Part shown: positions 1-64,000 of the stretch, one piece after another
Layout: the number at the start of each line of letters is the position of its first letter
How positions within the stretch are numbered: position 1 is the stretch's first letter
Source of the DNA: Ignavibacteria bacterium
Lineage (GTDB): Bacteria; Bacteroidota; Ignavibacteria; Tepidaquicellales; OLB5
Direction of reading: 5' to 3'
Assembly: GCA_017303675.1 (NCBI GenBank)
Contig: JAFLBX010000002.1
Location: 1,083,642-1,147,641 of the forward strand
Length of the DNA stretch: 64,000 nucleotides
Made by a program: the position numbers and the translations under genes
Notes under the pieces: model-generated
Told to the model about the DNA's origin: nothing
The model's database searches: none
What the model saw: the letters and a program-made list of their open reading frames with translations, nothing else

Positions 1-767
1 AAGATGTAAAAGCATTAGCAGTAGGAACAGCAGGCACAGTACTTTATACCAAAGATTTTGGTGTAACCTGGCAAGCAGGTGTATCCGGAATTACAACTGA
101 CCTTAATGCAGTAACGTTTGCAGGCGGGCAGACAGTATTTGCAGCAGGCAACACAGGTGTGATATTAAAATCAATTGATGGCGGTATGACATGGACAGCT
201 GTAACAACAGGAACAACTCTTAACCTGTTTGATATAAAATACCTGACAGATGAAACCAAACGTGATATTATAGCCACAGGCGAAGACGGAACAATTTTAA
301 TTTCAACAGATCTTGGAGATACATGGACCTCTGTAACATCACCAACAGCAAACGACCTGTTCTCAGTGAACTTCGGCAGCAGCACATTCGGAATTTCTAC
401 CGGGTCAGAAGGAACAGAGATATATACAACAGACGGCGGATTAACGTGGACCAATGGAGTTGAGCTGAATCCCGTAAATACCGGCAAAAAAGAGACCATA
501 AAGCTCAGCCAGAACTACCCTAACCCGTTCAATCCTTCAACAGTAATAAGCTATTCTGTAAACGATAATTCAAACGTAAATATCAAGATATACGATATGA
601 CAGGCAGAGAAGTAAGAACACTTGTAAATTCATTCCATAATGCCGGAACTTATTCTGTGAACTTTAACGCATCAAACCTTTCAAGCGGAATATATTTTTA
701 TGTATTAAGAGTTAACACAGGTGCAAATGAGATCACCAAAACAATGAAGATGATCTTAACAAAATAA
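1..767 (+). CDS. Secreted Ycf48/BNR-like propeller protein, T9SS sorting domain (5' truncated)
   Basis: The reading frame is open from base 3, so the start lies left of the window. What is visible has four blade motifs of the form G-x-(I/V)-L-x-(S/T)-x-D-x-G-x-(T/N)-W, typical of Ycf48/BNR-like beta-propellers, then a linker and a C-terminal NYPNPFNPST module of about 80 residues ending in KMILTK. That module is a type A T9SS sorting signal, so the protein should cross the outer membrane and be surface-attached or released. Its C-terminal third is nearly identical to the next gene, indicating recent tandem duplication. The ligand or partner is unknown; such propellers are usually binding or scaffold modules. 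A good terminator follows. Confidence 0.85.
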   Translation, partial: DVKALAVGTAGTVLYTKDFGVTWQAGVSGITTDLNAVTFAGGQTVFAAGNTGVILKSIDGGMTWTAVTTGTTLNLFDIKYLTDETKRDIIATGEDGTILISTDLGDTWTSVTSPTANDLFSVNFGSSTFGISTGSEGTEIYTTDGGLTWTNGVELNPVNTGKKETIKLSQNYPNPFNPSTVISYSVNDNSNVNIKIYDMTGREVRTLVNSFHNAGTYSVNFNASNLSSGIYFYVLRVNTGANEITKTMKMILTK

Positions 768-785
768 AATAAAATTAAATAACTT

Positions 786-819
786 AAAAATGCCGCTTTT
801 TAACAGCGGCATTTTTTTT
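786..819 (+). terminator. Intrinsic terminator
   Basis: The arms TGCCGC (791-796) and GCGGCA (806-811) pair, extended by A/T pairs on both sides, and eight T follow. It closes the first propeller gene, so the next paralogue is probably transcribed separately. Confidence 0.85.
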
Positions 820-983
820 ATATGATACAATATAGCTGAATCAGCTATTGAGTTTATAATAACTTACAATTATGTTGCATCAGAATGCTGAACACTTACA
901 AATTAAATCATCAATAAAGATATTTAAATATTACAAGGTATTAACCTGTAATTTCAGCAAAATTAAACAACTTTAAACCCTAT

Positions 984-2288
984 ATGAAAGAGAGATCCAA
1001 TATGAGACTCAACAAAACAATCGCAGCTTTATTTATTATGTTATTTATTTTAACCGCTGTCAGGTTATTCTCTCAGACTCCGCTGAACCAGTTCAGCATT
1101 AAGTTTGAAACCTCTGTTGCAGCAACAATGGTGGGCCAGGATGGCCTTGTTATGCGCACTGAAGATGGCGGCTTGAACTGGTCTGTTCTGGATGCTGGTA
1201 TAACAAATGTGCTTTTCAGCAATGAATCATTTGTTTACACTGATCCCACAGGCGGAATTCAAACCGTGCATTTTGCATGCGGAGAGAACGGTGTAATTAT
1301 TAAATCACTAAACAGCGGAGCAAACTGGAGCTTACTGACAACAGGCACAACCGAAAATCTGAATTACATTTATGCACGTAAATCTGATGAGATATATGTT
1401 TGCGGAAACAATGGTACATTATTATTTTCACAGGACCTTGGTGAAACATGGACAAGTATTGAAGTTAATACTGATAAAAACCTGAAAATGATGGCAATGG
1501 CACCGGATGTACCGGAAATAAACAAAAGGATGCCTGTTATTGTTGGAGACAGCGGAACTGTCCTTGTAAACAGTGATCTAGCAGGAAACTGGACCCCGGT
1601 TGTTTGCGGGACAACTACCAACCTGAATGCTGTTGCTTTTGCAGATGAACAGGTTGTAATTGCAGCCGGCAATAACGGTGAAATAATAAAATCCATAGAT
1701 GGCGGTTTAACATGGATAGCTGTAAATTCAGGCACAAATGTTAATATATTTTCTATAAAATATATAAGGAACGAGAATAAACAGGACCTGATCGCATCAG
1801 CAGAGAACGGTATAATGCTTATAAGCAATGATTTAGGTGATAACTGGACCGTTGTTCAAACCCCGACTACAAACGATCTGTATTCAGTAAGCTTTGGCAG
1901 CAGTGATTTTGGTATCACAACCGGTGAAGCCGGAACCGAGCTTTACACTACAGATGGCGGGTTAACATGGTCAGAAAATCCCGCAGGTGACAGATTCAAA
2001 GTTTCTAAAAATGAACAGGCAAAGCTTAATCAAAACTATCCGAACCCGTTCAATCCTTCAACACTTATAAGTTATTCAATTAACGATAATGCCGATGTGA
2101 ATATCAGGATATTCGATATGACAGGAAGAGAAGTAAGCACGCTTGTTAATTCATTCCACAGTGCAGGTACTTATTCAGTAAGCTTTAATGCATCAAACCT
2201 TGCAAGCGGAATATACTTCTATGTTTTAAGAGTGAACACAGGCACAAATGAGATCACCAAAACAATGAAGATGATCTTAACGAAATAA
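984..2288 (+). CDS. Secreted seven-bladed Ycf48/BNR-like propeller protein, T9SS sorting domain
   Basis: 434 residues from ATG 984; the ATG at 1002 (Met7) is an equally good start and leaves a more usual signal peptide (basic N-terminus, hydrophobic stretch to about residue 30, ending near FSQ). Seven motifs of the G-x-(I/L)-x(3)-D-x-G-x-(N/T)-W type run from about residue 55 to 335, consistent with a complete seven-bladed Ycf48-like propeller. A T9SS type A C-terminal domain follows (NQNYPNPFNPST to the end). Predicted to be exported by Sec and then T9SS. Function unknown; Ycf48 itself helps photosystem II assembly, but nothing photosynthetic is present here, so the name only describes the fold. 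It is the middle member of a three-gene tandem family. Confidence 0.88.
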   Translation: MKERSNMRLNKTIAALFIMLFILTAVRLFSQTPLNQFSIKFETSVAATMVGQDGLVMRTEDGGLNWSVLDAGITNVLFSNESFVYTDPTGGIQTVHFACGENGVIIKSLNSGANWSLLTTGTTENLNYIYARKSDEIYVCGNNGTLLFSQDLGETWTSIEVNTDKNLKMMAMAPDVPEINKRMPVIVGDSGTVLVNSDLAGNWTPVVCGTTTNLNAVAFADEQVVIAAGNNGEIIKSIDGGLTWIAVNSGTNVNIFSIKYIRNENKQDLIASAENGIMLISNDLGDNWTVVQTPTTNDLYSVSFGSSDFGITTGEAGTELYTTDGGLTWSENPAGDRFKVSKNEQAKLNQNYPNPFNPSTLISYSINDNADVNIRIFDMTGREVSTLVNSFHSAGTYSVSFNASNLASGIYFYVLRVNTGTNEITKTMKMILTK

Positions 2289-2338
2289 TATTTGAAAAAC
2301 TAAATAATTTTCGCTTCATCATTCTAACCAATCCAGAT

Positions 2339-2366
2339 AATACGCCGGTAATTTTACCGGCGTATT
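2339..2366. terminator. 12-bp perfect hairpin, probable terminator
   Basis: Arms 2339-2350 and 2355-2366 are perfectly complementary around a four-base ATTT loop. The T tract is poor, so termination efficiency is uncertain. It lies between the second and third propeller genes. Confidence 0.6.
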
Positions 2367-2395
2367 ATTGCAATAAAAATAAAACCCTATTGCAC

Positions 2396-3688
2396 ATGAG
2401 CAGCATTAAAAAGAACAAATCATTGGACACATTTATTTACAGAACAGTACTCTTATCTTTAATATTGATACTTTTAGAAATATCAATATCTGCGCAAAAC
2501 CCTGGTAATATTACTGATATAAGCTTCAAAAATGAGCAAACGGTTATGCTTTCAGGGGAAAATGGCCTGTTAATGAGATCAGATAACAGCGGAGTAACCT
2601 GGGCTGATATTTCAGCAAATATTACAAACGTAATTTATACCTGCACATTTGCAGAATACCTTGTAAACCATAACTCCTCTGCCTTAATGCTTGCAGCAGG
2701 TGAAAACGGGATAATTTTAAGATCAAGTGATGCGGGAAGCACATGGAATATTTCAACCGGTTTTACATATAACGATCTTCATGATATACTGATCTATGAT
2801 CAAAATAATTATTATATATGCGGTAGCAGCGGCACAATGCTTCGCTCAACAGATCATGGTGGTACATGGAATGAGGTTTCTTTAAAGACATCTTTGAACT
2901 TAAACAAGATGGTATCATTTCCGCCGGGCTCATCAAGGGTCATAAATATTATTGCAGTTGGCGAAAGCGGTACCTGCCTGGCAACAATAAATAATTCAGA
3001 CTGGTTTACTGTAACAATGCCGGTACAGGAAGATATACTTTCTATAACTTCGAGGGGTAACATTGTTGTTTGCGGGACTGAGAACGGGAAAATTTTACGT
3101 TCAGTTAACAGGGGTGTTACATGGGAGGCAGTATTAACAGGAATTTCAACGGAAATATATTGTCTTGAATTTGCCGGTGAGAATGATTTAACAGGGACAA
3201 CAAGCTCAGGTATAATTTTGCGTTCAACAAACAGCGGTTTAAATTGGGCAATTATTAATTCTCCGTTTTCGCATAGTTTAACCGGATTAGGATTTGGCAG
3301 CAGTACTTACGGAATCGCAGGAGGTTTGACTGATTCATTATTATACACAACAAACGGCGGAATAAACTGGGTTACATTTACACAGCCCTATACATCATTA
3401 AATTCCAAAGAAGATCATAGCGTAAGCCTGAAAAACTATCCTAATCCGTTTAACCCTGTTACAATGATAAATTATTCTTTAAAAAGCAGCGGGAACGTAA
3501 TTTTAACAGTTTATGATATGGCAGGCAAACAAATAGATTGTCTGGTAAATAAGCTACAAGTTAAAGGAGAACATTCCGTAAAATTTGATGCAAATAATCT
3601 CGCAAGCGGAATTTATTTTTATACTTTAAGATTTAATGACGGAATTAATAGTTATACCGAAACTAAGAAAATGATCCTAGCAAAATAA
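2396..3688 (+). CDS. Secreted seven-bladed Ycf48/BNR-like propeller protein, T9SS sorting domain
   Basis: 430 residues from ATG 2396; a TTG two codons upstream would give the same frame but ATG is preferred. The N-terminus has a basic patch and a hydrophobic signal segment ending near ISAQ (about residue 33). Seven blade motifs G-x-(I/L)-L-R-S-x-x-x-G-x-(T/N)-W follow, the fourth lacking its usual D-x-G, then a T9SS type A domain beginning KNYPNPFNPVT. It is a more diverged paralogue than the two before it (for example KQIDCLVNKLQVKGEHSV in the sorting domain), so the cluster has one old and one recent duplication. Role unknown; predicted surface or extracellular binding protein. Confidence 0.87.
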   Translation: MSSIKKNKSLDTFIYRTVLLSLILILLEISISAQNPGNITDISFKNEQTVMLSGENGLLMRSDNSGVTWADISANITNVIYTCTFAEYLVNHNSSALMLAAGENGIILRSSDAGSTWNISTGFTYNDLHDILIYDQNNYYICGSSGTMLRSTDHGGTWNEVSLKTSLNLNKMVSFPPGSSRVINIIAVGESGTCLATINNSDWFTVTMPVQEDILSITSRGNIVVCGTENGKILRSVNRGVTWEAVLTGISTEIYCLEFAGENDLTGTTSSGIILRSTNSGLNWAIINSPFSHSLTGLGFGSSTYGIAGGLTDSLLYTTNGGINWVTFTQPYTSLNSKEDHSVSLKNYPNPFNPVTMINYSLKSSGNVILTVYDMAGKQIDCLVNKLQVKGEHSVKFDANNLASGIYFYTLRFNDGINSYTETKKMILAK

Positions 3689-3737
3689 ACCTGTTTAGAT
3701 AAAATAAATATCGTTAAAGATCTAATTATTCTTGTAG

Positions 3738-3765
3738 AAAAAGCCGAGTCGATCGGCTTTTTTTT
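3738..3765 (+). terminator. Intrinsic terminator
   Basis: Arms AAAAAGCCGA (3738-3747) and TCGGCTTTTT (3753-3762) enclose a five-base loop and run into a T tract. It ends the propeller cluster. Confidence 0.85.
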
Positions 3766-3870
3766 AACTCGATACCGTGTAGACGGTATGCGCAGTTTAC
3801 AATTATACGCATTTTTTCATTACTATTCACATATTTAGCTGTTATAAATTTAATATCCCTAATATATGGT

Positions 3871-3902
3871 ATTGAGATAACTAGCTGAAACCCTTAATTT
3901 TG
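3871..3902 (+). promoter_or_regulatory. Bacteroidetes-type promoter candidate for microprotein A
   Basis: TAATTTTG at 3895-3902 matches the -7 consensus TAnnTTTG; a TTG at 3872-3874 sits 20 bases upstream as a -33 candidate. It would start transcription about 30 bases before the ATG at 3940. Confidence 0.45.
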
Positions 3903-3939
3903 ACTAGTATAAAACAGTAGTACTTTAAGGGAAAGAATA

Positions 3940-4074
3940 ATGAAAGCAGTAAATTTTGTAATTTCGATGTTCCAGGTAACAATAGTAGTATTATACATTT
4001 TATTTTATAATGTACAATATTTCTGGTCACTATACGGAACAGTTCAGAACCTTCTGAACGTAGTAGCAAAGTAA
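3940..4074 (+). CDS. 44-aa single-pass membrane microprotein A
   Basis: ATG 3940 to TAA 4072, 44 residues. A purine-rich ribosome site (AAGGGAAAG, 3928-3936) sits at good spacing. The protein is a short N-terminus, a hydrophobic helix of about 18-20 residues (from V7 to F22) and a short polar tail ending VVAK; no signal peptidase site or cysteine is visible. A second microprotein at 22378-22533 has the same size and shape and shares T14-I15 and Q26-Y27-F28 at identical positions, which suggests a real small family. The gene has its own promoter candidate and is followed by a hairpin. It resembles no family I recognise. Possible roles are a membrane regulator, a toxin of a type I system or a subunit of a larger complex; none is demonstrated. 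Confidence 0.6.
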   Translation: MKAVNFVISMFQVTIVVLYILFYNVQYFWSLYGTVQNLLNVVAK

Positions 4075-4112
4075 AACGGAGAATCTTTTAATCATAAAGA
4101 CCCTCCGTTTTA
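4072..4112. terminator. Hairpin after microprotein A
   Basis: TAAAACGGAG (4072-4081, including the stop codon) pairs perfectly with CTCCGTTTTA (4103-4112) over a 21-base loop. The T run is short. It may terminate both microprotein A and the converging DUF5916 gene. Confidence 0.55.
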
Positions 4113-4150
4113 CCACGAAAAAACTCTTATACCAATATTAATTAAAATTA

Positions 4151-6421
4151 TTACAGCTTTATCAGATATTGAAACTTGGCAAAGAACTGCCTTCTTGTTT
4201 CCAGGAATCTGCTGTGATTTGGCGAAGGACCTATATCAGCAAGATTATGTGTTGAGCCGATATAAAATATAGTGAATGGATTCCATTTGTAGCTTAAAAG
4301 CGGGTCTATATCGAAGCTTTTGGAAAATGAATCATACTGTACAACAAGTCTCAGGAAGAATTTTCTTGTAAACTGGAATGAAGTTTTATTTCTGAAGATA
4401 TAACCGGTATAAAGCTTTTCACCGCCTTTTTCTTTTGCCAGCTCAAAGTAACTGTAGTTATTTTCCATTACCAAATTATTAAGCGGTTTAATAGTAAGCC
4501 ATGCCTCGGCATTCCAACCCCAGCCTACATATGAAGGCTCTTCGAACCTGACAATATATTTACCAAGCTCAAAAAAAGCGCCTCCTGTTGCCTTGCTGTA
4601 AGTATTGATGTTAATGTTCAGCCAGCCCCTGTTTACATTTTTATGATATACATCGTAATAATTTTCATTATTAACAGCCAGGAATCCGCCGCTTAAGTTT
4701 ATTTGATGCTTAAACTGAATATAAAATTGAGGAATGAACCATTGTTCTTTTATTCTTCCGTCATAATCATACTGCACTCCCCCGTTAAAATTCGGTTCAA
4801 TTCTGAGGAAGACTGAATTTTTAGGATAAATGGTAAATCCCTGCCATATGCCAAGCTCCCTGAAATCATTTTTGCTCATGTAGCCCAGCTCCCGCCTTGC
4901 TTCAGGCGGTGCTATGTTAAGAAAGATCTCCCCGTTCCAGTGGCGTGAACTACGCACAAGCGAAAAAGTACCCCCAAACCCGCTTAATTTTTCACCGTTA
5001 AACCCGGCATCATTACCATTGTTATTTATACTGGTGGAATTGGAATATAATCCTGTATCATTGAGCTCTTTAGTAAAATAGCCAAGCGCTTCCCAATTGA
5101 AGTAATACTTATCAGCAAAATTAAATGAACCGTCAAAACCCGCTACCCTGTTATAGCTATCCCCTGTTTCATGGTCTGTTCCTATAAAACCTATAAATGA
5201 AGATCCGCTAAGGCTCTTTTTTAATCTGAGTGCGTTCCCGAAAGATTTAAGATCCGTTAAAATAAAATCACTGCCATATTTTGTAGGTATTATAAAAGGT
5301 GTATTCTGGTCATACCCCATCAAATAGCCAACATCAATATCATCTATCTTTCCAATAAGCTTGGCAGTATATAAAGGGTTATTTAACATTCTTGTATAAA
5401 CTACATTAATATAAGAATTAAATATATTTGCTCCATCAAGAAAGAACGGCCGTTTTTCAGGGTAAAAAACGGCAGATGAGGAATTAACATTTATCTGTGC
5501 TGCATCACTTTCAACCTGTGAAAAATCAGGATTAAATGAAAGCTCTCCGGTAAGGTTGGATGAAAAACCGTATTTAATTCCGATCCCAAGATCACCTCTG
5601 AATTTTTCATTTACAAAAGGTGACTCCGGGTTATATGTATCTTCTCTTTGACCGGACTGCGAGCCTATCACATACGGCAGCAGCTCCAGCTGTTTACCTT
5701 TTTTTAGTTTTTTAAAACCTTTAAGTATTCCCGCCTGGCTCAAAAATTCGGAATTATCCCTTGATACTTTAGCCCAGGAAAACTGTGTGCGGCTTTCACG
5801 CGGACGCGTACGGATTATATGCACACCCCACTGCTGGTCATCTTTATCGGGAAACCTAAGGCTTTTAAAGGGTATTGCCAGCTCAACTATCCATTTATCT
5901 TTATAAATTTTTGCTTCCGCATCATAGAGCATATCGAAATTCATTTCTTCGCCCTGTTTCGTCCAAATTCCATCACCCTGAATTCCAAAAGGATTCAGGA
6001 ATATTTCATACGCCTGCTTATGATCATTATATGTATCCAGTAAAATGCCGATATAATCATCCTGGTACATTTTATCCCTGTCAGATAAATTTGCACGCAG
6101 CTTTGATATTCTGTCATCATAACATGTAAATGCAACATACAGGTGATCATCATCGTAAGTCATTTTTACTTCTGTATTCACTGATGCCTGCAGATTATCA
6201 CCGGGTTGAATTTCCACAAAGCCATCCGCAGTCTGGCAGGTCTCCCAAACAATTTCATTCAATACGCCGTCAATTTTAACTGATGAATTTTCACACTTTG
6301 AAATTGTTATTTCAGGCCTGGTGTTAGTATTTACAGTATCACCGGATAAGGATTCCTGAGAGTACAAATCAACTCTAAATAAGCACAAAATGGCCAATAC
6401 GATTAAACTTTTCGTTTTCAT
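4151..6421 (-). CDS. DUF5916 family outer-membrane protein with CBM9-like N-terminal domain
   Basis: 756 residues with a signal peptide (about 1-22, ending LYSQ). Residues about 36-235 look like the family 9 carbohydrate-binding-like fold: IDGVLNEIVW near the start, YDDDHLYVAF in the middle, then AYEIFLNPFG. The rest is the DUF5916 region, rich in alternating hydrophobic beta strands and aromatic residues and containing PFFLDGANIF, consistent with an outer-membrane beta-barrel. Members are common in Bacteroidota and relatives; their substrates are not established, but the CBM9-like part suggests glycan contact. It is divergent from the Omp85 gene at 6551. No partner susC/susD or glycosidase gene is adjacent. 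Confidence 0.88.
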   Translation of the reverse strand: MKTKSLIVLAILCLFRVDLYSQESLSGDTVNTNTRPEITISKCENSSVKIDGVLNEIVWETCQTADGFVEIQPGDNLQASVNTEVKMTYDDDHLYVAFTCYDDRISKLRANLSDRDKMYQDDYIGILLDTYNDHKQAYEIFLNPFGIQGDGIWTKQGEEMNFDMLYDAEAKIYKDKWIVELAIPFKSLRFPDKDDQQWGVHIIRTRPRESRTQFSWAKVSRDNSEFLSQAGILKGFKKLKKGKQLELLPYVIGSQSGQREDTYNPESPFVNEKFRGDLGIGIKYGFSSNLTGELSFNPDFSQVESDAAQINVNSSSAVFYPEKRPFFLDGANIFNSYINVVYTRMLNNPLYTAKLIGKIDDIDVGYLMGYDQNTPFIIPTKYGSDFILTDLKSFGNALRLKKSLSGSSFIGFIGTDHETGDSYNRVAGFDGSFNFADKYYFNWEALGYFTKELNDTGLYSNSTSINNNGNDAGFNGEKLSGFGGTFSLVRSSRHWNGEIFLNIAPPEARRELGYMSKNDFRELGIWQGFTIYPKNSVFLRIEPNFNGGVQYDYDGRIKEQWFIPQFYIQFKHQINLSGGFLAVNNENYYDVYHKNVNRGWLNININTYSKATGGAFFELGKYIVRFEEPSYVGWGWNAEAWLTIKPLNNLVMENNYSYFELAKEKGGEKLYTGYIFRNKTSFQFTRKFFLRLVVQYDSFSKSFDIDPLLSYKWNPFTIFYIGSTHNLADIGPSPNHSRFLETRRQFFAKFQYLIKL

Positions 6422-6550
6422 ACTTTGATCACAATATTAATTTTGACGGTAATTCAATGTTTTTGGATTCAGGAATATGATGCCTCACATAAACAAATGG
6501 TTTATTAATGACTTGAATATTCAATACATCAGGCAAATATTAGCTGAATA

Positions 6551-8326
6551 ATGTTACAAATTTACAGAAATATTACGATAATTATCGGATTTTTAATTTT
6601 ATTTTTATCCGATCCGGTTTTAAGCCAGCCACAGGCAAAGATAAATTTTTTAGAAATTACCGGGAATGATTTTTTTTCCGATAAAGAGCTTCAGAATTTT
6701 ATTGCATCCAAACCAGGCGCTTTTTTTTCACCTGCTCAATTTGAGCTTGACCAGAGATATATAATTAAAGTTTACCAGGATAACGGCTTCACAGATTGTA
6801 AGATCACATCTTCAGGGTATAAATACAACTTCGATTCAACCGGGGTAGCGCTGGATATTTCAGTTGATGAAGGAGCAAGAATATTTATTGGAGATATTGT
6901 AATAGAAGGCAGCAGGATTTTTACGACTAACTTCCTTAAAGATAATATGGATACAAAAACAGGTGAAGTATTGAATGCTGTTACTTTGAATAAAGATATG
7001 AGCGACCTGTTAAATCTTTACGAGAACAAAGGGTTCACTTTTGCTTCAATAGAAGTTGCAGAAATTTCAGAATATAATGATGGCTCCGGGAAAAAACTGA
7101 GGATAAAAATAATAATTAATGAAAATGAAAAAATAAAAATTGATAATATAACTGTTGAAGGAAATACAAATACACGCAAAGAAGTAATTACACGTGAAAT
7201 TACCCTGGGAGAAGGGAGCACTGTTTCAAGGGAAAATCTGATCGAAATAAGACGCAGACTTGAAAACCTGGGTTACTTTGAAAGTGTTGAACAACCAAAG
7301 ATACTGAAATATAAGAATTCCACTGTACTTTTAATTAAAGTAAAGGAAGGTAATACCAATACATTTGACGGGATCTTAGGCTATGTTCCTCCTTCGCAGA
7401 CTGAAGATAAGGGATATTTTACAGGACTTGTGAATTTATCGATAAGAAACTTATTTGGTACCGGAAGAAAAGTTGAAGCAAGATTTAAAAAAGAGATAAA
7501 AACCACACAGGAGCTTGAACTGAACTATCTTGAGCCATGGGTTTTAGGCTACCCGGTAAATATGAATTTTGCATTTCTTCAGAGGATCGAGGATTCATCT
7601 TATATTAAACGAGATCTTAGCTTTAAAACTGACGCTATGATCACTAAAAAGATAACTGTTTCGGCAATCTTTGATTATGAACGGGTAATACCGACATCAC
7701 AAAGTAATTTTTTCACTATTTTTGACAGCCGCGTTTTAGGCGCAGGAATTGAAATAAAATATGACAGCAGGGATTATGTTTACAATCCGCTTTCAGGAAT
7801 TTTATACCGTACGAGTTATTCAGTTGGTCAGAAAAAAATTTACAATTCATCCTCATTCCCTTTGCTGGATATACCCGGAGATTTTACAGTGCAGAACGGT
7901 GCAATGCACCTTGATTTTTACTACAGCTTCTTCAAACGCCAAAGCTCACTGCTTGGGCTTCACGGCGTTGAAATACGCTCACCCCGTTTTGAAGCTGCTG
8001 ACCTTTTCAGGCTGGGTGGAAACAGTACAGTAAGAGGTTACCGTGAAGGGCAATTTTTAGCTTCACGGGCGGCATGGGGAAATTTTGAGCTGCGTTATTC
8101 ACTCACCCGCCGCAGCTTTGCTGCAATATTTTATGATGCAGGCTATTACCTGAAGCCTGAAGATGATATCTATAATATTCCCTCGCAGGAAGGATTCATT
8201 TTTGGTTACGGTCTTGGAGTTAGGATTGAGACTTCCCTGGGAATGTTCGGTGTAAGCTACGCCCTTGGCAGGGGTGATTCTATTTTAGAGGGTAAGATAC
8301 ACTTCGGGCTGGTTAATGATTTTTGA
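6551..8326 (+). CDS. Omp85/BamA-family outer-membrane protein with three POTRA domains
   Basis: 591 residues. A signal peptide (1-25, ending LSQ) is followed by three POTRA-like domains (about 28-104, 105-188 and 190-262) and a C-terminal 16-stranded surface-antigen barrel. The L6-loop signature V494-R-G-Y497 is present, and the chain ends in the aromatic F typical of outer-membrane proteins. BamA proper usually has five POTRAs and about 800 residues, so this is shorter and closer in layout to TamA-like members. Probable role: insertion or translocation of outer-membrane proteins. It is one of three proteins in the window with this kind of barrel (see 32515 and 42238). The repeat array starts directly downstream. 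Confidence 0.88.
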   Translation: MLQIYRNITIIIGFLILFLSDPVLSQPQAKINFLEITGNDFFSDKELQNFIASKPGAFFSPAQFELDQRYIIKVYQDNGFTDCKITSSGYKYNFDSTGVALDISVDEGARIFIGDIVIEGSRIFTTNFLKDNMDTKTGEVLNAVTLNKDMSDLLNLYENKGFTFASIEVAEISEYNDGSGKKLRIKIIINENEKIKIDNITVEGNTNTRKEVITREITLGEGSTVSRENLIEIRRRLENLGYFESVEQPKILKYKNSTVLLIKVKEGNTNTFDGILGYVPPSQTEDKGYFTGLVNLSIRNLFGTGRKVEARFKKEIKTTQELELNYLEPWVLGYPVNMNFAFLQRIEDSSYIKRDLSFKTDAMITKKITVSAIFDYERVIPTSQSNFFTIFDSRVLGAGIEIKYDSRDYVYNPLSGILYRTSYSVGQKKIYNSSSFPLLDIPGDFTVQNGAMHLDFYYSFFKRQSSLLGLHGVEIRSPRFEAADLFRLGGNSTVRGYREGQFLASRAAWGNFELRYSLTRRSFAAIFYDAGYYLKPEDDIYNIPSQEGFIFGYGLGVRIETSLGMFGVSYALGRGDSILEGKIHFGLVNDF

Positions 8327-8540
8327 TGTTGTCATTCTGAGGAAGTGCGAGTGCAGGTAAACATCCAATACGTTAATATTTGTCATTCTGAGTGAGCGAA
8401 GCAAACGAAGTATCCAGACGATAGAATATAAGTTTTCAGAAATTTTGGAAGGTCATAGAATATAAAAAGCTTAAAATTAAACGCGCTCATCCCCTGGATC
8501 CTTCGCTGCGCTCAGGATGACAATACTTATCGTTAAACTC

Positions 8541-8970
8541 TGTCATTTTGAGTGAGCGAAGCGAACGAAGAATCTAGACGAATATTTTTATAGTAGTGTA
8601 AAATTTAACATTCCAGTTAACTTTAATATACAGTATCAAATGTCCAACTCATACTATGTTTACATCTTATCCAGCAGAAGAAATGGTACGATATACACTG
8701 GTGTAACCAACAACCTACTACAAAGGATGTATTCACATAAGAATAATTTATTGAAAGGGTTTACGTCAAGATATGGAGTAAACAGGTTGGTCTATTATGA
8801 AGAAACCGGTGATATTTATGCAGCAATTGAGAGAGAAAAAGAAATTAAAGGCTGGACTAGAATTAAAAAGATGAAGTTGATCGAATCAGTTAATCCCAAC
8901 TGGAAAGATTTAAGCCAAGATTGGTTTAAATGAAATACTCTCCTGGATCCTTCGCTGCGCTCAGGATGAC
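8541..8970 (+). mobile_element. Candidate GIY-YIG-carrying repeat unit
   Basis: This unit has a direct terminal arm (8541-8580), the GIY-YIG gene and an inverse terminal arm (8940-8970). The same arms bound about 70-base non-coding spacers elsewhere in the array, so this looks like the coding version of an otherwise non-coding MITE-like unit. Mobility is inferred from structure only; no target-site duplication could be assigned. Confidence 0.45.
8640..8933 (+). CDS. GIY-YIG nuclease domain protein (YhbQ/UvrC-N-like), embedded in repeat array
   Basis: 97 residues, essentially one GIY-YIG domain. The GIY equivalent is Y6-V-Y8 and the YIG equivalent Y19-T-G21, followed by the conserved R29 and a helix with E66 in REKEIKGW, the usual metal-binding glutamate. 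Stand-alone proteins of this size are frequent in Bacteroidota and are annotated as endonucleases or excinuclease-like, but few have a known role. The gene sits inside a hairpin array, with a direct arm 59 bases upstream and an inverse arm 6 bases downstream. A role in cutting or spreading the hairpins, by analogy with RAYT/REP systems, is inference. No strong ribosome site is visible before the ATG. Confidence 0.88.
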   Translation: MSNSYYVYILSSRRNGTIYTGVTNNLLQRMYSHKNNLLKGFTSRYGVNRLVYYEETGDIYAAIEREKEIKGWTRIKKMKLIESVNPNWKDLSQDWFK

Positions 8971-9456
8971 AATACTTATTGTTAAGTTCTGTCATTCTAA
9001 GGAAGCGAAGCGAACGAAGAATCCAGACCATTAGCTTTGAGTTTTCTTAAATTTCGGAAGGTCAACGTAAATTAATATAATTAAACATAAAGGCTAACCT
9101 CTCCTGGATCCTTCGCTGCGCTCAGGATGACAATACTTATCGTTAAACTCTGTCATTCTGAGTGAGCGAAGCGAACGAAGAATCTAGACCATTAGCTTTG
9201 AGTTTTCTTAAATTTGTGAGGTCATTATATCTTAATAAAATTAGACATTATAGCTTACCTCCCCTGGATCCTTCGCTGCGCTCAGGATGACAATACTTAT
9301 CGTTAAACTCTGTCATTCTGAGTGAGCGAAGCGAACGAAGAATCTAGACCATTAGCTTTGAGTTTTCTTAAATTTGTGAGGTCATTGTATCTTAATAAAA
9401 TTAAACATTATAGCTTACCTCCCCTGGATCCTTCGCTTCGCTCAGGATGACAGGAA

Positions 9457-10881
9457 TTAATAATAAATTATCCTGTAATCATACCCTTTCTTTTCAAATA
9501 CCTGCTTGCCTATTTCACACTTCCCGCAATTTTCACGGGTGCAGTAAAAATTGTAAAGCTGAATTGCGCCCTGCTCCATTGAAGGCGAATTAAGCCGAAT
9601 GTCCTTATCACCAAGAAGCTGAGAAGATAAAATTCTGGTGATATTGTTATCAGTTTTAACCCTGTGCCGGGTATAGATATTCAAAGCATTTTCTTTTATT
9701 AAAGGTTTATTAAATTCATCAGCATACAGCAACGCTGTTGGCAAAATTACATTTATGATCATATCACCGATCCTCTGTTTTCCTGCCAGTACCTTTTCAC
9801 CTGCTGATCTTTTTCCCAGGTCATAATGTGATTTCCAGTAATCATCAATTCCCGGATGCAGTAAATCCTGTAATTGTGGATAAGCGTTCTTTACGCTGAA
9901 CCCGGGATTGTTGAAAATATTGATAATACTTCTGAACATATCTTTGTAAAGCAGCTTGTAAACAATTTGCGAGCCATAAGCGAGTCTTATTGTTGGAAAG
10001 TTCTGCGGGCGCTGGCCAAAAAAATTCCACATACTGCGCTCCATTAAAGGTACTTTAAGTTTTGGCTCTAATTCCCTCCAAACATTCTTGATCTCATCAA
10101 TATAGCCCTCTTTCACACGCACATCAAACAATAAGCCGCCTGCGCCAAAAAGCATTGCCTGAATTGCTGTTACATTTTTATTTGAATGTTTATCAAATAA
10201 TTTCAAAGGCAGATTTGAAGCCAGCTTCATCATCTGTTCTTTATTTTTAGTAAAGCCCAATGCTTCAAAAATGAACTCATACAAAGCCTGTTCCCAAACT
10301 GCTTTACTTTTTGGTATTACTGCAGATTTCCCGGAAAGCTCAATTATCCGGTTTTTTATTCTGCCTGCTCTAAGAGATAGCCTTTCATAAGCAAGCTTTT
10401 CGAGCCAACTAGTGATAACATCCGGATCTGCTTTATAACTTTGGTCATTACAAGGCAAACGGAATTTGGGAGAAGGATTTGATATGATATCCTGCCAGAT
10501 ATCATGTATCGAGGCTGTTAAATGATGAGAAAGTATTACTGTCGGAAGGCTGCGTTTTATCCGGAGCTTTGGAGGTGTGCGCTCTTCGGAATCCCACATT
10601 ACTATATGCAGTATAACGGAGTTATACCTGCGGTCTTTGGGGTGGGAGTGCTCAGCCCAGTTTTTATAATCACGGTGAATTTCAATATCCCCTGCATACA
10701 GTTTGCCGCCGATTTTGACTTTTGCATCTTTGTAATCAGGACCTGCATCATAGTTGCGTTTGCCTAGGTCAATTACTTCAACATCGTCGCCGGAATCAGT
10801 TACAAGGGCTTTATAATAGGAATCGCCGCTTTCCCAGATGCGGCAGATAAAATCTTCATTGATGTTTAGTTTGGGTTTCAA
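9457..10881 (-). CDS. DUF2851 family protein
   Basis: 474 residues; the start is TTG 10881 because no in-frame ATG fits. Recognised as DUF2851 from the N-terminal part, with VEVIDLGKRNYDAGPDYKDA and GDIEIHRDYKNW, and from the C-terminal cysteine cluster (CTRENCGKCEIGKQVF), which could bind metal. The GDIEIH segment resembles a nuclease-like core, but catalytic activity has not been established for the family as far as I know. There is no signal peptide, so it is cytoplasmic. It is common and widely conserved in Bacteroidota and relatives. It is transcribed toward the hairpin array and its stop lies 4 bases from the last arm. Function unknown. Confidence 0.85.
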   Translation of the reverse strand: MKPKLNINEDFICRIWESGDSYYKALVTDSGDDVEVIDLGKRNYDAGPDYKDAKVKIGGKLYAGDIEIHRDYKNWAEHSHPKDRRYNSVILHIVMWDSEERTPPKLRIKRSLPTVILSHHLTASIHDIWQDIISNPSPKFRLPCNDQSYKADPDVITSWLEKLAYERLSLRAGRIKNRIIELSGKSAVIPKSKAVWEQALYEFIFEALGFTKNKEQMMKLASNLPLKLFDKHSNKNVTAIQAMLFGAGGLLFDVRVKEGYIDEIKNVWRELEPKLKVPLMERSMWNFFGQRPQNFPTIRLAYGSQIVYKLLYKDMFRSIINIFNNPGFSVKNAYPQLQDLLHPGIDDYWKSHYDLGKRSAGEKVLAGKQRIGDMIINVILPTALLYADEFNKPLIKENALNIYTRHRVKTDNNITRILSSQLLGDKDIRLNSPSMEQGAIQLYNFYCTRENCGKCEIGKQVFEKKGYDYRIIYY

Positions 10882-10981
10882 TGATTTTAAAAGGTAAAAT
10901 TTCTTAATATTAATGCAAAAGCAGATGATATAAGTAAATGATTGATTTTTAAAGCCCAGACTGAAGTATCTTTGCCACGAA

Positions 10982-11800
10982 CTACTTCTTCATCATTAAA
11001 AAGCCGTTAATTTCGTCGCGGGCTTTCATAGCGGCTTCGCCAACAATGGCTTTAAACTCCTCGGCGGTTTCCGCCTTTGGCGCAGCGTATATTATCGAAC
11101 GGCTTTGGTTAATTACAAATAAAGAATGGTTCAGTGAATTAATGGTTTTTTCAAGTGAGCCTTTCTGCGCTCCAATACCGGGAATAAGCAGCGGAACTTC
11201 GGGGAAATTCTTCGTCATCTTGGCAATTTCCTTGGTATGGCTTGCGCCGAACACAAAACCTGTTTTGTGGTCATTCCAGGAAAGCGCTTTTTCAACCACA
11301 ACTTCCCAAAGCGGCTTATTGTTTACCTTAAGGAACTGGAAATCATTAGCGCCGTAATTAGAAGTGAGCGCAAGTATCCATACGAACTTGTTCTTTCGGC
11401 GCAGAAATGGCCTGGCTGAATCCTGTCCCATATATGGCTGTACTGTAATGGAATCAAAGTTCAGCTCATCAAAAAAGGCTTGAGCGTAAAGCTCGGTAGT
11501 GTTTTCAATATCACCGCGCTTGGCATCTGCGATAGTTATGAGGTTTTCCGGAATTGCCGCAAGAGTTGAGCGGATTGCAGCAAATCCGCGGTCAGTATCC
11601 CGCTCATAGAAAGCAATGTTAAGCTTATATCCGCAGGCAAATTCTTTTGTAGCTTCAACAACCAGGTTGTTGAATGCGGCAATCGGATTCACTTCTGTTT
11701 TGAGGAATTCGGGGATCTTTGTGATATCAGAATCGAGTCCAACAACCAAATGTGAGTTTGATTCTCTTAAAGCCCCTTTAAATTTTTTGGAAAAGTGCAA
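10982..11800 (-). CDS. pyrF: Orotidine 5'-phosphate decarboxylase (type 2)
   Basis: 272 residues. It catalyses decarboxylation of OMP to UMP, the last step of de novo pyrimidine synthesis. The catalytic D92-A-K-R-G-D97 motif is intact, and the N-terminal GLDSD and the later PYMGQDSARPF loop fit the longer type 2 enzymes found in many Bacteroidota. The start is TTG 11800; no ATG precedes the first strand, so it is accepted. It lies downstream of the mre cluster on the same strand, 73 bases after rodA, with no other pyrimidine gene nearby. Confidence 0.93.
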   Translation of the reverse strand: MHFSKKFKGALRESNSHLVVGLDSDITKIPEFLKTEVNPIAAFNNLVVEATKEFACGYKLNIAFYERDTDRGFAAIRSTLAAIPENLITIADAKRGDIENTTELYAQAFFDELNFDSITVQPYMGQDSARPFLRRKNKFVWILALTSNYGANDFQFLKVNNKPLWEVVVEKALSWNDHKTGFVFGASHTKEIAKMTKNFPEVPLLIPGIGAQKGSLEKTINSLNHSLFVINQSRSIIYAAPKAETAEEFKAIVGEAAMKARDEINGFLMMKK

Positions 11801-11873
11801 TATAGTTTAGTTGAAAGTTTATAGTTGATAGTTGATACCTTACATCTTACATTTCAAATTTGATGTTTCACAT

Positions 11874-13103
11874 CTAAACATAATCTTTACGGTTACGGTA
11901 CGCATTCAATATAATACCAAGCATTATCAGATTGCTAAGTAAAAATGAAACACCATAGCTCATAAATGGCAAGGGAATCCCGATAACGGGCATAATACCC
12001 ATTATCATTCCCAGATTAATTAATATATGGAACGAGAAAATAGTTGCAAATCCGATACAGCAAATACTTAAGAACTGATTTTTGCAAATAAATGCAATAT
12101 GTATTGTTTGCCAAATTAAGATCAGGAAGAGCAGGACAACAGCAATAGAGCCAACGAACCCGAACTCCTCTCCAACCATGCAGAAAATGAAATCTGTCCA
12201 CTGTTCAGGAATATATTTAAGCTGGGTCTGCGTACCCTGCAGGAATCCCTTACCTGTCAATCCGCCTGAACCGATAGCAATTTTAGACTGGATAACGTTA
12301 TAACCGGCGCCTAAAGGATCTGATTCAGGGTCAAACATGCTTTGAATGCGCTTTTGCTGGTAGGGCTGAAGCTTGCTGTATATCATATTAACAGAAAAGC
12401 CCGAAGCTATGGCTATACATACCACTACTGCAGAGATAAGGATATTTTTCTTGAAAACCATCATCATAGCTATAATAAATACAATTGCTGCGACAAAATA
12501 CCACGTACCAAGGAATGCGCAAATAGCAGTAATAGCTGGCGCTACGATAAAGAACATTATATAATTCGGCATACCAGCCCAGTATAGAACCGGCAGAAGC
12601 AGGAAGAGAAATACCAGGGTTGTACCCATATCCGGCTGCAGCATGATAAGCGCTACAGGCACAAGGCATATTGCCACTGCATACATAAAATCACGAAGCT
12701 TGGTTACATCAGCTTCTTTGTTCTTGTTAGAGAGAAAGTAAGCAAGCGCCAAAACAACTGCAACTTTGGCAAATTCAGAAGGCTGCACACCAAATCCCGC
12801 TACGCTGAACCAGCTTGTCTGCCCTTTGATCTTTTTCCCAAGGAAAATAACGGCAATAAGCAGTATCAATACAAGGCCGTAAACAATATAGGAAGACATA
12901 GCAAGATATTTGGGCGGCGTGTACATTATTGCAAGCACAACAACAACGCCAATGCATGCTGAAACAAGCTGTTTGGTAAAGTTACCGGAAACAAGCTCAT
13001 TGCCGAAAGTTGCGCTGTAAATAGCAACGAGGCCGATGCTTATGAGCGCAAATGCCGAAATGAAAACTACGAAATTGAACCTTTCAAAAATCTTTGCCTG
13101 CAT
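11874..13103 (-). CDS. rodA: RodA, SEDS-family peptidoglycan glycosyltransferase
   Basis: 409 residues, about ten membrane helices, FtsW/RodA/SpoVE family. It polymerises lipid II into glycan strands during cell elongation, paired with PBP2. Family signatures visible are WFSVAGFGVQPSEFAKVAVV (the GxxxQPSE motif), the LQPDMGT segment and a C-terminal PVIGIPLPFMSYG. The start ATG 13103 is 24 bases from the mrdA stop, so it is co-transcribed as the last gene of mreB-mreC-mreD-mrdA-rodA. Placement next to a class B PBP identifies it as RodA rather than FtsW. Confidence 0.95.
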   Translation of the reverse strand: MQAKIFERFNFVVFISAFALISIGLVAIYSATFGNELVSGNFTKQLVSACIGVVVVLAIMYTPPKYLAMSSYIVYGLVLILLIAVIFLGKKIKGQTSWFSVAGFGVQPSEFAKVAVVLALAYFLSNKNKEADVTKLRDFMYAVAICLVPVALIMLQPDMGTTLVFLFLLLPVLYWAGMPNYIMFFIVAPAITAICAFLGTWYFVAAIVFIIAMMMVFKKNILISAVVVCIAIASGFSVNMIYSKLQPYQQKRIQSMFDPESDPLGAGYNVIQSKIAIGSGGLTGKGFLQGTQTQLKYIPEQWTDFIFCMVGEEFGFVGSIAVVLLFLILIWQTIHIAFICKNQFLSICCIGFATIFSFHILINLGMIMGIMPVIGIPLPFMSYGVSFLLSNLIMLGIILNAYRNRKDYV

Positions 13104-13127
13104 TAAAATTTAATGTTATAAATTAAA

Positions 13128-14909
13128 CTATCTTTCACCGAATGAATCTTTAACTTCACTCTCATCAGTTAAACCGAGTAGGTATTTCAAAATTATTCTC
13201 TGAGCAATAGGGGCGGCAACTGTTGCACCGAAGCCTGCATTTTCCACCAGCACGCATATAGCGATCTTAGGATCTTCATAAGGCGCGTAAGCTATGAACC
13301 AGGAATGATCCTGTCCATGCGGATTCTGCGCAGTGCCGGTTTTACCGGCTATATTTACGTCACTTGTTCTTATCGATCTGGCTGTGCCGTTTCCGTTAAC
13401 AACAAGATACATACCTTTTTGAATAATCTTGAAATATTCTTTATCAATTGGCACATCGTGCTTTTTATATTGTACCGGAGTTAACTCGCCTGTAACAGGA
13501 TTTTTAAGTGAACGCACAAGGTGCGGCTGCACAAATGTACCTGAATTGGATAGAATTGCCGTATGCAAAGCCATCTGCAGCGGTGATACACCAAGCTCTC
13601 CCTGGCCAATACCAAGACTTACAACATATCCCTGGGTCCACCCTGTTGAGCCGTAACGTTTATTGTAATACTCAGTTGAAGGAAGAAGGCCCTTGGTTTC
13701 TTCCGGGATATCAATTCCGGTTTTTTGACCAAAGCCGAGCATCTGGCCATACTTGCTCCAGTTATCAAGTCCAATACGCAGAACAAGCTTGTAGAAAAAT
13801 ACGTTTGATGAGTGTTCAATAGCTGTAGGTATAGTAATTGATCCGAACGCACCGTGATCTCCGAATACTTTATTTCCGAACCTGAAGCTGCCTTCACAAG
13901 GAATTGTTGAGTTCGGTTTGAGAAAACCTTCCTGAAGCGCTGAAAGCGCGGAAACCATTTTATAAGTTGAGCCCGGGGGATATTTAGTCTGCGTAGCGCG
14001 GTTGAAAAGCGGGTTCTTTTTATCAGTGTTGAGCGCAGTCCATATTTCAGGCTTAAGCTTACCGCTGAAATAGTTCAGGTCATAATCAGGCTTGCTGACC
14101 ATACAGATTATTTCACCGTTATTGGGGTCCATAGCCACTATACCGCCGGTCCTACCTTCAAGCAGCTTTTCTGCAAAATTCTGTACATCTGCATCAACGC
14201 TTAATATCAGGTCATATCCGCTGATAGCTTTTACATCGTTCTTTCCGTCGTTAAGGGGACCCACTTCCCTGCCTTTATTATCCTGAAGGATAAATTCAAA
14301 ACCTTTTTCACCGCGCAGGTAGTTTTCGTAGCCTGCTTCGAGTCCCGTGGTGCCGATAAGATCTCCCTGCTTGTAATAATCACCCTGCTGTTTTTTCAGC
14401 ATGCTTTCTGAGATCTCTTTGGTATAACCAATCATGTGTGAACCGCGGAAATCCGTTGGATATAATCTGATGGGATCGATACTGTAATCTATACCTTTGA
14501 GCAGCTCGCGATTTTCTTCAATGAAAGATATTATCCTGAAATCAACATCACGCTGAATCCTGGTAGGGATGAACCGGTTTGTGCCTTCAATTTTTTTAAG
14601 CTCAGCTCTAAGGTAATCAGGTTCTATACCTAGCAGCCCGCATACAGTAGAAATATTATTAGTATCAAATTCTTTTTTAACAACGGTAACGCTGTATGAG
14701 GGCTTGTTATCAACAAGGAGCTTGCCGTTACGGTCAAAAATAAGCCCGCGCGCGGGCGTGGTAATTATAGTTTTAACTGAATTGCGTTCGGCATCTTTAT
14801 CGAATTTATCAGGATTAATGATCTGAAGCTGCACAAGCCTTCCCCCGATAATTATACAAATTATCAGCGAAAATATATAATAGAAATTTTTTCTTTTGCT
14901 CAGATCCAT
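13128..14909 (-). CDS. mrdA: Penicillin-binding protein 2 (class B, elongasome transpeptidase)
   Basis: 593 residues: an N-terminal membrane anchor (about 9-29), the PBP dimerisation (pedestal) domain to about residue 230, and a transpeptidase domain. The three active-site motifs are intact: S314-T-Y-K317 (SxxK, nucleophile Ser314), S367-S-N369 (SxN) and K523-T-G-T526 (KTG). It crosslinks peptidoglycan during side-wall growth with RodA, steered by MreB-MreC-MreD. The gene starts at ATG 14909, three bases after mreD, and rodA follows 24 bases later, so the cluster is one operon. The length is typical of PBP2. Confidence 0.95.
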   Translation of the reverse strand: MDLSKRKNFYYIFSLIICIIIGGRLVQLQIINPDKFDKDAERNSVKTIITTPARGLIFDRNGKLLVDNKPSYSVTVVKKEFDTNNISTVCGLLGIEPDYLRAELKKIEGTNRFIPTRIQRDVDFRIISFIEENRELLKGIDYSIDPIRLYPTDFRGSHMIGYTKEISESMLKKQQGDYYKQGDLIGTTGLEAGYENYLRGEKGFEFILQDNKGREVGPLNDGKNDVKAISGYDLILSVDADVQNFAEKLLEGRTGGIVAMDPNNGEIICMVSKPDYDLNYFSGKLKPEIWTALNTDKKNPLFNRATQTKYPPGSTYKMVSALSALQEGFLKPNSTIPCEGSFRFGNKVFGDHGAFGSITIPTAIEHSSNVFFYKLVLRIGLDNWSKYGQMLGFGQKTGIDIPEETKGLLPSTEYYNKRYGSTGWTQGYVVSLGIGQGELGVSPLQMALHTAILSNSGTFVQPHLVRSLKNPVTGELTPVQYKKHDVPIDKEYFKIIQKGMYLVVNGNGTARSIRTSDVNIAGKTGTAQNPHGQDHSWFIAYAPYEDPKIAICVLVENAGFGATVAAPIAQRIILKYLLGLTDESEVKDSFGER

Positions 14910-14912
14910 TTA

Positions 14913-15407
14913 TTAACGTGCAAATCTCCTTCTTCTTGCAAAAATTACAGGGAAAATGCTGAACAGCGCAGTATATACTGTTGTGGGAAGTACATATCTT
15001 ATTAGAATATCAATAAAGGTTAAATTCGTTCCCTGGAAATAAAACGTAAAATAAACAATGTTATTTACGACAGAACATACTGAAACAATTATTATGAAAA
15101 TATAGCTGTTAAGATATCTCTCAGTTTTCTGTTCATTGTTGAAAAAGCCTGAAACAAAACCTGCGGCAGTTTTAGAAAGCGCCATAAGCCCAATGAAAGA
15201 AAAGCTGAAAATATCGAGTATAAGCCCGGATACAAAGCCTGCAATACTGCCTGTTATCTTGCCGCGTTTTATGCCAACATATACCAGCCCTATCAGTACA
15301 AGATCCGGAGTTATTCGGAATTCAGTTACATCGATAAAGCTAATAACTGTTTTCTGCAGAAGTATCAGTACTAAAAGTATCCCGCCGTATTTCAGGTATT
15401 CATTCAT
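14913..15407 (-). CDS. mreD: Rod shape-determining protein MreD
   Basis: 164 residues, about five membrane helices with few charges. It contains the MreD pattern TPDLVLIGLVYVGIKRGKI near residues 32-52. It is a component of the elongasome in the inner membrane that works with MreC. Its start overlaps the mreC stop by four bases (translational coupling) and mrdA follows after three bases. MreD is weakly conserved in sequence; position in the cluster is the main support. Confidence 0.9.
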   Translation of the reverse strand: MNEYLKYGGILLVLILLQKTVISFIDVTEFRITPDLVLIGLVYVGIKRGKITGSIAGFVSGLILDIFSFSFIGLMALSKTAAGFVSGFFNNEQKTERYLNSYIFIIIVSVCSVVNNIVYFTFYFQGTNLTFIDILIRYVLPTTVYTALFSIFPVIFARRRRFAR

Positions 15408-16237
15408 TTACTTTTCTCACCGAACTTCTTTTCGAGCTCTTTTCTTTCGTCATCAGAAAGATATTTCAACACAAACACTTCTTCAACGGTTTCAAAATTC
15501 ACGAAACACTCGACTTCTATGTTCTTAAACAGGTTATCTAGTGTGTTATCTGTAGTTACATAACCAATTGGTATACCGGCAGGAAATGAATTACTGTATT
15601 CAGAGGTGATGACCACATCACCTGCTTTTACATCAGCGCTCTTAGAAACATTCTTCATCCTGATCTTGCCTTCGCCATCCCATGCTATGATGCCATCAAC
15701 CCTGCTTCGCTGAATCTTAGCGCTTACTTTAAGATCCTTATTAAAAAGTATCTGTGCTATACTGTAATTACCGCTTGTTGCAACGATCTTGCCTACAAGA
15801 CCCTTATCGGTAATAACAGGCATTCCAATTTTTACAGAATCATTTTCGCCGACATTAATTGTAATATTGTTGCGGGTTTGAATTAAGGTTTTTCCAATTA
15901 TCTTACCGGTAACAGTTTGATAGTTTGTCCGGTTTTTGAACTCCACCATATGTATCAGCCTGAGGTTTTCAAGCTTGGCTTCTTTCAGCATGCTGACTTC
16001 TTTTGAAAGATCGATATTGGTTTCACGCAGGGTTTTATTTTCACGCTCAAGCTCAAATATATTTGGTATGAATGAAAACCCATCCTGGATAGTACCGATA
16101 ACGTTCACAGCAATTACGCGTATAAACCGAATTTGTACGTTATCGTTCTGGAAAATTAAAATTAAGCTGATAACAATAAGGGCTGAAAATATTATGTACT
16201 CTTTGAGATTTCCTAAATATGAAAGAAGGATCTTCAT
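15404..16237 (-). CDS. mreC: Rod shape-determining protein MreC
   Basis: 277 residues: one N-terminal membrane helix (about 11-29), a coiled coil (about 62-92) and a periplasmic beta-barrel pair containing the conserved INVGENDSVKIGMPVITDKG region. MreC is a periplasmic scaffold that activates PBP2 and links it to MreB. It overlaps mreD by four bases. Upstream, 187 bases containing a degraded dispersed repeat separate it from mreB, so mreB and mreC-mreD-mrdA-rodA might be partly uncoupled. Confidence 0.93.
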   Translation of the reverse strand: MKILLSYLGNLKEYIIFSALIVISLILIFQNDNVQIRFIRVIAVNVIGTIQDGFSFIPNIFELERENKTLRETNIDLSKEVSMLKEAKLENLRLIHMVEFKNRTNYQTVTGKIIGKTLIQTRNNITINVGENDSVKIGMPVITDKGLVGKIVATSGNYSIAQILFNKDLKVSAKIQRSRVDGIIAWDGEGKIRMKNVSKSADVKAGDVVITSEYSNSFPAGIPIGYVTTDNTLDNLFKNIEVECFVNFETVEEVFVLKYLSDDERKELEKKFGEKSK

Positions 16238-16295
16238 TAAATGGAGTGGAGTTGAGTTTTAAAAAATTTAATGAATTTGTGGTTATGTTTTATAC

Positions 16296-16415
16296 ATTTG
16301 CGAGGAGCGTGAGCGACGAAGCAATCTCTTTATACTTACTCTTATGCTCTCCTAATGGGATTGCTTTCATTCCTGCGGCAGACAAGCGCTTTCGCCCGCA
16401 AAATTATGATGACAT
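16296..16415. repeat. Degraded dispersed repeat between mreB and mreC
   Basis: A segment reading GCGAGGAGCGTGAGCGACGA followed by AGCAATCTC, and later GGGATTGCTTTC in opposite sense, resembles the terminal arms of short inverted repeats common in related genomes. The right half is eroded. It may separate mreB from mreC transcription. Confidence 0.5.
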
Positions 16416-16424
16416 TTGTTACTG

Positions 16425-17450
16425 TTAATACTTTTTGCTCTTAATAAGCACTTTTGAGTACTTTTGCAGGTCTTCGAGTACCTTACCGGCTCCGCGTACA
16501 ACAGCCGTTAAGGGGTCTTCGGCTACATGAACTGGCAGATTGGTCTCGAGCCTGATACGCTCATCCAGCCCTTTTATAAGCGCGCCTCCGCCGGAGAGCA
16601 TGATACCTCTATCGAGGATGTCAGATGCAAGCTCAGGCTGAGTATTTTCCAGGGCAACTTTTACCGCACGGATCATCTGGTTGACAGGGTCGCTGAGTGC
16701 CTCGCGGATCTCGATAGAGCTTACCTCAGTCATTTTAGGCAGACCCGAAACAAGGTCACGCCCTTTTACTTCAATGATAACTTCTTCCTTAAGCGGCATA
16801 ACTGAACCAACCTGGCATTTGATCTCCTCAGCAGTTCTTTCACCAATTAAGATGTTATAATTTTTTCTGAAGTATTCAACGATAGAAACATTAAGCTCAT
16901 CACCTGCTACTCTTATTGATGCGCCGTTTGCGATACCTGAAAGCGATATGATCGCAATTTCAGTTGTGCCGCCGCCGATATCAATTATCATGTTGCCAAC
17001 TGGTGATGATACATCAAGTCCGACGCCAATTGCAGCAGCCATAGGCTCAGCCAATAGGTAAACTTCTTTCGCACCTGCATGTTCTGCTGAATCGCGCACG
17101 GCGCGTTTTTCAACTTCGGTGATACCGCTTGGCACGCAGATAACAACTCGCGAGCTTGGGAAAATACTTGAATGCACTTTTTTTATGAATGCGCGCAGCA
17201 TGCCTTCTGCAATTTCAAAATCAGCAATAACGCCGTCACCCATGGGTCTGATAGTTTTAATACCCTTGTGTGTTTTCTCGTGCATCTGTTTCGCTTCGTG
17301 GCCGACAGCGATAATTTTTTTTGTTGTTTCATCAAAAGCAACAATGGAAGGTTCGTTCAGAATTATTCCTTTGCCTTTAATGTATATGAGTGTATTAGCT
17401 GTGCCTAAGTCAATTGCAATATCAGCTGATAAAAATCCGAATAAAGCCAT
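16425..17450 (-). CDS. mreB: Actin-like rod shape-determining protein MreB
   Basis: 341 residues, full length for MreB. The nucleotide-binding motifs are clear: D14-L-G-T-A-N-T20 (phosphate 1), the NMIIDIGGGTTEIAII segment (phosphate 2) and LSGGGALIKGLDERI (adenosine motif). It polymerises on the inner face of the membrane and positions the MreCD-PBP2-RodA complex. ATG 17450 is preceded about 100 bases upstream by a TATATTTG promoter match on the minus strand. It is the first gene of the cell-shape cluster. Confidence 0.97.
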   Translation of the reverse strand: MALFGFLSADIAIDLGTANTLIYIKGKGIILNEPSIVAFDETTKKIIAVGHEAKQMHEKTHKGIKTIRPMGDGVIADFEIAEGMLRAFIKKVHSSIFPSSRVVICVPSGITEVEKRAVRDSAEHAGAKEVYLLAEPMAAAIGVGLDVSSPVGNMIIDIGGGTTEIAIISLSGIANGASIRVAGDELNVSIVEYFRKNYNILIGERTAEEIKCQVGSVMPLKEEVIIEVKGRDLVSGLPKMTEVSSIEIREALSDPVNQMIRAVKVALENTQPELASDILDRGIMLSGGGALIKGLDERIRLETNLPVHVAEDPLTAVVRGAGKVLEDLQKYSKVLIKSKKY

Positions 17451-17552
17451 TTATTTGAGGTACCCCGGTGAAGATTAAAATTATATAAAATGAAATTCAG
17501 AGTTCAATGCTAAAAAGACTGTAAAATGCGAAAATCTTAAAAAACCAATTTG

Positions 17553-17560
17553 CAAATATA
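17553..17560 (-). promoter_or_regulatory. -7 element candidate for the mre cluster
   Basis: TATATTTG on the minus strand matches TAnnTTTG. It predicts a start near 17546 and an untranslated leader of about 95 bases before mreB. The -33 element is not obvious. Confidence 0.4.
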
Positions 17561-17618
17561 AGGTTTAATTTTATTTATTTAAGTGAACTTATTTATACTT
17601 TTTTAAAGTTTTTTTGGG

Positions 17619-19136
17619 CTAATGCCTGAAATGCCTAACTCCAGTTAAAACCATAGCTAAACCGTGCTCATTAGCCGCCTGGATAACTTCTTCATCTTTA
17701 ACAGAGCCGCCCGGGTGGATAACGGACTTAGCGCCGGCTTTAGCGGCTTCAATAACGCCATCCGGGAACGGGAAGAATGCATCGGAGGCGACCGAACAGC
17801 CGGTAAGATCAAACCCGAAGCGTTTTGCTTTGTTGACGGCAAGCATGCTGGAATCAACCCTTGAAGGCTGCCCTCCGCCTATCCCTAATGTTCTGCCGCC
17901 CTTTGCGTAAATTACAGCATTACTTTTTGTATGTTTGCATACCTTCATTGCGAAAAGCAAATCTTTCATTTCCTCATCAGTTGGTGTTCTTTCGGTGACG
18001 GTCTTCATTTCTTTTTCATTAACCAGCATATCATTCACATCCTGCACAAGCAGGCCGCCTGTTACTGATTTAAGCTCCATTGCATTAGCAAATTGCGGAT
18101 GAGTATATTTGATAACACGCCTGTTCTTCTTTTTAAATAAAAAGGCAAGTGTATCTTCATCGTACTCAGGCGCTATAACTATTTCAGTAAATATCTTATC
18201 CATTTCCTCAGCGGCAGCAAGTGTAAGCTTGCGGTTAACAATAACTATTCCACCGAAAGGCGAAACTGTATCAGTCGCGAATGCTTTCAAGTAAGCATCT
18301 TTAACATCGGCGCCTTCGGCAACACCGCAAGGATTGGTATGTTTTAATATTGCGCAGGCTGGTTCGGTAAATTCATTAATTAAATTATATGCCGCATCAA
18401 TATCAATTATATTTATGTATGAAAGCTCCTTGCCGTGCAGCTTTTCGAATATCTGAGAGAAACCTGTTTGACCAACATCGTATAATCCGGAGCGCTGGTG
18501 CGGATTTTCGCCGTACCTGAGCTGTTCATAGCCTGTGTAATAAATATCAAATATTCCGCTGGCCTGTTTATTGATCCTTCGGAAATAATTCGCAATGCTT
18601 ATATCATAACTTGCTATGTATTCAAACGCATCTGCCGCAAGAAGCCTGTTAATATCTTTTCCTTCTTTTACAGCGCTTAAATAAATGCCGTACTGATTGG
18701 GGTCAACCAAAACGCTTACGCTTGAAAAGTTTTTAGCTGCAGCACGGATGAGTGAAACTCCCCCGATATCTATCTGCTCAATAGCCTCGGCTTTGGTACA
18801 ATCAGGCTTGCTGATAGTTTGTTTGAAGGGGTACAGGCTTACGCAGACGAGGTCAAAAAGCTCAAAACCGTGAGTTTTCACCTCATTTTGGTGATCTGGA
18901 TTGGTTTTATCAGCCAAAATTCCTGCAAAAATGAGGTGCTGCAGGGTTTTAACCCTGCCGCCAAGCACTTCGGGAGCCTTGGTGATCTCTTCTATGGTTT
19001 TAAGCGCAATACCGCTTTCTTTAAGCAGCTTTGCGGTACCGCTTGTTGATACTATTTCAAAACCAAGTGATAAGAGTTCTTTTGCAAACTCAACAACACC
19101 GGTTTTATCGTAAACGCTTATTAATGCTCTTTTCAT
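17619..19136 (-). CDS. purH: Bifunctional AICAR transformylase/IMP cyclohydrolase
   Basis: 505 residues. The N-terminal methylglyoxal-synthase-like domain (about 1-145) is IMP cyclohydrolase. The C-terminal part (about 200-505) is AICAR formyltransferase with RYGENPHQ (207-214) and the catalytic pair K265-H266 in KHTNPCG. It carries out the last two steps to IMP in de novo purine synthesis. It lies 139 bases downstream of purN on the same strand, consistent with a purine pair; the gap holds palindromic repeats, so co-transcription is not certain. Confidence 0.97.
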   Translation of the reverse strand: MKRALISVYDKTGVVEFAKELLSLGFEIVSTSGTAKLLKESGIALKTIEEITKAPEVLGGRVKTLQHLIFAGILADKTNPDHQNEVKTHGFELFDLVCVSLYPFKQTISKPDCTKAEAIEQIDIGGVSLIRAAAKNFSSVSVLVDPNQYGIYLSAVKEGKDINRLLAADAFEYIASYDISIANYFRRINKQASGIFDIYYTGYEQLRYGENPHQRSGLYDVGQTGFSQIFEKLHGKELSYINIIDIDAAYNLINEFTEPACAILKHTNPCGVAEGADVKDAYLKAFATDTVSPFGGIVIVNRKLTLAAAEEMDKIFTEIVIAPEYDEDTLAFLFKKKNRRVIKYTHPQFANAMELKSVTGGLLVQDVNDMLVNEKEMKTVTERTPTDEEMKDLLFAMKVCKHTKSNAVIYAKGGRTLGIGGGQPSRVDSSMLAVNKAKRFGFDLTGCSVASDAFFPFPDGVIEAAKAGAKSVIHPGGSVKDEEVIQAANEHGLAMVLTGVRHFRH

Positions 19137-19149
19137 TTGTTGTTTTGTT

Positions 19150-19365
19150 TTAAATAATTTGTTGATTACACACCCCGACTCGCCTTCGGCGAGCCACCCC
19201 TCTCGAGAGGGGAATTTATCTGCTTATATACAAGAACCTAATTGCAGCCTGAACTCTTGACTCCCTAAGCGATCCCTATCCTTTGGATAGGCAAATGCCC
19301 AAAAGTTTCAGGCTTGTCTCCCCTCTCCTTTTAGGAGAGGGGTTGGGGGTGAGGTTTAAAATCGT
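19150..19365. repeat. Cluster of short palindromic dispersed repeats between and inside purN/purH
   Basis: Three palindromes are visible: GACTCGCCTTCGGCGAGCC (about 19168-19187), CCCCTCTCGAGAGGGG (about 19196-19212) and CCTATCCTTTGGATAGG (about 19275-19291). A fourth element, CCCCTCTCCTTTTAGGAGAG followed by GGGTTGGGGGTGAG (about 19320-19355), is a widespread dispersed repeat whose translation gives LTPNPSPKRRGE. The last two elements lie inside the purN 3' end. Confidence 0.7.
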
Positions 19366-20004
19366 CACTTTATTTTTTCTCACCCTGACTCTTTTCTCTT
19401 CAAACAGCTTTATTGCTTCGGGGTACAATTTATGTTCAGCGCGCAGAACTCTTTTCTGCAATGATTCTGCATCATCTGCGGGTTTAACTCTCACCTGCTT
19501 TTGCAGAATAACAGCGCCGCTGTCGTAAACTTCGTTTACAAAATGCACTGTTGCGCCGGTTGTTTTTTCATTTGCTGCAATAACAGCTTCATGCACATGG
19601 ATTCCGAACATTCCTTTGCCCCCAAACTTTGGCAATAACGCAGGGTGAATGTTGATTATCCTGTTCTTAAATTTTTTTATAATTACAGGGTCAAGCATTT
19701 TCATATAACCGGCAAGCAGAATAAAATTCACTTTATGTTTTTTAAGTGATCTTAATATTTCTGCTGTAAATTCTTTTTGTGTTGTGAATAATTTTTGCGA
19801 CAGATGTTTGTGAGGGATATTATATTTAGCTGCAGTTTTTAAAGCTCCTGATCCTGAATTATTGCTTATAACCAGGGAGACCCCGGAACTGATCCATCCC
19901 GAAAGAGAGGCTTTAATAATTGCTTTTAAATTTGAGCCGCTGCCTGAGGCAAAAACACATAAATTCAAACCCAACGTACACGGAATTTTATTGATTTTAT
20001 GCAA
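19276..20004 (-). CDS. purN: Phosphoribosylglycinamide formyltransferase, C-terminus extended by a repeat
   Basis: Transfers formyl from 10-formyl-THF to GAR (third step of purine synthesis). Motifs visible are the phosphate loop GSGSN, NIHPALLPKFGGKG (Asn and His of the active site), HVHEAVI and EVYDSGAVILQKQ (catalytic Asp). The frame reaches TTG 20004, but no ATG exists, and TTG codons at 19968 or 19974 place the start right before the CVFASGSGSN strand, as in other PurN; 19968 fits best. The last 25 or so residues (LTPNPSPKRRGE onward) are a translated dispersed repeat, not PurN sequence, so the ancestral stop has been replaced. Confidence 0.92.
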   Translation of the reverse strand: MHKINKIPCTLGLNLCVFASGSGSNLKAIIKASLSGWISSGVSLVISNNSGSGALKTAAKYNIPHKHLSQKLFTTQKEFTAEILRSLKKHKVNFILLAGYMKMLDPVIIKKFKNRIINIHPALLPKFGGKGMFGIHVHEAVIAANEKTTGATVHFVNEVYDSGAVILQKQVRVKPADDAESLQKRVLRAEHKLYPEAIKLFEEKRVRVRKNKVTILNLTPNPSPKRRGETSLKLLGICLSKG

Positions 20005-20039
20005 AAATACGCAAAAATGTCATTATAATCAATTAAATA

Positions 20040-20071
20040 ATTGCAAAATTTCAATGAAATTTGTATATTTG
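20040..20071 (+). promoter_or_regulatory. Promoter candidate for rpmE
   Basis: TATATTTG at 20064-20071 with TTGC about 20 bases upstream (20041-20044) matches the Bacteroidetes -33/-7 pattern. It predicts a leader of about 40 bases before rpmE. Confidence 0.55.
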
Positions 20072-20116
20072 TAGTCTTTAATATCATAATATACAAGGAA
20101 CAGGACTAAACGAACC

Positions 20117-20371
20117 ATGAAAAAGGGAACGCACCCAAAATATATGAAATGTGACGTAATCTGCAATTGCGGTGAAAACCGCGGCGTTTTATTCACAACC
20201 CGCTCCACAGTACCGCAGATAAAGGTGGAAATCTGCTCTAAGTGCCATCCTTTCTTTACAGGCAAACAGAAGCTTGTTGACAGCGCAGGACGTGTTGAGA
20301 AATTTAACCGTAAATACGCAAAGAAAAAACCGGTTACTGCTGAAGTTAAGACTGAAGAAACAGCATCATAG
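20117..20371 (+). CDS. rpmE: 50S ribosomal protein L31 (zinc-binding form)
   Basis: 84 residues. The zinc ligands C16, C18, C37 and C40 are present, so this is the C+ form (zinc replete), not the zinc-free paralogue. Conserved [21 protein letters not shown] is intact, and a short charged tail is added. It is a component of the large subunit near the central protuberance that bridges to the small subunit. Its own promoter candidate lies upstream; the hairpin at 20438-20486 could be its terminator. Confidence 0.97.
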
Positions 20372-20437
20372 TTCATACATTATAAGGCTTAAAAAAGCAT
20401 AAGCTTAAAAAGCTTTACAAAATCACAATTATTTTAT

Positions 20438-20491
20438 GATCCTCAAATATCAATTCAAATTATGAATATCTGTATATTTGAGGATCTTTTT
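20438..20491 (+). terminator. 13-bp perfect hairpin with T tract, overlapping the next gene's start
   Basis: GATCCTCAAATAT (20438-20450) pairs perfectly with ATATTTGAGGATC (20474-20486), followed directly by five T. The 23-base loop contains the ATG (20462) of the GlmU-like gene. It could terminate rpmE transcription, attenuate the GlmU-like gene or mask its start. The right arm also contains a TATATTTG promoter-like match (20473-20480). Confidence 0.6.
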
Positions 20492-21688
20492 ATTTCCCGG
20501 CTTGCCCCTTTAAACTATTTAAGACATACATCAAAGCTTATTTGCGGGGCTGATACATTACTGGAAAAAATTGTTAATTTTTTCCCGGCTAAAACTCCGC
20601 TCACGCTCCACTCAAGAAAATATATAGCACCCAGCCTGGCTGAAAAATTTCCGAAGGCAAAAATAAATGAGCTTTCTGATTGTGAATATATTTTTTTGAA
20701 TTCACGTGTTATCTTCAAAGCCGAAGAACTGAAATCCATCATAAAATTATTCAAAAAAGATAATAATACCGCAATACTTCAGGATAAATCTGTTGTAGCT
20801 TTTCATTTATCAAAGGAAAAAGCCCGGCAGTATAAAGAGATAATAAATCCCGATGATGATAACCTGGTATCATCTGCTGACATAGAATGGCTGGGCCTGA
20901 ATAAATCCGAATCAGGCAGTTACCGGTTTATAAATTATTCCTCTGACCTTATTTTATATAACGAAGACCAGCTTAATTACGACCTGAACCGTGAAATGAA
21001 GGGAAAGAAAAAACTTCATATCGGTAAAAAATGCAGTATTGGCAAGAATGTAGTTTTTGATACATCTGCAGGAAGGATATATATTAACGATAATACGACA
21101 ATCGAACCCTTTACCTATATTAAGGGTCCGGTATATATTGGTGAAGGCAGCACTATCCGTTCAGGTTCACAGCTATACGGTCCGGTACGAATAGGCGGTT
21201 CATGCAAGGTATCAGGCGAAATAACCTGTTCGATACTTCATTGGTATGTGAATAAACAGCATTATGGCTTTCTGGGTCATTCTTATTTATGTGAATGGGT
21301 AAATCTTGGCGCAGGAACTACTACAAGTAATTTAAAGAACAATTATTCCAAAATTGTTCTGAATATTGACGGACAAAAGATAAATACCAATTCTATTTTT
21401 CTCGGCAGCATAATTGGAGATCACACCAAAACAGGGATACAGACTATGCTGAATACCGGGACAATGGTGGGGATATCTTCAAATCTATACGGCGCAGGCT
21501 ATCATAATAAAAAAATAAACTCATACAGCTGGGAAGACGCATCAAACAACGAAGTAATTTCATACGAAATCGAAAAAGCTATCAGCACGGCAAGAACTTC
21601 TATGGGTAGAAGAAATGTGAATATGACAGAGGCTTACGAAAATATGATGAGGCATGTGTATGAGAACAAAGATGAGAACTTGATATAA
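20462..21688 (+). CDS. GlmU-like nucleotidyltransferase/hexapeptide acyltransferase (Bacteroidota type)
   Basis: 408 residues. The N-terminal half has the pattern of the alternative GlmU family (TIGR03991 type): IFEDLFISRLAPLNYLRHTSKLICGA. The C-terminal half (about 180-350) is a left-handed beta-helix of hexapeptide repeats, with NLGAGTTTSNLKNNYSKI typical of acetyltransferase active sites. It is expected to make UDP-GlcNAc, the precursor of peptidoglycan and LPS, in organisms lacking canonical GlmU. Whether the diverged N-terminal domain still has uridyltransferase activity cannot be decided by eye. ATG 20462 lacks a ribosome site and lies in the loop of a strong hairpin, which may regulate it. 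Confidence 0.85.
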   Translation: MNICIFEDLFISRLAPLNYLRHTSKLICGADTLLEKIVNFFPAKTPLTLHSRKYIAPSLAEKFPKAKINELSDCEYIFLNSRVIFKAEELKSIIKLFKKDNNTAILQDKSVVAFHLSKEKARQYKEIINPDDDNLVSSADIEWLGLNKSESGSYRFINYSSDLILYNEDQLNYDLNREMKGKKKLHIGKKCSIGKNVVFDTSAGRIYINDNTTIEPFTYIKGPVYIGEGSTIRSGSQLYGPVRIGGSCKVSGEITCSILHWYVNKQHYGFLGHSYLCEWVNLGAGTTTSNLKNNYSKIVLNIDGQKINTNSIFLGSIIGDHTKTGIQTMLNTGTMVGISSNLYGAGYHNKKINSYSWEDASNNEVISYEIEKAISTARTSMGRRNVNMTEAYENMMRHVYENKDENLI

Positions 21689-21777
21689 AGTTAACTACTA
21701 AACCTCACAAACAGAGAACACCGCTTTCCTGCCTCGACTGCTGTTACGGCAGGCAAGCGCGGGGATTTTGGGAATAC

Positions 21778-22239
21778 ATGAAAATTTCAGATAAAACAAA
21801 AAAAACTATAGAAGAGCTTTATATTTATTCAGGCAATAAGCTTAAGAATGTTATTGAGCTGATGGTACTTATTGAACTGGCAGAGCAGTCAGGCAAGGAT
21901 AAATTATTCTACGATATCCAGTTTGCAGCTAAATACTTAAACGGTTTAGGCAGGATCTTACAGAGCAATGTGGCAATTACCACACAGAAAAAGCCCGGCG
22001 AAAACGGCGAAGAGCCGCCTTCGGCAGAAGAAGCGCGTGCGAAAATTATGGGTGAATACAAAGCCAATATGATAAAATTCACCAATTATTTAAAAGACCT
22101 GTTGTTGGATGCAGATGAGGCTGACCGTAAGGAATTTGAAGATAAATTTTTATCACTTTCACGTACTTCTATGGTTAATTTAACTACCCTGATTTATGAC
22201 CTGAGCTGGCTGAAAAGATATCTCAACAGCAAAAGGTAA
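21778..22239 (+). CDS. Hypothetical helical protein
   Basis: 153 residues from ATG 21778, no signal peptide, no cysteine. It appears almost wholly alpha-helical, with a Pro/Glu-rich break near residues 72-84 (KKPGENGEEPPSAEEA) that separates two helical halves. I do not recognise a family. It is cytoplasmic by composition and codon use looks like its neighbours. It follows the GlmU-like gene after 89 bases that contain a degraded palindromic repeat (about 21720-21765), and precedes microprotein B. Confidence 0.7.
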   Translation: MKISDKTKKTIEELYIYSGNKLKNVIELMVLIELAEQSGKDKLFYDIQFAAKYLNGLGRILQSNVAITTQKKPGENGEEPPSAEEARAKIMGEYKANMIKFTNYLKDLLLDADEADRKEFEDKFLSLSRTSMVNLTTLIYDLSWLKRYLNSKR

Positions 22240-22377
22240 GCTGCATAAAATTACACCAAAAACCCGTTACAATTTTTAACAAAAGGTAACATAACAGAAA
22301 CGTCTCTCTTTTAGTCTGCATGGTTTATATAAACAAGCAGTGCAAAAGCATCTAAAATTTGCAAAAAGGAGTAAAAA

Positions 22378-22533
22378 ATGACCATCTTCAAAAATTTTTT
22401 CTGGTTTATCATGTATACAATCATTACTATTAACTGTATTGCCATGTCAGCGCAGTATTTCCTGGGAATCAACAATATTATCAGCAAAGTATTCGGGCTT
22501 ATAGATGATGTAGATATTGCAGCATTATTTTAG
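22378..22533 (+). CDS. 51-aa single-pass membrane microprotein B
   Basis: ATG 22378 to TAG 22531, 51 residues, with a strong ribosome site AAAAAGGAG (22363-22371) six bases before the start. The N-terminus is hydrophobic and aromatic (FKNFFWFIMYTIITINCIAM, residues 4-23), giving one membrane helix, followed by Q26-Y27-F28 and an amphipathic tail ending in an acidic DDVD and ALF. The positions T14-I15 and Q26-Y27-F28 match microprotein A (3940-4074) exactly. The gene stands alone between two unrelated genes. No known family. The strong ribosome site and the paralogue support it being real. Confidence 0.6.
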   Translation: MTIFKNFFWFIMYTIITINCIAMSAQYFLGINNIISKVFGLIDDVDIAALF

Positions 22534-22658
22534 GTAGCTGTCTAAATCATCGTCTATATAGAGTTTCTTTCGAAGCAATGTTATGTGTGATAATGTGATA
22601 TTTTATTACGCCAGAGTCAATTTAAATATACTCTGAAGGGCAAAACAGGTGTAAACCG

Positions 22659-22684
22659 AAACAAGGGGCTGACGCCCCTTGTTT
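22659..22684. terminator. 11-bp perfect hairpin between convergent genes
   Basis: AAACAAGGGGC (22659-22669) pairs with GCCCCTTGTTT (22674-22684) over TGAC. It lacks a T tract on either strand but lies between convergent genes. It resembles short dispersed palindromes in related genomes. Confidence 0.5.
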
Positions 22685-22777
22685 ACGGATAAACTGAATT
22701 GTTAACGGTAACTTAAAATGAAAGTGTTCCGTATTAATTACCTTTTGATTAAATCACGGAATTAATACAAATATTAT

Positions 22778-24415
22778 TTATTTAATCAGTATCATTTTGT
22801 TTGTTTGTATAAAATCACCTGAGCTTAACCTGTAATATAATACGCCGCTGGCTGTACCTGAAGCATTCCAGTTAACAATATAAGTACCCGGTTTCAGATC
22901 ATCATTTACAGGCACAGAAATAAGCTTACCTAACACATCGAAAATTTCGAGCTTCGTGTATCTATCATTGCCTGCAGGAATATCGATCCTTATATTAGTC
23001 GAAGGATTAAACGGATTCGGATAATTTTGATACAGCTTATAACTGAGAGGGATACTTCCTGAAACTGGCTCTACACCTATTGGTACAGGAGAATATCTCA
23101 ACGTAAAAATATCATTTTCTCCGCCGGTAACACCTGCATAACCTGTTACATAAACATTTTCAAACTGGTCAACTGCAACTGAAGAAGCAAAATCATTTTC
23201 ACCTGCCGGCGCGTTGAATCTCATAGTCCATTGCTCAGAACCGGAACTATTATATTTTACTGTTAAGTAATCTTTTGAAGATACTCCATCACTTGCCCCT
23301 GTCACATAAATATCTGAACCGGCAATTACCATATCAGACGGGGTATCAAAACCTGTTCCTTCAAATCTTGAAACCCATTGCAGATCGAGATCAGAGTTAT
23401 ATTTTACTGTCGCATAATCAAAGGTGTTGTTTACACCCATGCTTAAGCCTGTGACATAAACATTCCCTGCATTGTCCGCCTTTATCCTTACTGCATTATC
23501 TATCTGCCTTAGCGGAGGTCCCGAATAAAAAGCTGATTTAAGGCTATCACCGTTAGCATCATTATATTTAATCGTGAAATAATTATAATTCCCGTTCAGG
23601 CTGTCAGTTCTTCCTGTAACATAAACTGCACTGTTTACATAAATAATGCCGGTTGCCGCATCTTCATCATTCGCTGTCCCGTTATATCTTTTCGCCCATT
23701 GAAGGTTTCCGTTGCTGTTAAATTTTACGGTCAGATAGTCTGACGTATGCAGGTCCTGCATTACAGTTGAAAATCCTGCCAGGTATATATTTCCGTTGTT
23801 ATCAATTGTTATATCATCAGGCTGGTCGAACGAGCGTGAGAGGGGTCCGTTATATACAGATGCCCAGAACTGGGTGCCTGCTGAGCTGTACTTTACAGCG
23901 GTAAAGTGCTGGTCTCCGGCATCATCGCTACGGCCCCCCACATATACATTTCCGGCAGCATCAATTTCGATCGCAAGACCGTAATCTCCCCCGTTGTTGG
24001 AACCGTTAAATGTTTTAGCCCAAACAAGGTTCCCCGCAGGGTCATATTTCAGAGTTATGATATCCCTGCTGGACTGGAAAGTATAACCGGTGAGATAAAC
24101 AGAGCCAAGTGCGTCAACTTCCAGGGCTGTTGCTTTATCCTCATTTAAGCCCTGGCTGCTGTAATATCTTACCCAAACTGTATCACCTGTCACGGTATTA
24201 TATTTCAGCAATATTATATCTGTGCCTGTATTATTACCATTCACACAGCCTGTGACATAAATGTTCCCTGCATTATCCTGCTTAATTGCTACAGAAGTAT
24301 CCTGAGAACCTGAAGCCGGTGAGCTGAAACGGGCAGACCACCATTGGTAAGATTGTGACGATAAATCAGATACAGCAAAAATAAATACCAAACCCAGTAT
24401 TATTTTTATTTTCAT
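22778..24415 (-). CDS. Secreted SBBP-repeat beta-propeller protein, T9SS sorting domain
   Basis: 545 residues. A signal peptide (1-20, ending LSSQS) is followed by about eight SBBP repeats, each carrying the (D)xxGN(I/V)Y(V/L)TG core and YNSxGxxxW partner strand, which form a propeller over residues 25-445. The C-terminal YQNYPNPFNPSTNI module of about 85 residues is a type A T9SS sorting signal. It should be exported to or beyond the cell surface. These repeats occur in many secreted proteins of unknown ligand. It is unlike the Ycf48-type propellers at 1-3688 apart from the sorting module. A 329-base gap separates it from the next gene on the opposite strand. Confidence 0.88.
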   Translation of the reverse strand: MKIKIILGLVFIFAVSDLSSQSYQWWSARFSSPASGSQDTSVAIKQDNAGNIYVTGCVNGNNTGTDIILLKYNTVTGDTVWVRYYSSQGLNEDKATALEVDALGSVYLTGYTFQSSRDIITLKYDPAGNLVWAKTFNGSNNGGDYGLAIEIDAAGNVYVGGRSDDAGDQHFTAVKYSSAGTQFWASVYNGPLSRSFDQPDDITIDNNGNIYLAGFSTVMQDLHTSDYLTVKFNSNGNLQWAKRYNGTANDEDAATGIIYVNSAVYVTGRTDSLNGNYNYFTIKYNDANGDSLKSAFYSGPPLRQIDNAVRIKADNAGNVYVTGLSMGVNNTFDYATVKYNSDLDLQWVSRFEGTGFDTPSDMVIAGSDIYVTGASDGVSSKDYLTVKYNSSGSEQWTMRFNAPAGENDFASSVAVDQFENVYVTGYAGVTGGENDIFTLRYSPVPIGVEPVSGSIPLSYKLYQNYPNPFNPSTNIRIDIPAGNDRYTKLEIFDVLGKLISVPVNDDLKPGTYIVNWNASGTASGVLYYRLSSGDFIQTNKMILIK

Positions 24416-24744
24416 GGTGTTTTAAATAAAATTAATAATCATTTTATCTTTTTAAGTTACAAATACCGTGCCCGAAATTTTAATGAAAAGAATATATAAA
24501 GGTATGATTTTGATTAAAGGAAATTAAAATGTGACAGAAATGTCATAAAACAGCAGGTCAATTTTCTGTCAGATAAACAAAAAGGGCAATCTATTTTTAT
24601 AGGTTGCCCTTTAGAAATTTGAATATTATGAATCAGAATTAACTCAATATCCGGTAAATTCTTCCGGTATTAAATTAAACATAGTTCCTTTACTTTATAT
24701 TGATTATTTTTAAAGAAATAAACCATTACAAAAAATTATTAAAA
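24416..24744. other. Divergent intergenic region with orphan hairpin
   Basis: This 329-base gap lies between divergent genes. Apart from the terminator-like hairpin at 24581-24612 and A/T-rich sequence, I see no open frame longer than 13 codons, no tRNA and no repeat. Confidence 0.5.
24581..24612 (+). terminator. Terminator-like hairpin upstream of DUF2721-like gene
   Basis: AAAGGGCAA (24581-24589) pairs with TTGCCCTTT (24604-24612), with an inner CTAT/ATAG pairing. No gene ends here: both flanking genes diverge. It may end a short unannotated RNA or be a leader structure for the gene at 24745. Confidence 0.5.
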
Positions 24745-25230
24745 ATGAATAATACTATAATTACGGGTATTGAAGCTATACAATCTATGCTTGCACCTGC
24801 GCTTGGAATATCAGCAACAGCAATGCTGCTGCTGAGTATGCACAACCGGTTTTCAATAATTATAAACAGGCTAAGGCTGCTTAACGAAGAAAAAAGGCGC
24901 TACCATGCCAAAATAGCAGATAATGTTGAAACAGGAGCATATGAAAGCATCAGGTATTCAAGTATTTCAAGCCAGCTTAAAATACTTACTAAAAGATGCA
25001 GAGTTCTGAGAAATGCTATACTATCAATGATGGCAGCAATAATGCTTTTTGTACTGGCTTCATTGCTTATCGGTGTAAATATTTTTATATCAACAGAATT
25101 AATAAAGAATACACCGCTGGTATTTTTTTCACTCGGAATGCTGCTTGTCCTGACAGGAATAATTTATTCAGCAAATGATGTGATCAATTCATACAGGTTA
25201 ACAGAAGTTGAAGTTAAAGGTGAAGTTTAA
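24745..25230 (+). CDS. DUF2721-like integral membrane protein
   Basis: 161 residues from ATG 24745; a longer frame from 24700 adds 15 codons but has no ribosome site. The order is a short N-terminus with PALGISATAMLLLSMHNRF (first helix), a charged cytoplasmic stretch (about 37-83), two more helices (about 92-112 and 118-140) and an acidic tail. The N-R-(L/F) pattern after helix 1 and overall length fit the DUF2721 family, which has no known function. It is followed by a clear terminator, so it is a single-gene transcript. Confidence 0.75.
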   Translation: MNNTIITGIEAIQSMLAPALGISATAMLLLSMHNRFSIIINRLRLLNEEKRRYHAKIADNVETGAYESIRYSSISSQLKILTKRCRVLRNAILSMMAAIMLFVLASLLIGVNIFISTELIKNTPLVFFSLGMLLVLTGIIYSANDVINSYRLTEVEVKGEV

Positions 25231-25274
25231 GTCTACAGTAAGGCAGTCAATTCAAACAGAATTAAGTAAAAATA

Positions 25275-25306
25275 AAAAGGCATTCTATTAAATAGAATGC
25301 CCTTTA
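25275..25306. terminator. Intrinsic terminator, bidirectional
   Basis: GGCATTCTATT (25279-25289) pairs with AATAGAATGCC (25291-25301), flanked by A and T runs. It serves the DUF2721-like gene and the converging exbD gene. Confidence 0.75.
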
Positions 25307-25367
25307 TAATTTTGAAACAATCCGTGAAACATAAAACACGGGAATTGTAACCCCGTTTTAATTATAT

Positions 25368-25895
25368 TTATCCGCCTATAGCTTCGAGAACCTTGAAATC
25401 AGGCTCTTCCATTTTCGAAAAGCTATAGCGTTTTTCTATGGCTGCGCGGTTTATCTCATCAAGAACAGATATCATCATATCATATTTGGCTTTGCGGTGG
25501 AACTTAAGGATCATGATCATATCCTTATTCTGCGTTCCCCATCCTTCAAGGTACTGCTTAAGCTGCTGAAGGTTCACCTTAATAGGCTGCTCTTCAGTGC
25601 CATCTGATTTACCTTTAGAAAGCCCGATGTTGCCTTTTTCTGATATTCTGACAAATACAACATTACCCATATCAACCTTAACGGTAGTGTTCTCATCTCC
25701 CTTGGGAAGATTGATCTGCATAACCTGCGGCTGGTTCAATGTTGATGTCATGATAAAGAATGTAAGCAAAAGCATGATAACATCCACATAGGGAGTCATA
25801 TCGATATGGAACCCTACGCGCTTCCTTTGCTGCCATTTATTTTTTTTGCGTCCGCGTTTCTCGCCGCCGCCTTCGGCCTGTTCAACACTTGCCAT
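25368..25895 (-). CDS. ExbD/TolR biopolymer transport protein (second copy)
   Basis: 175 residues: a basic cytoplasmic N-terminus (about 1-33), one membrane helix with the family signature DMTPYVDVIMLLLTFFIMT whose Asp is the proton-conducting residue, and a periplasmic domain. It works with the TolQ/ExbB-type protein (26628) to turn proton motive force into TonB or Tol movement. It is separated from the first ExbD by 76 bases. The two differ in periplasmic domain length (195 against 175 residues), as in Bacteroidota operons with two ExbD subunits. Confidence 0.93.
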   Translation of the reverse strand: MASVEQAEGGGEKRGRKKNKWQQRKRVGFHIDMTPYVDVIMLLLTFFIMTSTLNQPQVMQINLPKGDENTTVKVDMGNVVFVRISEKGNIGLSKGKSDGTEEQPIKVNLQQLKQYLEGWGTQNKDMIMILKFHRKAKYDMMISVLDEINRAAIEKRYSFSKMEEPDFKVLEAIGG

Positions 25896-25971
25896 TATAA
25901 ATTTCTCCTATAAACTGCTTTGCAGGACAAAACAGCTATATACTTTTAATTATAAACTTTAAAAAAGATAA

Positions 25972-26559
25972 TTACTTTTTCTCTTTTTCGTCCGTTTCAA
26001 GATCTGTTACAAAAGAGAACCTGGTATTTTTGGTTTCCTTAAGTATTTCCATCAGGTCCTGTACGGCACCAATATCGGCTTCTTTATCGCCTTTCACTAC
26101 AATTCTGAGATCTTTACCTACATTACTTTTAGATGACAGGCGGAAATCGATCAATAGTTTCTTGAACTTTTCCCTGTCATTAAAAGCTATGATAGGCCGT
26201 TTCATCTGGCCTTTATCATTCAGGTTGGCGGGATTATTCCAGCCGGGCTGAGTAGAGCTATCAGGGTGAAAAGCAGCCAGTCCGATAGGATCGCCGAGAA
26301 CGTCTTCTCTTACATTGATGTTATCAACATCGGCAAAAATATCACCGAAGCGGTTGATAACCAGTGTCATAACGTTCCTTTCAGGCAGCTTTGTTGTATC
26401 ATTGCCTGAATTCGGAAGCTTAACCTGTATATCTTCAGCAAGCTCAGCTTTGAACTGGGCTGTTAGAATGAAGAATGTCAATATAAGCATGATCACGTCA
26501 ACATACGGCGTCATATCTATGGCCTGGGCCGGTCTTCTGCGTTTTTTGACTGCTGGCAT
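25972..26559 (-). CDS. ExbD/TolR biopolymer transport protein (first copy)
   Basis: 195 residues. A short basic N-terminus is followed by a membrane helix (about 14-36) with DMTPYVDVIMLILTFFILT, including the conserved Asp, and a periplasmic domain longer than usual with an insertion rich in Asn/Pro (about 85-125). It is the second gene of the exbB-exbD-exbD set, 68 bases after the TolQ/ExbB gene. It probably energises outer-membrane uptake by TonB receptors such as the one at 39584. No tonB gene is in the window. Confidence 0.93.
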   Translation of the reverse strand: MPAVKKRRRPAQAIDMTPYVDVIMLILTFFILTAQFKAELAEDIQVKLPNSGNDTTKLPERNVMTLVINRFGDIFADVDNINVREDVLGDPIGLAAFHPDSSTQPGWNNPANLNDKGQMKRPIIAFNDREKFKKLLIDFRLSSKSNVGKDLRIVVKGDKEADIGAVQDLMEILKETKNTRFSFVTDLETDEKEKK

Positions 26560-26627
26560 ATTTTTTACTTTCTTATAATCTTAAACTAATTTTTTTAAGT
26601 AAATGGTTTCTTTAATTAAAAAATGCC

Positions 26628-27404
26628 TTATTTGGATTTTACAGTCAAAATCTGCATAATATTGTAAGTAGCTTCATCAATCATATATGTGAAGTTGCTT
26701 ACGCGTGTTGAAAAGTAATTATAACCAATAATAGCAACAATAGCTCCGAAGATACCGAAAGCGGTATTGATAAGCGCTTCAGAGATACCTGTTGAAAGCT
26801 CAGTAGCGTTAGGTGTACCTGCAGTAGCAAGCGCCTGGAATGAACGAATCATACCAAGTACTGTACCGAAAAGACCTACTAACACTGAAATTGAAGCGAT
26901 GGTTGAGAGCGCAACTAAATTTCTTTCTAAAAGAGGAACTTCAAGCATCATAGCTTCTTCGATAGCGCGCTGAACTTCAGCCATTTTCTTTTCGCCGTCA
27001 ATGGGGTCATTTTTAACCACATTGTAGCGCTCCAGTGCAAGCCGCAGCACATTGGCCAGCGAGCCCTTCTGCTTATTGCACTCGGCAATAGCTCCATCTA
27101 TATCATTATCCATAACAAGTGTCTGGACTTTTTTAACGAACGGTTCAATGGGTCCTCTGCCTTTAGCTTTGCCTAAAGAGAGCTGTCTTTCAATAATAAA
27201 AGTTATAACCATGATACTGATGGTCATAAGCGCTATAACAACGGGTCCGCCTTTGTAGATCTGGCCGAAAACATTGATAGGTGTTCCTGCAACTGTATCT
27301 CCGCCTTTGAAATTATTCGGGCTTCCGAATACAAACTGAAATACTGCAAAAGATACAACCAGTGCAACTACAAGGACGATAGTGATAAAAACGGATTGTT
27401 TCAT
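26628..27404 (-). CDS. MotA/TolQ/ExbB proton channel family protein
   Basis: 258 residues with four hydrophobic segments (about 4-25, 52-73, 163-190 and 205-232). The third and fourth contain the TolQ/ExbB core: STIASISVLVGLFGTVLGMI and ALINTAFGIFGAIVAIIGYN. It forms the pentameric proton channel around ExbD dimers in the inner membrane. The usual ExbB has three helices; the extra N-terminal one is common in Bacteroidota. It is the first gene of the set with two ExbD genes downstream; the STAS gene lies 54 bases upstream. Confidence 0.93.
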   Translation of the reverse strand: MKQSVFITIVLVVALVVSFAVFQFVFGSPNNFKGGDTVAGTPINVFGQIYKGGPVVIALMTISIMVITFIIERQLSLGKAKGRGPIEPFVKKVQTLVMDNDIDGAIAECNKQKGSLANVLRLALERYNVVKNDPIDGEKKMAEVQRAIEEAMMLEVPLLERNLVALSTIASISVLVGLFGTVLGMIRSFQALATAGTPNATELSTGISEALINTAFGIFGAIVAIIGYNYFSTRVSNFTYMIDEATYNIMQILTVKSK

Positions 27405-27458
27405 AGTTAAGTTATTCCTCCAATAGATTATTGAGTTTCTTTTTCTTAGTATTTATAT

Positions 27459-27812
27459 TTAATCTGAAAATGACGCAACAGCTTCCATTTCTGACGGGTA
27501 GGTATCAAAAATCAAACTGAGCTTAGTTATAACAAATAAATTTTCTAAATTTTTATTAAGCTGGCAAAGCTTAACTTTTCCTTCTCTTTTTGTGTAATTT
27601 GCGTGCGCAGAAATAAGGACACCTAATGCAGAACTGTTTAAATACGAGACCTCACCCAGATCAATTACCAGTTTTGTATTGCCTTCATCTGAGAGCTTTT
27701 TAATAGTGTTTTGCAGTTCATCTGTTTCATCACCGCCAACAAAATTACCTTTTAGCTTCAAAACCTGAATTTTCCCATCCTGTAAAGATGACTCTTTAAT
27801 GTGTGAACTCAT
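27459..27812 (-). CDS. STAS-domain anti-sigma factor antagonist
   Basis: 117 residues, a single STAS domain. The phosphoacceptor loop reads DLGEVSYLNSSALGVL, with S60 at the position of the Ser that anti-sigma kinases phosphorylate in SpoIIAA/RsbV (the usual D before it is N59). It probably takes part in a partner-switching cascade with a serine kinase (not in the window) and a PP2C phosphatase such as the SpoIIE protein at 46298. It has its own promoter match (27855-27862, minus strand), so it is not simply part of the adk transcript. Confidence 0.88.
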   Translation of the reverse strand: MSSHIKESSLQDGKIQVLKLKGNFVGGDETDELQNTIKKLSDEGNTKLVIDLGEVSYLNSSALGVLISAHANYTKREGKVKLCQLNKNLENLFVITKLSLIFDTYPSEMEAVASFSD

Positions 27813-27854
27813 ATTGTATTATAGTAGATATTATAAATTTGGATTGTCTAATGG

Positions 27855-27862
27855 CAAAGATA
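27855..27862 (-). promoter_or_regulatory. -7 element candidate for the STAS/exbBD transcript
   Basis: TATCTTTG on the minus strand, with TTGC 19 bases upstream (27882-27885), fits the -33/-7 pattern. Confidence 0.5.
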
Positions 27863-27973
27863 AACTGATTTTTTATTATTTGCAATCAAATATTGATGTT
27901 TTTTAACTAATATTAAAGAGCAAATTAACTGCACCGTTAACTAAAAAAGCTAATTAAAAAATTTACCGAAAGG

Positions 27974-28522
27974 TTATTTCAGCACTTCCAGGATCTTATT
28001 ATTTATTTCACTGATACTGCCTATTCCGTATATATCAAAAACAGCGGATTTTGAGCTATAATGCTCTCTAACCGGAGCGGTTTGCTCTTTATATACTTTA
28101 AGCCTGTTTTTAATGGTTTCTTCAGTATCATCTTTCCTTCCCCTGCCAAGCATTCTTCTCACAAGCTCTTCATCATCAAGGGTTATGTTGATAACCCTGG
28201 CTGCTGAATACCCAAGGGATTCCATTATCTTATCTAACTCCTTAGCCTGCTCAATTGTTCTTGGAAAGCCATCCAGGATAAATCCATTTTTCGCATCATC
28301 GGCTGAAATTGCATCTTTGATAATGCCGACCATTATTTCATCAGAGACTAAATTCCCGGAATCCATTACTTCCTTAGCTTTTAGACCCAGTGGTGTTCCA
28401 TCTGTGACAGCTTTACGCAGAATTTCTCCTGTAGATAAATGCTTCAAACCCATCTTTTCGGCAATAAGGATCGATTGAGTCCCTTTCCCCGCGCCCGGGG
28501 GACCTAGTATTATCAAATACAT
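27974..28522 (-). CDS. adk: Adenylate kinase (short-LID form)
   Basis: 182 residues. The P-loop GPPGAGKGT (7-15), the AMP-binding STGEILR and LDGFPRTIEQA are present, and the LID region is short (GRGRKDDTEETI), as in cytosolic-type short adenylate kinases; no zinc cysteines. It interconverts ATP, ADP and AMP. The length is slightly below the usual 185-190 residues. A TAAATTTG promoter match lies 44 bases upstream (28566-28573, minus). Confidence 0.96.
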   Translation of the reverse strand: MYLIILGPPGAGKGTQSILIAEKMGLKHLSTGEILRKAVTDGTPLGLKAKEVMDSGNLVSDEIMVGIIKDAISADDAKNGFILDGFPRTIEQAKELDKIMESLGYSAARVINITLDDEELVRRMLGRGRKDDTEETIKNRLKVYKEQTAPVREHYSSKSAVFDIYGIGSISEINNKILEVLK

Positions 28523-28565
28523 ATAATTAAACAGTAACTTACTTATTTATTGTTAGGAATTAAAC

Positions 28566-28573
28566 CAAATTTA
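28566..28573 (-). promoter_or_regulatory. -7 element candidate for adk
   Basis: TAAATTTG on the minus strand matches TAnnTTTG and would give a leader of about 40 bases. Confidence 0.4.
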
Positions 28574-28725
28574 GTTAAAAAATTATTAAAAGAAACTGTT
28601 TAAAAATTAAGTTTTTAATTTTGGACTTTTAAATTCAGGAATTTTTAAATAAGGAAATTCATTTATCAAATTAAGATAAGTAACAGGTTTAATTTTCACG
28701 AGTTTTTAGGCGTGAGCAAAAAGAA

Positions 28726-28733
28726 TATCTTTG
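28726..28733 (+). promoter_or_regulatory. -7 element candidate for the cytochrome lipoprotein gene
   Basis: TATCTTTG matches TAnnTTTG; a TTTTT run lies about 18 bases upstream. It predicts a leader of about 65 bases before 28804. Confidence 0.45.
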
Positions 28734-28803
28734 CATTGAATATTACTAACTCATTAACTAAATTAAGCGATTATTTTATAACAATATATACAGGAATCAC
28801 TCA

Positions 28804-29388
28804 ATGAAAATGAAAACAAAATTTTTTACCTTCATCGTACTTGCTTCATTTGTAAGCGGAGCTTTCTTTTTCCAGTCATGCGGGAAAAAAGATGAGACTA
28901 CTACTACGCAGGATACAAATAAAACCCAGCAGCAGACTATCACTCAGCAGCAAACCCAGCAGCAGACACAGCAGCAGGATGTGAAAAAGGATTCTGTAAA
29001 AACCGATGATAAGAAAAAAGAGGAAGATAAGAAAAAGGAAGAGGATAAGAAGAAAGAAGAAGAGAAAAAGAAGGAAGAAGATAAGAAGAAAGAAGAAGAA
29101 AAGAAAAAGGAACAGACATCTGTGAATACGATGGATTTTGCACCAATTTGGTCAAAAAAATGTGCCAAATGTCATGGGTTAAACGGAAAAGGAAAACTCG
29201 AAGGTGTTCCAGATCTGACATTACCACTCACAGTTGATAAAAGCAATAGCAAAATTGTAGAAATAATAACAAACGGCAAAAAAGGAAAAACCGATGATGA
29301 TGAAGATATGCCTTCATTCAAAGGGAAACTTACACCTGAGGAAATTGAAGCTGCCGCAAAGTATGTAAAAAAACTTGGAGGATACTAA
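28804..29388 (+). CDS. Cytochrome c lipoprotein with long charged linker
   Basis: 194 residues. The N-terminus is a lipoprotein signal with Cys26 in FQSC. Then comes a Gln/Thr-rich stretch (about 33-58) and an almost pure Lys/Glu/Asp segment of imperfect KKKEED repeats (about 63-103), followed by a small cytochrome c domain. Heme attachment is C120-A-K-C123-H124, and M169 in DMPSFKGKL is the likely axial ligand. It is an electron carrier tethered to the membrane by a flexible linker that would let the heme domain reach across the periplasm. The repeated linker probably varies in length between strains. The partner oxidase or reductase is not in the window. Confidence 0.9.
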   Translation: MKMKTKFFTFIVLASFVSGAFFFQSCGKKDETTTTQDTNKTQQQTITQQQTQQQTQQQDVKKDSVKTDDKKKEEDKKKEEDKKKEEEKKKEEDKKKEEEKKKEQTSVNTMDFAPIWSKKCAKCHGLNGKGKLEGVPDLTLPLTVDKSNSKIVEIITNGKKGKTDDDEDMPSFKGKLTPEEIEAAAKYVKKLGGY

Positions 29389-29497
29389 GATACACTTGAA
29401 CATTTCTATTGCGGTTTATTAAGTATTGAATTAAATTAATGAAAATAATACAAGCAGAAATTACAAAGAAAAAATATCTGCGGGGAGAAAACAACAA

Positions 29498-30175
29498 ATG
29501 ATGACAAACGAGCAGCTCACAAAAGAATTAGACAGGATACTTGAAGAAAAAAGTATCTTAAAACATCCGTTCTACCAGAAATGGAATGAAGGCAAGCTTA
29601 CAATCGGCGAACTTCAGGAATATGCTAAGCAATATTACCATTTCGTAAAGCATTTCCCGATGTTCGTAAGCTCAGTTCACTCAAACTGCATGGATACAGA
29701 AATCCGCAAAATGCTGGTTGAAAACATTGCAGATGAAGACGGCTATAAAACAGGCATAAGCGATCATCCCACTTTATGGATGAATTTCGCTAATTCACTT
29801 GGCGTAAGCGAAGAAGAAGCTGAAAATGTTGAAGTGGTTGATGAAGTAAATAGATCAATAAAAGGATTCTATGAGCTTTGCAGAAATGAAGATTACAGGG
29901 TCGGACTCGCAGCTTTATTCGGCTACGAAAAACAGATCCCTGAAGTATCACAGGTTAAAATTGACGGCTTAAAGAAATTCTATAACATAGATAGTGAAAA
30001 AGCTTTGGAGTTCTTCGCAGTTCACCACGAAGCTGATATATATCACAGCAAAGCAGAGCTTGATGCTATTATAGCAAGCTGCAAAACTGAGGAAGATCAG
30101 AACAAGGTATTAGACGCTGCTGAAAGATCAGCCGGCTTATACTGGCAGATGCTTGACGGGGTTTATGTAAATTAA
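29498..30175 (+). CDS. CADD/PqqC-like heme-oxygenase-fold oxygenase (possible pABA synthase)
   Basis: 225 residues, all-helical TenA/PqqC superfamily. Recognisable features are HPFYQKW (23-29), YAKQYYHFVKHFPMFVS, NIADEDG followed by HPTLW, and a C-terminal HHEADIYHSKAE with the His/Asp/His metal ligands. This pattern fits CADD, the Chlamydia metal-dependent oxygenase that makes 4-aminobenzoate for folate from one of its own tyrosines; Y26 sits where the sacrificed Tyr would be expected. Related PqqC-like proteins have other roles, so the substrate is inference. A GGGGAG ribosome site precedes the double ATG. A 20-codon open frame (29439-29501) overlaps the start by four bases. Confidence 0.8.
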   Translation: MMTNEQLTKELDRILEEKSILKHPFYQKWNEGKLTIGELQEYAKQYYHFVKHFPMFVSSVHSNCMDTEIRKMLVENIADEDGYKTGISDHPTLWMNFANSLGVSEEEAENVEVVDEVNRSIKGFYELCRNEDYRVGLAALFGYEKQIPEVSQVKIDGLKKFYNIDSEKALEFFAVHHEADIYHSKAELDAIIASCKTEEDQNKVLDAAERSAGLYWQMLDGVYVN

Positions 30176-30221
30176 TGACCCCACCCAAACCATTCCCGAA
30201 AGGGAGGGAATTTGTTTTTGT

Positions 30222-30251
30222 AGAGACGACCAAATGGTCGTCTCTTTTTTT
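30222..30251 (+). terminator. Intrinsic terminator, palindromic
   Basis: AGAGACGACC (30222-30231) pairs with GGTCGTCTCT (30236-30245) over AAAT, followed by six T. The sequence resembles the GTAGAGACG dispersed palindromes of related genomes. Confidence 0.88.
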
Positions 30252-30365
30252 ATGTTTTACATGTTATACATTCGACTCCCAAGCCATGGGCGAGCCAGCG
30301 CTCAATACAACATCATATTTCTGCCGACACTGTTTGAATAGCCTTTAAATTAATAAAAATCTGTA

Positions 30366-30373
30366 TATATTTG
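30366..30373 (+). promoter_or_regulatory. -7 element candidate immediately before the DUF2723 gene
   Basis: TATATTTG ends 10 bases before ATG 30384; a start about seven bases later would give a leaderless or nearly leaderless mRNA. Confidence 0.4.
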
Positions 30374-30383
30374 CAGAATATTG

Positions 30384-32504
30384 ATGAAAAAGTTTACTTA
30401 TATATACGGTATAATTGCTGGAATTATAGCCTTTACGGTCTATATTATGACACTTGCACCGACAGTTTGGTTTATTGATAGCGGCGAGCTAGCTGCCGTT
30501 GCTACTACACTTGGTATAGCACACCCAACAGGTTACCCGTTATTTACTATCGTTGGTCACATATTCACACTGCTGCCAATAGGCTCGAGTGAAATATACA
30601 GGCTCAATTTAATGAGCGCGTTTTTCTGTTCACTTGGGGTATTTATGTTTTACATACTTGTTAAATTCCTGATGCAAAACGGCAGTATACCCGAAGATAA
30701 ACCGGCTTCAAAGCAGCCTAAAAATAAAAGCGCTAAATCACCTGCAGCAGCAGTAAAAGAAAAAGTTTCTTCAATCCCTGAAATTATAGTATATACTGTA
30801 GCCGGATTTTCAGCGCTTGTGCTTGCTTTCAGCAAGACATACTGGAATTCAGCAAACTCTGTTGAAGTTTACCCGCTGCATGTTTTTTTCCTGGTAACAT
30901 TAATGCTTGTATTCCTTAAAGCTGTACTGAACACAAAGCGAGGCTCAAATGAAGGAACATTCATTCAGCAGAATAAATACTATTTGATCTTTTCTTTTTT
31001 ACTCGGACTTTCATTCACAAATCATTTAACAACAATTCTTTTAGCTCCTGCCTGCCTCACACTGTTTTTCTATACAAATGTATATGATAAACAAAGGCTC
31101 TATAAACTGCTCGCATTCATGGCAGTTTGTTTTATTGTTGGATTTTCGGTTTACCTTTACCTGCCTATACGAGCGAACATGAACCCGACATTCATATGGG
31201 GCAACCCGTATAACTTTGAGCGTTTTTACTGGCATGTAACAGGCAAACAGTTCTCGGTTTGGATCTTCAGCGCAAAAGGCTCAATACCCGCCTTTTTACT
31301 CCTCACAGGCACTACGGTGGGTCTGGCAGTATATGGACTTGTAAAACAGAAAACGCTTAATGCAAACCTGCATTTTGTTTTCTTTGTAATTGTATGTGTA
31401 CTTGGTTACCTGCTGATATCAGGCTCCGCGGAAATTGTAAGTACACAATTTAAAAAGTTTTCGGCTTCACTTTGGGGTGAATTCGGTTCAGGGCTTGTAC
31501 TTCTTTCGATCCTGGGAATTTACTTCCTATCAAGGTTCAACACACGTATATATTACTTTACATTCCTGACATTTTTCGGCTGCCTGTTTTATTCAATAAA
31601 CTATGATATCAATGATATATATTCATACTTCCTGTTAGCATACATTACACTTGCTGTATGGATGGGTTTCGGAGCTGTTTTCATTTACACAAAGCTTGCT
31701 GTGATGCTTAAAACAAATGCACAGCGTCTGGCCTTCGGCCTGGTGATAATATTCGCTTCCTTTATAGCCATTAACACAAATTACGCAGGCAACGATGAAA
31801 GCAAAAATTACTATATCGAAGAGTTCACAATGAATGTTTTTAAAAATGCTGAACCAAACAGCATAGTAATTTCATCGCAATGGGATTTCTGGGTATCGGC
31901 AAGCTGGTATTACCAGTTCGTAAAAAAGATCAGACCTGACCTTGTAATTATAGATAAAGAGCTGCTTCGCAGAAGCTGGTACTTTAAGTACCTTGAAAAC
32001 AATTACCCTGAAGTTTACAATAATTCACGCGCAGAAATCGAAAGATTTTTGCCTGAGCTGTATAAATTTGAGCATGATATTCCCTACGATACACGTAATA
32101 TAATGCGGCTGTTCGAAGAAATGATGACCAGCTTTGTTAAAAATAATCCGAACAGAAGAAGCTACATTACATGGGAAATAGAACAGAATAAAAATGAGCC
32201 TTTCGCACAGGATTATTTACGCCTTCCTGACGGGCTGCTTTTCAGATTAGTTCCTAAAAATGAATTTGTAAACAATACTGTAAAGGATTACAGTATTTAT
32301 GATTTCAAATTCTCCCCTGCCCCGCCTAAAGATTATTATTATGAAACACTGATGCGTTCTTATGCAATGATGCTTTCAGCATCTGCTTCATACCTGCTGA
32401 GTATCGGCAGAAATGAAGATGCTAAAAAATATATAGAAACTGCATTGAAGGCATTCCCTAATTTCCCCCATGCCCTTGAACTAAAAAAGAAATATAATTT
32501 ATAA
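30384..32504 (+). CDS. DUF2723 family membrane glycosyltransferase-like protein
   Basis: 706 residues from ATG 30384 (a TTG one codon earlier is possible). The N-terminus carries the DUF2723 signature LAPTVWFIDSGELAAVATTL followed by GIAHPTGYPLF, with the D-x-G-E acid pair typical of the GT-C/protein O-mannosyltransferase fold. About ten or more membrane helices occupy residues 5-465, then a soluble domain of about 230 residues ends with a TPR-like helical pair. Expected role is lipid-linked sugar transfer to proteins or envelope glycans, but no member of the family is biochemically defined as far as I know. It is followed after 10 bases by the Omp85 gene, suggesting co-transcription. Confidence 0.85.
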   Translation: MKKFTYIYGIIAGIIAFTVYIMTLAPTVWFIDSGELAAVATTLGIAHPTGYPLFTIVGHIFTLLPIGSSEIYRLNLMSAFFCSLGVFMFYILVKFLMQNGSIPEDKPASKQPKNKSAKSPAAAVKEKVSSIPEIIVYTVAGFSALVLAFSKTYWNSANSVEVYPLHVFFLVTLMLVFLKAVLNTKRGSNEGTFIQQNKYYLIFSFLLGLSFTNHLTTILLAPACLTLFFYTNVYDKQRLYKLLAFMAVCFIVGFSVYLYLPIRANMNPTFIWGNPYNFERFYWHVTGKQFSVWIFSAKGSIPAFLLLTGTTVGLAVYGLVKQKTLNANLHFVFFVIVCVLGYLLISGSAEIVSTQFKKFSASLWGEFGSGLVLLSILGIYFLSRFNTRIYYFTFLTFFGCLFYSINYDINDIYSYFLLAYITLAVWMGFGAVFIYTKLAVMLKTNAQRLAFGLVIIFASFIAINTNYAGNDESKNYYIEEFTMNVFKNAEPNSIVISSQWDFWVSASWYYQFVKKIRPDLVIIDKELLRRSWYFKYLENNYPEVYNNSRAEIERFLPELYKFEHDIPYDTRNIMRLFEEMMTSFVKNNPNRRSYITWEIEQNKNEPFAQDYLRLPDGLLFRLVPKNEFVNNTVKDYSIYDFKFSPAPPKDYYYETLMRSYAMMLSASASYLLSIGRNEDAKKYIETALKAFPNFPHALELKKKYNL

Positions 32505-32514
32505 TAGGATTAAT

Positions 32515-33951
32515 TTGAAATATCTATTTTTATTAATACTCATTTCCCCTTTCATCTTATTTGCGCAAAATAACATTGACCCGTATAACCAAGAGCTTAA
32601 TGATTCGCTGAAGCAGCAGTTTGAAAAAAGCGCGCTGACGGTTGATTCACTTAACCTGAAAGTGAACAGCATTATTATCACCGGCAACAAAACTACAAAG
32701 GATGATATCATTACCCGTGAGATGAGCCTTAAAAAGGGCAGCAAGTTCACGCTGGAAAAATATTCCGAAGACCTGCTGAACATATATAACCTGGCTTTAT
32801 TCACAAAGGTAGATATTATACCTGTTCCAATGGGAGAAAAAGAAATTGCTCTGAATGTAGATGTAAAAGAAAGGTGGTATATTCTGCCCCTGCCTAATGC
32901 AGGAATCGAGGAAGGTGAATGGAAGAAAATATGGCTAAGCTTAAATTTAAGATGGGATAATTTCAGGGGAAGGAATGAAAGGGTTAATGCAGGGTTCAGG
33001 GTTTTTTATAATCCGTCCGTTAACCTTGGCTACTACGTACCATGGATAGGCGAAAAGCTGCACCTTTTTATGGGAATAAACGGCGCCTGGCAGCGCCAAA
33101 GAAACCGCAGCCTTTCAGCAGTGGGAAGAGAAAGCGGTTCAAATACTATAGCATATAATGACAGCAACTATGAAAATATTCAATATAAAGCTGAATTAGT
33201 CCTAGGCAGGTATTTTGGCAAGAATTTTTCAGTATTCACAGAATTCAAGTTCAATCATCTGCGCGTTACTAAATTCGCACCAGGAAGAACTGTATCAGAT
33301 GACGGAGTTGACAGGTATATAACACTTGGTGCCGGAATTGGATGGGACAGCAGGGATATAAATGAATATGCAACAAAAGGTTTGCTGCTAAGCACAAAAT
33401 TTGAAAGGTTCGGGTTTATTGATGAAGAAGTAAATTTTGGAAGGTATTCACTGGAAAGCCAGAGCTTCATTCCCGTTCACTTTTCAAAAAATTATTATAT
33501 TACTATGGCTTCAAGACTATATACCAGTCTTGCTGTTGGCGCAGATATTCCGGTATACAACCATGAATATCTTGGATACAGCGAAGATTACGTTCGCGGA
33601 TGGAAAGGTAAAGCCTATGAAGGTGATAATGTATTTACAATTTATAATGAAGTAAGGATACCGATAATTAAGCCAAGATATATCCGTGGTAAGGATATGA
33701 TGATAGTTAAGGATATCCCGATTGTAAAAAATCTTGATATACGGCACGGGCTTTATTTTACTTTGATTTACGATATCGGCACGGTGTGGTATAAGGATGA
33801 AAAAATATCATCAAAACGGTTTTACAACGGGGCAGGAATAGGGTTAAATGTTATTGCTCCTTTTGGTTATGTATTAAGGGCTGACTGGGTTTTCAGACTT
33901 GGAAAGCCTACAGTAGGCCAGGTTGGGTTCAGCTTATCAGCTAAATTTTAA
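32515..33951 (+). CDS. Short Omp85-family protein with one POTRA domain
   Basis: 478 residues from TTG 32515, preceded by a TAGGATT ribosome site. A signal peptide (1-18, ending LFAQ) is followed by one POTRA-like domain (about 48-122: VNSIIITGNKTTKDDIITRE) and then a beta-barrel with V360-R-G-W363 as the L6 signature. It ends in LSAKF. A single-POTRA Omp85 protein is unlike BamA and closer to small assembly or secretion members. Its job is unknown; it could insert a specific surface protein. The rsmE ATG lies one base after its stop codon. Confidence 0.85.
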   Translation: MKYLFLLILISPFILFAQNNIDPYNQELNDSLKQQFEKSALTVDSLNLKVNSIIITGNKTTKDDIITREMSLKKGSKFTLEKYSEDLLNIYNLALFTKVDIIPVPMGEKEIALNVDVKERWYILPLPNAGIEEGEWKKIWLSLNLRWDNFRGRNERVNAGFRVFYNPSVNLGYYVPWIGEKLHLFMGINGAWQRQRNRSLSAVGRESGSNTIAYNDSNYENIQYKAELVLGRYFGKNFSVFTEFKFNHLRVTKFAPGRTVSDDGVDRYITLGAGIGWDSRDINEYATKGLLLSTKFERFGFIDEEVNFGRYSLESQSFIPVHFSKNYYITMASRLYTSLAVGADIPVYNHEYLGYSEDYVRGWKGKAYEGDNVFTIYNEVRIPIIKPRYIRGKDMMIVKDIPIVKNLDIRHGLYFTLIYDIGTVWYKDEKISSKRFYNGAGIGLNVIAPFGYVLRADWVFRLGKPTVGQVGFSLSAKF

Positions 33952-33952
33952 A

Positions 33953-34660
33953 ATGGAATATTACTATACATCTAAGCAGTATATATCACAAAGCTCATTA
34001 ACCATTGTTGATGATGAAGCAAAACATCTTGCTCGCGTTCTGCGTAAACAATCCGGTGAAGAAATTTTTGTGACTGATGGCTGCGGAATGGTATATAAAT
34101 GTAATATTGGCGCAATAGCAAAGAACATTATTGAATGCAGCATAAAAGAAAGCTTCAGTTTTATTAATGAGCCAAAAACCAAGATTAATCTTTACCAGGG
34201 ATTGATAAAAAATCCCGACAGGCTGGAGTTTTCAATTGAAAAATCAGTTGAGCTTGGAGTAAATTCATTTCATACAGTAATAACTGAAAACACTATAAAC
34301 AAAACCACAGATAAAACCGAAAGATGGCAGGCTATTGCTCTTTCTGCAATGAAGCAGTCACAGCGCTGCATTTTGCCTATAGTGTATTCACCGGTTAATT
34401 TTTCCGAATCTGTAAATAATTCCAATGCCGGTTTAAGGCTGATTGCAGATGAAAAAGAAATACACAGCAGGATAAAGTTAGAGGATATACCCGATGGCTT
34501 GACTTCAATTGATCTGTTCATAGGTCCGGAAGGCGGTTTTACGAAAGAAGAAACAGAGCTTGCAGTTTCAAAAGGATTTAAAGTTCTGGATCTTGGGAAG
34601 CGAAAATACCGCAGTGAAACTGCTTCGGTTTATACAATTTCGAACCTTATTAAGTATTAA
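33953..34660 (+). CDS. rsmE: 16S rRNA (uracil(1498)-N(3))-methyltransferase
   Basis: 235 residues from ATG 33953, two bases past the previous stop. SPOUT-fold SAM methyltransferase: N-terminal PUA-like domain (HLARVLRKQSGEEIFVTDG), a linker with KNPDRLEFSIEKSVELGV, and the C-terminal knot with FIGPEGGFTKEE and LGKRKYRSETA, the SAM-binding motifs. It methylates U1498 in the decoding centre of 16S rRNA. Tight coupling to the Omp85 gene is positional only; no functional tie is evident. Confidence 0.95.
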   Translation: MEYYYTSKQYISQSSLTIVDDEAKHLARVLRKQSGEEIFVTDGCGMVYKCNIGAIAKNIIECSIKESFSFINEPKTKINLYQGLIKNPDRLEFSIEKSVELGVNSFHTVITENTINKTTDKTERWQAIALSAMKQSQRCILPIVYSPVNFSESVNNSNAGLRLIADEKEIHSRIKLEDIPDGLTSIDLFIGPEGGFTKEETELAVSKGFKVLDLGKRKYRSETASVYTISNLIKY

Positions 34661-34737
34661 CTTCTAAACTACACACAGTTTTTCGTTGAAAGTTGTTCCC
34701 TTTTTTAAATATATTCGTAATAAAATTTTTAAAAATT

Positions 34738-35634
34738 ATGGCAGAATATTTCAGAAAGATCGTTGATTCAAAAAGCTTCCAGTATTTTATTATAGGGGTT
34801 ATTGTTGCCGCAGGTGTTGTTGTGGGACTGGAAACTTACCATGGGCTGATGGAAACCCACGGTGCGCTACTGCACCTGCTTGACCAGATAATTTTATACA
34901 TATTTGTTGCTGAGATCCTGTTAAAGATCGGTGCAAAAGGCTCTAAGCCATGGGAATTTTTTTACGACGGCTGGAATGTATTTGATTTCATAATTGTGGC
35001 AGTATGTTTTATGCCCGTAGGCGGAGCCTACATTGCAGTACTAAGGCTTGCGAGGATATTAAGGGTATTCAGGCTGGTAAGCGCGCTGCCAAAGCTGCAG
35101 ATACTTGTCGGCGCATTGCTTAAAAGTATCCCTTCTATGAGTTATGTTGGAATACTGCTTTCACTTCTTTTTTACATTTACGCGGTAATTGGAACATTCA
35201 TGTTCGGTCAGAATGACCCGATGCATTTCGGCACACTTCAGGTTTCCATGATGACCCTGTTCAAGACCATTACTCTTGAAGGATGGATAGATTTTATGAA
35301 CACTCAGGTATTCGGTTCAGATGTTTACGGTTATGAGAATTTTCCTGATGTTGCCAGGGTTCCTTCGGCTCACCCGATAGCAGCCCCGGTTTATTTTGTA
35401 AGCTTTATACTGCTAGGTACAATGATCATGCTGAATTTATTCATCGGTGTTATCATAAACGGTATGGAAGAGACCAATAAAGAAGAAGAAATTAAGGAGC
35501 TTGCAAAAATCCGTGAACAGCTGAAGAACATTACAGTTGAAGAAGAAATAAACCTGATCTCCGAAGACCTGAATAAAATCAATGAAAACCTTAAGCTGCT
35601 GAAGAACAGACTTAATACGATTAAAGCCGTCTAG
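34738..35634 (+). CDS. Voltage-gated ion channel, BacNav-like
   Basis: 298 residues from ATG 34738 (an upstream start at 34693 adds 15 codons with no ribosome site). It has a six-helix single-domain layout: S1-S3, then S4 with four arginines spaced by three (R103, R106, R109, R112), S5, a pore loop with T179-L-E-G-W183, and S6. The TLExW filter is the mark of bacterial sodium channels (NaChBac, TLESW), here with Gly in place of Ser. The C-terminus (about 245-298) is a long coiled coil, as in BacNav tetramers. It probably conducts Na+ or Ca2+; selectivity cannot be fixed by sequence. No motility genes are nearby. Confidence 0.9.
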   Translation: MAEYFRKIVDSKSFQYFIIGVIVAAGVVVGLETYHGLMETHGALLHLLDQIILYIFVAEILLKIGAKGSKPWEFFYDGWNVFDFIIVAVCFMPVGGAYIAVLRLARILRVFRLVSALPKLQILVGALLKSIPSMSYVGILLSLLFYIYAVIGTFMFGQNDPMHFGTLQVSMMTLFKTITLEGWIDFMNTQVFGSDVYGYENFPDVARVPSAHPIAAPVYFVSFILLGTMIMLNLFIGVIINGMEETNKEEEIKELAKIREQLKNITVEEEINLISEDLNKINENLKLLKNRLNTIKAV

Positions 35635-35725
35635 GCGTAAAAACTGAAAATAACATTGAAATTTTTAAGTATAAAACATATATTAAATGATATATTTTAT
35701 AAAAATAGATAAAAAGTGATAAAAT

Positions 35726-36733
35726 ATGCCTGAAATCCTGCTGAATGTAGAAAACCTCAAGAAGTACTTCCCTATCAAAAAGGGTCTTCTTTCAAAAACC
35801 GTTGGTTATGTTAAAGCTGTGGATGACGTATCATTCAAGATCAACAAGGGTGAAACCCTTGGGCTGGTTGGTGAATCAGGATGCGGAAAAACAACTATCG
35901 GCAGAACACTTTTAAGGCTTATAGAGCCTACCGGCGGAAAAGTTGAGTTTGAGGGCAAAGATGTTACCGCAATGGATAACAATGATCTTAAAAAGCTCCG
36001 CAAAGATATGCAGATCATTTTCCAGGACCCGTATTCATCGCTTAATCCAAGAATGACTGTAGGCGGTATGATAACTGAAATTTTAAAATATCATGAAATT
36101 GCCGAAGGCGAAAAAGCTGAAAAAATGGTAATGGACCTGCTTGAAAGAGTTGGTTTATCCAGGCTTCATGCAAGAAGGTATCCCCATGAATTTTCAGGCG
36201 GACAAAGACAGCGTATCGGGATAGCAAGAGCGCTTTCTGTAGAGCCGAAATTCATAGTTTGCGATGAACCTGTATCAGCTTTGGATGTATCCATTCAGTC
36301 ACAGATCATAAATCTATTGCAGGACCTGCAGAAAGAATTAGGCTTAACTTACCTGTTTATTTCACACGACCTATCTGTAGTTGAACATATAAGTGACAGG
36401 GTTGCAGTAATGTATCTCGGGCAGATAGTAGAAATTTCTGACTGTAAAGAGCTTTATGCAAATACCAAACATCCTTACTCAGAAGCTCTGCTTTCAGCTG
36501 TTCCAATACCTGACCCGAAACAAAAACGCAAACGTATCATTCTGACAGGTGATGTTCCTTCTCCTGCAAATGTTCCAACGGGATGTTATTTCCACCCGCG
36601 CTGCCCGAAAATCATTAAAGGCGAATGCGAACACATAAGGCCGCTGCTTGCATCATTGAACCAGTCAACTCATGAAGTTAAATGCTTATTGTATCCTGAA
36701 AGTTACCCTACAAAGGATATGAAGGCTGCATAA
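35726..36733 (+). CDS. Oligopeptide/dipeptide ABC transporter ATP-binding protein (OppF/DppF type)
   Basis: 335 residues. Walker A GESGCGKTT, Q-loop with FQDPYSSLNPRMTVG, signature SGGQRQRIGIARAL, Walker B FIVCDEPVSALD, His-switch ISHDLS, and the C-terminal oligo_HPY domain (PIPDPKQKRKRIILTGDVPS) with two cysteines after PTGCYFHPRCP. This is the F-type ATPase of the Opp/Dpp family. It usually pairs with an OppD-type ATPase, two permeases and a binding protein, none of which is adjacent, so it must act with subunits encoded elsewhere. It is followed by a terminator hairpin. Confidence 0.93.
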   Translation: MPEILLNVENLKKYFPIKKGLLSKTVGYVKAVDDVSFKINKGETLGLVGESGCGKTTIGRTLLRLIEPTGGKVEFEGKDVTAMDNNDLKKLRKDMQIIFQDPYSSLNPRMTVGGMITEILKYHEIAEGEKAEKMVMDLLERVGLSRLHARRYPHEFSGGQRQRIGIARALSVEPKFIVCDEPVSALDVSIQSQIINLLQDLQKELGLTYLFISHDLSVVEHISDRVAVMYLGQIVEISDCKELYANTKHPYSEALLSAVPIPDPKQKRKRIILTGDVPSPANVPTGCYFHPRCPKIIKGECEHIRPLLASLNQSTHEVKCLLYPESYPTKDMKAA

Positions 36734-36755
36734 ACAAATTATAAATTGAATTTCT

Positions 36756-36787
36756 AAAAAGGCGATCTTTTTAAAGACCGCCTTTTT
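36756..36787 (+). terminator. Intrinsic terminator
   Basis: AAAAAGGCGATCTTT and AAAGACCGCCTTTTT pair with one mismatch around a TT loop and end in a T run. Confidence 0.8.
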
Positions 36788-36846
36788 TAATATGTGGTTT
36801 ACTGTATTTATTGGACGTATATTGATGGAAATATAAAAGGTAAGAA

Positions 36847-37092
36847 ATGAAAAAAATTAATAAAAATAACCCTGCAATCAAAAATACAACAGGAACCGAT
36901 AATTCAGATGAAAATTCAGCTATGGAACAGTTGATAAAGGATAAGACCGGAGATGATCAAAAAATTAAGGAGTCCATAAATAAAATGGGGATTGCGGTCA
37001 ACAAGAATACAAAAAAAACTGAAAAGCTAACTTCAAAACATACATTCTCGCACAACAAGGTAAACAGGTCATTTTATATAACAAAAAAGTAA
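36847..37092 (+). CDS. Hypothetical Lys/Asn-rich small protein
   Basis: 81 residues from ATG 36847, with an AAAAGGTAAG ribosome site. It is highly charged and low in hydrophobics, rich in Lys, Asn and Thr, with no cysteine and no membrane segment, so it is likely disordered or a short helical, nucleic-acid-binding or ribosome-associated protein. I recognise no family. It stands alone between a terminator and a converging gene. The composition could in principle arise by chance in AT-rich DNA, but the ribosome site supports translation. Confidence 0.5.
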   Translation: MKKINKNNPAIKNTTGTDNSDENSAMEQLIKDKTGDDQKIKESINKMGIAVNKNTKKTEKLTSKHTFSHNKVNRSFYITKK

Positions 37093-37153
37093 ACAGACAA
37101 TAGTCTAAATATAAATAACTTTTTGTATTTATGAATTTTCTTTTGCCTTTTGA

Positions 37154-38218
37154 TTACTGCACCGTGATCTGTTCCTTATTTATTTTACCGCCTTTGAATA
37201 CTGTAAGTAATCCAATTGCAATTGCAAGTATTATTGGACCGAGGAATAATCCCAGTATTCCGAATAACTGTATACCTCCAATTACTGAGAAGAAAACAAA
37301 AAGCTCATTCATTTTAGCTTTTTGTTTTATCAGCCTTGGCAGCAGGAAGTTATCCACCATTCCGATAACCAGTGAGGCATAAATAAGCAGGACTCCGGCT
37401 TTCCAGTATTCGCCAGTCAGCGCAAGTATTATTATTACCGGACCGGTTACAAAAGCAGTACCTCCTGTCGGTATCAGTGCAAATATCATTGTTACCATAC
37501 CCAACACCAGGTAACTTGGGATACCAAGAATCCAGAACATAAAGCCTGCAAGGACGCCCTGAATTAATGCTACCATAAGTGAACCCCGAATTGTTGCGCT
37601 AATAAGATCGCTTGTACTTTTTATCAGCTCTTTTGCCTGGTCATTTTCAAGCGGAAGGATATTTGGAAGATCGGCAACAATTTTTTCACCATCTCTGAAT
37701 AGATAATACATAGTGAAAATAGCAAAAAAGATACTTACCAGCGTGCCTGCTACCCCGCCAAGCACATACCAGGAAGCCTGGAGCGCTGTTTCACTTAAAC
37801 GGGCAGCAAGGCTTTTCAGTTCATCAGATTTTACAAATTCTTCGATATTAACGTAACGGCTGATATATTCATATATATATTTCAGCTGCCCGCTTTCAGG
37901 ATGGTTGATCATTTCCTGTACGCTGCTCACAGTAGTGGATGCAATTCCGGCAAGCTCATTTACTACCGCAGCTGAAATGAGAGTAAGCGGGATAATAAAT
38001 ATAAGCAAAGAGGCAAGTATTGTTATAATTGCGCTTAAGGTATGATTTTTTATTTTTGAAACCAGCTTTTTATATAAAGGGAAAAAGATGATCACAAGTA
38101 TTGATGACCATAACAGTACAGATACCAGAGGCTTGATCATAAGCCAGCAAAGATAGATCATCAGGAATGTGATCGCCATCAAAAGGATGAACTGAGCAAG
38201 CTTTTTCTTATCGTTCAT
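37154..38218 (-). CDS. AI-2E family transporter (PerM/YdiK/TqsA-like)
   Basis: 354 residues, about eight membrane helices in the pattern of the AI-2E exporter superfamily (helices at the N-terminus, a longer soluble loop around residues 90-150, then LIQGVLAGFMFWILGIPSYL and GGIQLFGILGLFLGPIILAI near the C-terminus, a family mark). Members include TqsA and Na+/H+ antiporters, so the substrate is open. It is a stand-alone gene and no quorum-sensing gene accompanies it. Confidence 0.9.
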   Translation of the reverse strand: MNDKKKLAQFILLMAITFLMIYLCWLMIKPLVSVLLWSSILVIIFFPLYKKLVSKIKNHTLSAIITILASLLIFIIPLTLISAAVVNELAGIASTTVSSVQEMINHPESGQLKYIYEYISRYVNIEEFVKSDELKSLAARLSETALQASWYVLGGVAGTLVSIFFAIFTMYYLFRDGEKIVADLPNILPLENDQAKELIKSTSDLISATIRGSLMVALIQGVLAGFMFWILGIPSYLVLGMVTMIFALIPTGGTAFVTGPVIIILALTGEYWKAGVLLIYASLVIGMVDNFLLPRLIKQKAKMNELFVFFSVIGGIQLFGILGLFLGPIILAIAIGLLTVFKGGKINKEQITVQ

Positions 38219-38342
38219 ATTAAATTATTCACTCTATTTATATAATAATAAACATTTTAAATTAATGAAAGGGTTCACAAATGAAGGTATATAATATATT
38301 TTCGGAATAATTCAGATAAGATTATCCAGGAAAAATAATAAA

Positions 38343-38759
38343 TTATTGGCTTACAATAAGGTCTTCAACTTCCAGCTTTGCAAGCATAGTATCAATACCG
38401 GAATATTTATTCTTATATTCCAAATAAGCTGCCTTATCTATCCCGTTTTTTTCTGCTACTGCAATCAGCCAGTTTTCTTCTTCAGGATGAATATTGTTAT
38501 CAGAAAAAACTACAGCAAGTCCATCTTTAATGAATTTCTCGGCAAGTTCTTTATTTGAAAACACCGGCGGAGAATCCTCAACATATTTGTTGTTCAGGAT
38601 ATCCTTTATAGTGTTTTCGCAGAATTCCCGGTCAAACCCAAGCGACTTGCCTATTCTCATTAATAATAAATTTTCAGTATCAGTAATTTTGCGGTCTTTT
38701 CTGATAAGCAGCATTAAGCCTTTCAGATAGCAGCTTGCATCAAGAATTGTAATTTTCAA
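38343..38759 (-). CDS. TerB-like small helical protein
   Basis: 138 residues from TTG 38759. It appears to consist of helices with the pattern of TerB-like domains: an acidic D-x-x-I-x-x-x-E repeat such as DRKITDTENLLLMRIGKSLG, and DNNIHPEEENWLIAVAEKNG, which resemble the two calcium-like helix-loop-helix units of tellurite resistance protein TerB. No membrane segment. The match is a motif impression, not a domain search. No ter genes are near. Confidence 0.55.
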   Translation of the reverse strand: MKITILDASCYLKGLMLLIRKDRKITDTENLLLMRIGKSLGFDREFCENTIKDILNNKYVEDSPPVFSNKELAEKFIKDGLAVVFSDNNIHPEEENWLIAVAEKNGIDKAAYLEYKNKYSGIDTMLAKLEVEDLIVSQ

Positions 38760-38828
38760 TGGTCATTATAATATTAATTACTAAATTCTGTTTAAATTTC
38801 AGTCGAGTTGTTTTAAATCATAACACTT

Positions 38829-38864
38829 AAAAATCCATTATAGTTCAATTATAAGGATTTTTTT
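38829..38864. terminator. Intrinsic terminator
   Basis: AAAAATCC-A-TTATA pairs with TTATA-A-GGATTTTT; a T run follows on both strands. It lies just past the stop of the gene at 38879. Confidence 0.7.
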
Positions 38865-38878
38865 AAAACAATTTTGTT

Positions 38879-39433
38879 CTATTTAGCCTTATAAATTTCA
38901 ATAATAATATTTTTTATGAAATCAGCTCTTTCTTTTAGAGGCAGAAAAGGAACATCAATAATTTCATACCCTGAATCTTTATAGATTTTTTTTACATTTA
39001 TCCCGAACTTTTCAGCTAAATTAAAGCTCATTTTCCGTTCTTCGTCATTAGTATAAATTTCTTTCCAGGCATTAAAAGCAAAAACTGTTCTGTTATAAAT
39101 ATATTTCTCTGATGCAATTTTAGATTTCAAGGCATCTGTTCCAAGCAGCTCTGCATAGGCAATTACATCGGGGATACCTCTATCAAACAAAACAGGTTCA
39201 CCGGAATTCAGATTTTCGTTGAAATCACCGATCATTTTTTCAAGCATTAACTCATTAAATAATTCCGGATCGGTTTCCGGCACTCCCCTGCCGCCGGCTG
39301 AACGCTGTTCTTTTAGAATAATCCTTGCAGGTTCATTGATACACAAAAAGCCGCAGCTTTTAAGTTCATTCAAAACTGTGGTTTTGCCCGCTCCCATTGC
39401 ACCGGTGAATATGAAATATTCAGTTTTATTCAA
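38879..39433 (-). CDS. P-loop nucleotide kinase-like protein (AAA_28/NadR-like)
   Basis: 184 residues from TTG 39433. Walker A GAMGAGKTT lies at residues 11-19; a lid-like basic region and DRGIPDVIAYAE follow, as in NadR-C/AAA_28 family kinases that phosphorylate small substrates such as nicotinamide riboside. The N-terminal strand EYFIFTGA and the absence of other domains fit a stand-alone kinase. The substrate is not determinable by eye. It has its own terminator and no operon partners. Confidence 0.75.
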   Translation of the reverse strand: MNKTEYFIFTGAMGAGKTTVLNELKSCGFLCINEPARIILKEQRSAGGRGVPETDPELFNELMLEKMIGDFNENLNSGEPVLFDRGIPDVIAYAELLGTDALKSKIASEKYIYNRTVFAFNAWKEIYTNDEERKMSFNLAEKFGINVKKIYKDSGYEIIDVPFLPLKERADFIKNIIIEIYKAK

Positions 39434-39583
39434 ATTAAAATTTAAAGAAATCTTATAAATAAAGTGTTAAATTTACATTAATTTACTTAAAATTCAATGA
39501 TTTTTTAGTAAATTTGGATAATTAATGATGAAAAAGGAACTAAATCCTATTTTCGGTCATTATTGATAGTAAATATCTGCTGA

Positions 39584-42151
39584 ATGTATCCATATCATAT
39601 TATCAAATTATTCTTCTTTACTCTTCTGCTATCTCAACTGGTTTTAGCTCAAAACCGGAATTCTGATAATCCGGAAACAGGCACCATAACCGGGACCATT
39701 ACTAAACCTGATGGTTCCGCAATTGAAGGGGCAATCCTGATATTGACATCTGAGAATACACGAGAAGCAGGAACAGAAACAGATGTCTCGGGAAAGTTTA
39801 TTTTAGATAACCTTCAGCCCGGTATTTATAATTTAAAAGCAGAATTAATTGGTTATAAATCTGCGGAACGGAAAAATCTCACAGTTTTTGCAGGTGATAC
39901 ATTAAAGACTGATATTATTCTTGATGATGAAAGCTATTCCACCGAAGAAATTGATGTAGTTTCAGACCGTTTCAGACAGGCACAAAACGATATGAGGATA
40001 AGTCTTCAGAATCTTTCACCCAAAACAACAAGGGTGATCCCCGGAGTTGGTGAAGATGTATTGCGATCTTTACAAACATTACCCGGCGTAAGTGCGCCGA
40101 ATGATTTTTCTTCACAGCTGATAGTACGCGGTTCAGGTCCTGACCAGAACCTTATAATAATGGATAACATAGAGATCTTTAATCCATACAGGCTGTACGG
40201 AGTATTCAGTATGTTCAACCCTGAAACGCTTGAGGATATAAATTTAATTACCGGCGGTTTTCCTTCAAAGTATGGTGACAGGCTTTCTGCAGTTCTGGAA
40301 GTAGCAAACCGCGAAGGCAGCAAGACAAAATACTTCACCGGTCAGACAAATGTTAATATAGCGAACGCAAACCTGGTATTCAGCGGGAAAATACCATTTA
40401 AAAATATTCCGGGTTCATGGATAGTTTCAACAAGGAGGAGTTATTACGATCTTATCCTCGACCCATTCGCAAAGAAATCCGGTTTAATAGATGAAAGCGC
40501 ATCCTTCCCTTCTTTTGAAGATGTACAGGGGAAAATAACTTTGGGTCCGTTTAAAGACCATAAATTAATTCTTAACGGAATTTATTCCCGTGACGGAGTA
40601 AATATTATTCCAGGTGATTCAAAAGAGCTTGAAGACTCAGTTTCGGTGCGTGACCAGTCATCAAATGATGTATTGGGATTAGCCTGGCATTATGCGCCAA
40701 ATACAAAATTCCTTACTAAAACCACTTTTTCCTGGTACCGTAATAAAGGTGATGCCCAGTTTGGAGGCGAACTGCTTGACCCGGTGCTTGACAGGGAAAC
40801 ATACACACCTGAAGTTCGCGACAGCCTGCGGGCATTAGGGTTATTTTTAGGAATAGGGTTTAAATCCAAATACACTTTCCGAAAGTATGCGATACAGAAC
40901 AGCACAATTTTTATATCAGGTGCGCACAAGACTGAAATTGGCGCAGGGATTGATATACTTCGGACTGATCTTGAATTCACACTTGATCTTGATGACAGGC
41001 TTAAAGCAATAGTTCAGAACAACCCGAATTTTAATGCAATTTCTAACGGTCAGCTTGATGGCAAAGATTATTACCGAGCAAATTTTTATATTCAGGATAG
41101 ACTGAAGCTTTCAGACAAGCTTTATATACAGTTCGGAGCCCGTTTTGATTATTTTGCAATTAATAAAAAAGCATACCTCTCGCCACGGATAAATTTATCT
41201 TATGCTATAGATAAAGTTACAACGGTGCGTGCCGGAACCGGTATCTATTACCAGTCACCCGGTTACGAAAAATTAATTGATGCCCAGATATTTTTTGACC
41301 TAAGTGAAGAAAAAGCTAAAAGGCTAGAAGCTGAGCGCTCAGTACATTATATACTAGGAGCTGAAAGATGGCTTTCTAATGACCTGCTTGTTAAATTTGA
41401 AACATACTATAAGCAGTTTACAAATCTAATAGTCCAGGAACAATTAACAGGCTACAGGTATGAATTCTACAGGTACGACCCAAATAATAATGACCCAGAA
41501 TATCTGCGTGACCCGGATAACTGGTACCGCAGCTCTGAGAAGCTGCCGTATGATTCTGTAACCGCTACTCCAGTAAACGGAGCAAACGGGTATTCATACG
41601 GTTTTGAATTCTATATAGAAAAAAAGGCTGTAAACCCAAGCTCTAAATTTTCAGGGTGGCTGAGCTACTCTCTTAGTTATGCAAACCGTTTGCGCAACGG
41701 ACTTGAAACACCTTTCAGGTATGACCAGCGGCATTCAATAAATGTTGTTGCAAACTACAAGCTCTTAAGCTGGCTGGAGCTTGGGGCAAGGTTCAATTAT
41801 TCTTCAAACTTCCCTGTCACACTTCCTAAAGGAATCCGTCCAAGAGTTGTTGGTGACTCACTTGCAGTATTGCCAATACTAAACCTTGTCCAGTTCGATT
41901 TTGAATTTGGAGGCAATGAAAATAAATTTGCCGATAAAAAACCGGTTTATCACAGGCTGGATCTAAGAGCGACAGCATATACAAAATTCTGGGGAATTGA
42001 TTGGGGATTTTATATAGATGTGATAAACGTTTATAACAGGCAGAATGTTATAGGATATGATTTTTATATAGATGAAAATTTAGAGGTAAAGCTGAAACCC
42101 ATTGGGCAATTCCCTGTATTACCAACTATAGGAGTAAACGCAAGGTTTTAG
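39584..42151 (+). CDS. TonB-dependent receptor with carboxypeptidase-regulatory-like domain
   Basis: 855 residues. A signal peptide (1-23, ending VLAQ), an extra N-terminal CarboxypepD_reg-like domain (about 31-115, with GTITKPDGSAIEGA and DVSGKFILDNLQPG), a plug domain (about 140-260, with LQTLPGVSAPNDF and VRGSGPDQNL) and a 22-stranded barrel ending in GVNARF. Uses ExbB/ExbD/TonB energy to import a ligand that could be a siderophore, a peptide or a glycan; no SusD-type partner follows, so ligand class is open. No ribosome site is evident before ATG 39584. The next gene, a protease-barrel fusion, follows after 86 bases on the same strand. Confidence 0.93.
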   Translation: MYPYHIIKLFFFTLLLSQLVLAQNRNSDNPETGTITGTITKPDGSAIEGAILILTSENTREAGTETDVSGKFILDNLQPGIYNLKAELIGYKSAERKNLTVFAGDTLKTDIILDDESYSTEEIDVVSDRFRQAQNDMRISLQNLSPKTTRVIPGVGEDVLRSLQTLPGVSAPNDFSSQLIVRGSGPDQNLIIMDNIEIFNPYRLYGVFSMFNPETLEDINLITGGFPSKYGDRLSAVLEVANREGSKTKYFTGQTNVNIANANLVFSGKIPFKNIPGSWIVSTRRSYYDLILDPFAKKSGLIDESASFPSFEDVQGKITLGPFKDHKLILNGIYSRDGVNIIPGDSKELEDSVSVRDQSSNDVLGLAWHYAPNTKFLTKTTFSWYRNKGDAQFGGELLDPVLDRETYTPEVRDSLRALGLFLGIGFKSKYTFRKYAIQNSTIFISGAHKTEIGAGIDILRTDLEFTLDLDDRLKAIVQNNPNFNAISNGQLDGKDYYRANFYIQDRLKLSDKLYIQFGARFDYFAINKKAYLSPRINLSYAIDKVTTVRAGTGIYYQSPGYEKLIDAQIFFDLSEEKAKRLEAERSVHYILGAERWLSNDLLVKFETYYKQFTNLIVQEQLTGYRYEFYRYDPNNNDPEYLRDPDNWYRSSEKLPYDSVTATPVNGANGYSYGFEFYIEKKAVNPSSKFSGWLSYSLSYANRLRNGLETPFRYDQRHSINVVANYKLLSWLELGARFNYSSNFPVTLPKGIRPRVVGDSLAVLPILNLVQFDFEFGGNENKFADKKPVYHRLDLRATAYTKFWGIDWGFYIDVINVYNRQNVIGYDFYIDENLEVKLKPIGQFPVLPTIGVNARF

Positions 42152-42237
42152 AACTAAATGATAATATACTTAAAATAATATTTTCTGATAATTATATGTT
42201 TTTTTAACAAAAATTTTCATAATATTAACCAAACTAA

Positions 42238-45200
42238 ATGGTAATAATGAAGTTAAAAAATATTTTAAGCCCGGGATTCCTGCTAAGATCAATACTTACA
42301 GCATTTGTTTTGTTAATACTTACCGGAAATGTCTATTCCCAGTTTGGGCAAAACAAAGTGCAGTACAAGGTATTTGAATGGAAATACCTGCAATCACAGC
42401 ATTTTGATATTTATTTTAACCAGGGTGGTGAGTTTATTGCACAATTCACGGCAGTTGCTGCTGAGAGTTCACTGGTAAGCCTGGAAAATAATATCGGGTA
42501 CGGAATTAAGAACAGGATACCGATCATATTATTCAATTCTCATAATGAGTTCCAGCAGAATAATGCAGTTGATGAATATCTATCTGAAGGAATTGGCGGC
42601 GTAACTGAGCTTTTCAAGAACAGAATAGTAGTTCCCTTTGAAGGAGATTATGAAAAATTCCGCCATGTGATCCACCATGAGCTACTTCATGCATATATGA
42701 ATGATATGTATTACGGCGGTTCACTGCAGAACATAATTTCGCAGAATATAGCTCTTCAGTTCCCCGGGTGGTTTTCTGAGGGTATGGCTGAATACCAGTC
42801 AATAGGTGGAATGGATAAAGCTAATGATATGTTCATTAGAGACGCTGTAATTTATGATTACCTGCCTCCGCTTGATTATATTGACGGGTATCTTTCATAT
42901 CGCGGAGGCCAGAGCTTTTTTTCATGGCTGGCTGATGAATACGGAAAAGAAAAGATAGGCGACCTGATGATACAGATTAAAGCGCTGGGAGATGTAGATG
43001 AAGGATTTGTTGATGTTTACAATATGGGCATTGAAAAGCTATCTGAAAAATGGCATAAATCATTAAAGCAGACATATTGGCCGGATATCAATACAAGACA
43101 GGAGCTGAGTGATTTCGCGAACCGTTTGACAAATTCACGTGAAGGTGACGGATTTTACAATACCGCTCCATCGATCTCACCCAAAGGAGATAAGGTTGTA
43201 TTTATTTCAAACCGTGACGATTATTTCAGTGTATATATAGCAGATATCAAGTCAGGTAAAATTTTAAAAAAGCTAATTGGCGGGAACCAGACCGCTGATT
43301 TTGAAGAGCTGCATTTACTCACACCGGGTTTATGCTGGTCACCTGACGGTAAAAAAGTAGCCATATCGGTAAAAAGCGGCGATAAAGATGCAATATATAT
43401 AATTGATGCTGAAGATGGCGATGAAGATGTTTTGCCTATCGAACATGACGGAATATTTTCTGTTGACTGGAATCCGGTTAACAATTCATTAGTTTACCGC
43501 GGTGATAATGCAAAGCAGTCAGATATATGGATCTACAATCTTAAAACAAAAAAGAAACAAAGAGTAACCAATGATCTTTTCACCGATATAGATCCCAAGT
43601 GGTCAAGAGACGGTAAACTTATATATTTCTCTTCTGACAGAAGCACTTATACAAACCTTAATGATATACCGACAGATTTTGATATGAATTCATACGATTA
43701 CAAGGATAAAGATCTGTATGTTTATGATGTTGAAGCCGGCAAGCTTTCACGGTTTACTGAAGATAAAAATGCGAATGAATCAAGTGTAGTTACTTCACCT
43801 GACGGCAAAAAGGTACTTTATATTTCTGACAGAAACGGGATTGATAATATTTGGATGCGTAATTTAGAAACAGGAGAAGAAAAGCCCATAACTAACACCC
43901 TGGACCCGATAAGCCTGCTGTCGCTTTCTGCAGACGGGAAACGGCTTGCATTTACAGCTTTAAACAGGGGCGGCTATGATATTTTTTATCTTGAAAATCC
44001 GTTTGAAATTGATATAGCAATGACTGAATTGCCGAATACACAATTTGTACAGAAACGAATTGACGAGATGAAAAAGCTTACTTCGTCAGATTCTCTTAAG
44101 CTTTTTACAGATTCAATGCGGGTTATTGCGGATTCACTTATGAATTTAACAGGTGATACCACCGGTGTGAATTCTGATTACACTGTATCTGACAGTACTG
44201 TTACTGACTCAACAAAATCACTTTACGGTGATGATGTTGCATTAAATTTAAATCCTGAAAAGGTTGATTCAACTAAACAATCACCTTCTCAGCGCCTGAA
44301 GCTGAAGGAAAAGAATAAAAGTAAATTCCAGCTGACCGATAACACCAATCCGGACGGCAGCTACAAAGTAAATAATTACAAGATCAAATTTTCACCTGAT
44401 CTTATTTACAGTAATGCCAATTACAGCAGTTTTTACGGAGTCCAGGGAACTGCGCAAATGGCATTCAGCGATGTATTGGGAAATCACAGAATATATGTAG
44501 CAACAAGTCTTGTACTGGATCTTAAAAACAGTGATTACGCGTTTGCATATTACTATCTTCCCAAAAGGATCGATTGGGGTATAAGCGCATACCACTCTGC
44601 AAGGTTTTTACTTATCGGAAGAAACTTTTCGACTTCACAGTTATACCGTTACCGGACATTCGGAGGAGATATCAGTCTATCATACCCGATAAGTAAATTT
44701 AAGCGTATTGAAGGAGCGCTTTCTTACAATCATTTAACCAAAGAAAATCTGGATAACCCGGCAGAACCTTCGCAGAACCTGGATTTTATACTTCCCGCTA
44801 TAAGTTATGTTCATGATAACACTTTATGGGGTTATACAGCACCAATTAAAGGTTCACGTTATAAACTGACATTACTTGGAACACCAAAAATAGGCTCTAA
44901 CGGCGTTAGTTTCTTCAGTGCACTGGCAGATTACAGGACCTATTTTGAAATTGCTGATGATTATAACTTTGTGTTAAGGCTGAACGGCGGGGCAAGCTTC
45001 GGTAAGAATCCCCAGCGTTTTTATATAGGCGGTACAGAAAGCTGGATCAATTATGAAGTCCAAAATGATATTCTGCCTATTGAGGATATTCAGGACTTTG
45101 CATTTTCAACAGCGGTAATGCCGCTAAGAGGCTACAACTATAACTACCGTTCAGGGAGTAAGTTTGCGTTAATGAATGCTGAATTCAGATTCCCGCTTTT

Positions 45201-45477
45201 CAGATACCTGATATTAGGTTTATTACCGCTTGGATTTCAGAATATACAAGGGGTAATTTTCGCGGATGCAGGTTCAGTTTGGAGTGACACCAAAAAACTT
45301 CAGTTCTTTCATAAAAATAACGGAAGCCTGCAAACAAAAGATCTGCTGTTGAGTGCCGGTATTGGTACAAGATTGTTTTTCTTATATTTCCCGATGAAGC
45401 TGGATATAGCGTGGACCTATGATATGCAGAACTGGTCAAAGCCTAAATATATGATATCAATAGGAGCAGATTTTTAA
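42238..45477 (+). CDS. Metalloprotease-like/PD40 propeller/Omp85-like barrel fusion
   Basis: 1079 residues; ATG 42247 is an alternative start. Order: signal segment (to about residue 36, VYSQ); a peptidase MA-like gluzincin domain with H147-E-L-L-H151 and downstream WFSEGMAEYQS offering E181/E185 as third zinc ligand; about six TolB/PD40-type beta-propeller blades (about 300-600: ISPKGDKVVFISNRDD, SPDGKKV repeated); a Ser/Asp/Thr-rich linker (about 625-700); and a C-terminal barrel with L963-R-G-Y966, like the L6 signature of surface antigens, ending IGADF. Expected to sit in the outer membrane with protease and propeller in the periplasm. A role in outer-membrane protein quality control or assembly is inference. 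Confidence 0.85.
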   Translation: MVIMKLKNILSPGFLLRSILTAFVLLILTGNVYSQFGQNKVQYKVFEWKYLQSQHFDIYFNQGGEFIAQFTAVAAESSLVSLENNIGYGIKNRIPIILFNSHNEFQQNNAVDEYLSEGIGGVTELFKNRIVVPFEGDYEKFRHVIHHELLHAYMNDMYYGGSLQNIISQNIALQFPGWFSEGMAEYQSIGGMDKANDMFIRDAVIYDYLPPLDYIDGYLSYRGGQSFFSWLADEYGKEKIGDLMIQIKALGDVDEGFVDVYNMGIEKLSEKWHKSLKQTYWPDINTRQELSDFANRLTNSREGDGFYNTAPSISPKGDKVVFISNRDDYFSVYIADIKSGKILKKLIGGNQTADFEELHLLTPGLCWSPDGKKVAISVKSGDKDAIYIIDAEDGDEDVLPIEHDGIFSVDWNPVNNSLVYRGDNAKQSDIWIYNLKTKKKQRVTNDLFTDIDPKWSRDGKLIYFSSDRSTYTNLNDIPTDFDMNSYDYKDKDLYVYDVEAGKLSRFTEDKNANESSVVTSPDGKKVLYISDRNGIDNIWMRNLETGEEKPITNTLDPISLLSLSADGKRLAFTALNRGGYDIFYLENPFEIDIAMTELPNTQFVQKRIDEMKKLTSSDSLKLFTDSMRVIADSLMNLTGDTTGVNSDYTVSDSTVTDSTKSLYGDDVALNLNPEKVDSTKQSPSQRLKLKEKNKSKFQLTDNTNPDGSYKVNNYKIKFSPDLIYSNANYSSFYGVQGTAQMAFSDVLGNHRIYVATSLVLDLKNSDYAFAYYYLPKRIDWGISAYHSARFLLIGRNFSTSQLYRYRTFGGDISLSYPISKFKRIEGALSYNHLTKENLDNPAEPSQNLDFILPAISYVHDNTLWGYTAPIKGSRYKLTLLGTPKIGSNGVSFFSALADYRTYFEIADDYNFVLRLNGGASFGKNPQRFYIGGTESWINYEVQNDILPIEDIQDFAFSTAVMPLRGYNYNYRSGSKFALMNAEFRFPLFRYLILGLLPLGFQNIQGVIFADAGSVWSDTKKLQFFHKNNGSLQTKDLLLSAGIGTRLFFLYFPMKLDIAWTYDMQNWSKPKYMISIGADF

Positions 45478-45499
45478 CATTCTAAATAATTCGATTACA

Positions 45500-45527
45500 A
45501 AAAAAGGACGCCAAAGCGTCCTTTTTT
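45500..45527 (+). terminator. Intrinsic terminator
   Basis: Arms 45500-45511 and 45516-45527 (core GGACGC/GCGTCC, extended by A/T pairs) surround a CAAA loop and end in a T run. It closes the fusion gene. Confidence 0.88.
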
Positions 45528-45681
45528 GTTAGGCTATAAAATCTGTCGGGATGGTCACCCAGCAGGTGTGACGACCTTCCCCGACACTTTGTGTCGGGAC
45601 GCGATAGCCTTAAAAAACTTTGAATTGAATTAAAATGATTTAACGAGTTGTAAAATTAAGCTAGGGAGTATATTTAATCTG

Positions 45682-45756
45682 TCGGGATGGCAGGATTCGA
45701 ACCTGCGACCTCCTGCTCCCAAAGCAGGCGCGATAACCGGACTACGCTACATCCCG
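45682..45756 (-). tRNA. tRNA-Pro (anticodon TGG)
   Basis: Reading the minus strand, the acceptor stem CGGGATG pairs with CATCCCG, the anticodon arm is CCTGC-TTTGGGA-GCAGG with anticodon TGG, and the T arm has GGTTCGAATCC. Length 75 with discriminator A; CCA is not encoded. The bases AATCTGTCGGGATGG at its 3' end (45676-45690) recur at 45540-45554. Confidence 0.95.
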
Positions 45757-45785
45757 AAATGTTAAAAAACTATTCCGAAAACAAA

Positions 45786-46049
45786 TTAAACAAAATCAAT
45801 TTTGCTTAATAAAATACCTGTTTCCTTGTGAATATCAGCTAATATTTCTGATTCCTTTTTTTGCAAAATACTACTAACATCAGAATTATCAGTTTTTACT
45901 AACAGTAAATTTCCTTTTAATGAATCCTGAGAAATTTTTATTACAGTATTTCCAAACCTGCCGTTTAACCCGTTCAAATACTTTTCAGTCAATATCTGCC
46001 AAACTTTATTGTTGTTTTTGATATTTTTGAAAAATTTAAACATTGGCAT
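45786..46049 (-). CDS. DUF721/DciA-like small protein
   Basis: 87 residues from ATG 46049. The pattern W-x-x-(L)-x(6)-L followed by LLVKTDNSDVSSILQKKESEILADI and a C-terminal KIDFV resembles the short DUF721 domain, which in DciA helps load the replicative helicase. The core is unusually short and DUF721 members are weakly conserved, so this is a moderate guess. It lies between two tRNA genes on the same strand; no dnaA, gyrB or other replication gene is near. Confidence 0.5.
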   Translation of the reverse strand: MPMFKFFKNIKNNNKVWQILTEKYLNGLNGRFGNTVIKISQDSLKGNLLLVKTDNSDVSSILQKKESEILADIHKETGILLSKIDFV

Positions 46050-46094
46050 TTTTACAAAATACTAAACAAAAAAGGAGCAGTTGCTCCAAGTATG

Positions 46095-46167
46095 TGGACA
46101 GGGCCGGAATCGAACCGGCGACACACGGCTTTTCAGGCCGTTGCTCTACCTACTGAGCTACCTGTCC
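46095..46167 (-). tRNA. tRNA-Phe (anticodon GAA)
   Basis: The minus strand gives acceptor GGACAGG/CCTGTCC, D arm GCTC/GAGC, anticodon arm ACGGC-CTGAAAA-GCCGT with anticodon GAA, and T arm GCCGG-TTCGATT-CCGGC. Length 73, discriminator A, CCA not encoded. All stems are perfectly paired. Confidence 0.97.
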
Positions 46168-46297
46168 ATTGGTTTGAAAACTACCATAAAACACAAATAT
46201 CCCCAAAATTTTAAATAAAATCAATTTACAATTTCATCCCTTTTTCAACAATTATTTACACTTGAAAATTACATTTTATTGCTTACTTTTGTATTAT

Positions 46298-48826
46298 ATG
46301 AATGAAGTTTCTATCCCAAAATTGATAATTTCTTACCTTAGCAGATTTCTCGGTTTATTTCTGATAATTTTTGCGGTTATGGCTGCAATACAGGGATTTA
46401 TTTCAGTTTTTAATATCAATAAGGATGGTTCGACCGGTGTTAGGTATGTAAATGAAACTGAAAAATTTGATTACCTCATCATCACAACTGTATCTGAAGA
46501 TTACCCTGCATATACTTCCGGAATTCAGCCAGGTGACACACTTATAAAAATTAACGGAAAACCTGTCACAGATCTAAGCGCTATTCGAAGTGATCTGAAC
46601 CGAAAAGAAATTGGTGAAAAAGTTATTTATACAGTAAGAAGGGGACCTGAAATTAAAGAATATGAATTAACGCTTGCCCCCCTTCTCCCCCTTGAAAAAC
46701 TTATGGTATTGTTATTCAGAACGGTTCCAGTTTTTTTATTAATGAGTTATTTGCTTGTAGGGATTTGGGGAATACTTAAGAGTCCATATGCTACAGAAAC
46801 TATTTTAATAGCCCTTTTTTGTTTCTGTTTCGGAAGCTTTATGTATGCTACTGTAAATGTTGGTGATACATCTGATACATTTATAAAAAATTACCTGTAT
46901 TTTGATTCTCTGCGTGAGCTCATAACCTACATAATGTGGCTTGCGCCAAGTTTTTGGGTTCTGCTTTTCGCTACTTTTCCCCGCAGAAACAGGATCTATG
47001 AAAAAAATAAATTTATTTCACTCTTATTTATATTTCTGCTGCCGTTAATTATAATAATTTCTTCACTTATGAATTTTGACAGCCGGATCCTTACATTTTT
47101 AATTTTCCTGATGCTTTTTTTGCAAATGAGTGTTGGTGTGCTGCTGCTTTCAAATAACCTGAAAAAAGTTTCTACAGCCCTTGAAAAAAGACAGGTAAGG
47201 CTAATGCTGTTCGGGGTAAAATTCGGGGCGATTTCAATTGGCATAGGGTGGATTTTGGTTATAGTTACTCAGTTCATTTTACAGAACAAGCTGGGAGCCA
47301 ATTTTTTGCTAATCAGTCTGTTAATATTTCTGATCTGTGAGATCGGGGGATTGATCATACCGTTTACATTCCTCAATTCATTTTTCCAGAATAAGCTTCT
47401 TGAAACTGAAAGCGCTTTAAAAAGAAGAGTCAGGGTTTTTGTTGTTACAGTGGGAGTTATTGGTGTTTACCTGTTTGTAATATTTGTAATTGTAAGACTT
47501 TCAGTAAGCCTCTTTGAGCTTAGAGATCCAACCGTAATAATTGTTTCAGTTCTGCTGCTCTCTTTAACATTCACGCCGATAAACAAAAGAATATTGACCT
47601 GGATAGACGAGACATTTTACCCGGAAAAGACGAAATATGCTGAAGCTTTGAAAAAATATAACAACAGCATTTCCGGACAAATCGAATCTACTGAGCTCCT
47701 GCGGGAATTAGGGAAATGGGTAAGCAATACAATAGGTATAAACCCGGTAATTCCTTTTGCGCTTAACCCTCAGTTCAGCGGCAGCATTCCATTCAGATAT
47801 AATGACAGTGAAAGCGTAATACACAGAATACGAAGCGGCAACAAGTTTTACTGGGATGAAATTTCAGAACGCTCCAGGATTACTGTGGACGAAAATGAAA
47901 TTGAATGGGTAAGAGATAATGATATATCCGTTACAATTCCTATGATATCCCAGGGTGAATTGATAGGAGTTTTGAATCTAGGCAAGAAACAAAACCAGGA
48001 AGATTTTTCGGCTGAAGATATGGAAATTCTTACACAGGCATCTGCACAAACTGCATTGGCACTGCAGAATCTAAACCTCCAGTCAGTTTATATTGATAAA
48101 AAGCGCATGGATAAAGAGCTTGAAATGGCCCGTAATATTCAGCGAAGGCTGATGCCGCAGGAAATACCTGATGTTAACGGCCTGGAAGTTTACGGTGAAT
48201 CAAGACCATGTTTTGAAGTAGCTGGTGACTATTATGATATAATCAGCAATGATGAAGGCAACACCTTTATGGTAATTGCTGATGTAAGCGGTAAAGGCGC
48301 AGGGGCTGCAATGATAATGGCAAATTTGCAGGCATCGATAAGAGTTGGGCTGGAAATTACTGAGGATTTCTCGGAATTTATTGCAAGAATTAATAACCAC
48401 GTTTACAAGAACACATCATCTTCAGAATTTATTACCCTTTTCATCGGCGCATGGGAACCTTCTACCAAATCATTTCACTATATCAATGCCGGACACAATC
48501 CACCGGTTATGATTGATAGTATGGGGAATATTTCTACACTTGATGCAACGGGACTTATTTTGGGAGTACTGCCAGGGCAGCAATATGAAAGGAAAATCAT
48601 TCATATAGAACCGGGTTCGGTAATAGCTATATTTACTGATGGTTTAGAAGAGGCTATGAACCCAGCAGGTGATATTCTCGGCCAGGAACGAATTATTGAA
48701 ATTCTCAAGCAGTGTAAACATCTTTCATCAAAAGAAATTGTAAAAACTATTCAGGATAAGGCAATTGAGCATTGTGCCGGCAGGCCGCTTCATGATGACT
48801 TAACAATGATCGTTATAAAAAGCTGA
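46298..48826 (+). CDS. PDZ-membrane-GAF-SpoIIE serine phosphatase (RsbU-like)
   Basis: 842 residues from ATG 46298 (the frame opens at TTG 46262). Order: one N-terminal membrane helix, a periplasmic PDZ domain (about 48-118, YPAYTSGIQPGDTLIKING), a block of seven to eight membrane helices, a GAF domain (about 450-590, GVLNLGKKQNQEDFS), and a PP2C-like SpoIIE phosphatase (about 610-842) with ADVSGKGAGAAM and NAGHNPP metal/substrate motifs. It is a PP2C partner-switch phosphatase that would dephosphorylate an anti-sigma antagonist such as the STAS protein at 27459. The PDZ on the periplasmic side would let it sense envelope proteins. No kinase gene is close. Confidence 0.9.
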   Translation: MNEVSIPKLIISYLSRFLGLFLIIFAVMAAIQGFISVFNINKDGSTGVRYVNETEKFDYLIITTVSEDYPAYTSGIQPGDTLIKINGKPVTDLSAIRSDLNRKEIGEKVIYTVRRGPEIKEYELTLAPLLPLEKLMVLLFRTVPVFLLMSYLLVGIWGILKSPYATETILIALFCFCFGSFMYATVNVGDTSDTFIKNYLYFDSLRELITYIMWLAPSFWVLLFATFPRRNRIYEKNKFISLLFIFLLPLIIIISSLMNFDSRILTFLIFLMLFLQMSVGVLLLSNNLKKVSTALEKRQVRLMLFGVKFGAISIGIGWILVIVTQFILQNKLGANFLLISLLIFLICEIGGLIIPFTFLNSFFQNKLLETESALKRRVRVFVVTVGVIGVYLFVIFVIVRLSVSLFELRDPTVIIVSVLLLSLTFTPINKRILTWIDETFYPEKTKYAEALKKYNNSISGQIESTELLRELGKWVSNTIGINPVIPFALNPQFSGSIPFRYNDSESVIHRIRSGNKFYWDEISERSRITVDENEIEWVRDNDISVTIPMISQGELIGVLNLGKKQNQEDFSAEDMEILTQASAQTALALQNLNLQSVYIDKKRMDKELEMARNIQRRLMPQEIPDVNGLEVYGESRPCFEVAGDYYDIISNDEGNTFMVIADVSGKGAGAAMIMANLQASIRVGLEITEDFSEFIARINNHVYKNTSSSEFITLFIGAWEPSTKSFHYINAGHNPPVMIDSMGNISTLDATGLILGVLPGQQYERKIIHIEPGSVIAIFTDGLEEAMNPAGDILGQERIIEILKQCKHLSSKEIVKTIQDKAIEHCAGRPLHDDLTMIVIKS

Positions 48827-48835
48827 TGTTTACAA

Positions 48836-49393
48836 TTATTTTTTCCTTACAGATTTTATTATAAAATATATTATTGGAAATAACCCCAAAGTTGCCACAG
48901 AAGCAAAAAAGAATGCAATTTTAAAACCTAACTCGTCTGATGAGTTTTCTGATAATTCTGCAGAGCTGACATTCAACCCCTTGCCTAATTTAACAGTAAA
49001 AAAAACCGTAACAAATAATGAGTATAGTATACTGAGAGCCAGCAAAAGAGCTGCAATATCTTCCGAGCTTCCGGAAGCAAGAAAGGCTGTGGTAATAGCG
49101 AATACTGCTGACCCAAATAAAACCAGGAAAAACGGGATTGTTATATTTTTATGATAAAAAACACCAATTGAAGCTTTACCAGCAGCAGTCGCGGTAAAAT
49201 ATTCATTGCTATAATTGATGCGGCTTTCATAATAGACTGAGTAGAAATTCCAGTAAGAAGTAAACAGAAATGGAACAGCAGCGGCAGAAAGTGTTATAAA
49301 CAAGCTGTCACTTTCTCCGCTTCCGGTAATTATCAATGCGGCTGCTATAAGAATAAAAAGTATGCCGCTTGAAATGAAAATAACTTTTCTCAA
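48836..49393 (-). CDS. Hypothetical integral membrane protein (five helices)
   Basis: 185 residues from TTG 49393. Five or so membrane helices; no signal peptide or known motif. The last helix is followed by the basic KSVRKK. No family recognised. It lies seven bases downstream of the OB-fold protein gene in the same direction, so co-transcription is likely, and converges with the SpoIIE phosphatase gene with a 9-base gap. Confidence 0.6.
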   Translation of the reverse strand: MRKVIFISSGILFILIAAALIITGSGESDSLFITLSAAAVPFLFTSYWNFYSVYYESRINYSNEYFTATAAGKASIGVFYHKNITIPFFLVLFGSAVFAITTAFLASGSSEDIAALLLALSILYSLFVTVFFTVKLGKGLNVSSAELSENSSDELGFKIAFFFASVATLGLFPIIYFIIKSVRKK

Positions 49394-49400
49394 TAAACAG

Positions 49401-49754
49401 TTATTCTACTTTGATGATTTGAGACTGTTCAGTTATTATAATTTCAGGCTTACCTTTATATTCTTCAATTTTACCTGAAATAGTCAATACAGAGCCCTTC
49501 TTAACATCAGCGTAACTTACACCTGAACTTCCTGTTTTAATAACTGCAACAAATGTTGCGTTTGGATATGGTTCATCAAAGTTAATCAGCACAGTTCCTT
49601 TGTTAGATACAAATACTGAAGCAACAATACCTTTTACGATCCTGGTTTCACCGATGAAATTCTTAGCATCTTTTGATGATACTGTATCCTGAGATAAAGA
49701 TGCGGCAGTTATACCGATAAATAAAAGGAGACTGAATAATATTTTGGTTTTCAT
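49401..49754 (-). CDS. Secreted OB-fold-like protein
   Basis: 117 residues. A signal peptide (1-22, ending SLSQ) is followed by about 95 residues with an OB-fold pattern: NFIGETRIVKGIVASVFVSN, INFDEPYPNATFVAVI, and a terminal YKGKPEIIITEQSQI. Similar small exported OB-fold (tRNA_anti-like) proteins occur widely and usually bind nucleic acid or sugars, but the ligand here is unknown. The gene is 11 bases after the DUF971 gene, in a small minus-strand run fbp-DUF971-OB-membrane protein. Confidence 0.7.
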   Translation of the reverse strand: MKTKILFSLLLFIGITAASLSQDTVSSKDAKNFIGETRIVKGIVASVFVSNKGTVLINFDEPYPNATFVAVIKTGSSGVSYADVKKGSVLTISGKIEEYKGKPEIIITEQSQIIKVE

Positions 49755-49765
49755 ATTATAATTAG

Positions 49766-50017
49766 TTAATATTTATTTTCTTTAAGCTTTTCAAATGTAT
49801 AAATCCCGGAATCATGCCCATCCTGCCAAACCAGCTGCACTGCATATGTTCCAACTATTCTGATATCTTTCAGCGTAAGCTGAGGTGATGCCAGCAAAGG
49901 GATATAAGTTGCAGGTTTATTCAATTTTTCAGAAATACAGTTTGCGCACGGGCAGCTTTTTCTGAGGTTAGCAAGCTGCAGCAATGAATCACTGCCATCA
50001 TCCCATTCAATATGCAA
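49766..50017 (-). CDS. DUF971 domain protein, start uncertain
   Basis: 83 residues if begun at TTG 50017. It matches DUF971 (N-terminal domain of gamma-butyrobetaine hydroxylase-like proteins): IEWDDGSDSLLQLANLRKSCPCANC, then a beta-rich IRIVGTYAVQLVWQDGHDSGIYTF. The family normally has about 10-15 residues before the first strand, and the same frame stays open upstream (PVKINIKDSRY) back to the fbp stop codon with no ATG or GTG. Initiation is therefore at TTG or at an unusual codon upstream, perhaps by reinitiation after fbp. Metal binding through C26 and C29 is possible. Confidence 0.7.
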   Translation of the reverse strand: MHIEWDDGSDSLLQLANLRKSCPCANCISEKLNKPATYIPLLASPQLTLKDIRIVGTYAVQLVWQDGHDSGIYTFEKLKENKY

Positions 50018-50062
50018 ATACCGTGAATCTTTAATATTTATTTTAACAGGGCTGATAACAGA

Positions 50063-51076
50063 TCATTTTAAATTTAAAAATTTTTCAGCTTCGAGTACAT
50101 CTTCTTCGCTTCCTATGAAAAGCGGTGTCTTCTGGTGCAGGTTCAACGGCACTATTTCTAAAATACGCTGAGAGCCGTTACTTGCTCTGCCCCCTGCCTG
50201 TTCTACTATCATTGCCAGCGGATTTGCTTCATAAAGCAGCCTTAACTTGCCATTAGGATTTTTGTTATCTCCGGGATACATAAATAACCCGCCATAAAGC
50301 AAATTCCTGTGAAAATCAGCAACTAACGAACCAACATACCGCGCTGAATAAGGCCTTCCTGCAGCTTTATTATCCGTCTTGAGATCATTGATATAATTCT
50401 GCAACCCCGGAGACCACCTGGAATAATTTCCTTCATTAATACTGTAGGTTTTGGAACGTTTCGGTATCTGGATATTTTCATAGAACAGCAGGAATTCTCC
50501 AACAGTGGGGTCAAGTGTAAAACCATGTACTCCCCTGCCTGTAGTATAAACCATAATTGTGCTTGAGCCGTATATAACATAACCTGCAGCAACCTGGTTT
50601 GTGCCCTGCTGCAAACAATCTTCCAGGGTACCGGGTCCGCTTTTGGATCTTCTCTTATAAATTGAAAATATTGTACCGATACTGATATTAGCATCAATAT
50701 TGGATGAACCATCAAGGGGGTCAAAGTGAATTATATATTTGCTCATAGCGCGCTCACCCATGAATTTTTCGTTAACGGGTATAAAATCTTCGCTTTCTTC
50801 GGAAGCTATTGCGCATAAATGTCCGCTGACTTCCATTGCCTTTACAAGAGTATCATGGGCATATTCATCAAGCTTTTTAACCTGCTCTCCGTGGACATTT
50901 TCAGAACCGGTAATTCCCATAAGATCTATTAATCCTGCGCGGTTTACTTCGAGTGATATTACCTTACATGCCAATGCAATATCTGCAAGAAGGTCGCTTA
51001 GCTCTCCTGTAGCATCAGGGTACTTTCTTTCTTCATCAATAATATGCCTGTATAATGTTGTAAATTTTCTTAGCAT
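50063..51076 (-). CDS. fbp: Class 1 fructose-1,6-bisphosphatase
   Basis: 337 residues, full length for class 1 FBPase. The metal- and phosphate-binding signature D119-P-L-D122-G-S-S-N is present, with SEES before it (ASEESEDFIP) and MYPGDNKNPNGKLRLLYEANPLA near the C-terminus. It converts fructose 1,6-bisphosphate to fructose 6-phosphate in gluconeogenesis. It has a TAATTTTG promoter match just upstream (51099-51106, minus). The stop TGA at 50063-50065 is in frame with the DUF971 gene that follows. Confidence 0.97.
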   Translation of the reverse strand: MLRKFTTLYRHIIDEERKYPDATGELSDLLADIALACKVISLEVNRAGLIDLMGITGSENVHGEQVKKLDEYAHDTLVKAMEVSGHLCAIASEESEDFIPVNEKFMGERAMSKYIIHFDPLDGSSNIDANISIGTIFSIYKRRSKSGPGTLEDCLQQGTNQVAAGYVIYGSSTIMVYTTGRGVHGFTLDPTVGEFLLFYENIQIPKRSKTYSINEGNYSRWSPGLQNYINDLKTDNKAAGRPYSARYVGSLVADFHRNLLYGGLFMYPGDNKNPNGKLRLLYEANPLAMIVEQAGGRASNGSQRILEIVPLNLHQKTPLFIGSEEDVLEAEKFLNLK

Positions 51077-51098
51077 TATATAAATTAATTAATTTTTA

Positions 51099-51106
51099 CA
51101 AAATTA
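51099..51106 (-). promoter_or_regulatory. -7 element candidate for fbp
   Basis: TAATTTTG on the minus strand predicts a leader of about 15 bases. The -33 element is not clear. Confidence 0.35.
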
Positions 51107-51146
51107 CTGATTATAATGAGTAAATTAAATATAATTAAAATAGCTT

Positions 51147-54100
51147 TCAATTTGCCTGCTCAATGAATTCCCTTAGCCTTTTAAGCTCCCGCTCGCTGTT
51201 ATTCCACCAATTTACAGACCATATCCTGATAAACTTCATACCGAACTTTTGCAAATATTTCCCTCTGAATATATCCCATGCGTAAGCCTCATCAGAAAAA
51301 TGTTCAGAGCTGCCGTCACATTCGATAGCTATTATACTGCCTGATCTTTCAGCAGGTAAAACAGCAATATCAACTATAAAGCCGCCTGTTGAATAATTTT
51401 TAATTAATCTTTCCGGAGGCACTAATAAGCTAAGGTTCCTGTAAACTTCATCTTCAAAACCGGTTCCCCTGTTAATATTGCTTTTGCCCGCACTTTTTTC
51501 GGCTTCAGCGCTTATAAGATCTAATACAGAATTTTTACTTTTCAGGTCATACTCCTCTATAGCTTTAGCGTAAGCTAGATAAGCATAGAATATACCTTTT
51601 CCTTTATTACCTGAATGAGCAATAAGCGAAGGAAACTCCCTGATATATTCATTAGGTATTGAAGTACAGACTATCATCATATGTTTAGCTCTGGTAATAA
51701 TTACGTTCAGCAGCCTGAAGCCTTTTTCCTGGTTAACCGGACCGAAGTTTTGAAGAAAACTTCCATCTGCCCTTTTACCGAAAGTTGTTGATATTATGAT
51801 TATATCACGCTCATCACCCTGAATATTTTCAAGGTTTTTTACAAAGAACGGCTCAGAAGGATTATTCATAATTATTCCAAGCTTCTGGGCAAAATCACTG
51901 TTATTATTGGCAGCATAATTTATCATATCGAGGATATAATTCCTTTGAAAGATATTAAATGTTGCTACTCCAATGCTTGGGTTATTTTCGCCTTTTTCAG
52001 GAATAATCAGCTCATTGATAAGGCTGATAACTTTCTCGGCTTCCTGTTTATTTATTCCATCAGCCTGATTATAGATACCGCAAACATTAAAATACCGCAT
52101 AGCTTTATAGTTATTTGCCGGCGGCATTGGACTAAGGCGTGAGCCGTAAAATGCCGCATTGGAAAATTCTATCAGATCTGGGTGCTTAGAACGGTAATGA
52201 ATATCCAGGAATGACTGGCTGTAGCCTCTGCGGATCGCAAATTCAAGCAGTGACTCAGAATCAGCCAGATTGCGCGGATCAGTGGTTAATATTACTTCAT
52301 CTTCCTCTTCATTCATATTATCACTATCGATCACAATTTGTGAAGATGCAAAATAATTAGATGGGGGCATCTGGTTCTCGTCACCTGATACAACCCGGTG
52401 CTTTCCGCGCAGTTTTGCAGCGTAAACATCTTCAACTCTAAGCTGGCTTGCTTCATCAAAAATAACTATATCGAACAAACCTTCACTCATTTCAAATAGA
52501 CTGCTGCATACTACAGGGTTAACAAGCATTACGGGGAAGTGGTCTGTAAATACCTCGTGATCTGCGGCAATTATCTTACGCAGGGAATTCCGTTTTTGAT
52601 ATTTACTGTTACGTGATTTGTTATATAAGGCATTTATGCTGATCCCGGTTCGTTTTTCAAACTCAGCTGCAGATCTTTCCTGCCGTTTTTGCCAGTACTC
52701 CAGGATCAATGCAGACTGGTATTCCTTTATTTTATCAAGGTTTCCTGATATTTCATCCAATAAGCTGTCATCCCTCAATTTTATACTGTTTTCATTTGCC
52801 ACAAGTATATTAAAAATAAAAAACTGTTCGGTATCAGCTTCCCATTTTTCATGATTAATTTTCAGATCAATAAATTCATCAATTAATTTTTTTGAAATTT
52901 CACTGCAGCCAAGGTAGTCACAACGCCAGTAAAAGTAATCATATAATGAATTTATATCTTTACTTATTAATTCAAGTTTTCCGGATATCGTACTTAATTT
53001 ATCAATTTTCTGCTTAATTGAATGATCTCCAAAATAATAAGCTTCAGAAAATAAACGGGAATTATTAATAATACTCAGAATATTCTCTGCTGATTTTTCA
53101 GCTTCATGTAAAATTTCAGGCTTATTGTATGCAAATTGGTCAAAATCAGATGATGAATAATTCCCTAACTTTGAAACCCTGTATTCTTCAATATTATCAT
53201 ACCAGCTTTTCAATTTTGCAGATAAGGTGTCAATTTGCGGTTCAATTTCGGTTAAACTTTGCTGTATTTCGGTAATTTTAAATTCAAAATAATTTTGTTT
53301 ACAGAATTCCCTCACTCCATAAAATAAGGGTAAGATATCTTTTTTATCAGTTTTAAGTTTTTTATATTTTTTTGAAAATAAAGAAAGAACCGATAGCTTA
53401 AAATTCACCCATCCATTTAATTCAGTAAACAGATTTTTGTTTAACGAACAATTTTCATGGTACAATACTGAAATATTATCAATAATGCGTTGAAGATCAT
53501 TATAATAGGTATTATAATATTTATCCAGGCAAGCTGCGTAATCTGAATGGACAGTATTCAATTTAACCAGGGTACTGTTTATATCTGCGTGGAGTTTTTT
53601 AATTTCCCCGGCAAGCTCCAGAACAATATCCCTGGCTGAACGGGTTTTAAATAAATCGTCATTCAGTATTTTGAATATATCCAGTTCAGCTTCAGCAGCT
53701 TTAAACAGCTTACTGTTTTTTGAAACATTGTTCAGAGCAGTATTATATTTTTCTGAAATATTTTCAGCAGTAAAATCAATTTGCAGGTTTTTTAATTTAC
53801 GGTAGAGCTTTAAATAATTTTTATCATCATCACTATTCTTTAATAATAACCCAACAAGATCGCCCCATGACATATCATTCAAAAGATTTTTGCCGTAAAA
53901 AACATGATTATTGTTTACAACACTGATAGCTTCATTTGTTTCAGTAAAAATATTATTTAAAATACTTCTGTTTACGGGATTAACCTGCGGTTTAGGGTCA
54001 CGGACAGCATCTACTATTTTTCTGCGGTCACGGTTAACATCTTCAATAAGCCCGCATAAGCTTCCTAAACCCAGGGCTGTAAGGTTTTTAAGTATTACCT

Positions 54101-55211
54101 CCAGTGCTGTTCTTTTTTCACACACAACCAGGCACTTAGCATTGTTAAATAAAGCATTAGCTATAATTGCAGTCAGGGTCTGGCTTTTTCCAGTACCGGG
54201 CGGACCGTGAATAATAAGCCTGCTGCTTATTCCAAGGTTTTTTAAAGCTCTTTGCTGCGCCGGATCTGTATCTATCCCTGAAAATTTTACTTCCTGGTAG
54301 GGGTCAATTTGCAGCTTATCATACTTTAGCTCACCTGATTTATCTATGAGTGTTTTGATATCTTTAATAAGCGGCTCTTTTGGTGTTTTAAATAGACCAA
54401 ATACACCAGAATTATACACAACCGGACTGCCGATTTTTTTTACATATTCAGACCGCTTTTGCTTATCAAGCATCTGCTCGATCTGTAAAGGAACATCGTA
54501 CTTAATTGCATTTGAACTGATCTGTTGTAAAAGCCTGTTAATTATTTCAAGAAATTCAATTTTATCCAAAAGGGAATCAGAAAGATATTCTTCATTTAAT
54601 TTTGAAAATCCCGATGAACCCATGTCACCTTCAAGGTAGTTCAGCAGTACATCATTAATGCTGATACTATGTTCTTCATCCCTTGAAATTATCCATTCAT
54701 TTTTATCTCTTTTAAGATCAAGCATCCAAATAAATACTGGCGCATTTATTATTCTTGATGGATCATTTTTTGTGCGGTATAACAGTGTCGGGTATCCAAA
54801 ACCAAATGTTTTTACTCCATGTTCAAGATATGTATCTTCATTTTCATAATATACAGATGATAATCTTTTGGAAATAAGGTTCTGCCGCATTATTGTATCT
54901 TTATCTGTATGATGAGGTGAATGTACTTCTAAACCGGCATGTTCAGGCGCAGGCATCCCCTGCCCGGGATTTTCTTCATTTTTAACGGAAGCAAACTCAG
55001 GATCAACAGCTTCAATTTTAAATTTAAAATTAAAAGAGGGGCTGCCAAGAAGTTTATTAATGAAATCTGCAGGCAGATTTTTGCTGATATAGCTCAGCTC
55101 ATAAATATCCAGCCTTGATGCGAGCCTGCCGGGATAGGAATTCAGGTGAATAGAACGGGTATTGCCTACCTGTAGTTTTTGTTTAAGCTTTTTAAGGAAT
55201 TCAATATTCAC
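51147..55211 (-). CDS. Large SF1 helicase-nuclease (AAA helicase with C-terminal Vsr/DUF559-like PD-(D/E)XK domain)
   Basis: 1354 residues. The N-terminal 300 residues are not recognised. The helicase core follows: Walker A starting at G336 (GPPGTGKSQT), then a long helical insertion (about 430-880), Walker B D919-E-A-S (FDIVIFDEASQ), GDENQMPP and later SF1 motifs, including the LLNVIITRAKH end motif. The C-terminal about 120 residues form a PD-(D/E)XK-like nuclease: D1281 in FIVDIAV, E1297-C-D1299 in AIECDG. The layout resembles single-gene anti-phage helicase-nucleases; that is analogy. It follows radA after 22 bases and precedes fbp, so it sits among housekeeping genes rather than in a defence island. 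Confidence 0.85.
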   Translation of the reverse strand: MNIEFLKKLKQKLQVGNTRSIHLNSYPGRLASRLDIYELSYISKNLPADFINKLLGSPSFNFKFKIEAVDPEFASVKNEENPGQGMPAPEHAGLEVHSPHHTDKDTIMRQNLISKRLSSVYYENEDTYLEHGVKTFGFGYPTLLYRTKNDPSRIINAPVFIWMLDLKRDKNEWIISRDEEHSISINDVLLNYLEGDMGSSGFSKLNEEYLSDSLLDKIEFLEIINRLLQQISSNAIKYDVPLQIEQMLDKQKRSEYVKKIGSPVVYNSGVFGLFKTPKEPLIKDIKTLIDKSGELKYDKLQIDPYQEVKFSGIDTDPAQQRALKNLGISSRLIIHGPPGTGKSQTLTAIIANALFNNAKCLVVCEKRTALEVILKNLTALGLGSLCGLIEDVNRDRRKIVDAVRDPKPQVNPVNRSILNNIFTETNEAISVVNNNHVFYGKNLLNDMSWGDLVGLLLKNSDDDKNYLKLYRKLKNLQIDFTAENISEKYNTALNNVSKNSKLFKAAEAELDIFKILNDDLFKTRSARDIVLELAGEIKKLHADINSTLVKLNTVHSDYAACLDKYYNTYYNDLQRIIDNISVLYHENCSLNKNLFTELNGWVNFKLSVLSLFSKKYKKLKTDKKDILPLFYGVREFCKQNYFEFKITEIQQSLTEIEPQIDTLSAKLKSWYDNIEEYRVSKLGNYSSSDFDQFAYNKPEILHEAEKSAENILSIINNSRLFSEAYYFGDHSIKQKIDKLSTISGKLELISKDINSLYDYFYWRCDYLGCSEISKKLIDEFIDLKINHEKWEADTEQFFIFNILVANENSIKLRDDSLLDEISGNLDKIKEYQSALILEYWQKRQERSAAEFEKRTGISINALYNKSRNSKYQKRNSLRKIIAADHEVFTDHFPVMLVNPVVCSSLFEMSEGLFDIVIFDEASQLRVEDVYAAKLRGKHRVVSGDENQMPPSNYFASSQIVIDSDNMNEEEDEVILTTDPRNLADSESLLEFAIRRGYSQSFLDIHYRSKHPDLIEFSNAAFYGSRLSPMPPANNYKAMRYFNVCGIYNQADGINKQEAEKVISLINELIIPEKGENNPSIGVATFNIFQRNYILDMINYAANNNSDFAQKLGIIMNNPSEPFFVKNLENIQGDERDIIIISTTFGKRADGSFLQNFGPVNQEKGFRLLNVIITRAKHMMIVCTSIPNEYIREFPSLIAHSGNKGKGIFYAYLAYAKAIEEYDLKSKNSVLDLISAEAEKSAGKSNINRGTGFEDEVYRNLSLLVPPERLIKNYSTGGFIVDIAVLPAERSGSIIAIECDGSSEHFSDEAYAWDIFRGKYLQKFGMKFIRIWSVNWWNNSERELKRLREFIEQAN

Positions 55212-55233
55212 TGGATCTTGAGCATTTGATAAG

Positions 55234-56601
55234 TTACAAAATTAACCGGATAGCATCCTGGATGCTTTCAACGGGGATATATTCAATTTCTTTGGAGGGT
55301 TTAAAATTTTTCATATTGCTGTTAGGAAGCACTACTTTTTTAAAACCAAGCTTAAGCGCTTCCTGTATGCGCCTTTCAGCGAAGCTTATTCCGCGAATTT
55401 CTCCGCTCAAGCCTATTTCTCCAAGTATAAGCATATCTGCGTCAATTGAAGTATCTTTAAAGCTTGAGCATATACTGATCGCAGCAGCAAGATCGATGGA
55501 TGGTTCATCAATTTTAATACCGCCTGCAATATTCAGGAAAACATCAAATTTAGAAAGATGGATCCCGATCTTTTTTTCAAGCACGGCAATTAAAATTGCC
55601 AGCCTTTTATAATCAAACCCGGTTGCAGTACGCTGCGGAACTGAATACCCGGATGAAGAAACCAGTGCCTGAACTTCTATCAAAATCGGGCGTGTTCCTT
55701 CCATACTTGCAGAAACCGTGCTGCCTGAAATTCCTCTTGAACGCTGAGAAAGGAATACTTCACTGGGGTTTCGGACTTCCATAAGCCCGGTACCTGTCAT
55801 TTCAAATATCCCGATCTCATTTGTAGAGCCAAACCTGTTCTTTATAGCCCGTAAAACTCGGTAAGAGTGTGTTCTTTCACCTTCGAACTGAAGAACAGTA
55901 TCAACCATATGTTCAAGCACTTTGGGACCGGCTATAAAGCCTTCTTTGGTAATATGCCCGATAAGAAAGAATGAAATATTCTTAGCTTTGGCAATCTGAA
56001 TAATTGCAGCGGTTGATTCGCGAAGCTGTGAAACACTTCCAGGGCTGGATTCAAGCTCACTTCTGTAGATAGTCTGTATAGAATCAATGATAACTATATC
56101 AGGTTTTAGCTTATCAACAACTGCAGCTATAATTTCAAGGCTGGTTTCTGATAGTATGTAAAATTCATCATGAGCAAAGCCGAGTCGTTCACATCTAAGC
56201 TTTATCTGTTTGGGAGATTCCTCTCCGCTTACATAAAGAATTGTATTGTTTTTTATTTTATCGCTAAGCTGCATCATAAGTGTAGATTTACCGATTCCGG
56301 GATCACCGCCAACAAGAACAACTGAACCCGGTACAACTCCACCTCCCAAAACACGGTCTAGCTCTTCAATTGTGCTTACAATTCTTTTATCTTCAGTAAT
56401 ATTTATATCAGCAACTTTTGAAAGATTTGTTAATTTTGCACTAACGATATCACTGCTTCTGGATTTAAGCTTGTGTTTATCGGTTTGCACAATTTCTTCT
56501 ACAAATGTATTCCATGAATCGCATTCAGGGCATTTACCCAGCCAGCGAAGTGAAACATAACCGCAATTTTGACAAATATACTTTGTAACCGGTTTAGCCA
56601 T
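55234..56601 (-). CDS. radA: DNA repair protein RadA
   Basis: 455 residues, normal length. N-terminal zinc finger C10-x2-C13...C24-x2-C27, RecA-like ATPase with GGDPGIGKST, the RadA-specific KNRFGSTNEIGIFEM motif and a C-terminal Lon-protease-like domain (DLAAAISICSSF; LGEIGLSGEIRGI). It promotes branch migration in recombination. A TAATTTTG promoter match lies 17 bases upstream. The helicase-nuclease gene follows after 22 bases in the same orientation, so the two may be co-transcribed. Confidence 0.97.
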   Translation of the reverse strand: MAKPVTKYICQNCGYVSLRWLGKCPECDSWNTFVEEIVQTDKHKLKSRSSDIVSAKLTNLSKVADINITEDKRIVSTIEELDRVLGGGVVPGSVVLVGGDPGIGKSTLMMQLSDKIKNNTILYVSGEESPKQIKLRCERLGFAHDEFYILSETSLEIIAAVVDKLKPDIVIIDSIQTIYRSELESSPGSVSQLRESTAAIIQIAKAKNISFFLIGHITKEGFIAGPKVLEHMVDTVLQFEGERTHSYRVLRAIKNRFGSTNEIGIFEMTGTGLMEVRNPSEVFLSQRSRGISGSTVSASMEGTRPILIEVQALVSSSGYSVPQRTATGFDYKRLAILIAVLEKKIGIHLSKFDVFLNIAGGIKIDEPSIDLAAAISICSSFKDTSIDADMLILGEIGLSGEIRGISFAERRIQEALKLGFKKVVLPNSNMKNFKPSKEIEYIPVESIQDAIRLIL

Positions 56602-56617
56602 ATAAGTAATTAATTTG

Positions 56618-56625
56618 CAAAATTA
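56618..56625 (-). promoter_or_regulatory. -7 element candidate for radA
   Basis: TAATTTTG on the minus strand; predicted start within about 10 bases of the radA ATG, so a very short leader. Confidence 0.35.
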
Positions 56626-56758
56626 CTTAAATACTCAATTATTTACTAACCATTAATTAACTGCATAGCCGTATGAAAATCATCACATTAATGAATGAAT
56701 TTAACGTCCAATTATTATGGCTTAAAACAATCTTTCATTATTTATATATTTACATTAT

Positions 56759-57226
56759 ATGAGGATAGGCTTTGGTTACGACGTTCACAGGCTTGTAAAA
56801 GGCAGGAAACTGATCCTTGGAGGGGTTACGATTCCGCATAAAAAAGGACTGCTGGGACACTCAGATGCGGATGTGATGCTGCATGCATTATGTGACGCAA
56901 TTTTAGGCGCAGCAGGTCTGAGAGATATCGGGCATTATTTCAGCAATAAGGATGTTAAATGGAAAAATATATCAAGCCTGGTTTTACTAGCAGAATGCCT
57001 AAAGCTGATTAAAAAACAAAAGCTGAAAATTGGCAATATTGATATTACGGTGATACTGGAGGAGCCAAAGATAAGTCCATATATTGACCAGATGAAAAAG
57101 AATATAGCCGGGACACTTGGTATTAGGTCAACTCAAATTTCCATTAAATCTACAACTGCCGAAGGCCTGGGTTTTATCGGTAAAAAACAGGGGTGTTCAG
57201 CGTATGCTGTTTGCCTTTTGAAATAA
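56759..57226 (+). CDS. ispF: 2-C-methyl-D-erythritol 2,4-cyclodiphosphate synthase
   Basis: 155 residues, standard size. Zinc ligands D8, H10 and H42 are in place (GYDVHRL; GHSDADVMLH), followed by GLRDIGHYFSNKD and a C-terminal GLGFIGKKQG typical of IspF. Fifth step of the MEP isoprenoid pathway. The gene is 53 bases upstream of lnt on the same strand; no other MEP gene is in the window. Confidence 0.97.
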   Translation: MRIGFGYDVHRLVKGRKLILGGVTIPHKKGLLGHSDADVMLHALCDAILGAAGLRDIGHYFSNKDVKWKNISSLVLLAECLKLIKKQKLKIGNIDITVILEEPKISPYIDQMKKNIAGTLGIRSTQISIKSTTAEGLGFIGKKQGCSAYAVCLLK

Positions 57227-57278
57227 ATCTGCCAATACACCTGCATAAATAAATCTAAAATAACATCCACGCAAAATA

Positions 57279-58949
57279 TTGAATATACTGCCCAACAACC
57301 CGAAATTAAGAGCTTTATTATTATGTATTTTAAGCGGAGCATTTCTCGGGCTTTCATTCCCTCCGTTTAAAACATGGTTCTTTGTTTACTTCGGGTTAAT
57401 GATATTGTTATATCTGGTATTGAGCGCATCAAGATTCCGTCACGCTTTGGGCAGAGCATATGTAGTTATGCTGGTTTTCAATGAAATAACCCTTTACTGG
57501 ATATCAGGCTGGCACAGTGATGACACATTCCTTAAGATAGGCGGAGTTGCTACTGTTATTGTACATTCATTTTTCATGCTTATACCGGTATTAATAACAT
57601 ACGGGGTATCAAGAATAAAAAAAGAGCTGGCACTGGTTTTATTCCCGTTTATATGGGTAGGTTATGAATACTTCGATAATGTCTGGCAATTTGCCTTCCC
57701 CTGGCTTGAGCTGGGGAACACTGAAACGTATAATTTAAGCAGGATCCAGATAGCGGAAATTGCGGGAGTACACGGTCTAACTTTTATGATATGTTTGATT
57801 TCCGCTTTGCTTTATTATATAATTTCCAAAATTTACCGGATGCAATGGAAAGTTCTTTCGGTTAAAACCGTTCCGCTTTACATGCTGATATTGATACTGT
57901 TATTAATCCCGAACTTTTACTCTATTTACAGGCTGGATGGAACTGATAATACCGGTTATTTTAATTTAAGTGACAGTACAAAGGTAGTAAATACAGCTAT
58001 TGTTCAGACAAATACAGACCCTTTTAAGAAATGGGGCGGGAAACATGAAGAGATAATAGATACTTATATAAACGGTTTACATGAAGGTTTGAAATTCAAC
58101 CCTGATATGCTTGTGCTTCACGAAACAGCAACACCGTATTATTTCCTTGAGGATATAAACCTCCTGAAATCAAAACGATTTTTTGACCTTGCAGATTCAA
58201 CCGGTAAATATATATTAATGGGTATTCCGCATAAGTATTATTACCCTGACTCTGTCATTCCTCCTCCGGATCACAGAGTAACCGACGGTTCAAAAAGGAA
58301 ATTTGATGTTTTCAATTCCGCAATTTTAATAGAGCCTAATAAACATTTCAGAAATTTTACTATTCATAAAAAGGTTAAGCTGGTTCCCTTCAGCGAAAGA
58401 ATGCCTTACCAGGAAAAAGTACCGTTCGCAAAAAAATGGTTTACATGGGGTGTTGGTATCAGCGGCTGGCAGCTGGGAAATGATATGAACCTGTTTGAGC
58501 TTAAGGATAAGGAAAAGAATATTGATACGAGATTTGCAGCTTTGATATGTTATGAATCTGTATTCAGTGAATTTTTCTCGGAGTTCTCCAAAGCAGGCGC
58601 TGAATATTTTGTGATTGTCACCAATGATGGCTGGTGGGGTGATAATGCGGGACCTGAACAGCATAATCAATATGCTGTATTAAGAGCTGTTGAAAACAGA
58701 AAATGGATCGTTCGCTGCGCGCAAACGGGGGTTTCATGCTTTATTGATCCACTTGGTAATATTTACGACCCAATTTCCTACTGGAAAGAAGGTGTTATTG
58801 ACAGAAATATAATCGCCAATACAGAAAAAACTTTCTATGTACAACACGGAGATATAATAGGCGTAACGGGATTTTATGCCGGCATATTAAGCTTAGCCGG
58901 CTCTATAATTTTTTATGCGTATAAAAGGAAACTTAGGAGCAAAGCCTGA
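57279..58949 (+). CDS. lnt: Apolipoprotein N-acyltransferase
   Basis: 556 residues from TTG 57279. Five to six membrane helices in the N-terminal half, then a nitrilase-like (CN-hydrolase) periplasmic domain with the catalytic triad E282, K367 and C424 (contexts LHETATPYY, KKVKLVPFSE and ALICYESV), and a C-terminal helix. It adds the third acyl chain to lipoproteins. The order of motifs and the length match Lnt. The last 37 bases overlap, on the opposite strand, the 3' end of the HU-SPOR gene. Confidence 0.93.
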   Translation: MNILPNNPKLRALLLCILSGAFLGLSFPPFKTWFFVYFGLMILLYLVLSASRFRHALGRAYVVMLVFNEITLYWISGWHSDDTFLKIGGVATVIVHSFFMLIPVLITYGVSRIKKELALVLFPFIWVGYEYFDNVWQFAFPWLELGNTETYNLSRIQIAEIAGVHGLTFMICLISALLYYIISKIYRMQWKVLSVKTVPLYMLILILLLIPNFYSIYRLDGTDNTGYFNLSDSTKVVNTAIVQTNTDPFKKWGGKHEEIIDTYINGLHEGLKFNPDMLVLHETATPYYFLEDINLLKSKRFFDLADSTGKYILMGIPHKYYYPDSVIPPPDHRVTDGSKRKFDVFNSAILIEPNKHFRNFTIHKKVKLVPFSERMPYQEKVPFAKKWFTWGVGISGWQLGNDMNLFELKDKEKNIDTRFAALICYESVFSEFFSEFSKAGAEYFVIVTNDGWWGDNAGPEQHNQYAVLRAVENRKWIVRCAQTGVSCFIDPLGNIYDPISYWKEGVIDRNIIANTEKTFYVQHGDIIGVTGFYAGILSLAGSIIFYAYKRKLRSKA

Positions 58950-60808
58950 AGCCTTCCTTTTTCCTTAGTTCTTAATTCCTCAGCTTTTTTTCTTGCCTCT
59001 TCAATTGAAGCAAACTCACCAAACCTGGCCCTGAACCATGTTCCTTTTGAACCAAGATCAACTTTAACAACATTACCCTTTAACCCGGGGATTAAGCCGC
59101 CAACAGCGCTGATACGTTTATTGGCTTTTGCATCAGAATCCCATGCAGATTCCTGTATGGTGAACTTGCCATTATCAAGCTGAATATATATAACTTTATT
59201 ATAATCATCAAGCCAGCCCATTGAGCTTTTTGTAACTCCGGGGACGTTTGGATTTGAATTTGGCTGACCGGTTGTTTCCTGTTTAGGCTGTTCCTGTTTT
59301 GGAGCTTCCTGTTGTGTATTTTGCTGAACAGGCTGCTGGGTAACAGGCTGCTGCTGAGTTGGCTGTTCCTGTTTAGGCTGTTCCTGGGTAGTGTTCTGCG
59401 GAGCAGTGTTTTGCTGTTCAACCGGCTGCTGCTGTGTTGGCTGCTGGTTATCAAGCGAATTAACAGAAGCCTGATTATTATTATGAGCAGTATTCTGAGG
59501 TTCTTCAGTTTGACTGGTTTCCTGCTGTACTTCTTCAGTATTTTCTTCTGAAGGTGTAAAGAAATATTTATAGATTACCGGTGAAAATATGAGCAATATG
59601 AGTACAATTGAGAAGAACATAATAAAGGTTGTTACATATATTCTCAGCTTTGACTTATATTCAGCTTCTTTGGTAGCCTGGTATAACAGCTCATACTCAT
59701 ATGACATTGTCTGAGTATCTGTCGTATTAGGTTCGCTATCTTTATACCATATGTAATATGAATTATCCTGAAGCTTATGTTCATAGCCATCACCATTACC
59801 GTTGCCGTTACCATTGCCGTTTCCGTTAGCAAATGGCATCGGGGTAATTGTGGTCTGATACTCGTTGGTTTTACCCTGGTCGCCTGTTATCAGGTTATGC
59901 AGCTCTACAGCACTTGGCGGAATAACTGTCTCAACCGGGGGGATCACGTTACTTTCAATAACCGGTGGAACCGGCGGAATATTGGTTTTATTGATCTCAC
60001 CCGAGAATTTTTTCTCTTCATTGGATACTTCCGTGAAATAATCAGAAAATGACTTTTCAGTCACTTCTTCAACTTCTTTTTCAGTATCTTTTAAGTTTGA
60101 TTTCAATTCTTCAGTCTTATTATTCAATTCTTCTGCTTTAGTGCTTAAAATATCCGTCTTTGAAGATATCTCTTCAGCGGTTTTTTTGATTTCTTCGGTT
60201 TTTTCTGATATGATCTCAGAAGTTTCGTTAACTTTAAATGTTTCTGCCTCATTTACCGGAGGAATAACGACCGGGGGAACTACAGGAGCAGAAAAAGTTT
60301 CTTTTTCTGTTGATTTTTGTTCTACTTTGGGTGTTGTTATTTTATTAAGGATCTCTTCCCTTTTGCGTCTGATCTCATCTTCTACTGATAAATTCTCTTT
60401 ATCTTCAGGTTTCATATCGTTTGAAGAGCTGAACTGTTCATTTTCAGCAGGTTTAAAAATTACAGGATTTTCAGTAATTGGCTTAACAACCGGCGTTTCA
60501 GATATCTTTTCCTGTGCTTCAGTTGAAGTAATCTTTTCAGGTTCAAATTGTCTGTTCTCTTCAAATGCACGCTGATTTATTTCTTCTTCAAGTGAAAGTG
60601 TCGGAAGGAATTCGACAGTCTTTTTATCATTCTCATCACCGCTGTTATACTTAATGATAAACTCACCCAGGTTTGTTACATCAGCAATATTTTCTTCTTT
60701 TACTCCTTTTATAATTCCGGCAAAGATATCGTCATATATCTTTTCAGCCTCAAAGTTTGTGAGCTTAAAATACTTGCTGATCTTTTCTATTATTTCCTGT
60801 TTTATCAT
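58913..60808 (-). CDS. HU/SPOR-domain inner-membrane protein
   Basis: 631 residues. Order: HU-like/CCDC81-type N-terminal domain (about 1-80) with conserved ADVTNLGEFIIKY; Glu/Lys-rich coiled coil (about 197-252); Pro-rich stretches; a Gly-Asn repeat (about 328-340); one membrane helix (about 388-414); a Gln/Pro/Thr-rich periplasmic linker; and a SPOR domain (about 548-620), which binds denuded peptidoglycan at the septum. The HU-like part would face the cytoplasm. This layout is known in Bacteroidota and may tie the division septum to cytoplasmic partners; a role in chromosome segregation or division is inference. It lies 24 bases downstream of the small HU gene. Its last codons overlap lnt. 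Confidence 0.85.
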   Translation of the reverse strand: MIKQEIIEKISKYFKLTNFEAEKIYDDIFAGIIKGVKEENIADVTNLGEFIIKYNSGDENDKKTVEFLPTLSLEEEINQRAFEENRQFEPEKITSTEAQEKISETPVVKPITENPVIFKPAENEQFSSSNDMKPEDKENLSVEDEIRRKREEILNKITTPKVEQKSTEKETFSAPVVPPVVIPPVNEAETFKVNETSEIISEKTEEIKKTAEEISSKTDILSTKAEELNNKTEELKSNLKDTEKEVEEVTEKSFSDYFTEVSNEEKKFSGEINKTNIPPVPPVIESNVIPPVETVIPPSAVELHNLITGDQGKTNEYQTTITPMPFANGNGNGNGNGNGDGYEHKLQDNSYYIWYKDSEPNTTDTQTMSYEYELLYQATKEAEYKSKLRIYVTTFIMFFSIVLILLIFSPVIYKYFFTPSEENTEEVQQETSQTEEPQNTAHNNNQASVNSLDNQQPTQQQPVEQQNTAPQNTTQEQPKQEQPTQQQPVTQQPVQQNTQQEAPKQEQPKQETTGQPNSNPNVPGVTKSSMGWLDDYNKVIYIQLDNGKFTIQESAWDSDAKANKRISAVGGLIPGLKGNVVKVDLGSKGTWFRARFGEFASIEEARKKAEELRTKEKGRLQALLLSFLLYA

Positions 60809-60832
60809 AACCCTTGAATTTAATTGGGTAAT

Positions 60833-61108
60833 TTAACGAGAATTTATTGTGTCAAGAAATATTCTGTCAGGAAAGAAAGTAACATGGTTTTTAGCCATTG
60901 GGATCGGTTCGTTCAGCTTCATAAAAGATGATGAATCTGCTTCTTTTCTTTTTATTGTGAAAGTACCGAAATTGGTTATGCTTACTTCACCGTCTTTTTT
61001 AAGCTTTTCAACCAGCCTTTCAACCAGAATGCTGAGTATCATTTCCGCGCGCCCGGTTGTTATGTTATGATCTACTGCCAGTTTGTTTATCAGATCAATT
61101 GTTGTCAT
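60833..61108 (-). CDS. HU/IHF-family DNA-binding protein
   Basis: 91 residues from ATG 61108 (a longer frame upstream to 61183 has no ribosome site and extra non-HU residues). Motifs fit HU: TTIDLINKLAVDH, then a helical region ending in GEVSITNFGTFTIKRK, the DNA-binding arm start, and a terminal ARM-like stretch. It compacts and bends DNA. Its pairing with the HU-SPOR gene downstream (24-base gap) suggests a shared transcript. Confidence 0.9.
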   Translation of the reverse strand: MTTIDLINKLAVDHNITTGRAEMILSILVERLVEKLKKDGEVSITNFGTFTIKRKEADSSSFMKLNEPIPMAKNHVTFFPDRIFLDTINSR

Positions 61109-61425
61109 ATAAAAATATTTAATTGGATATAGAAAACCAATTAAAGATACCCCTTTTGGTATTATTTTGCAATAGTACAACAAGTGACTTTTGACTACAC
61201 AAACAACGGTATTTCATTATTGACGGTTTTATAAGTTTCTTTCCCTCTATTATATACTTCTTATATAAACCTTTACTTTAAAGCGTTATACTAACTGCAC
61301 TAATATAATAATTTATTTTTTATTGTCAAATAGGCAAAAAAACAAAAAAAATAGAAACCTCAAAAATAAGCGAAAATTCACATTTTCCGGGATTCTATTT
61401 AGTTGATAATTTTAACTGATTTAGA

Positions 61426-62844
61426 TTATTGCGAGGGTCTTTGCGGTTTATTCGTCCTTATTCTGAATCCGAGCAATCTTAGTTCATCTGTGTTCACCAG
61501 ATTTTCAGGAAAGTATGTACCGGTTGGTTTACCGTAAATATTTACTTTATCAACTTTCTTTTCTTTAAAATGAAGCTTGATCACATCTCCGTTTGAACGG
61601 TTAGCGCCGTTGGGAGAATTGCTGTCATAAACAAAATAAATACTTGCAGCGTTCGTATCCACCTGAATAAAATCAACCTGGTTTTGAATAAACTTAATAT
61701 GCATAAATATTCCCGATATCTGGTCATACCTTGATGAGTTCAAATCATTAAGCTGCAGCGCGAATGCGCTTTTGATAATATATATATCATCAATATCATC
61801 CCTGAAGTAAGCGTAAATTGAATCACCTGTGACCTGCATCTCTTCTTTCCATACAACAGGCTCTCCAGCCAGGGATATCACACCGCCTTTACCGCTTATA
61901 TCCCTGAAATAATAACCTGAATTGGATACAGAGGAAAAATCATTCCTGATAGTTTTGACGCTGTCTCTAGCGATATAATGTTCAGGTATATTCCTGAATG
62001 ATTCCATTTTTTCACTGAAAATAAATGTTGTATCTGTGTTTCCATCTTTGGTTTCTATCTGTACAAGCCGGGCCCTGCCCCGTACAAATGAATAATTCCT
62101 GGTTTCGTAATTTTCAGCGTAGCTGCCGTAAACAACGGCGTTTTCTGTGAGGAAGTCGATCTTTACATCTTCTTCAGCTATTGATTTTTTTTCAAACTCA
62201 TAATAAGTGGCTTTCTTCGAAGTAATAACCGTAGAGTCGCTTTCAATTTTTACATTTCCTGTTGCTGTAGATATACCAATCAGCTTTTCATAAACCAGGT
62301 TATCCGAATATATAACAGATGAATCGCTTACCACCTTAACATTCCCGCGTGCATATGATTTCTGAACGCTTCTGTAATAATCAAGTTCATCAGAAGTAAT
62401 GGTATATGAAGTGTTATCAGTAATCCTGACATTTCCGCGGAAATTTGCCAGATCCTGTGTAAATAAATATACACCGTAATTAGCTTTTAAGGTAGTTTTA
62501 GGGTCAGTTAAAGTAGCTCCGGCGGGACATACAACCTTTGACTCATTGCCGTAATACGTTCCCTGCGGAGCGAAAATTGAAAGTGTATCCTGCACAACCT
62601 TTACGTTCCCGTAAAGGTCAGCTTTATTTTGGTTAAAATACTGTATCACCCTGTTACAGGTGATATGAACGTTATTGTGTGAAAGCGATACATTCCCTAC
62701 AGCTTCCCTGACCTGTTCACCATCAATGGTTTTTCCAACAAGGCTATCAGCATGATTTATGGTAATTTTATCCTGAGCATTAATATGCATAGCAAAAATC
62801 AGGATAATAAAAACTGATATTTTAATAATTGACTTCTGTTTCAT
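61426..62844 (-). CDS. LptA/OstA-like LPS transport protein
   Basis: 472 residues. A signal peptide (1-23, ending INAQ) followed by tandem OstA-like beta-jellyroll units (about 40-330): recurring G-N-V-x-(V/I) at intervals with SDEL/SDSTVI segments, typical of LptA/LptD N-terminal jellyrolls. It is larger than E. coli LptA (about 185 residues) but has no clear C-terminal barrel, so it is a bridge-like protein, not LptD. It should carry LPS across the periplasm with LptC. The gene begins three bases after lptC. Confidence 0.85.
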   Translation of the reverse strand: MKQKSIIKISVFIILIFAMHINAQDKITINHADSLVGKTIDGEQVREAVGNVSLSHNNVHITCNRVIQYFNQNKADLYGNVKVVQDTLSIFAPQGTYYGNESKVVCPAGATLTDPKTTLKANYGVYLFTQDLANFRGNVRITDNTSYTITSDELDYYRSVQKSYARGNVKVVSDSSVIYSDNLVYEKLIGISTATGNVKIESDSTVITSKKATYYEFEKKSIAEEDVKIDFLTENAVVYGSYAENYETRNYSFVRGRARLVQIETKDGNTDTTFIFSEKMESFRNIPEHYIARDSVKTIRNDFSSVSNSGYYFRDISGKGGVISLAGEPVVWKEEMQVTGDSIYAYFRDDIDDIYIIKSAFALQLNDLNSSRYDQISGIFMHIKFIQNQVDFIQVDTNAASIYFVYDSNSPNGANRSNGDVIKLHFKEKKVDKVNIYGKPTGTYFPENLVNTDELRLLGFRIRTNKPQRPSQ

Positions 62845-62847
62845 CTA

Positions 62848-63408
62848 TTATTTCTGGACCTGCCCGCTCACTTTATAAATAACATAATTTTTCAGGTTTT
62901 GATCCGCTTCAAAACCGTATCCCTGGATATCTTCGGTTTTAGTTGTAATATGAACGAACTCATCGGATTTTATCCGCTGGGTTTTATTCACCCAATATAG
63001 CTTATTTGTTGTAAGCACAGAGCCATCAGTAGAAACGAGCTTAACATCTTCATATACTTCAACATCTTTAGTCGCATCATAAATTTTACCGCGCCTGCCT
63101 GTTAAAGTTGAGCTGTAAACACCATCTTTGTAAAAATCCACTTTTGCATTACTGTCAATCAGCGTATAGTTGAATTTAGAAAAGATCCTTATCCTGCCGG
63201 CAGTTAAAACAGCTTTAACTTTGCCTGAATCAGAAAAAGTAACTGTGGTATTAAAGCTTTCCTGTGAAGGGATACTATCGGTTGATGTTAAATTTATCCG
63301 GGGAGGCTCAATTTTATTATCACCTGAGCAGCCTCCGGCTGCGAGTAAAGCTCCGGATAAGACAATAAAATAAATAATTTGTTTAAACAATGCTGTATTT
63401 AAATTCAA
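62848..63408 (-). CDS. lptC: LPS export system protein LptC (lipoprotein form)
   Basis: 186 residues from TTG 63408. Lipoprotein signal with Cys27 in AAGGCSGD, then an LptC-like beta-jellyroll (repeated V-K-x-(D/F) strands; DATKDVEVYEDVKLVS). It couples the inner-membrane LptBFG complex to the periplasmic bridge. In E. coli LptC has an uncleaved helix; lipidated versions occur in Bacteroidota. Gene order kdsD-lptC-lptA on the minus strand is conserved in many Gram-negatives. Confidence 0.85.
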   Translation of the reverse strand: MNLNTALFKQIIYFIVLSGALLAAGGCSGDNKIEPPRINLTSTDSIPSQESFNTTVTFSDSGKVKAVLTAGRIRIFSKFNYTLIDSNAKVDFYKDGVYSSTLTGRRGKIYDATKDVEVYEDVKLVSTDGSVLTTNKLYWVNKTQRIKSDEFVHITTKTEDIQGYGFEADQNLKNYVIYKVSGQVQK

Positions 63409-63418
63409 ATTATATCAG

Positions 63419-64000
63419 CTATCCCAAACCCGCCTTAACAAGGTCATGCATATGCACAACTCCTGTAGGCATTTTTTTCTTATCGGTAATTATAAGCTGT
63501 GTAATTGTATATTTTTCCATAAGCTCAAGGGCAGTTTCACCCAGCATATTTTCATTAATCAGCTTGGGTGAAGTATTCATAATATCCTTCGCTTTAATAT
63601 CGGCAACATTCTCATATTTCTGCAGAGTTCTTCTGATATCACCATCCGTTATTATGCCTTTTAGCCTGCCGGTTTTATCAATTACACAGGTACATCCCAG
63701 CCTTTTTGATGAAATTTCAAAAACTACATCCTTGAACAGTGCATTTTCTTTAACCCTGGGAATTTGCTGGTCACTTACCATAAGATCACTTACCCTGAGC
63801 AGAAGCTTTCTTCCGAGAATTCCCCCGGGGTGAAGCATAGCGAACTCTTCCTTGGTAAATTCCTTTTTCTTAAGCAGCGCAATAGCCAATGCATCGCCTA
63901 TGACTAACGCTGCAGTTGTTGATGTAGTAGGCGCGAGATTATACGGACATGCTTCCTGTTCCACGGAAGCATCTATAACAACATCGGAAAGATCTTTTAG
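63419..64000 (-). CDS. kdsD: Arabinose-5-phosphate isomerase, KdsD/KpsF type (5' end outside window)
   Basis: Partial: the frame stays open to the right edge (read as LKDLSDVVIDASVEQEACP), so the start is upstream of base 64000. The visible part has the end of the SIS domain (NLAPTTSTTAALVIGDALA), the linker HPGGILGRKLL and two CBS motifs. It interconverts ribulose 5-phosphate and arabinose 5-phosphate, the precursor of KDO for LPS. It leads the kdsD-lptC-lptA-like run. Confidence 0.93.
   Translation of the reverse strand, partial: LKDLSDVVIDASVEQEACPYNLAPTTSTTAALVIGDALAIALLKKKEFTKEEFAMLHPGGILGRKLLLRVSDLMVSDQQIPRVKENALFKDVVFEISSKRLGCTCVIDKTGRLKGIITDGDIRRTLQKYENVADIKAKDIMNTSPKLINENMLGETALELMEKYTITQLIITDKKKMPTGVVHMHDLVKAGLG

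Follow-up and report, generated by a model that had tools for sequence, protein, structure and literature searches.

What might a single gene do at the outer membrane if it joins a zinc protease, a beta-propeller and an Omp85 barrel in one polypeptide? The question is raised by an open reading frame in a 64,000-nucleotide stretch of DNA (the window) from an Ignavibacteria bacterium (GCA_017303675.1, JAFLBX010000002.1, 1,083,642-1,147,641, forward). An earlier note on this DNA had proposed that a complete HELLH zinc site, TolB-type PD40 blades and a barrel with an LRGY L6-like motif are fused. An open reading frame analysis of the window identifies one intact polypeptide with no interruption, here called paralogue A (Table 1), and the fusion stands: the single frame carries PF13485, PF07676 and PF01103, each matched at an E-value that chance would not give. 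The order from the N to the C terminus is signal peptide, Peptidase_MA_2 domain, TolB-like PD40 propeller, linker and Omp85 barrel. The signal peptide and its cleavage site were read from the sequence by eye, with no prediction program, and an FGxNxVQY motif common to homologues follows directly. An assembly artefact as the source of the fusion was rejected because matches to paralogue A are found in all 39 of the 39 genomes of the order that were searched. Promoter and terminator scans gave results near chance.

Table 1. Coordinates of paralogue A, its domains and motifs, its upstream neighbour and related loci (window numbering unless a locus is named)
Feature	Location	Strand	Description
TonB-dependent receptor-like gene	39584..42151	+	855 aa; 86 bp upstream of the paralogue A frame
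Whole frame, paralogue A	42238..45477	+	Peptidase-propeller-Omp85 barrel protein; 1079 aa plus stop
Signal peptide, residues 1-34	42238..42339	+	Hydrophobic stretch, ends VYS/QFG
Peptidase_MA_2 (gluzincin-type) domain, residues 35-285	42340..43092	+	Pfam match and conservation
HELLH zinc motif, residues 147-151	42676..42690	+	Unchanged in all 31 A-type proteins
E181, presumed third zinc ligand	42778..42780	+	In WFSEGMAEY (HExxH-x29-E); role by analogy with gluzincins
TolB-like PD40 beta-propeller, residues 305-590	43150..44007	+	Modeled with about six blades at high pLDDT
Linker, residues 591-713	44008..44376	+	Variable, about 120 residues
Omp85/BamA-like 16-stranded barrel, residues 714-1079	44377..45474	+	Pfam, AlphaFold2 model, fold comparison
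LRGY L6-type motif, residues 963-966	45124..45135	+	In the long loop that joins strands 11 and 12
Paralogue C loci, sister family	L056:5432-8521, L057:5552-8671, L058:6308-9391, L059:6097-9216		
Zinc-less homologue loci	L128 (G308), L132 (G316), L139, L140, L142, L143, L145, L156, L158, L160		

The N-terminal domain matches PF13485 (Peptidase_MA_2) at residues 74-277 in Pfam with an E-value of 3.3e-12, or 1e-13 with the domain alone. The match spans positions 1-200 of the 201 in the model, and PF13485 is also matched by 26 of the 26 members of homologue set A3. HExxH and a downstream glutamate lie within this fold, as is characteristic of the gluzincins of the Peptidase MA clan, and E181, which the earlier note did not name, completes the zinc site that it had claimed. 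Residues H147, E148, H151, W178, E181 and R964 are invariant in the 31 A-type proteins, which come from about 25 families. Mean identity over 30 homologues is 53.5% in the peptidase, 46% in the barrel, 43% in the propeller and 12% in the linker, so that the strongest constraint lies on the protease domain. A chance HExxH was rejected on the whole-domain match and this conservation. The motif is present in 55 of 65 sampled homologue rows, and its loss in most homologues, which would have counted against the original reading, is not seen. A profile search of the domain against the PDB returned one weak collagenase match (E 0.18) and nothing else, and in the full-length AlphaFold2 model the domain has a pLDDT of about 25 and no confident fold.

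In the propeller, Pfam assigns four PD40 repeats (PF07676, E 1.2e-21), and the best NCBIfam match is TolB (TIGR02800, E 2.9e-36). This match scores 125 bits, far under the equivalog cutoff of 343, and the propeller is thus TolB-like rather than TolB. A PDB sequence search with the protein gives meaningful E-values only for propellers, chiefly TolB, and the full-length model places TolB first in Foldseek (BamA follows at rank 48). No match in this genome reaches the TolB equivalog cutoff, the best candidate being a PD40 protein of about 342 aa (G000:C1:1308178-1309140) with 100.7 of the 343 bits, and a classic TolB may be absent from the genome. The linker that follows the propeller has a mean identity of 11.6% and low pLDDT over residues 591-700. 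No POTRA domain is matched at E<=1 in Pfam, in the linker or elsewhere in the protein.

At the C terminus, Pfam identifies Omp85 (PF01103) at residues 772-1065 with an E-value of 7.3e-15. The full-length AlphaFold2 run, which used an alignment with 13 homologues, reached a mean pLDDT of 47; it yields a confident propeller, the only part to be trusted, and an arrangement of the domains that is unreadable. The barrel was also modeled on its own (residues 700-1079; mean pLDDT 61.6, pTM 0.63). This model has 16 strands. Strands 11 and 12 are connected by a long loop, modeled with low confidence, which contains LRGY and corresponds in position to L6 of BamA. Its leading Foldseek matches are all BamA (E about 1e-12), and VIA-align superposes it on Escherichia coli BamA (9co2) with a Z-score of 21.6 over 300 residues at an rmsd of 4.3 A, and on the BamA proteins of F. 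johnsoniae and P. gingivalis with Z-scores of about 20-21.5. The barrel claim, with its L6-like motif, is therefore well supported, and the predicted structure gives no sign of the barrel-less fold that would have contradicted it. The 16-stranded barrel and the (V/L)RG(F/Y) motif of L6 are both features of the Omp85 superfamily, and the POTRA domain of its usual members (such as BamA, TamA and PlpD) is the one that was not found.

Seven Omp85-domain matches occur in the genome in all. The best is a separate BamA-like frame of 785 aa (L105) that adjoins small OmpH/Skp-like frames, which makes paralogue A an additional Omp85, and its candidacy as the genome's own BamA was rejected for the same reason. 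The window holds a second Omp85 barrel gene at 7448-8323 (G000:C2:1091089-1091964), in a frame of 592 aa. Ignavibacteria carry up to three paralogues of the peptidase-propeller-barrel type, and all three are present in this genome. Paralogue B (G000:C2:1452673, 970 aa) is 35% identical to A over residues 19-544. Paralogue C (G000:C2:484383-487538, 1071 aa), located with a C profile search, aligns with A over 888 columns in a profile comparison (probability 100, E 1e-40), indicating the same architecture. HExxH and the glutamate are present in both B and C.

The closest records to paralogue A are from Ignavibacteria metagenome-assembled genomes, at up to 90% identity. Of 296 genomes sampled from the phylum, 203 have a match at 1e-10; at E<=1e-14 the number is 193, counted by eye from the table. 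The rarity implied at first is wrong, and the propeller-barrel core had itself been described in 2014 (PMC4104836). From the sequence comparisons, the family is widespread and ancient. Two gene copies (L020 and G003:C260) are broken into three frames by frameshifts or stops, which could reflect draft-assembly errors or real decay. The Salinibacter ruber plasmid pSR116 encodes a peptidase-propeller protein without the barrel (L130:5935-7836), annotated as 'basic secretory protein-like'; genes for a zinc transporter and for a TonB-dependent receptor lie nearby.

The reading preferred here, at a little under even confidence, is that paralogue A is a POTRA-less Omp85 protein that handles clients at its barrel, either outer-membrane or exported proteins, by means of a propeller and a zinc peptidase in the periplasm. 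By analogy, its function is most likely that of an all-in-one unit with a BamA barrel, a BamB-type propeller and a BepA-type protease. After export through Sec, the C-terminal 16-stranded barrel would be inserted by BAM, and the gluzincin domain and TolB-like propeller would hang in the periplasm on the flexible linker, a topology transferred from BamA. The propeller would fill the docking role of the POTRA domains or BamB in BAM, and the peptidase would cleave misfolded, stalled or processing-requiring outer-membrane or exported clients, as BepA does at BAM. The earlier note had likewise set the protease and propeller at the periplasmic mouth of the barrel; the domain order, signal peptide and BamA-like topology support this placement well, and the side of the membrane is what we infer. 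The function it suggested, 'substrate-checking or surface-protein release', is plausible as a guess.

How far this role would depend on catalysis is addressed by homologues that have lost the zinc ligands. HExxH is absent from ten sampled homologues in seven families (f17, f23, f32, f34, f35, f36 and f43), and in most of them the third ligand is gone as well; the ligand site reads, for example, RELAL or REGIAR. These homologues still align through the peptidase domain and keep the peptidase-fold and propeller regions, as well as LRGF or LRGY where covered, and judged from their sequences they are natural pseudoenzymes (pseudopeptidases). On a tree of 65 homologue rows, built with the zinc-ligand columns left out and with the root not fixed, they form two well-supported clusters, one a clade of six families and the other f17, and ligand loss possibly took place in one or two events. 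They show that part of the family can do without catalysis and that the architecture has a use beyond it, so that something other than proteolysis may be the conserved role. An alternative built on these homologues holds that an ancestral platform of propeller and peptidase fold on an Omp85 barrel binds clients, with catalysis an extra that several lineages lost. This account is unlikely. The invariant zinc residues of the A clade and the conservation of its peptidase above all other domains are hard to explain without catalysis, and enzyme loss is confined to one or two clades rather than scattered.

The gene neighborhoods bring in type IX secretion. Of 24 sister-family genomes, 21 have paralogue C head-to-head with sprA, which encodes the translocon of type IX secretion, and in the remaining three C lies at contig ends, so that all 21 informative genomes show the arrangement. 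The gaps are roughly 170-270 bp in the four loci listed in Table 1, and the sister-family C proteins have about 1030-1070 aa and the motif HEFTH..WFAEGTAQY. SprA also occurs in 192 of the 193 phylum-sample genomes that have the family, and T9SS sorting tails are present on proteins whose genes immediately precede the orthologue in L017 and L018. These observations would fit a family that processes or checks proteins crossing the outer membrane via SprA, an explanation that is nonetheless rather improbable. In this order sprA is not the neighbor of paralogue A, and about 60 kb separate C from sprA in the family to which the window belongs; no C-sprA link was seen outside the sister family where positions could be compared. 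The peptidase-propeller-barrel family is missing from 36 genomes with SprA, which fall in three families, and is present without SprA in a single further genome (G040), which suggests that it is not a core T9SS part; the co-occurrence could be explained by shared phylogeny. A T9SS role for paralogue C in particular is possible. In genus g107 of another family (G311, G323, G264, G119, G287 and G189), sprA and an A-type gene share a strand and are separated by about 20 kb.

A further explanation reverses the side of the membrane: the barrel would export the peptidase and propeller to the surface, where they would digest external protein or free surface proteins. Omp85/TpsB relatives do translocate polypeptides, and the barrel-less Salinibacter protein with its secretory annotation would fit such a history. 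Surface delivery through its own barrel was reportedly also the first proposal for PlpD. The N-terminal enzyme domain of PlpD was later proved to stay in the periplasm (PMC11116518). With a barrel that resembles BamA, not TpsB, in the Foldseek match list, and a folded six-bladed propeller that would be a poor passenger for a 16-stranded pore, self-delivery of paralogue A is distinctly doubtful. It is very improbable that paralogue A serves to assemble or process the neighboring TonB-dependent receptor or its ligand: the two genes point the same way and are found together in the genus and also in L013 (L006, L007, L008, L009, L010, L012, L013, L016, L019 and L020), but in L015 and in the sister-family loci that were read A is retained without the receptor as its neighbor. 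In the sister family, A often adjoins M16-peptidase-like and house-keeping genes. No conserved neighborhood linking paralogue A to BAM was found, and the neighbors name no pathway.

The client-handling unit proposed above can be placed in a broader picture, itself conjectural and unlikely to hold in full, of a large, ancient family of outer-membrane machines whose BamA-like barrel carries a zinc protease and a client-binding propeller instead of POTRA domains. Its members would be self-contained assembly and quality-control units, with specialized paralogues (C tied to SprA) and pseudoenzyme lineages. Characterized Omp85 proteins handle their clients through POTRA domains, and in E. coli insertion and quality control reside in separate proteins. 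If the proposal is true, a protease and propeller in the POTRA place provide a natural test of what POTRA domains are needed for, and two activities that E. coli keeps apart are joined in one protein. Relatives that naturally lack the zinc ligands make it possible to tell catalytic from non-catalytic roles, and the family is universal in the sampled Ignavibacteria relatives as well as widespread in the phylum.

Among known systems, no functional or experimental study of the peptidase-propeller-barrel family was found in open-licence papers. PF00149, which we take to be the calcineurin-like phosphoesterase family, has no Pfam match in paralogue A. The Omp85-metalloprotease ('Metallo') subfamily is defined on PF00149 in the main text of Heinz and Lithgow (2014; PMC4104836); its label thus looks like a misnomer, and paralogue A lies outside it. 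The same text recognizes POTRA-less Omp85 subfamilies, among them WD40-Omp85, in which a TolB-like propeller precedes the Omp85 barrel (PMC4104836). Paralogue A shares the barrel, the N-terminal TolB-like propeller directly before it and the lack of a POTRA domain, and it fits WD40-Omp85 by this definition. The propeller-barrel core was therefore already known in 2014, whereas the zinc peptidase before the propeller does not appear in the main text of that paper (PMC4104836).

Compared with BamA, including the F. johnsoniae and P. gingivalis proteins, paralogue A has the same 16-stranded barrel, (V/L)RG(F/Y) L6 motif and 11-12 loop, and a peptidase and propeller in place of the POTRA domains. 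Its propeller resembles TolB of Tol-Pal, the source of its best PDB sequence and fold matches, and presumably takes a position beside an Omp85 barrel like that of BamB, a propeller bound to BamA (PMC13067283). Unlike TolB and BamB, it is fused to the barrel and a peptidase. With the M48 quality-control proteases of outer-membrane proteins (OMPs), BepA, YcaL and LoiP, paralogue A shares a zinc metallopeptidase with HExxH and a glutamate and a proposed action at OMP assembly, BepA acting on BAM-stalled OMPs (PMC13067283). Those proteases are separate proteins, whereas the peptidase of paralogue A, with its predicted activity, falls in another Pfam family (PF13485 instead of M48) and is covalently joined to the barrel. 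PlpD, the patatin-Omp85 protein of type Vd secretion, is likewise a single chain with an enzyme domain ahead of its Omp85 barrel; it combines a lipase with one POTRA and no propeller, whereas paralogue A combines a peptidase with a propeller and no POTRA match.
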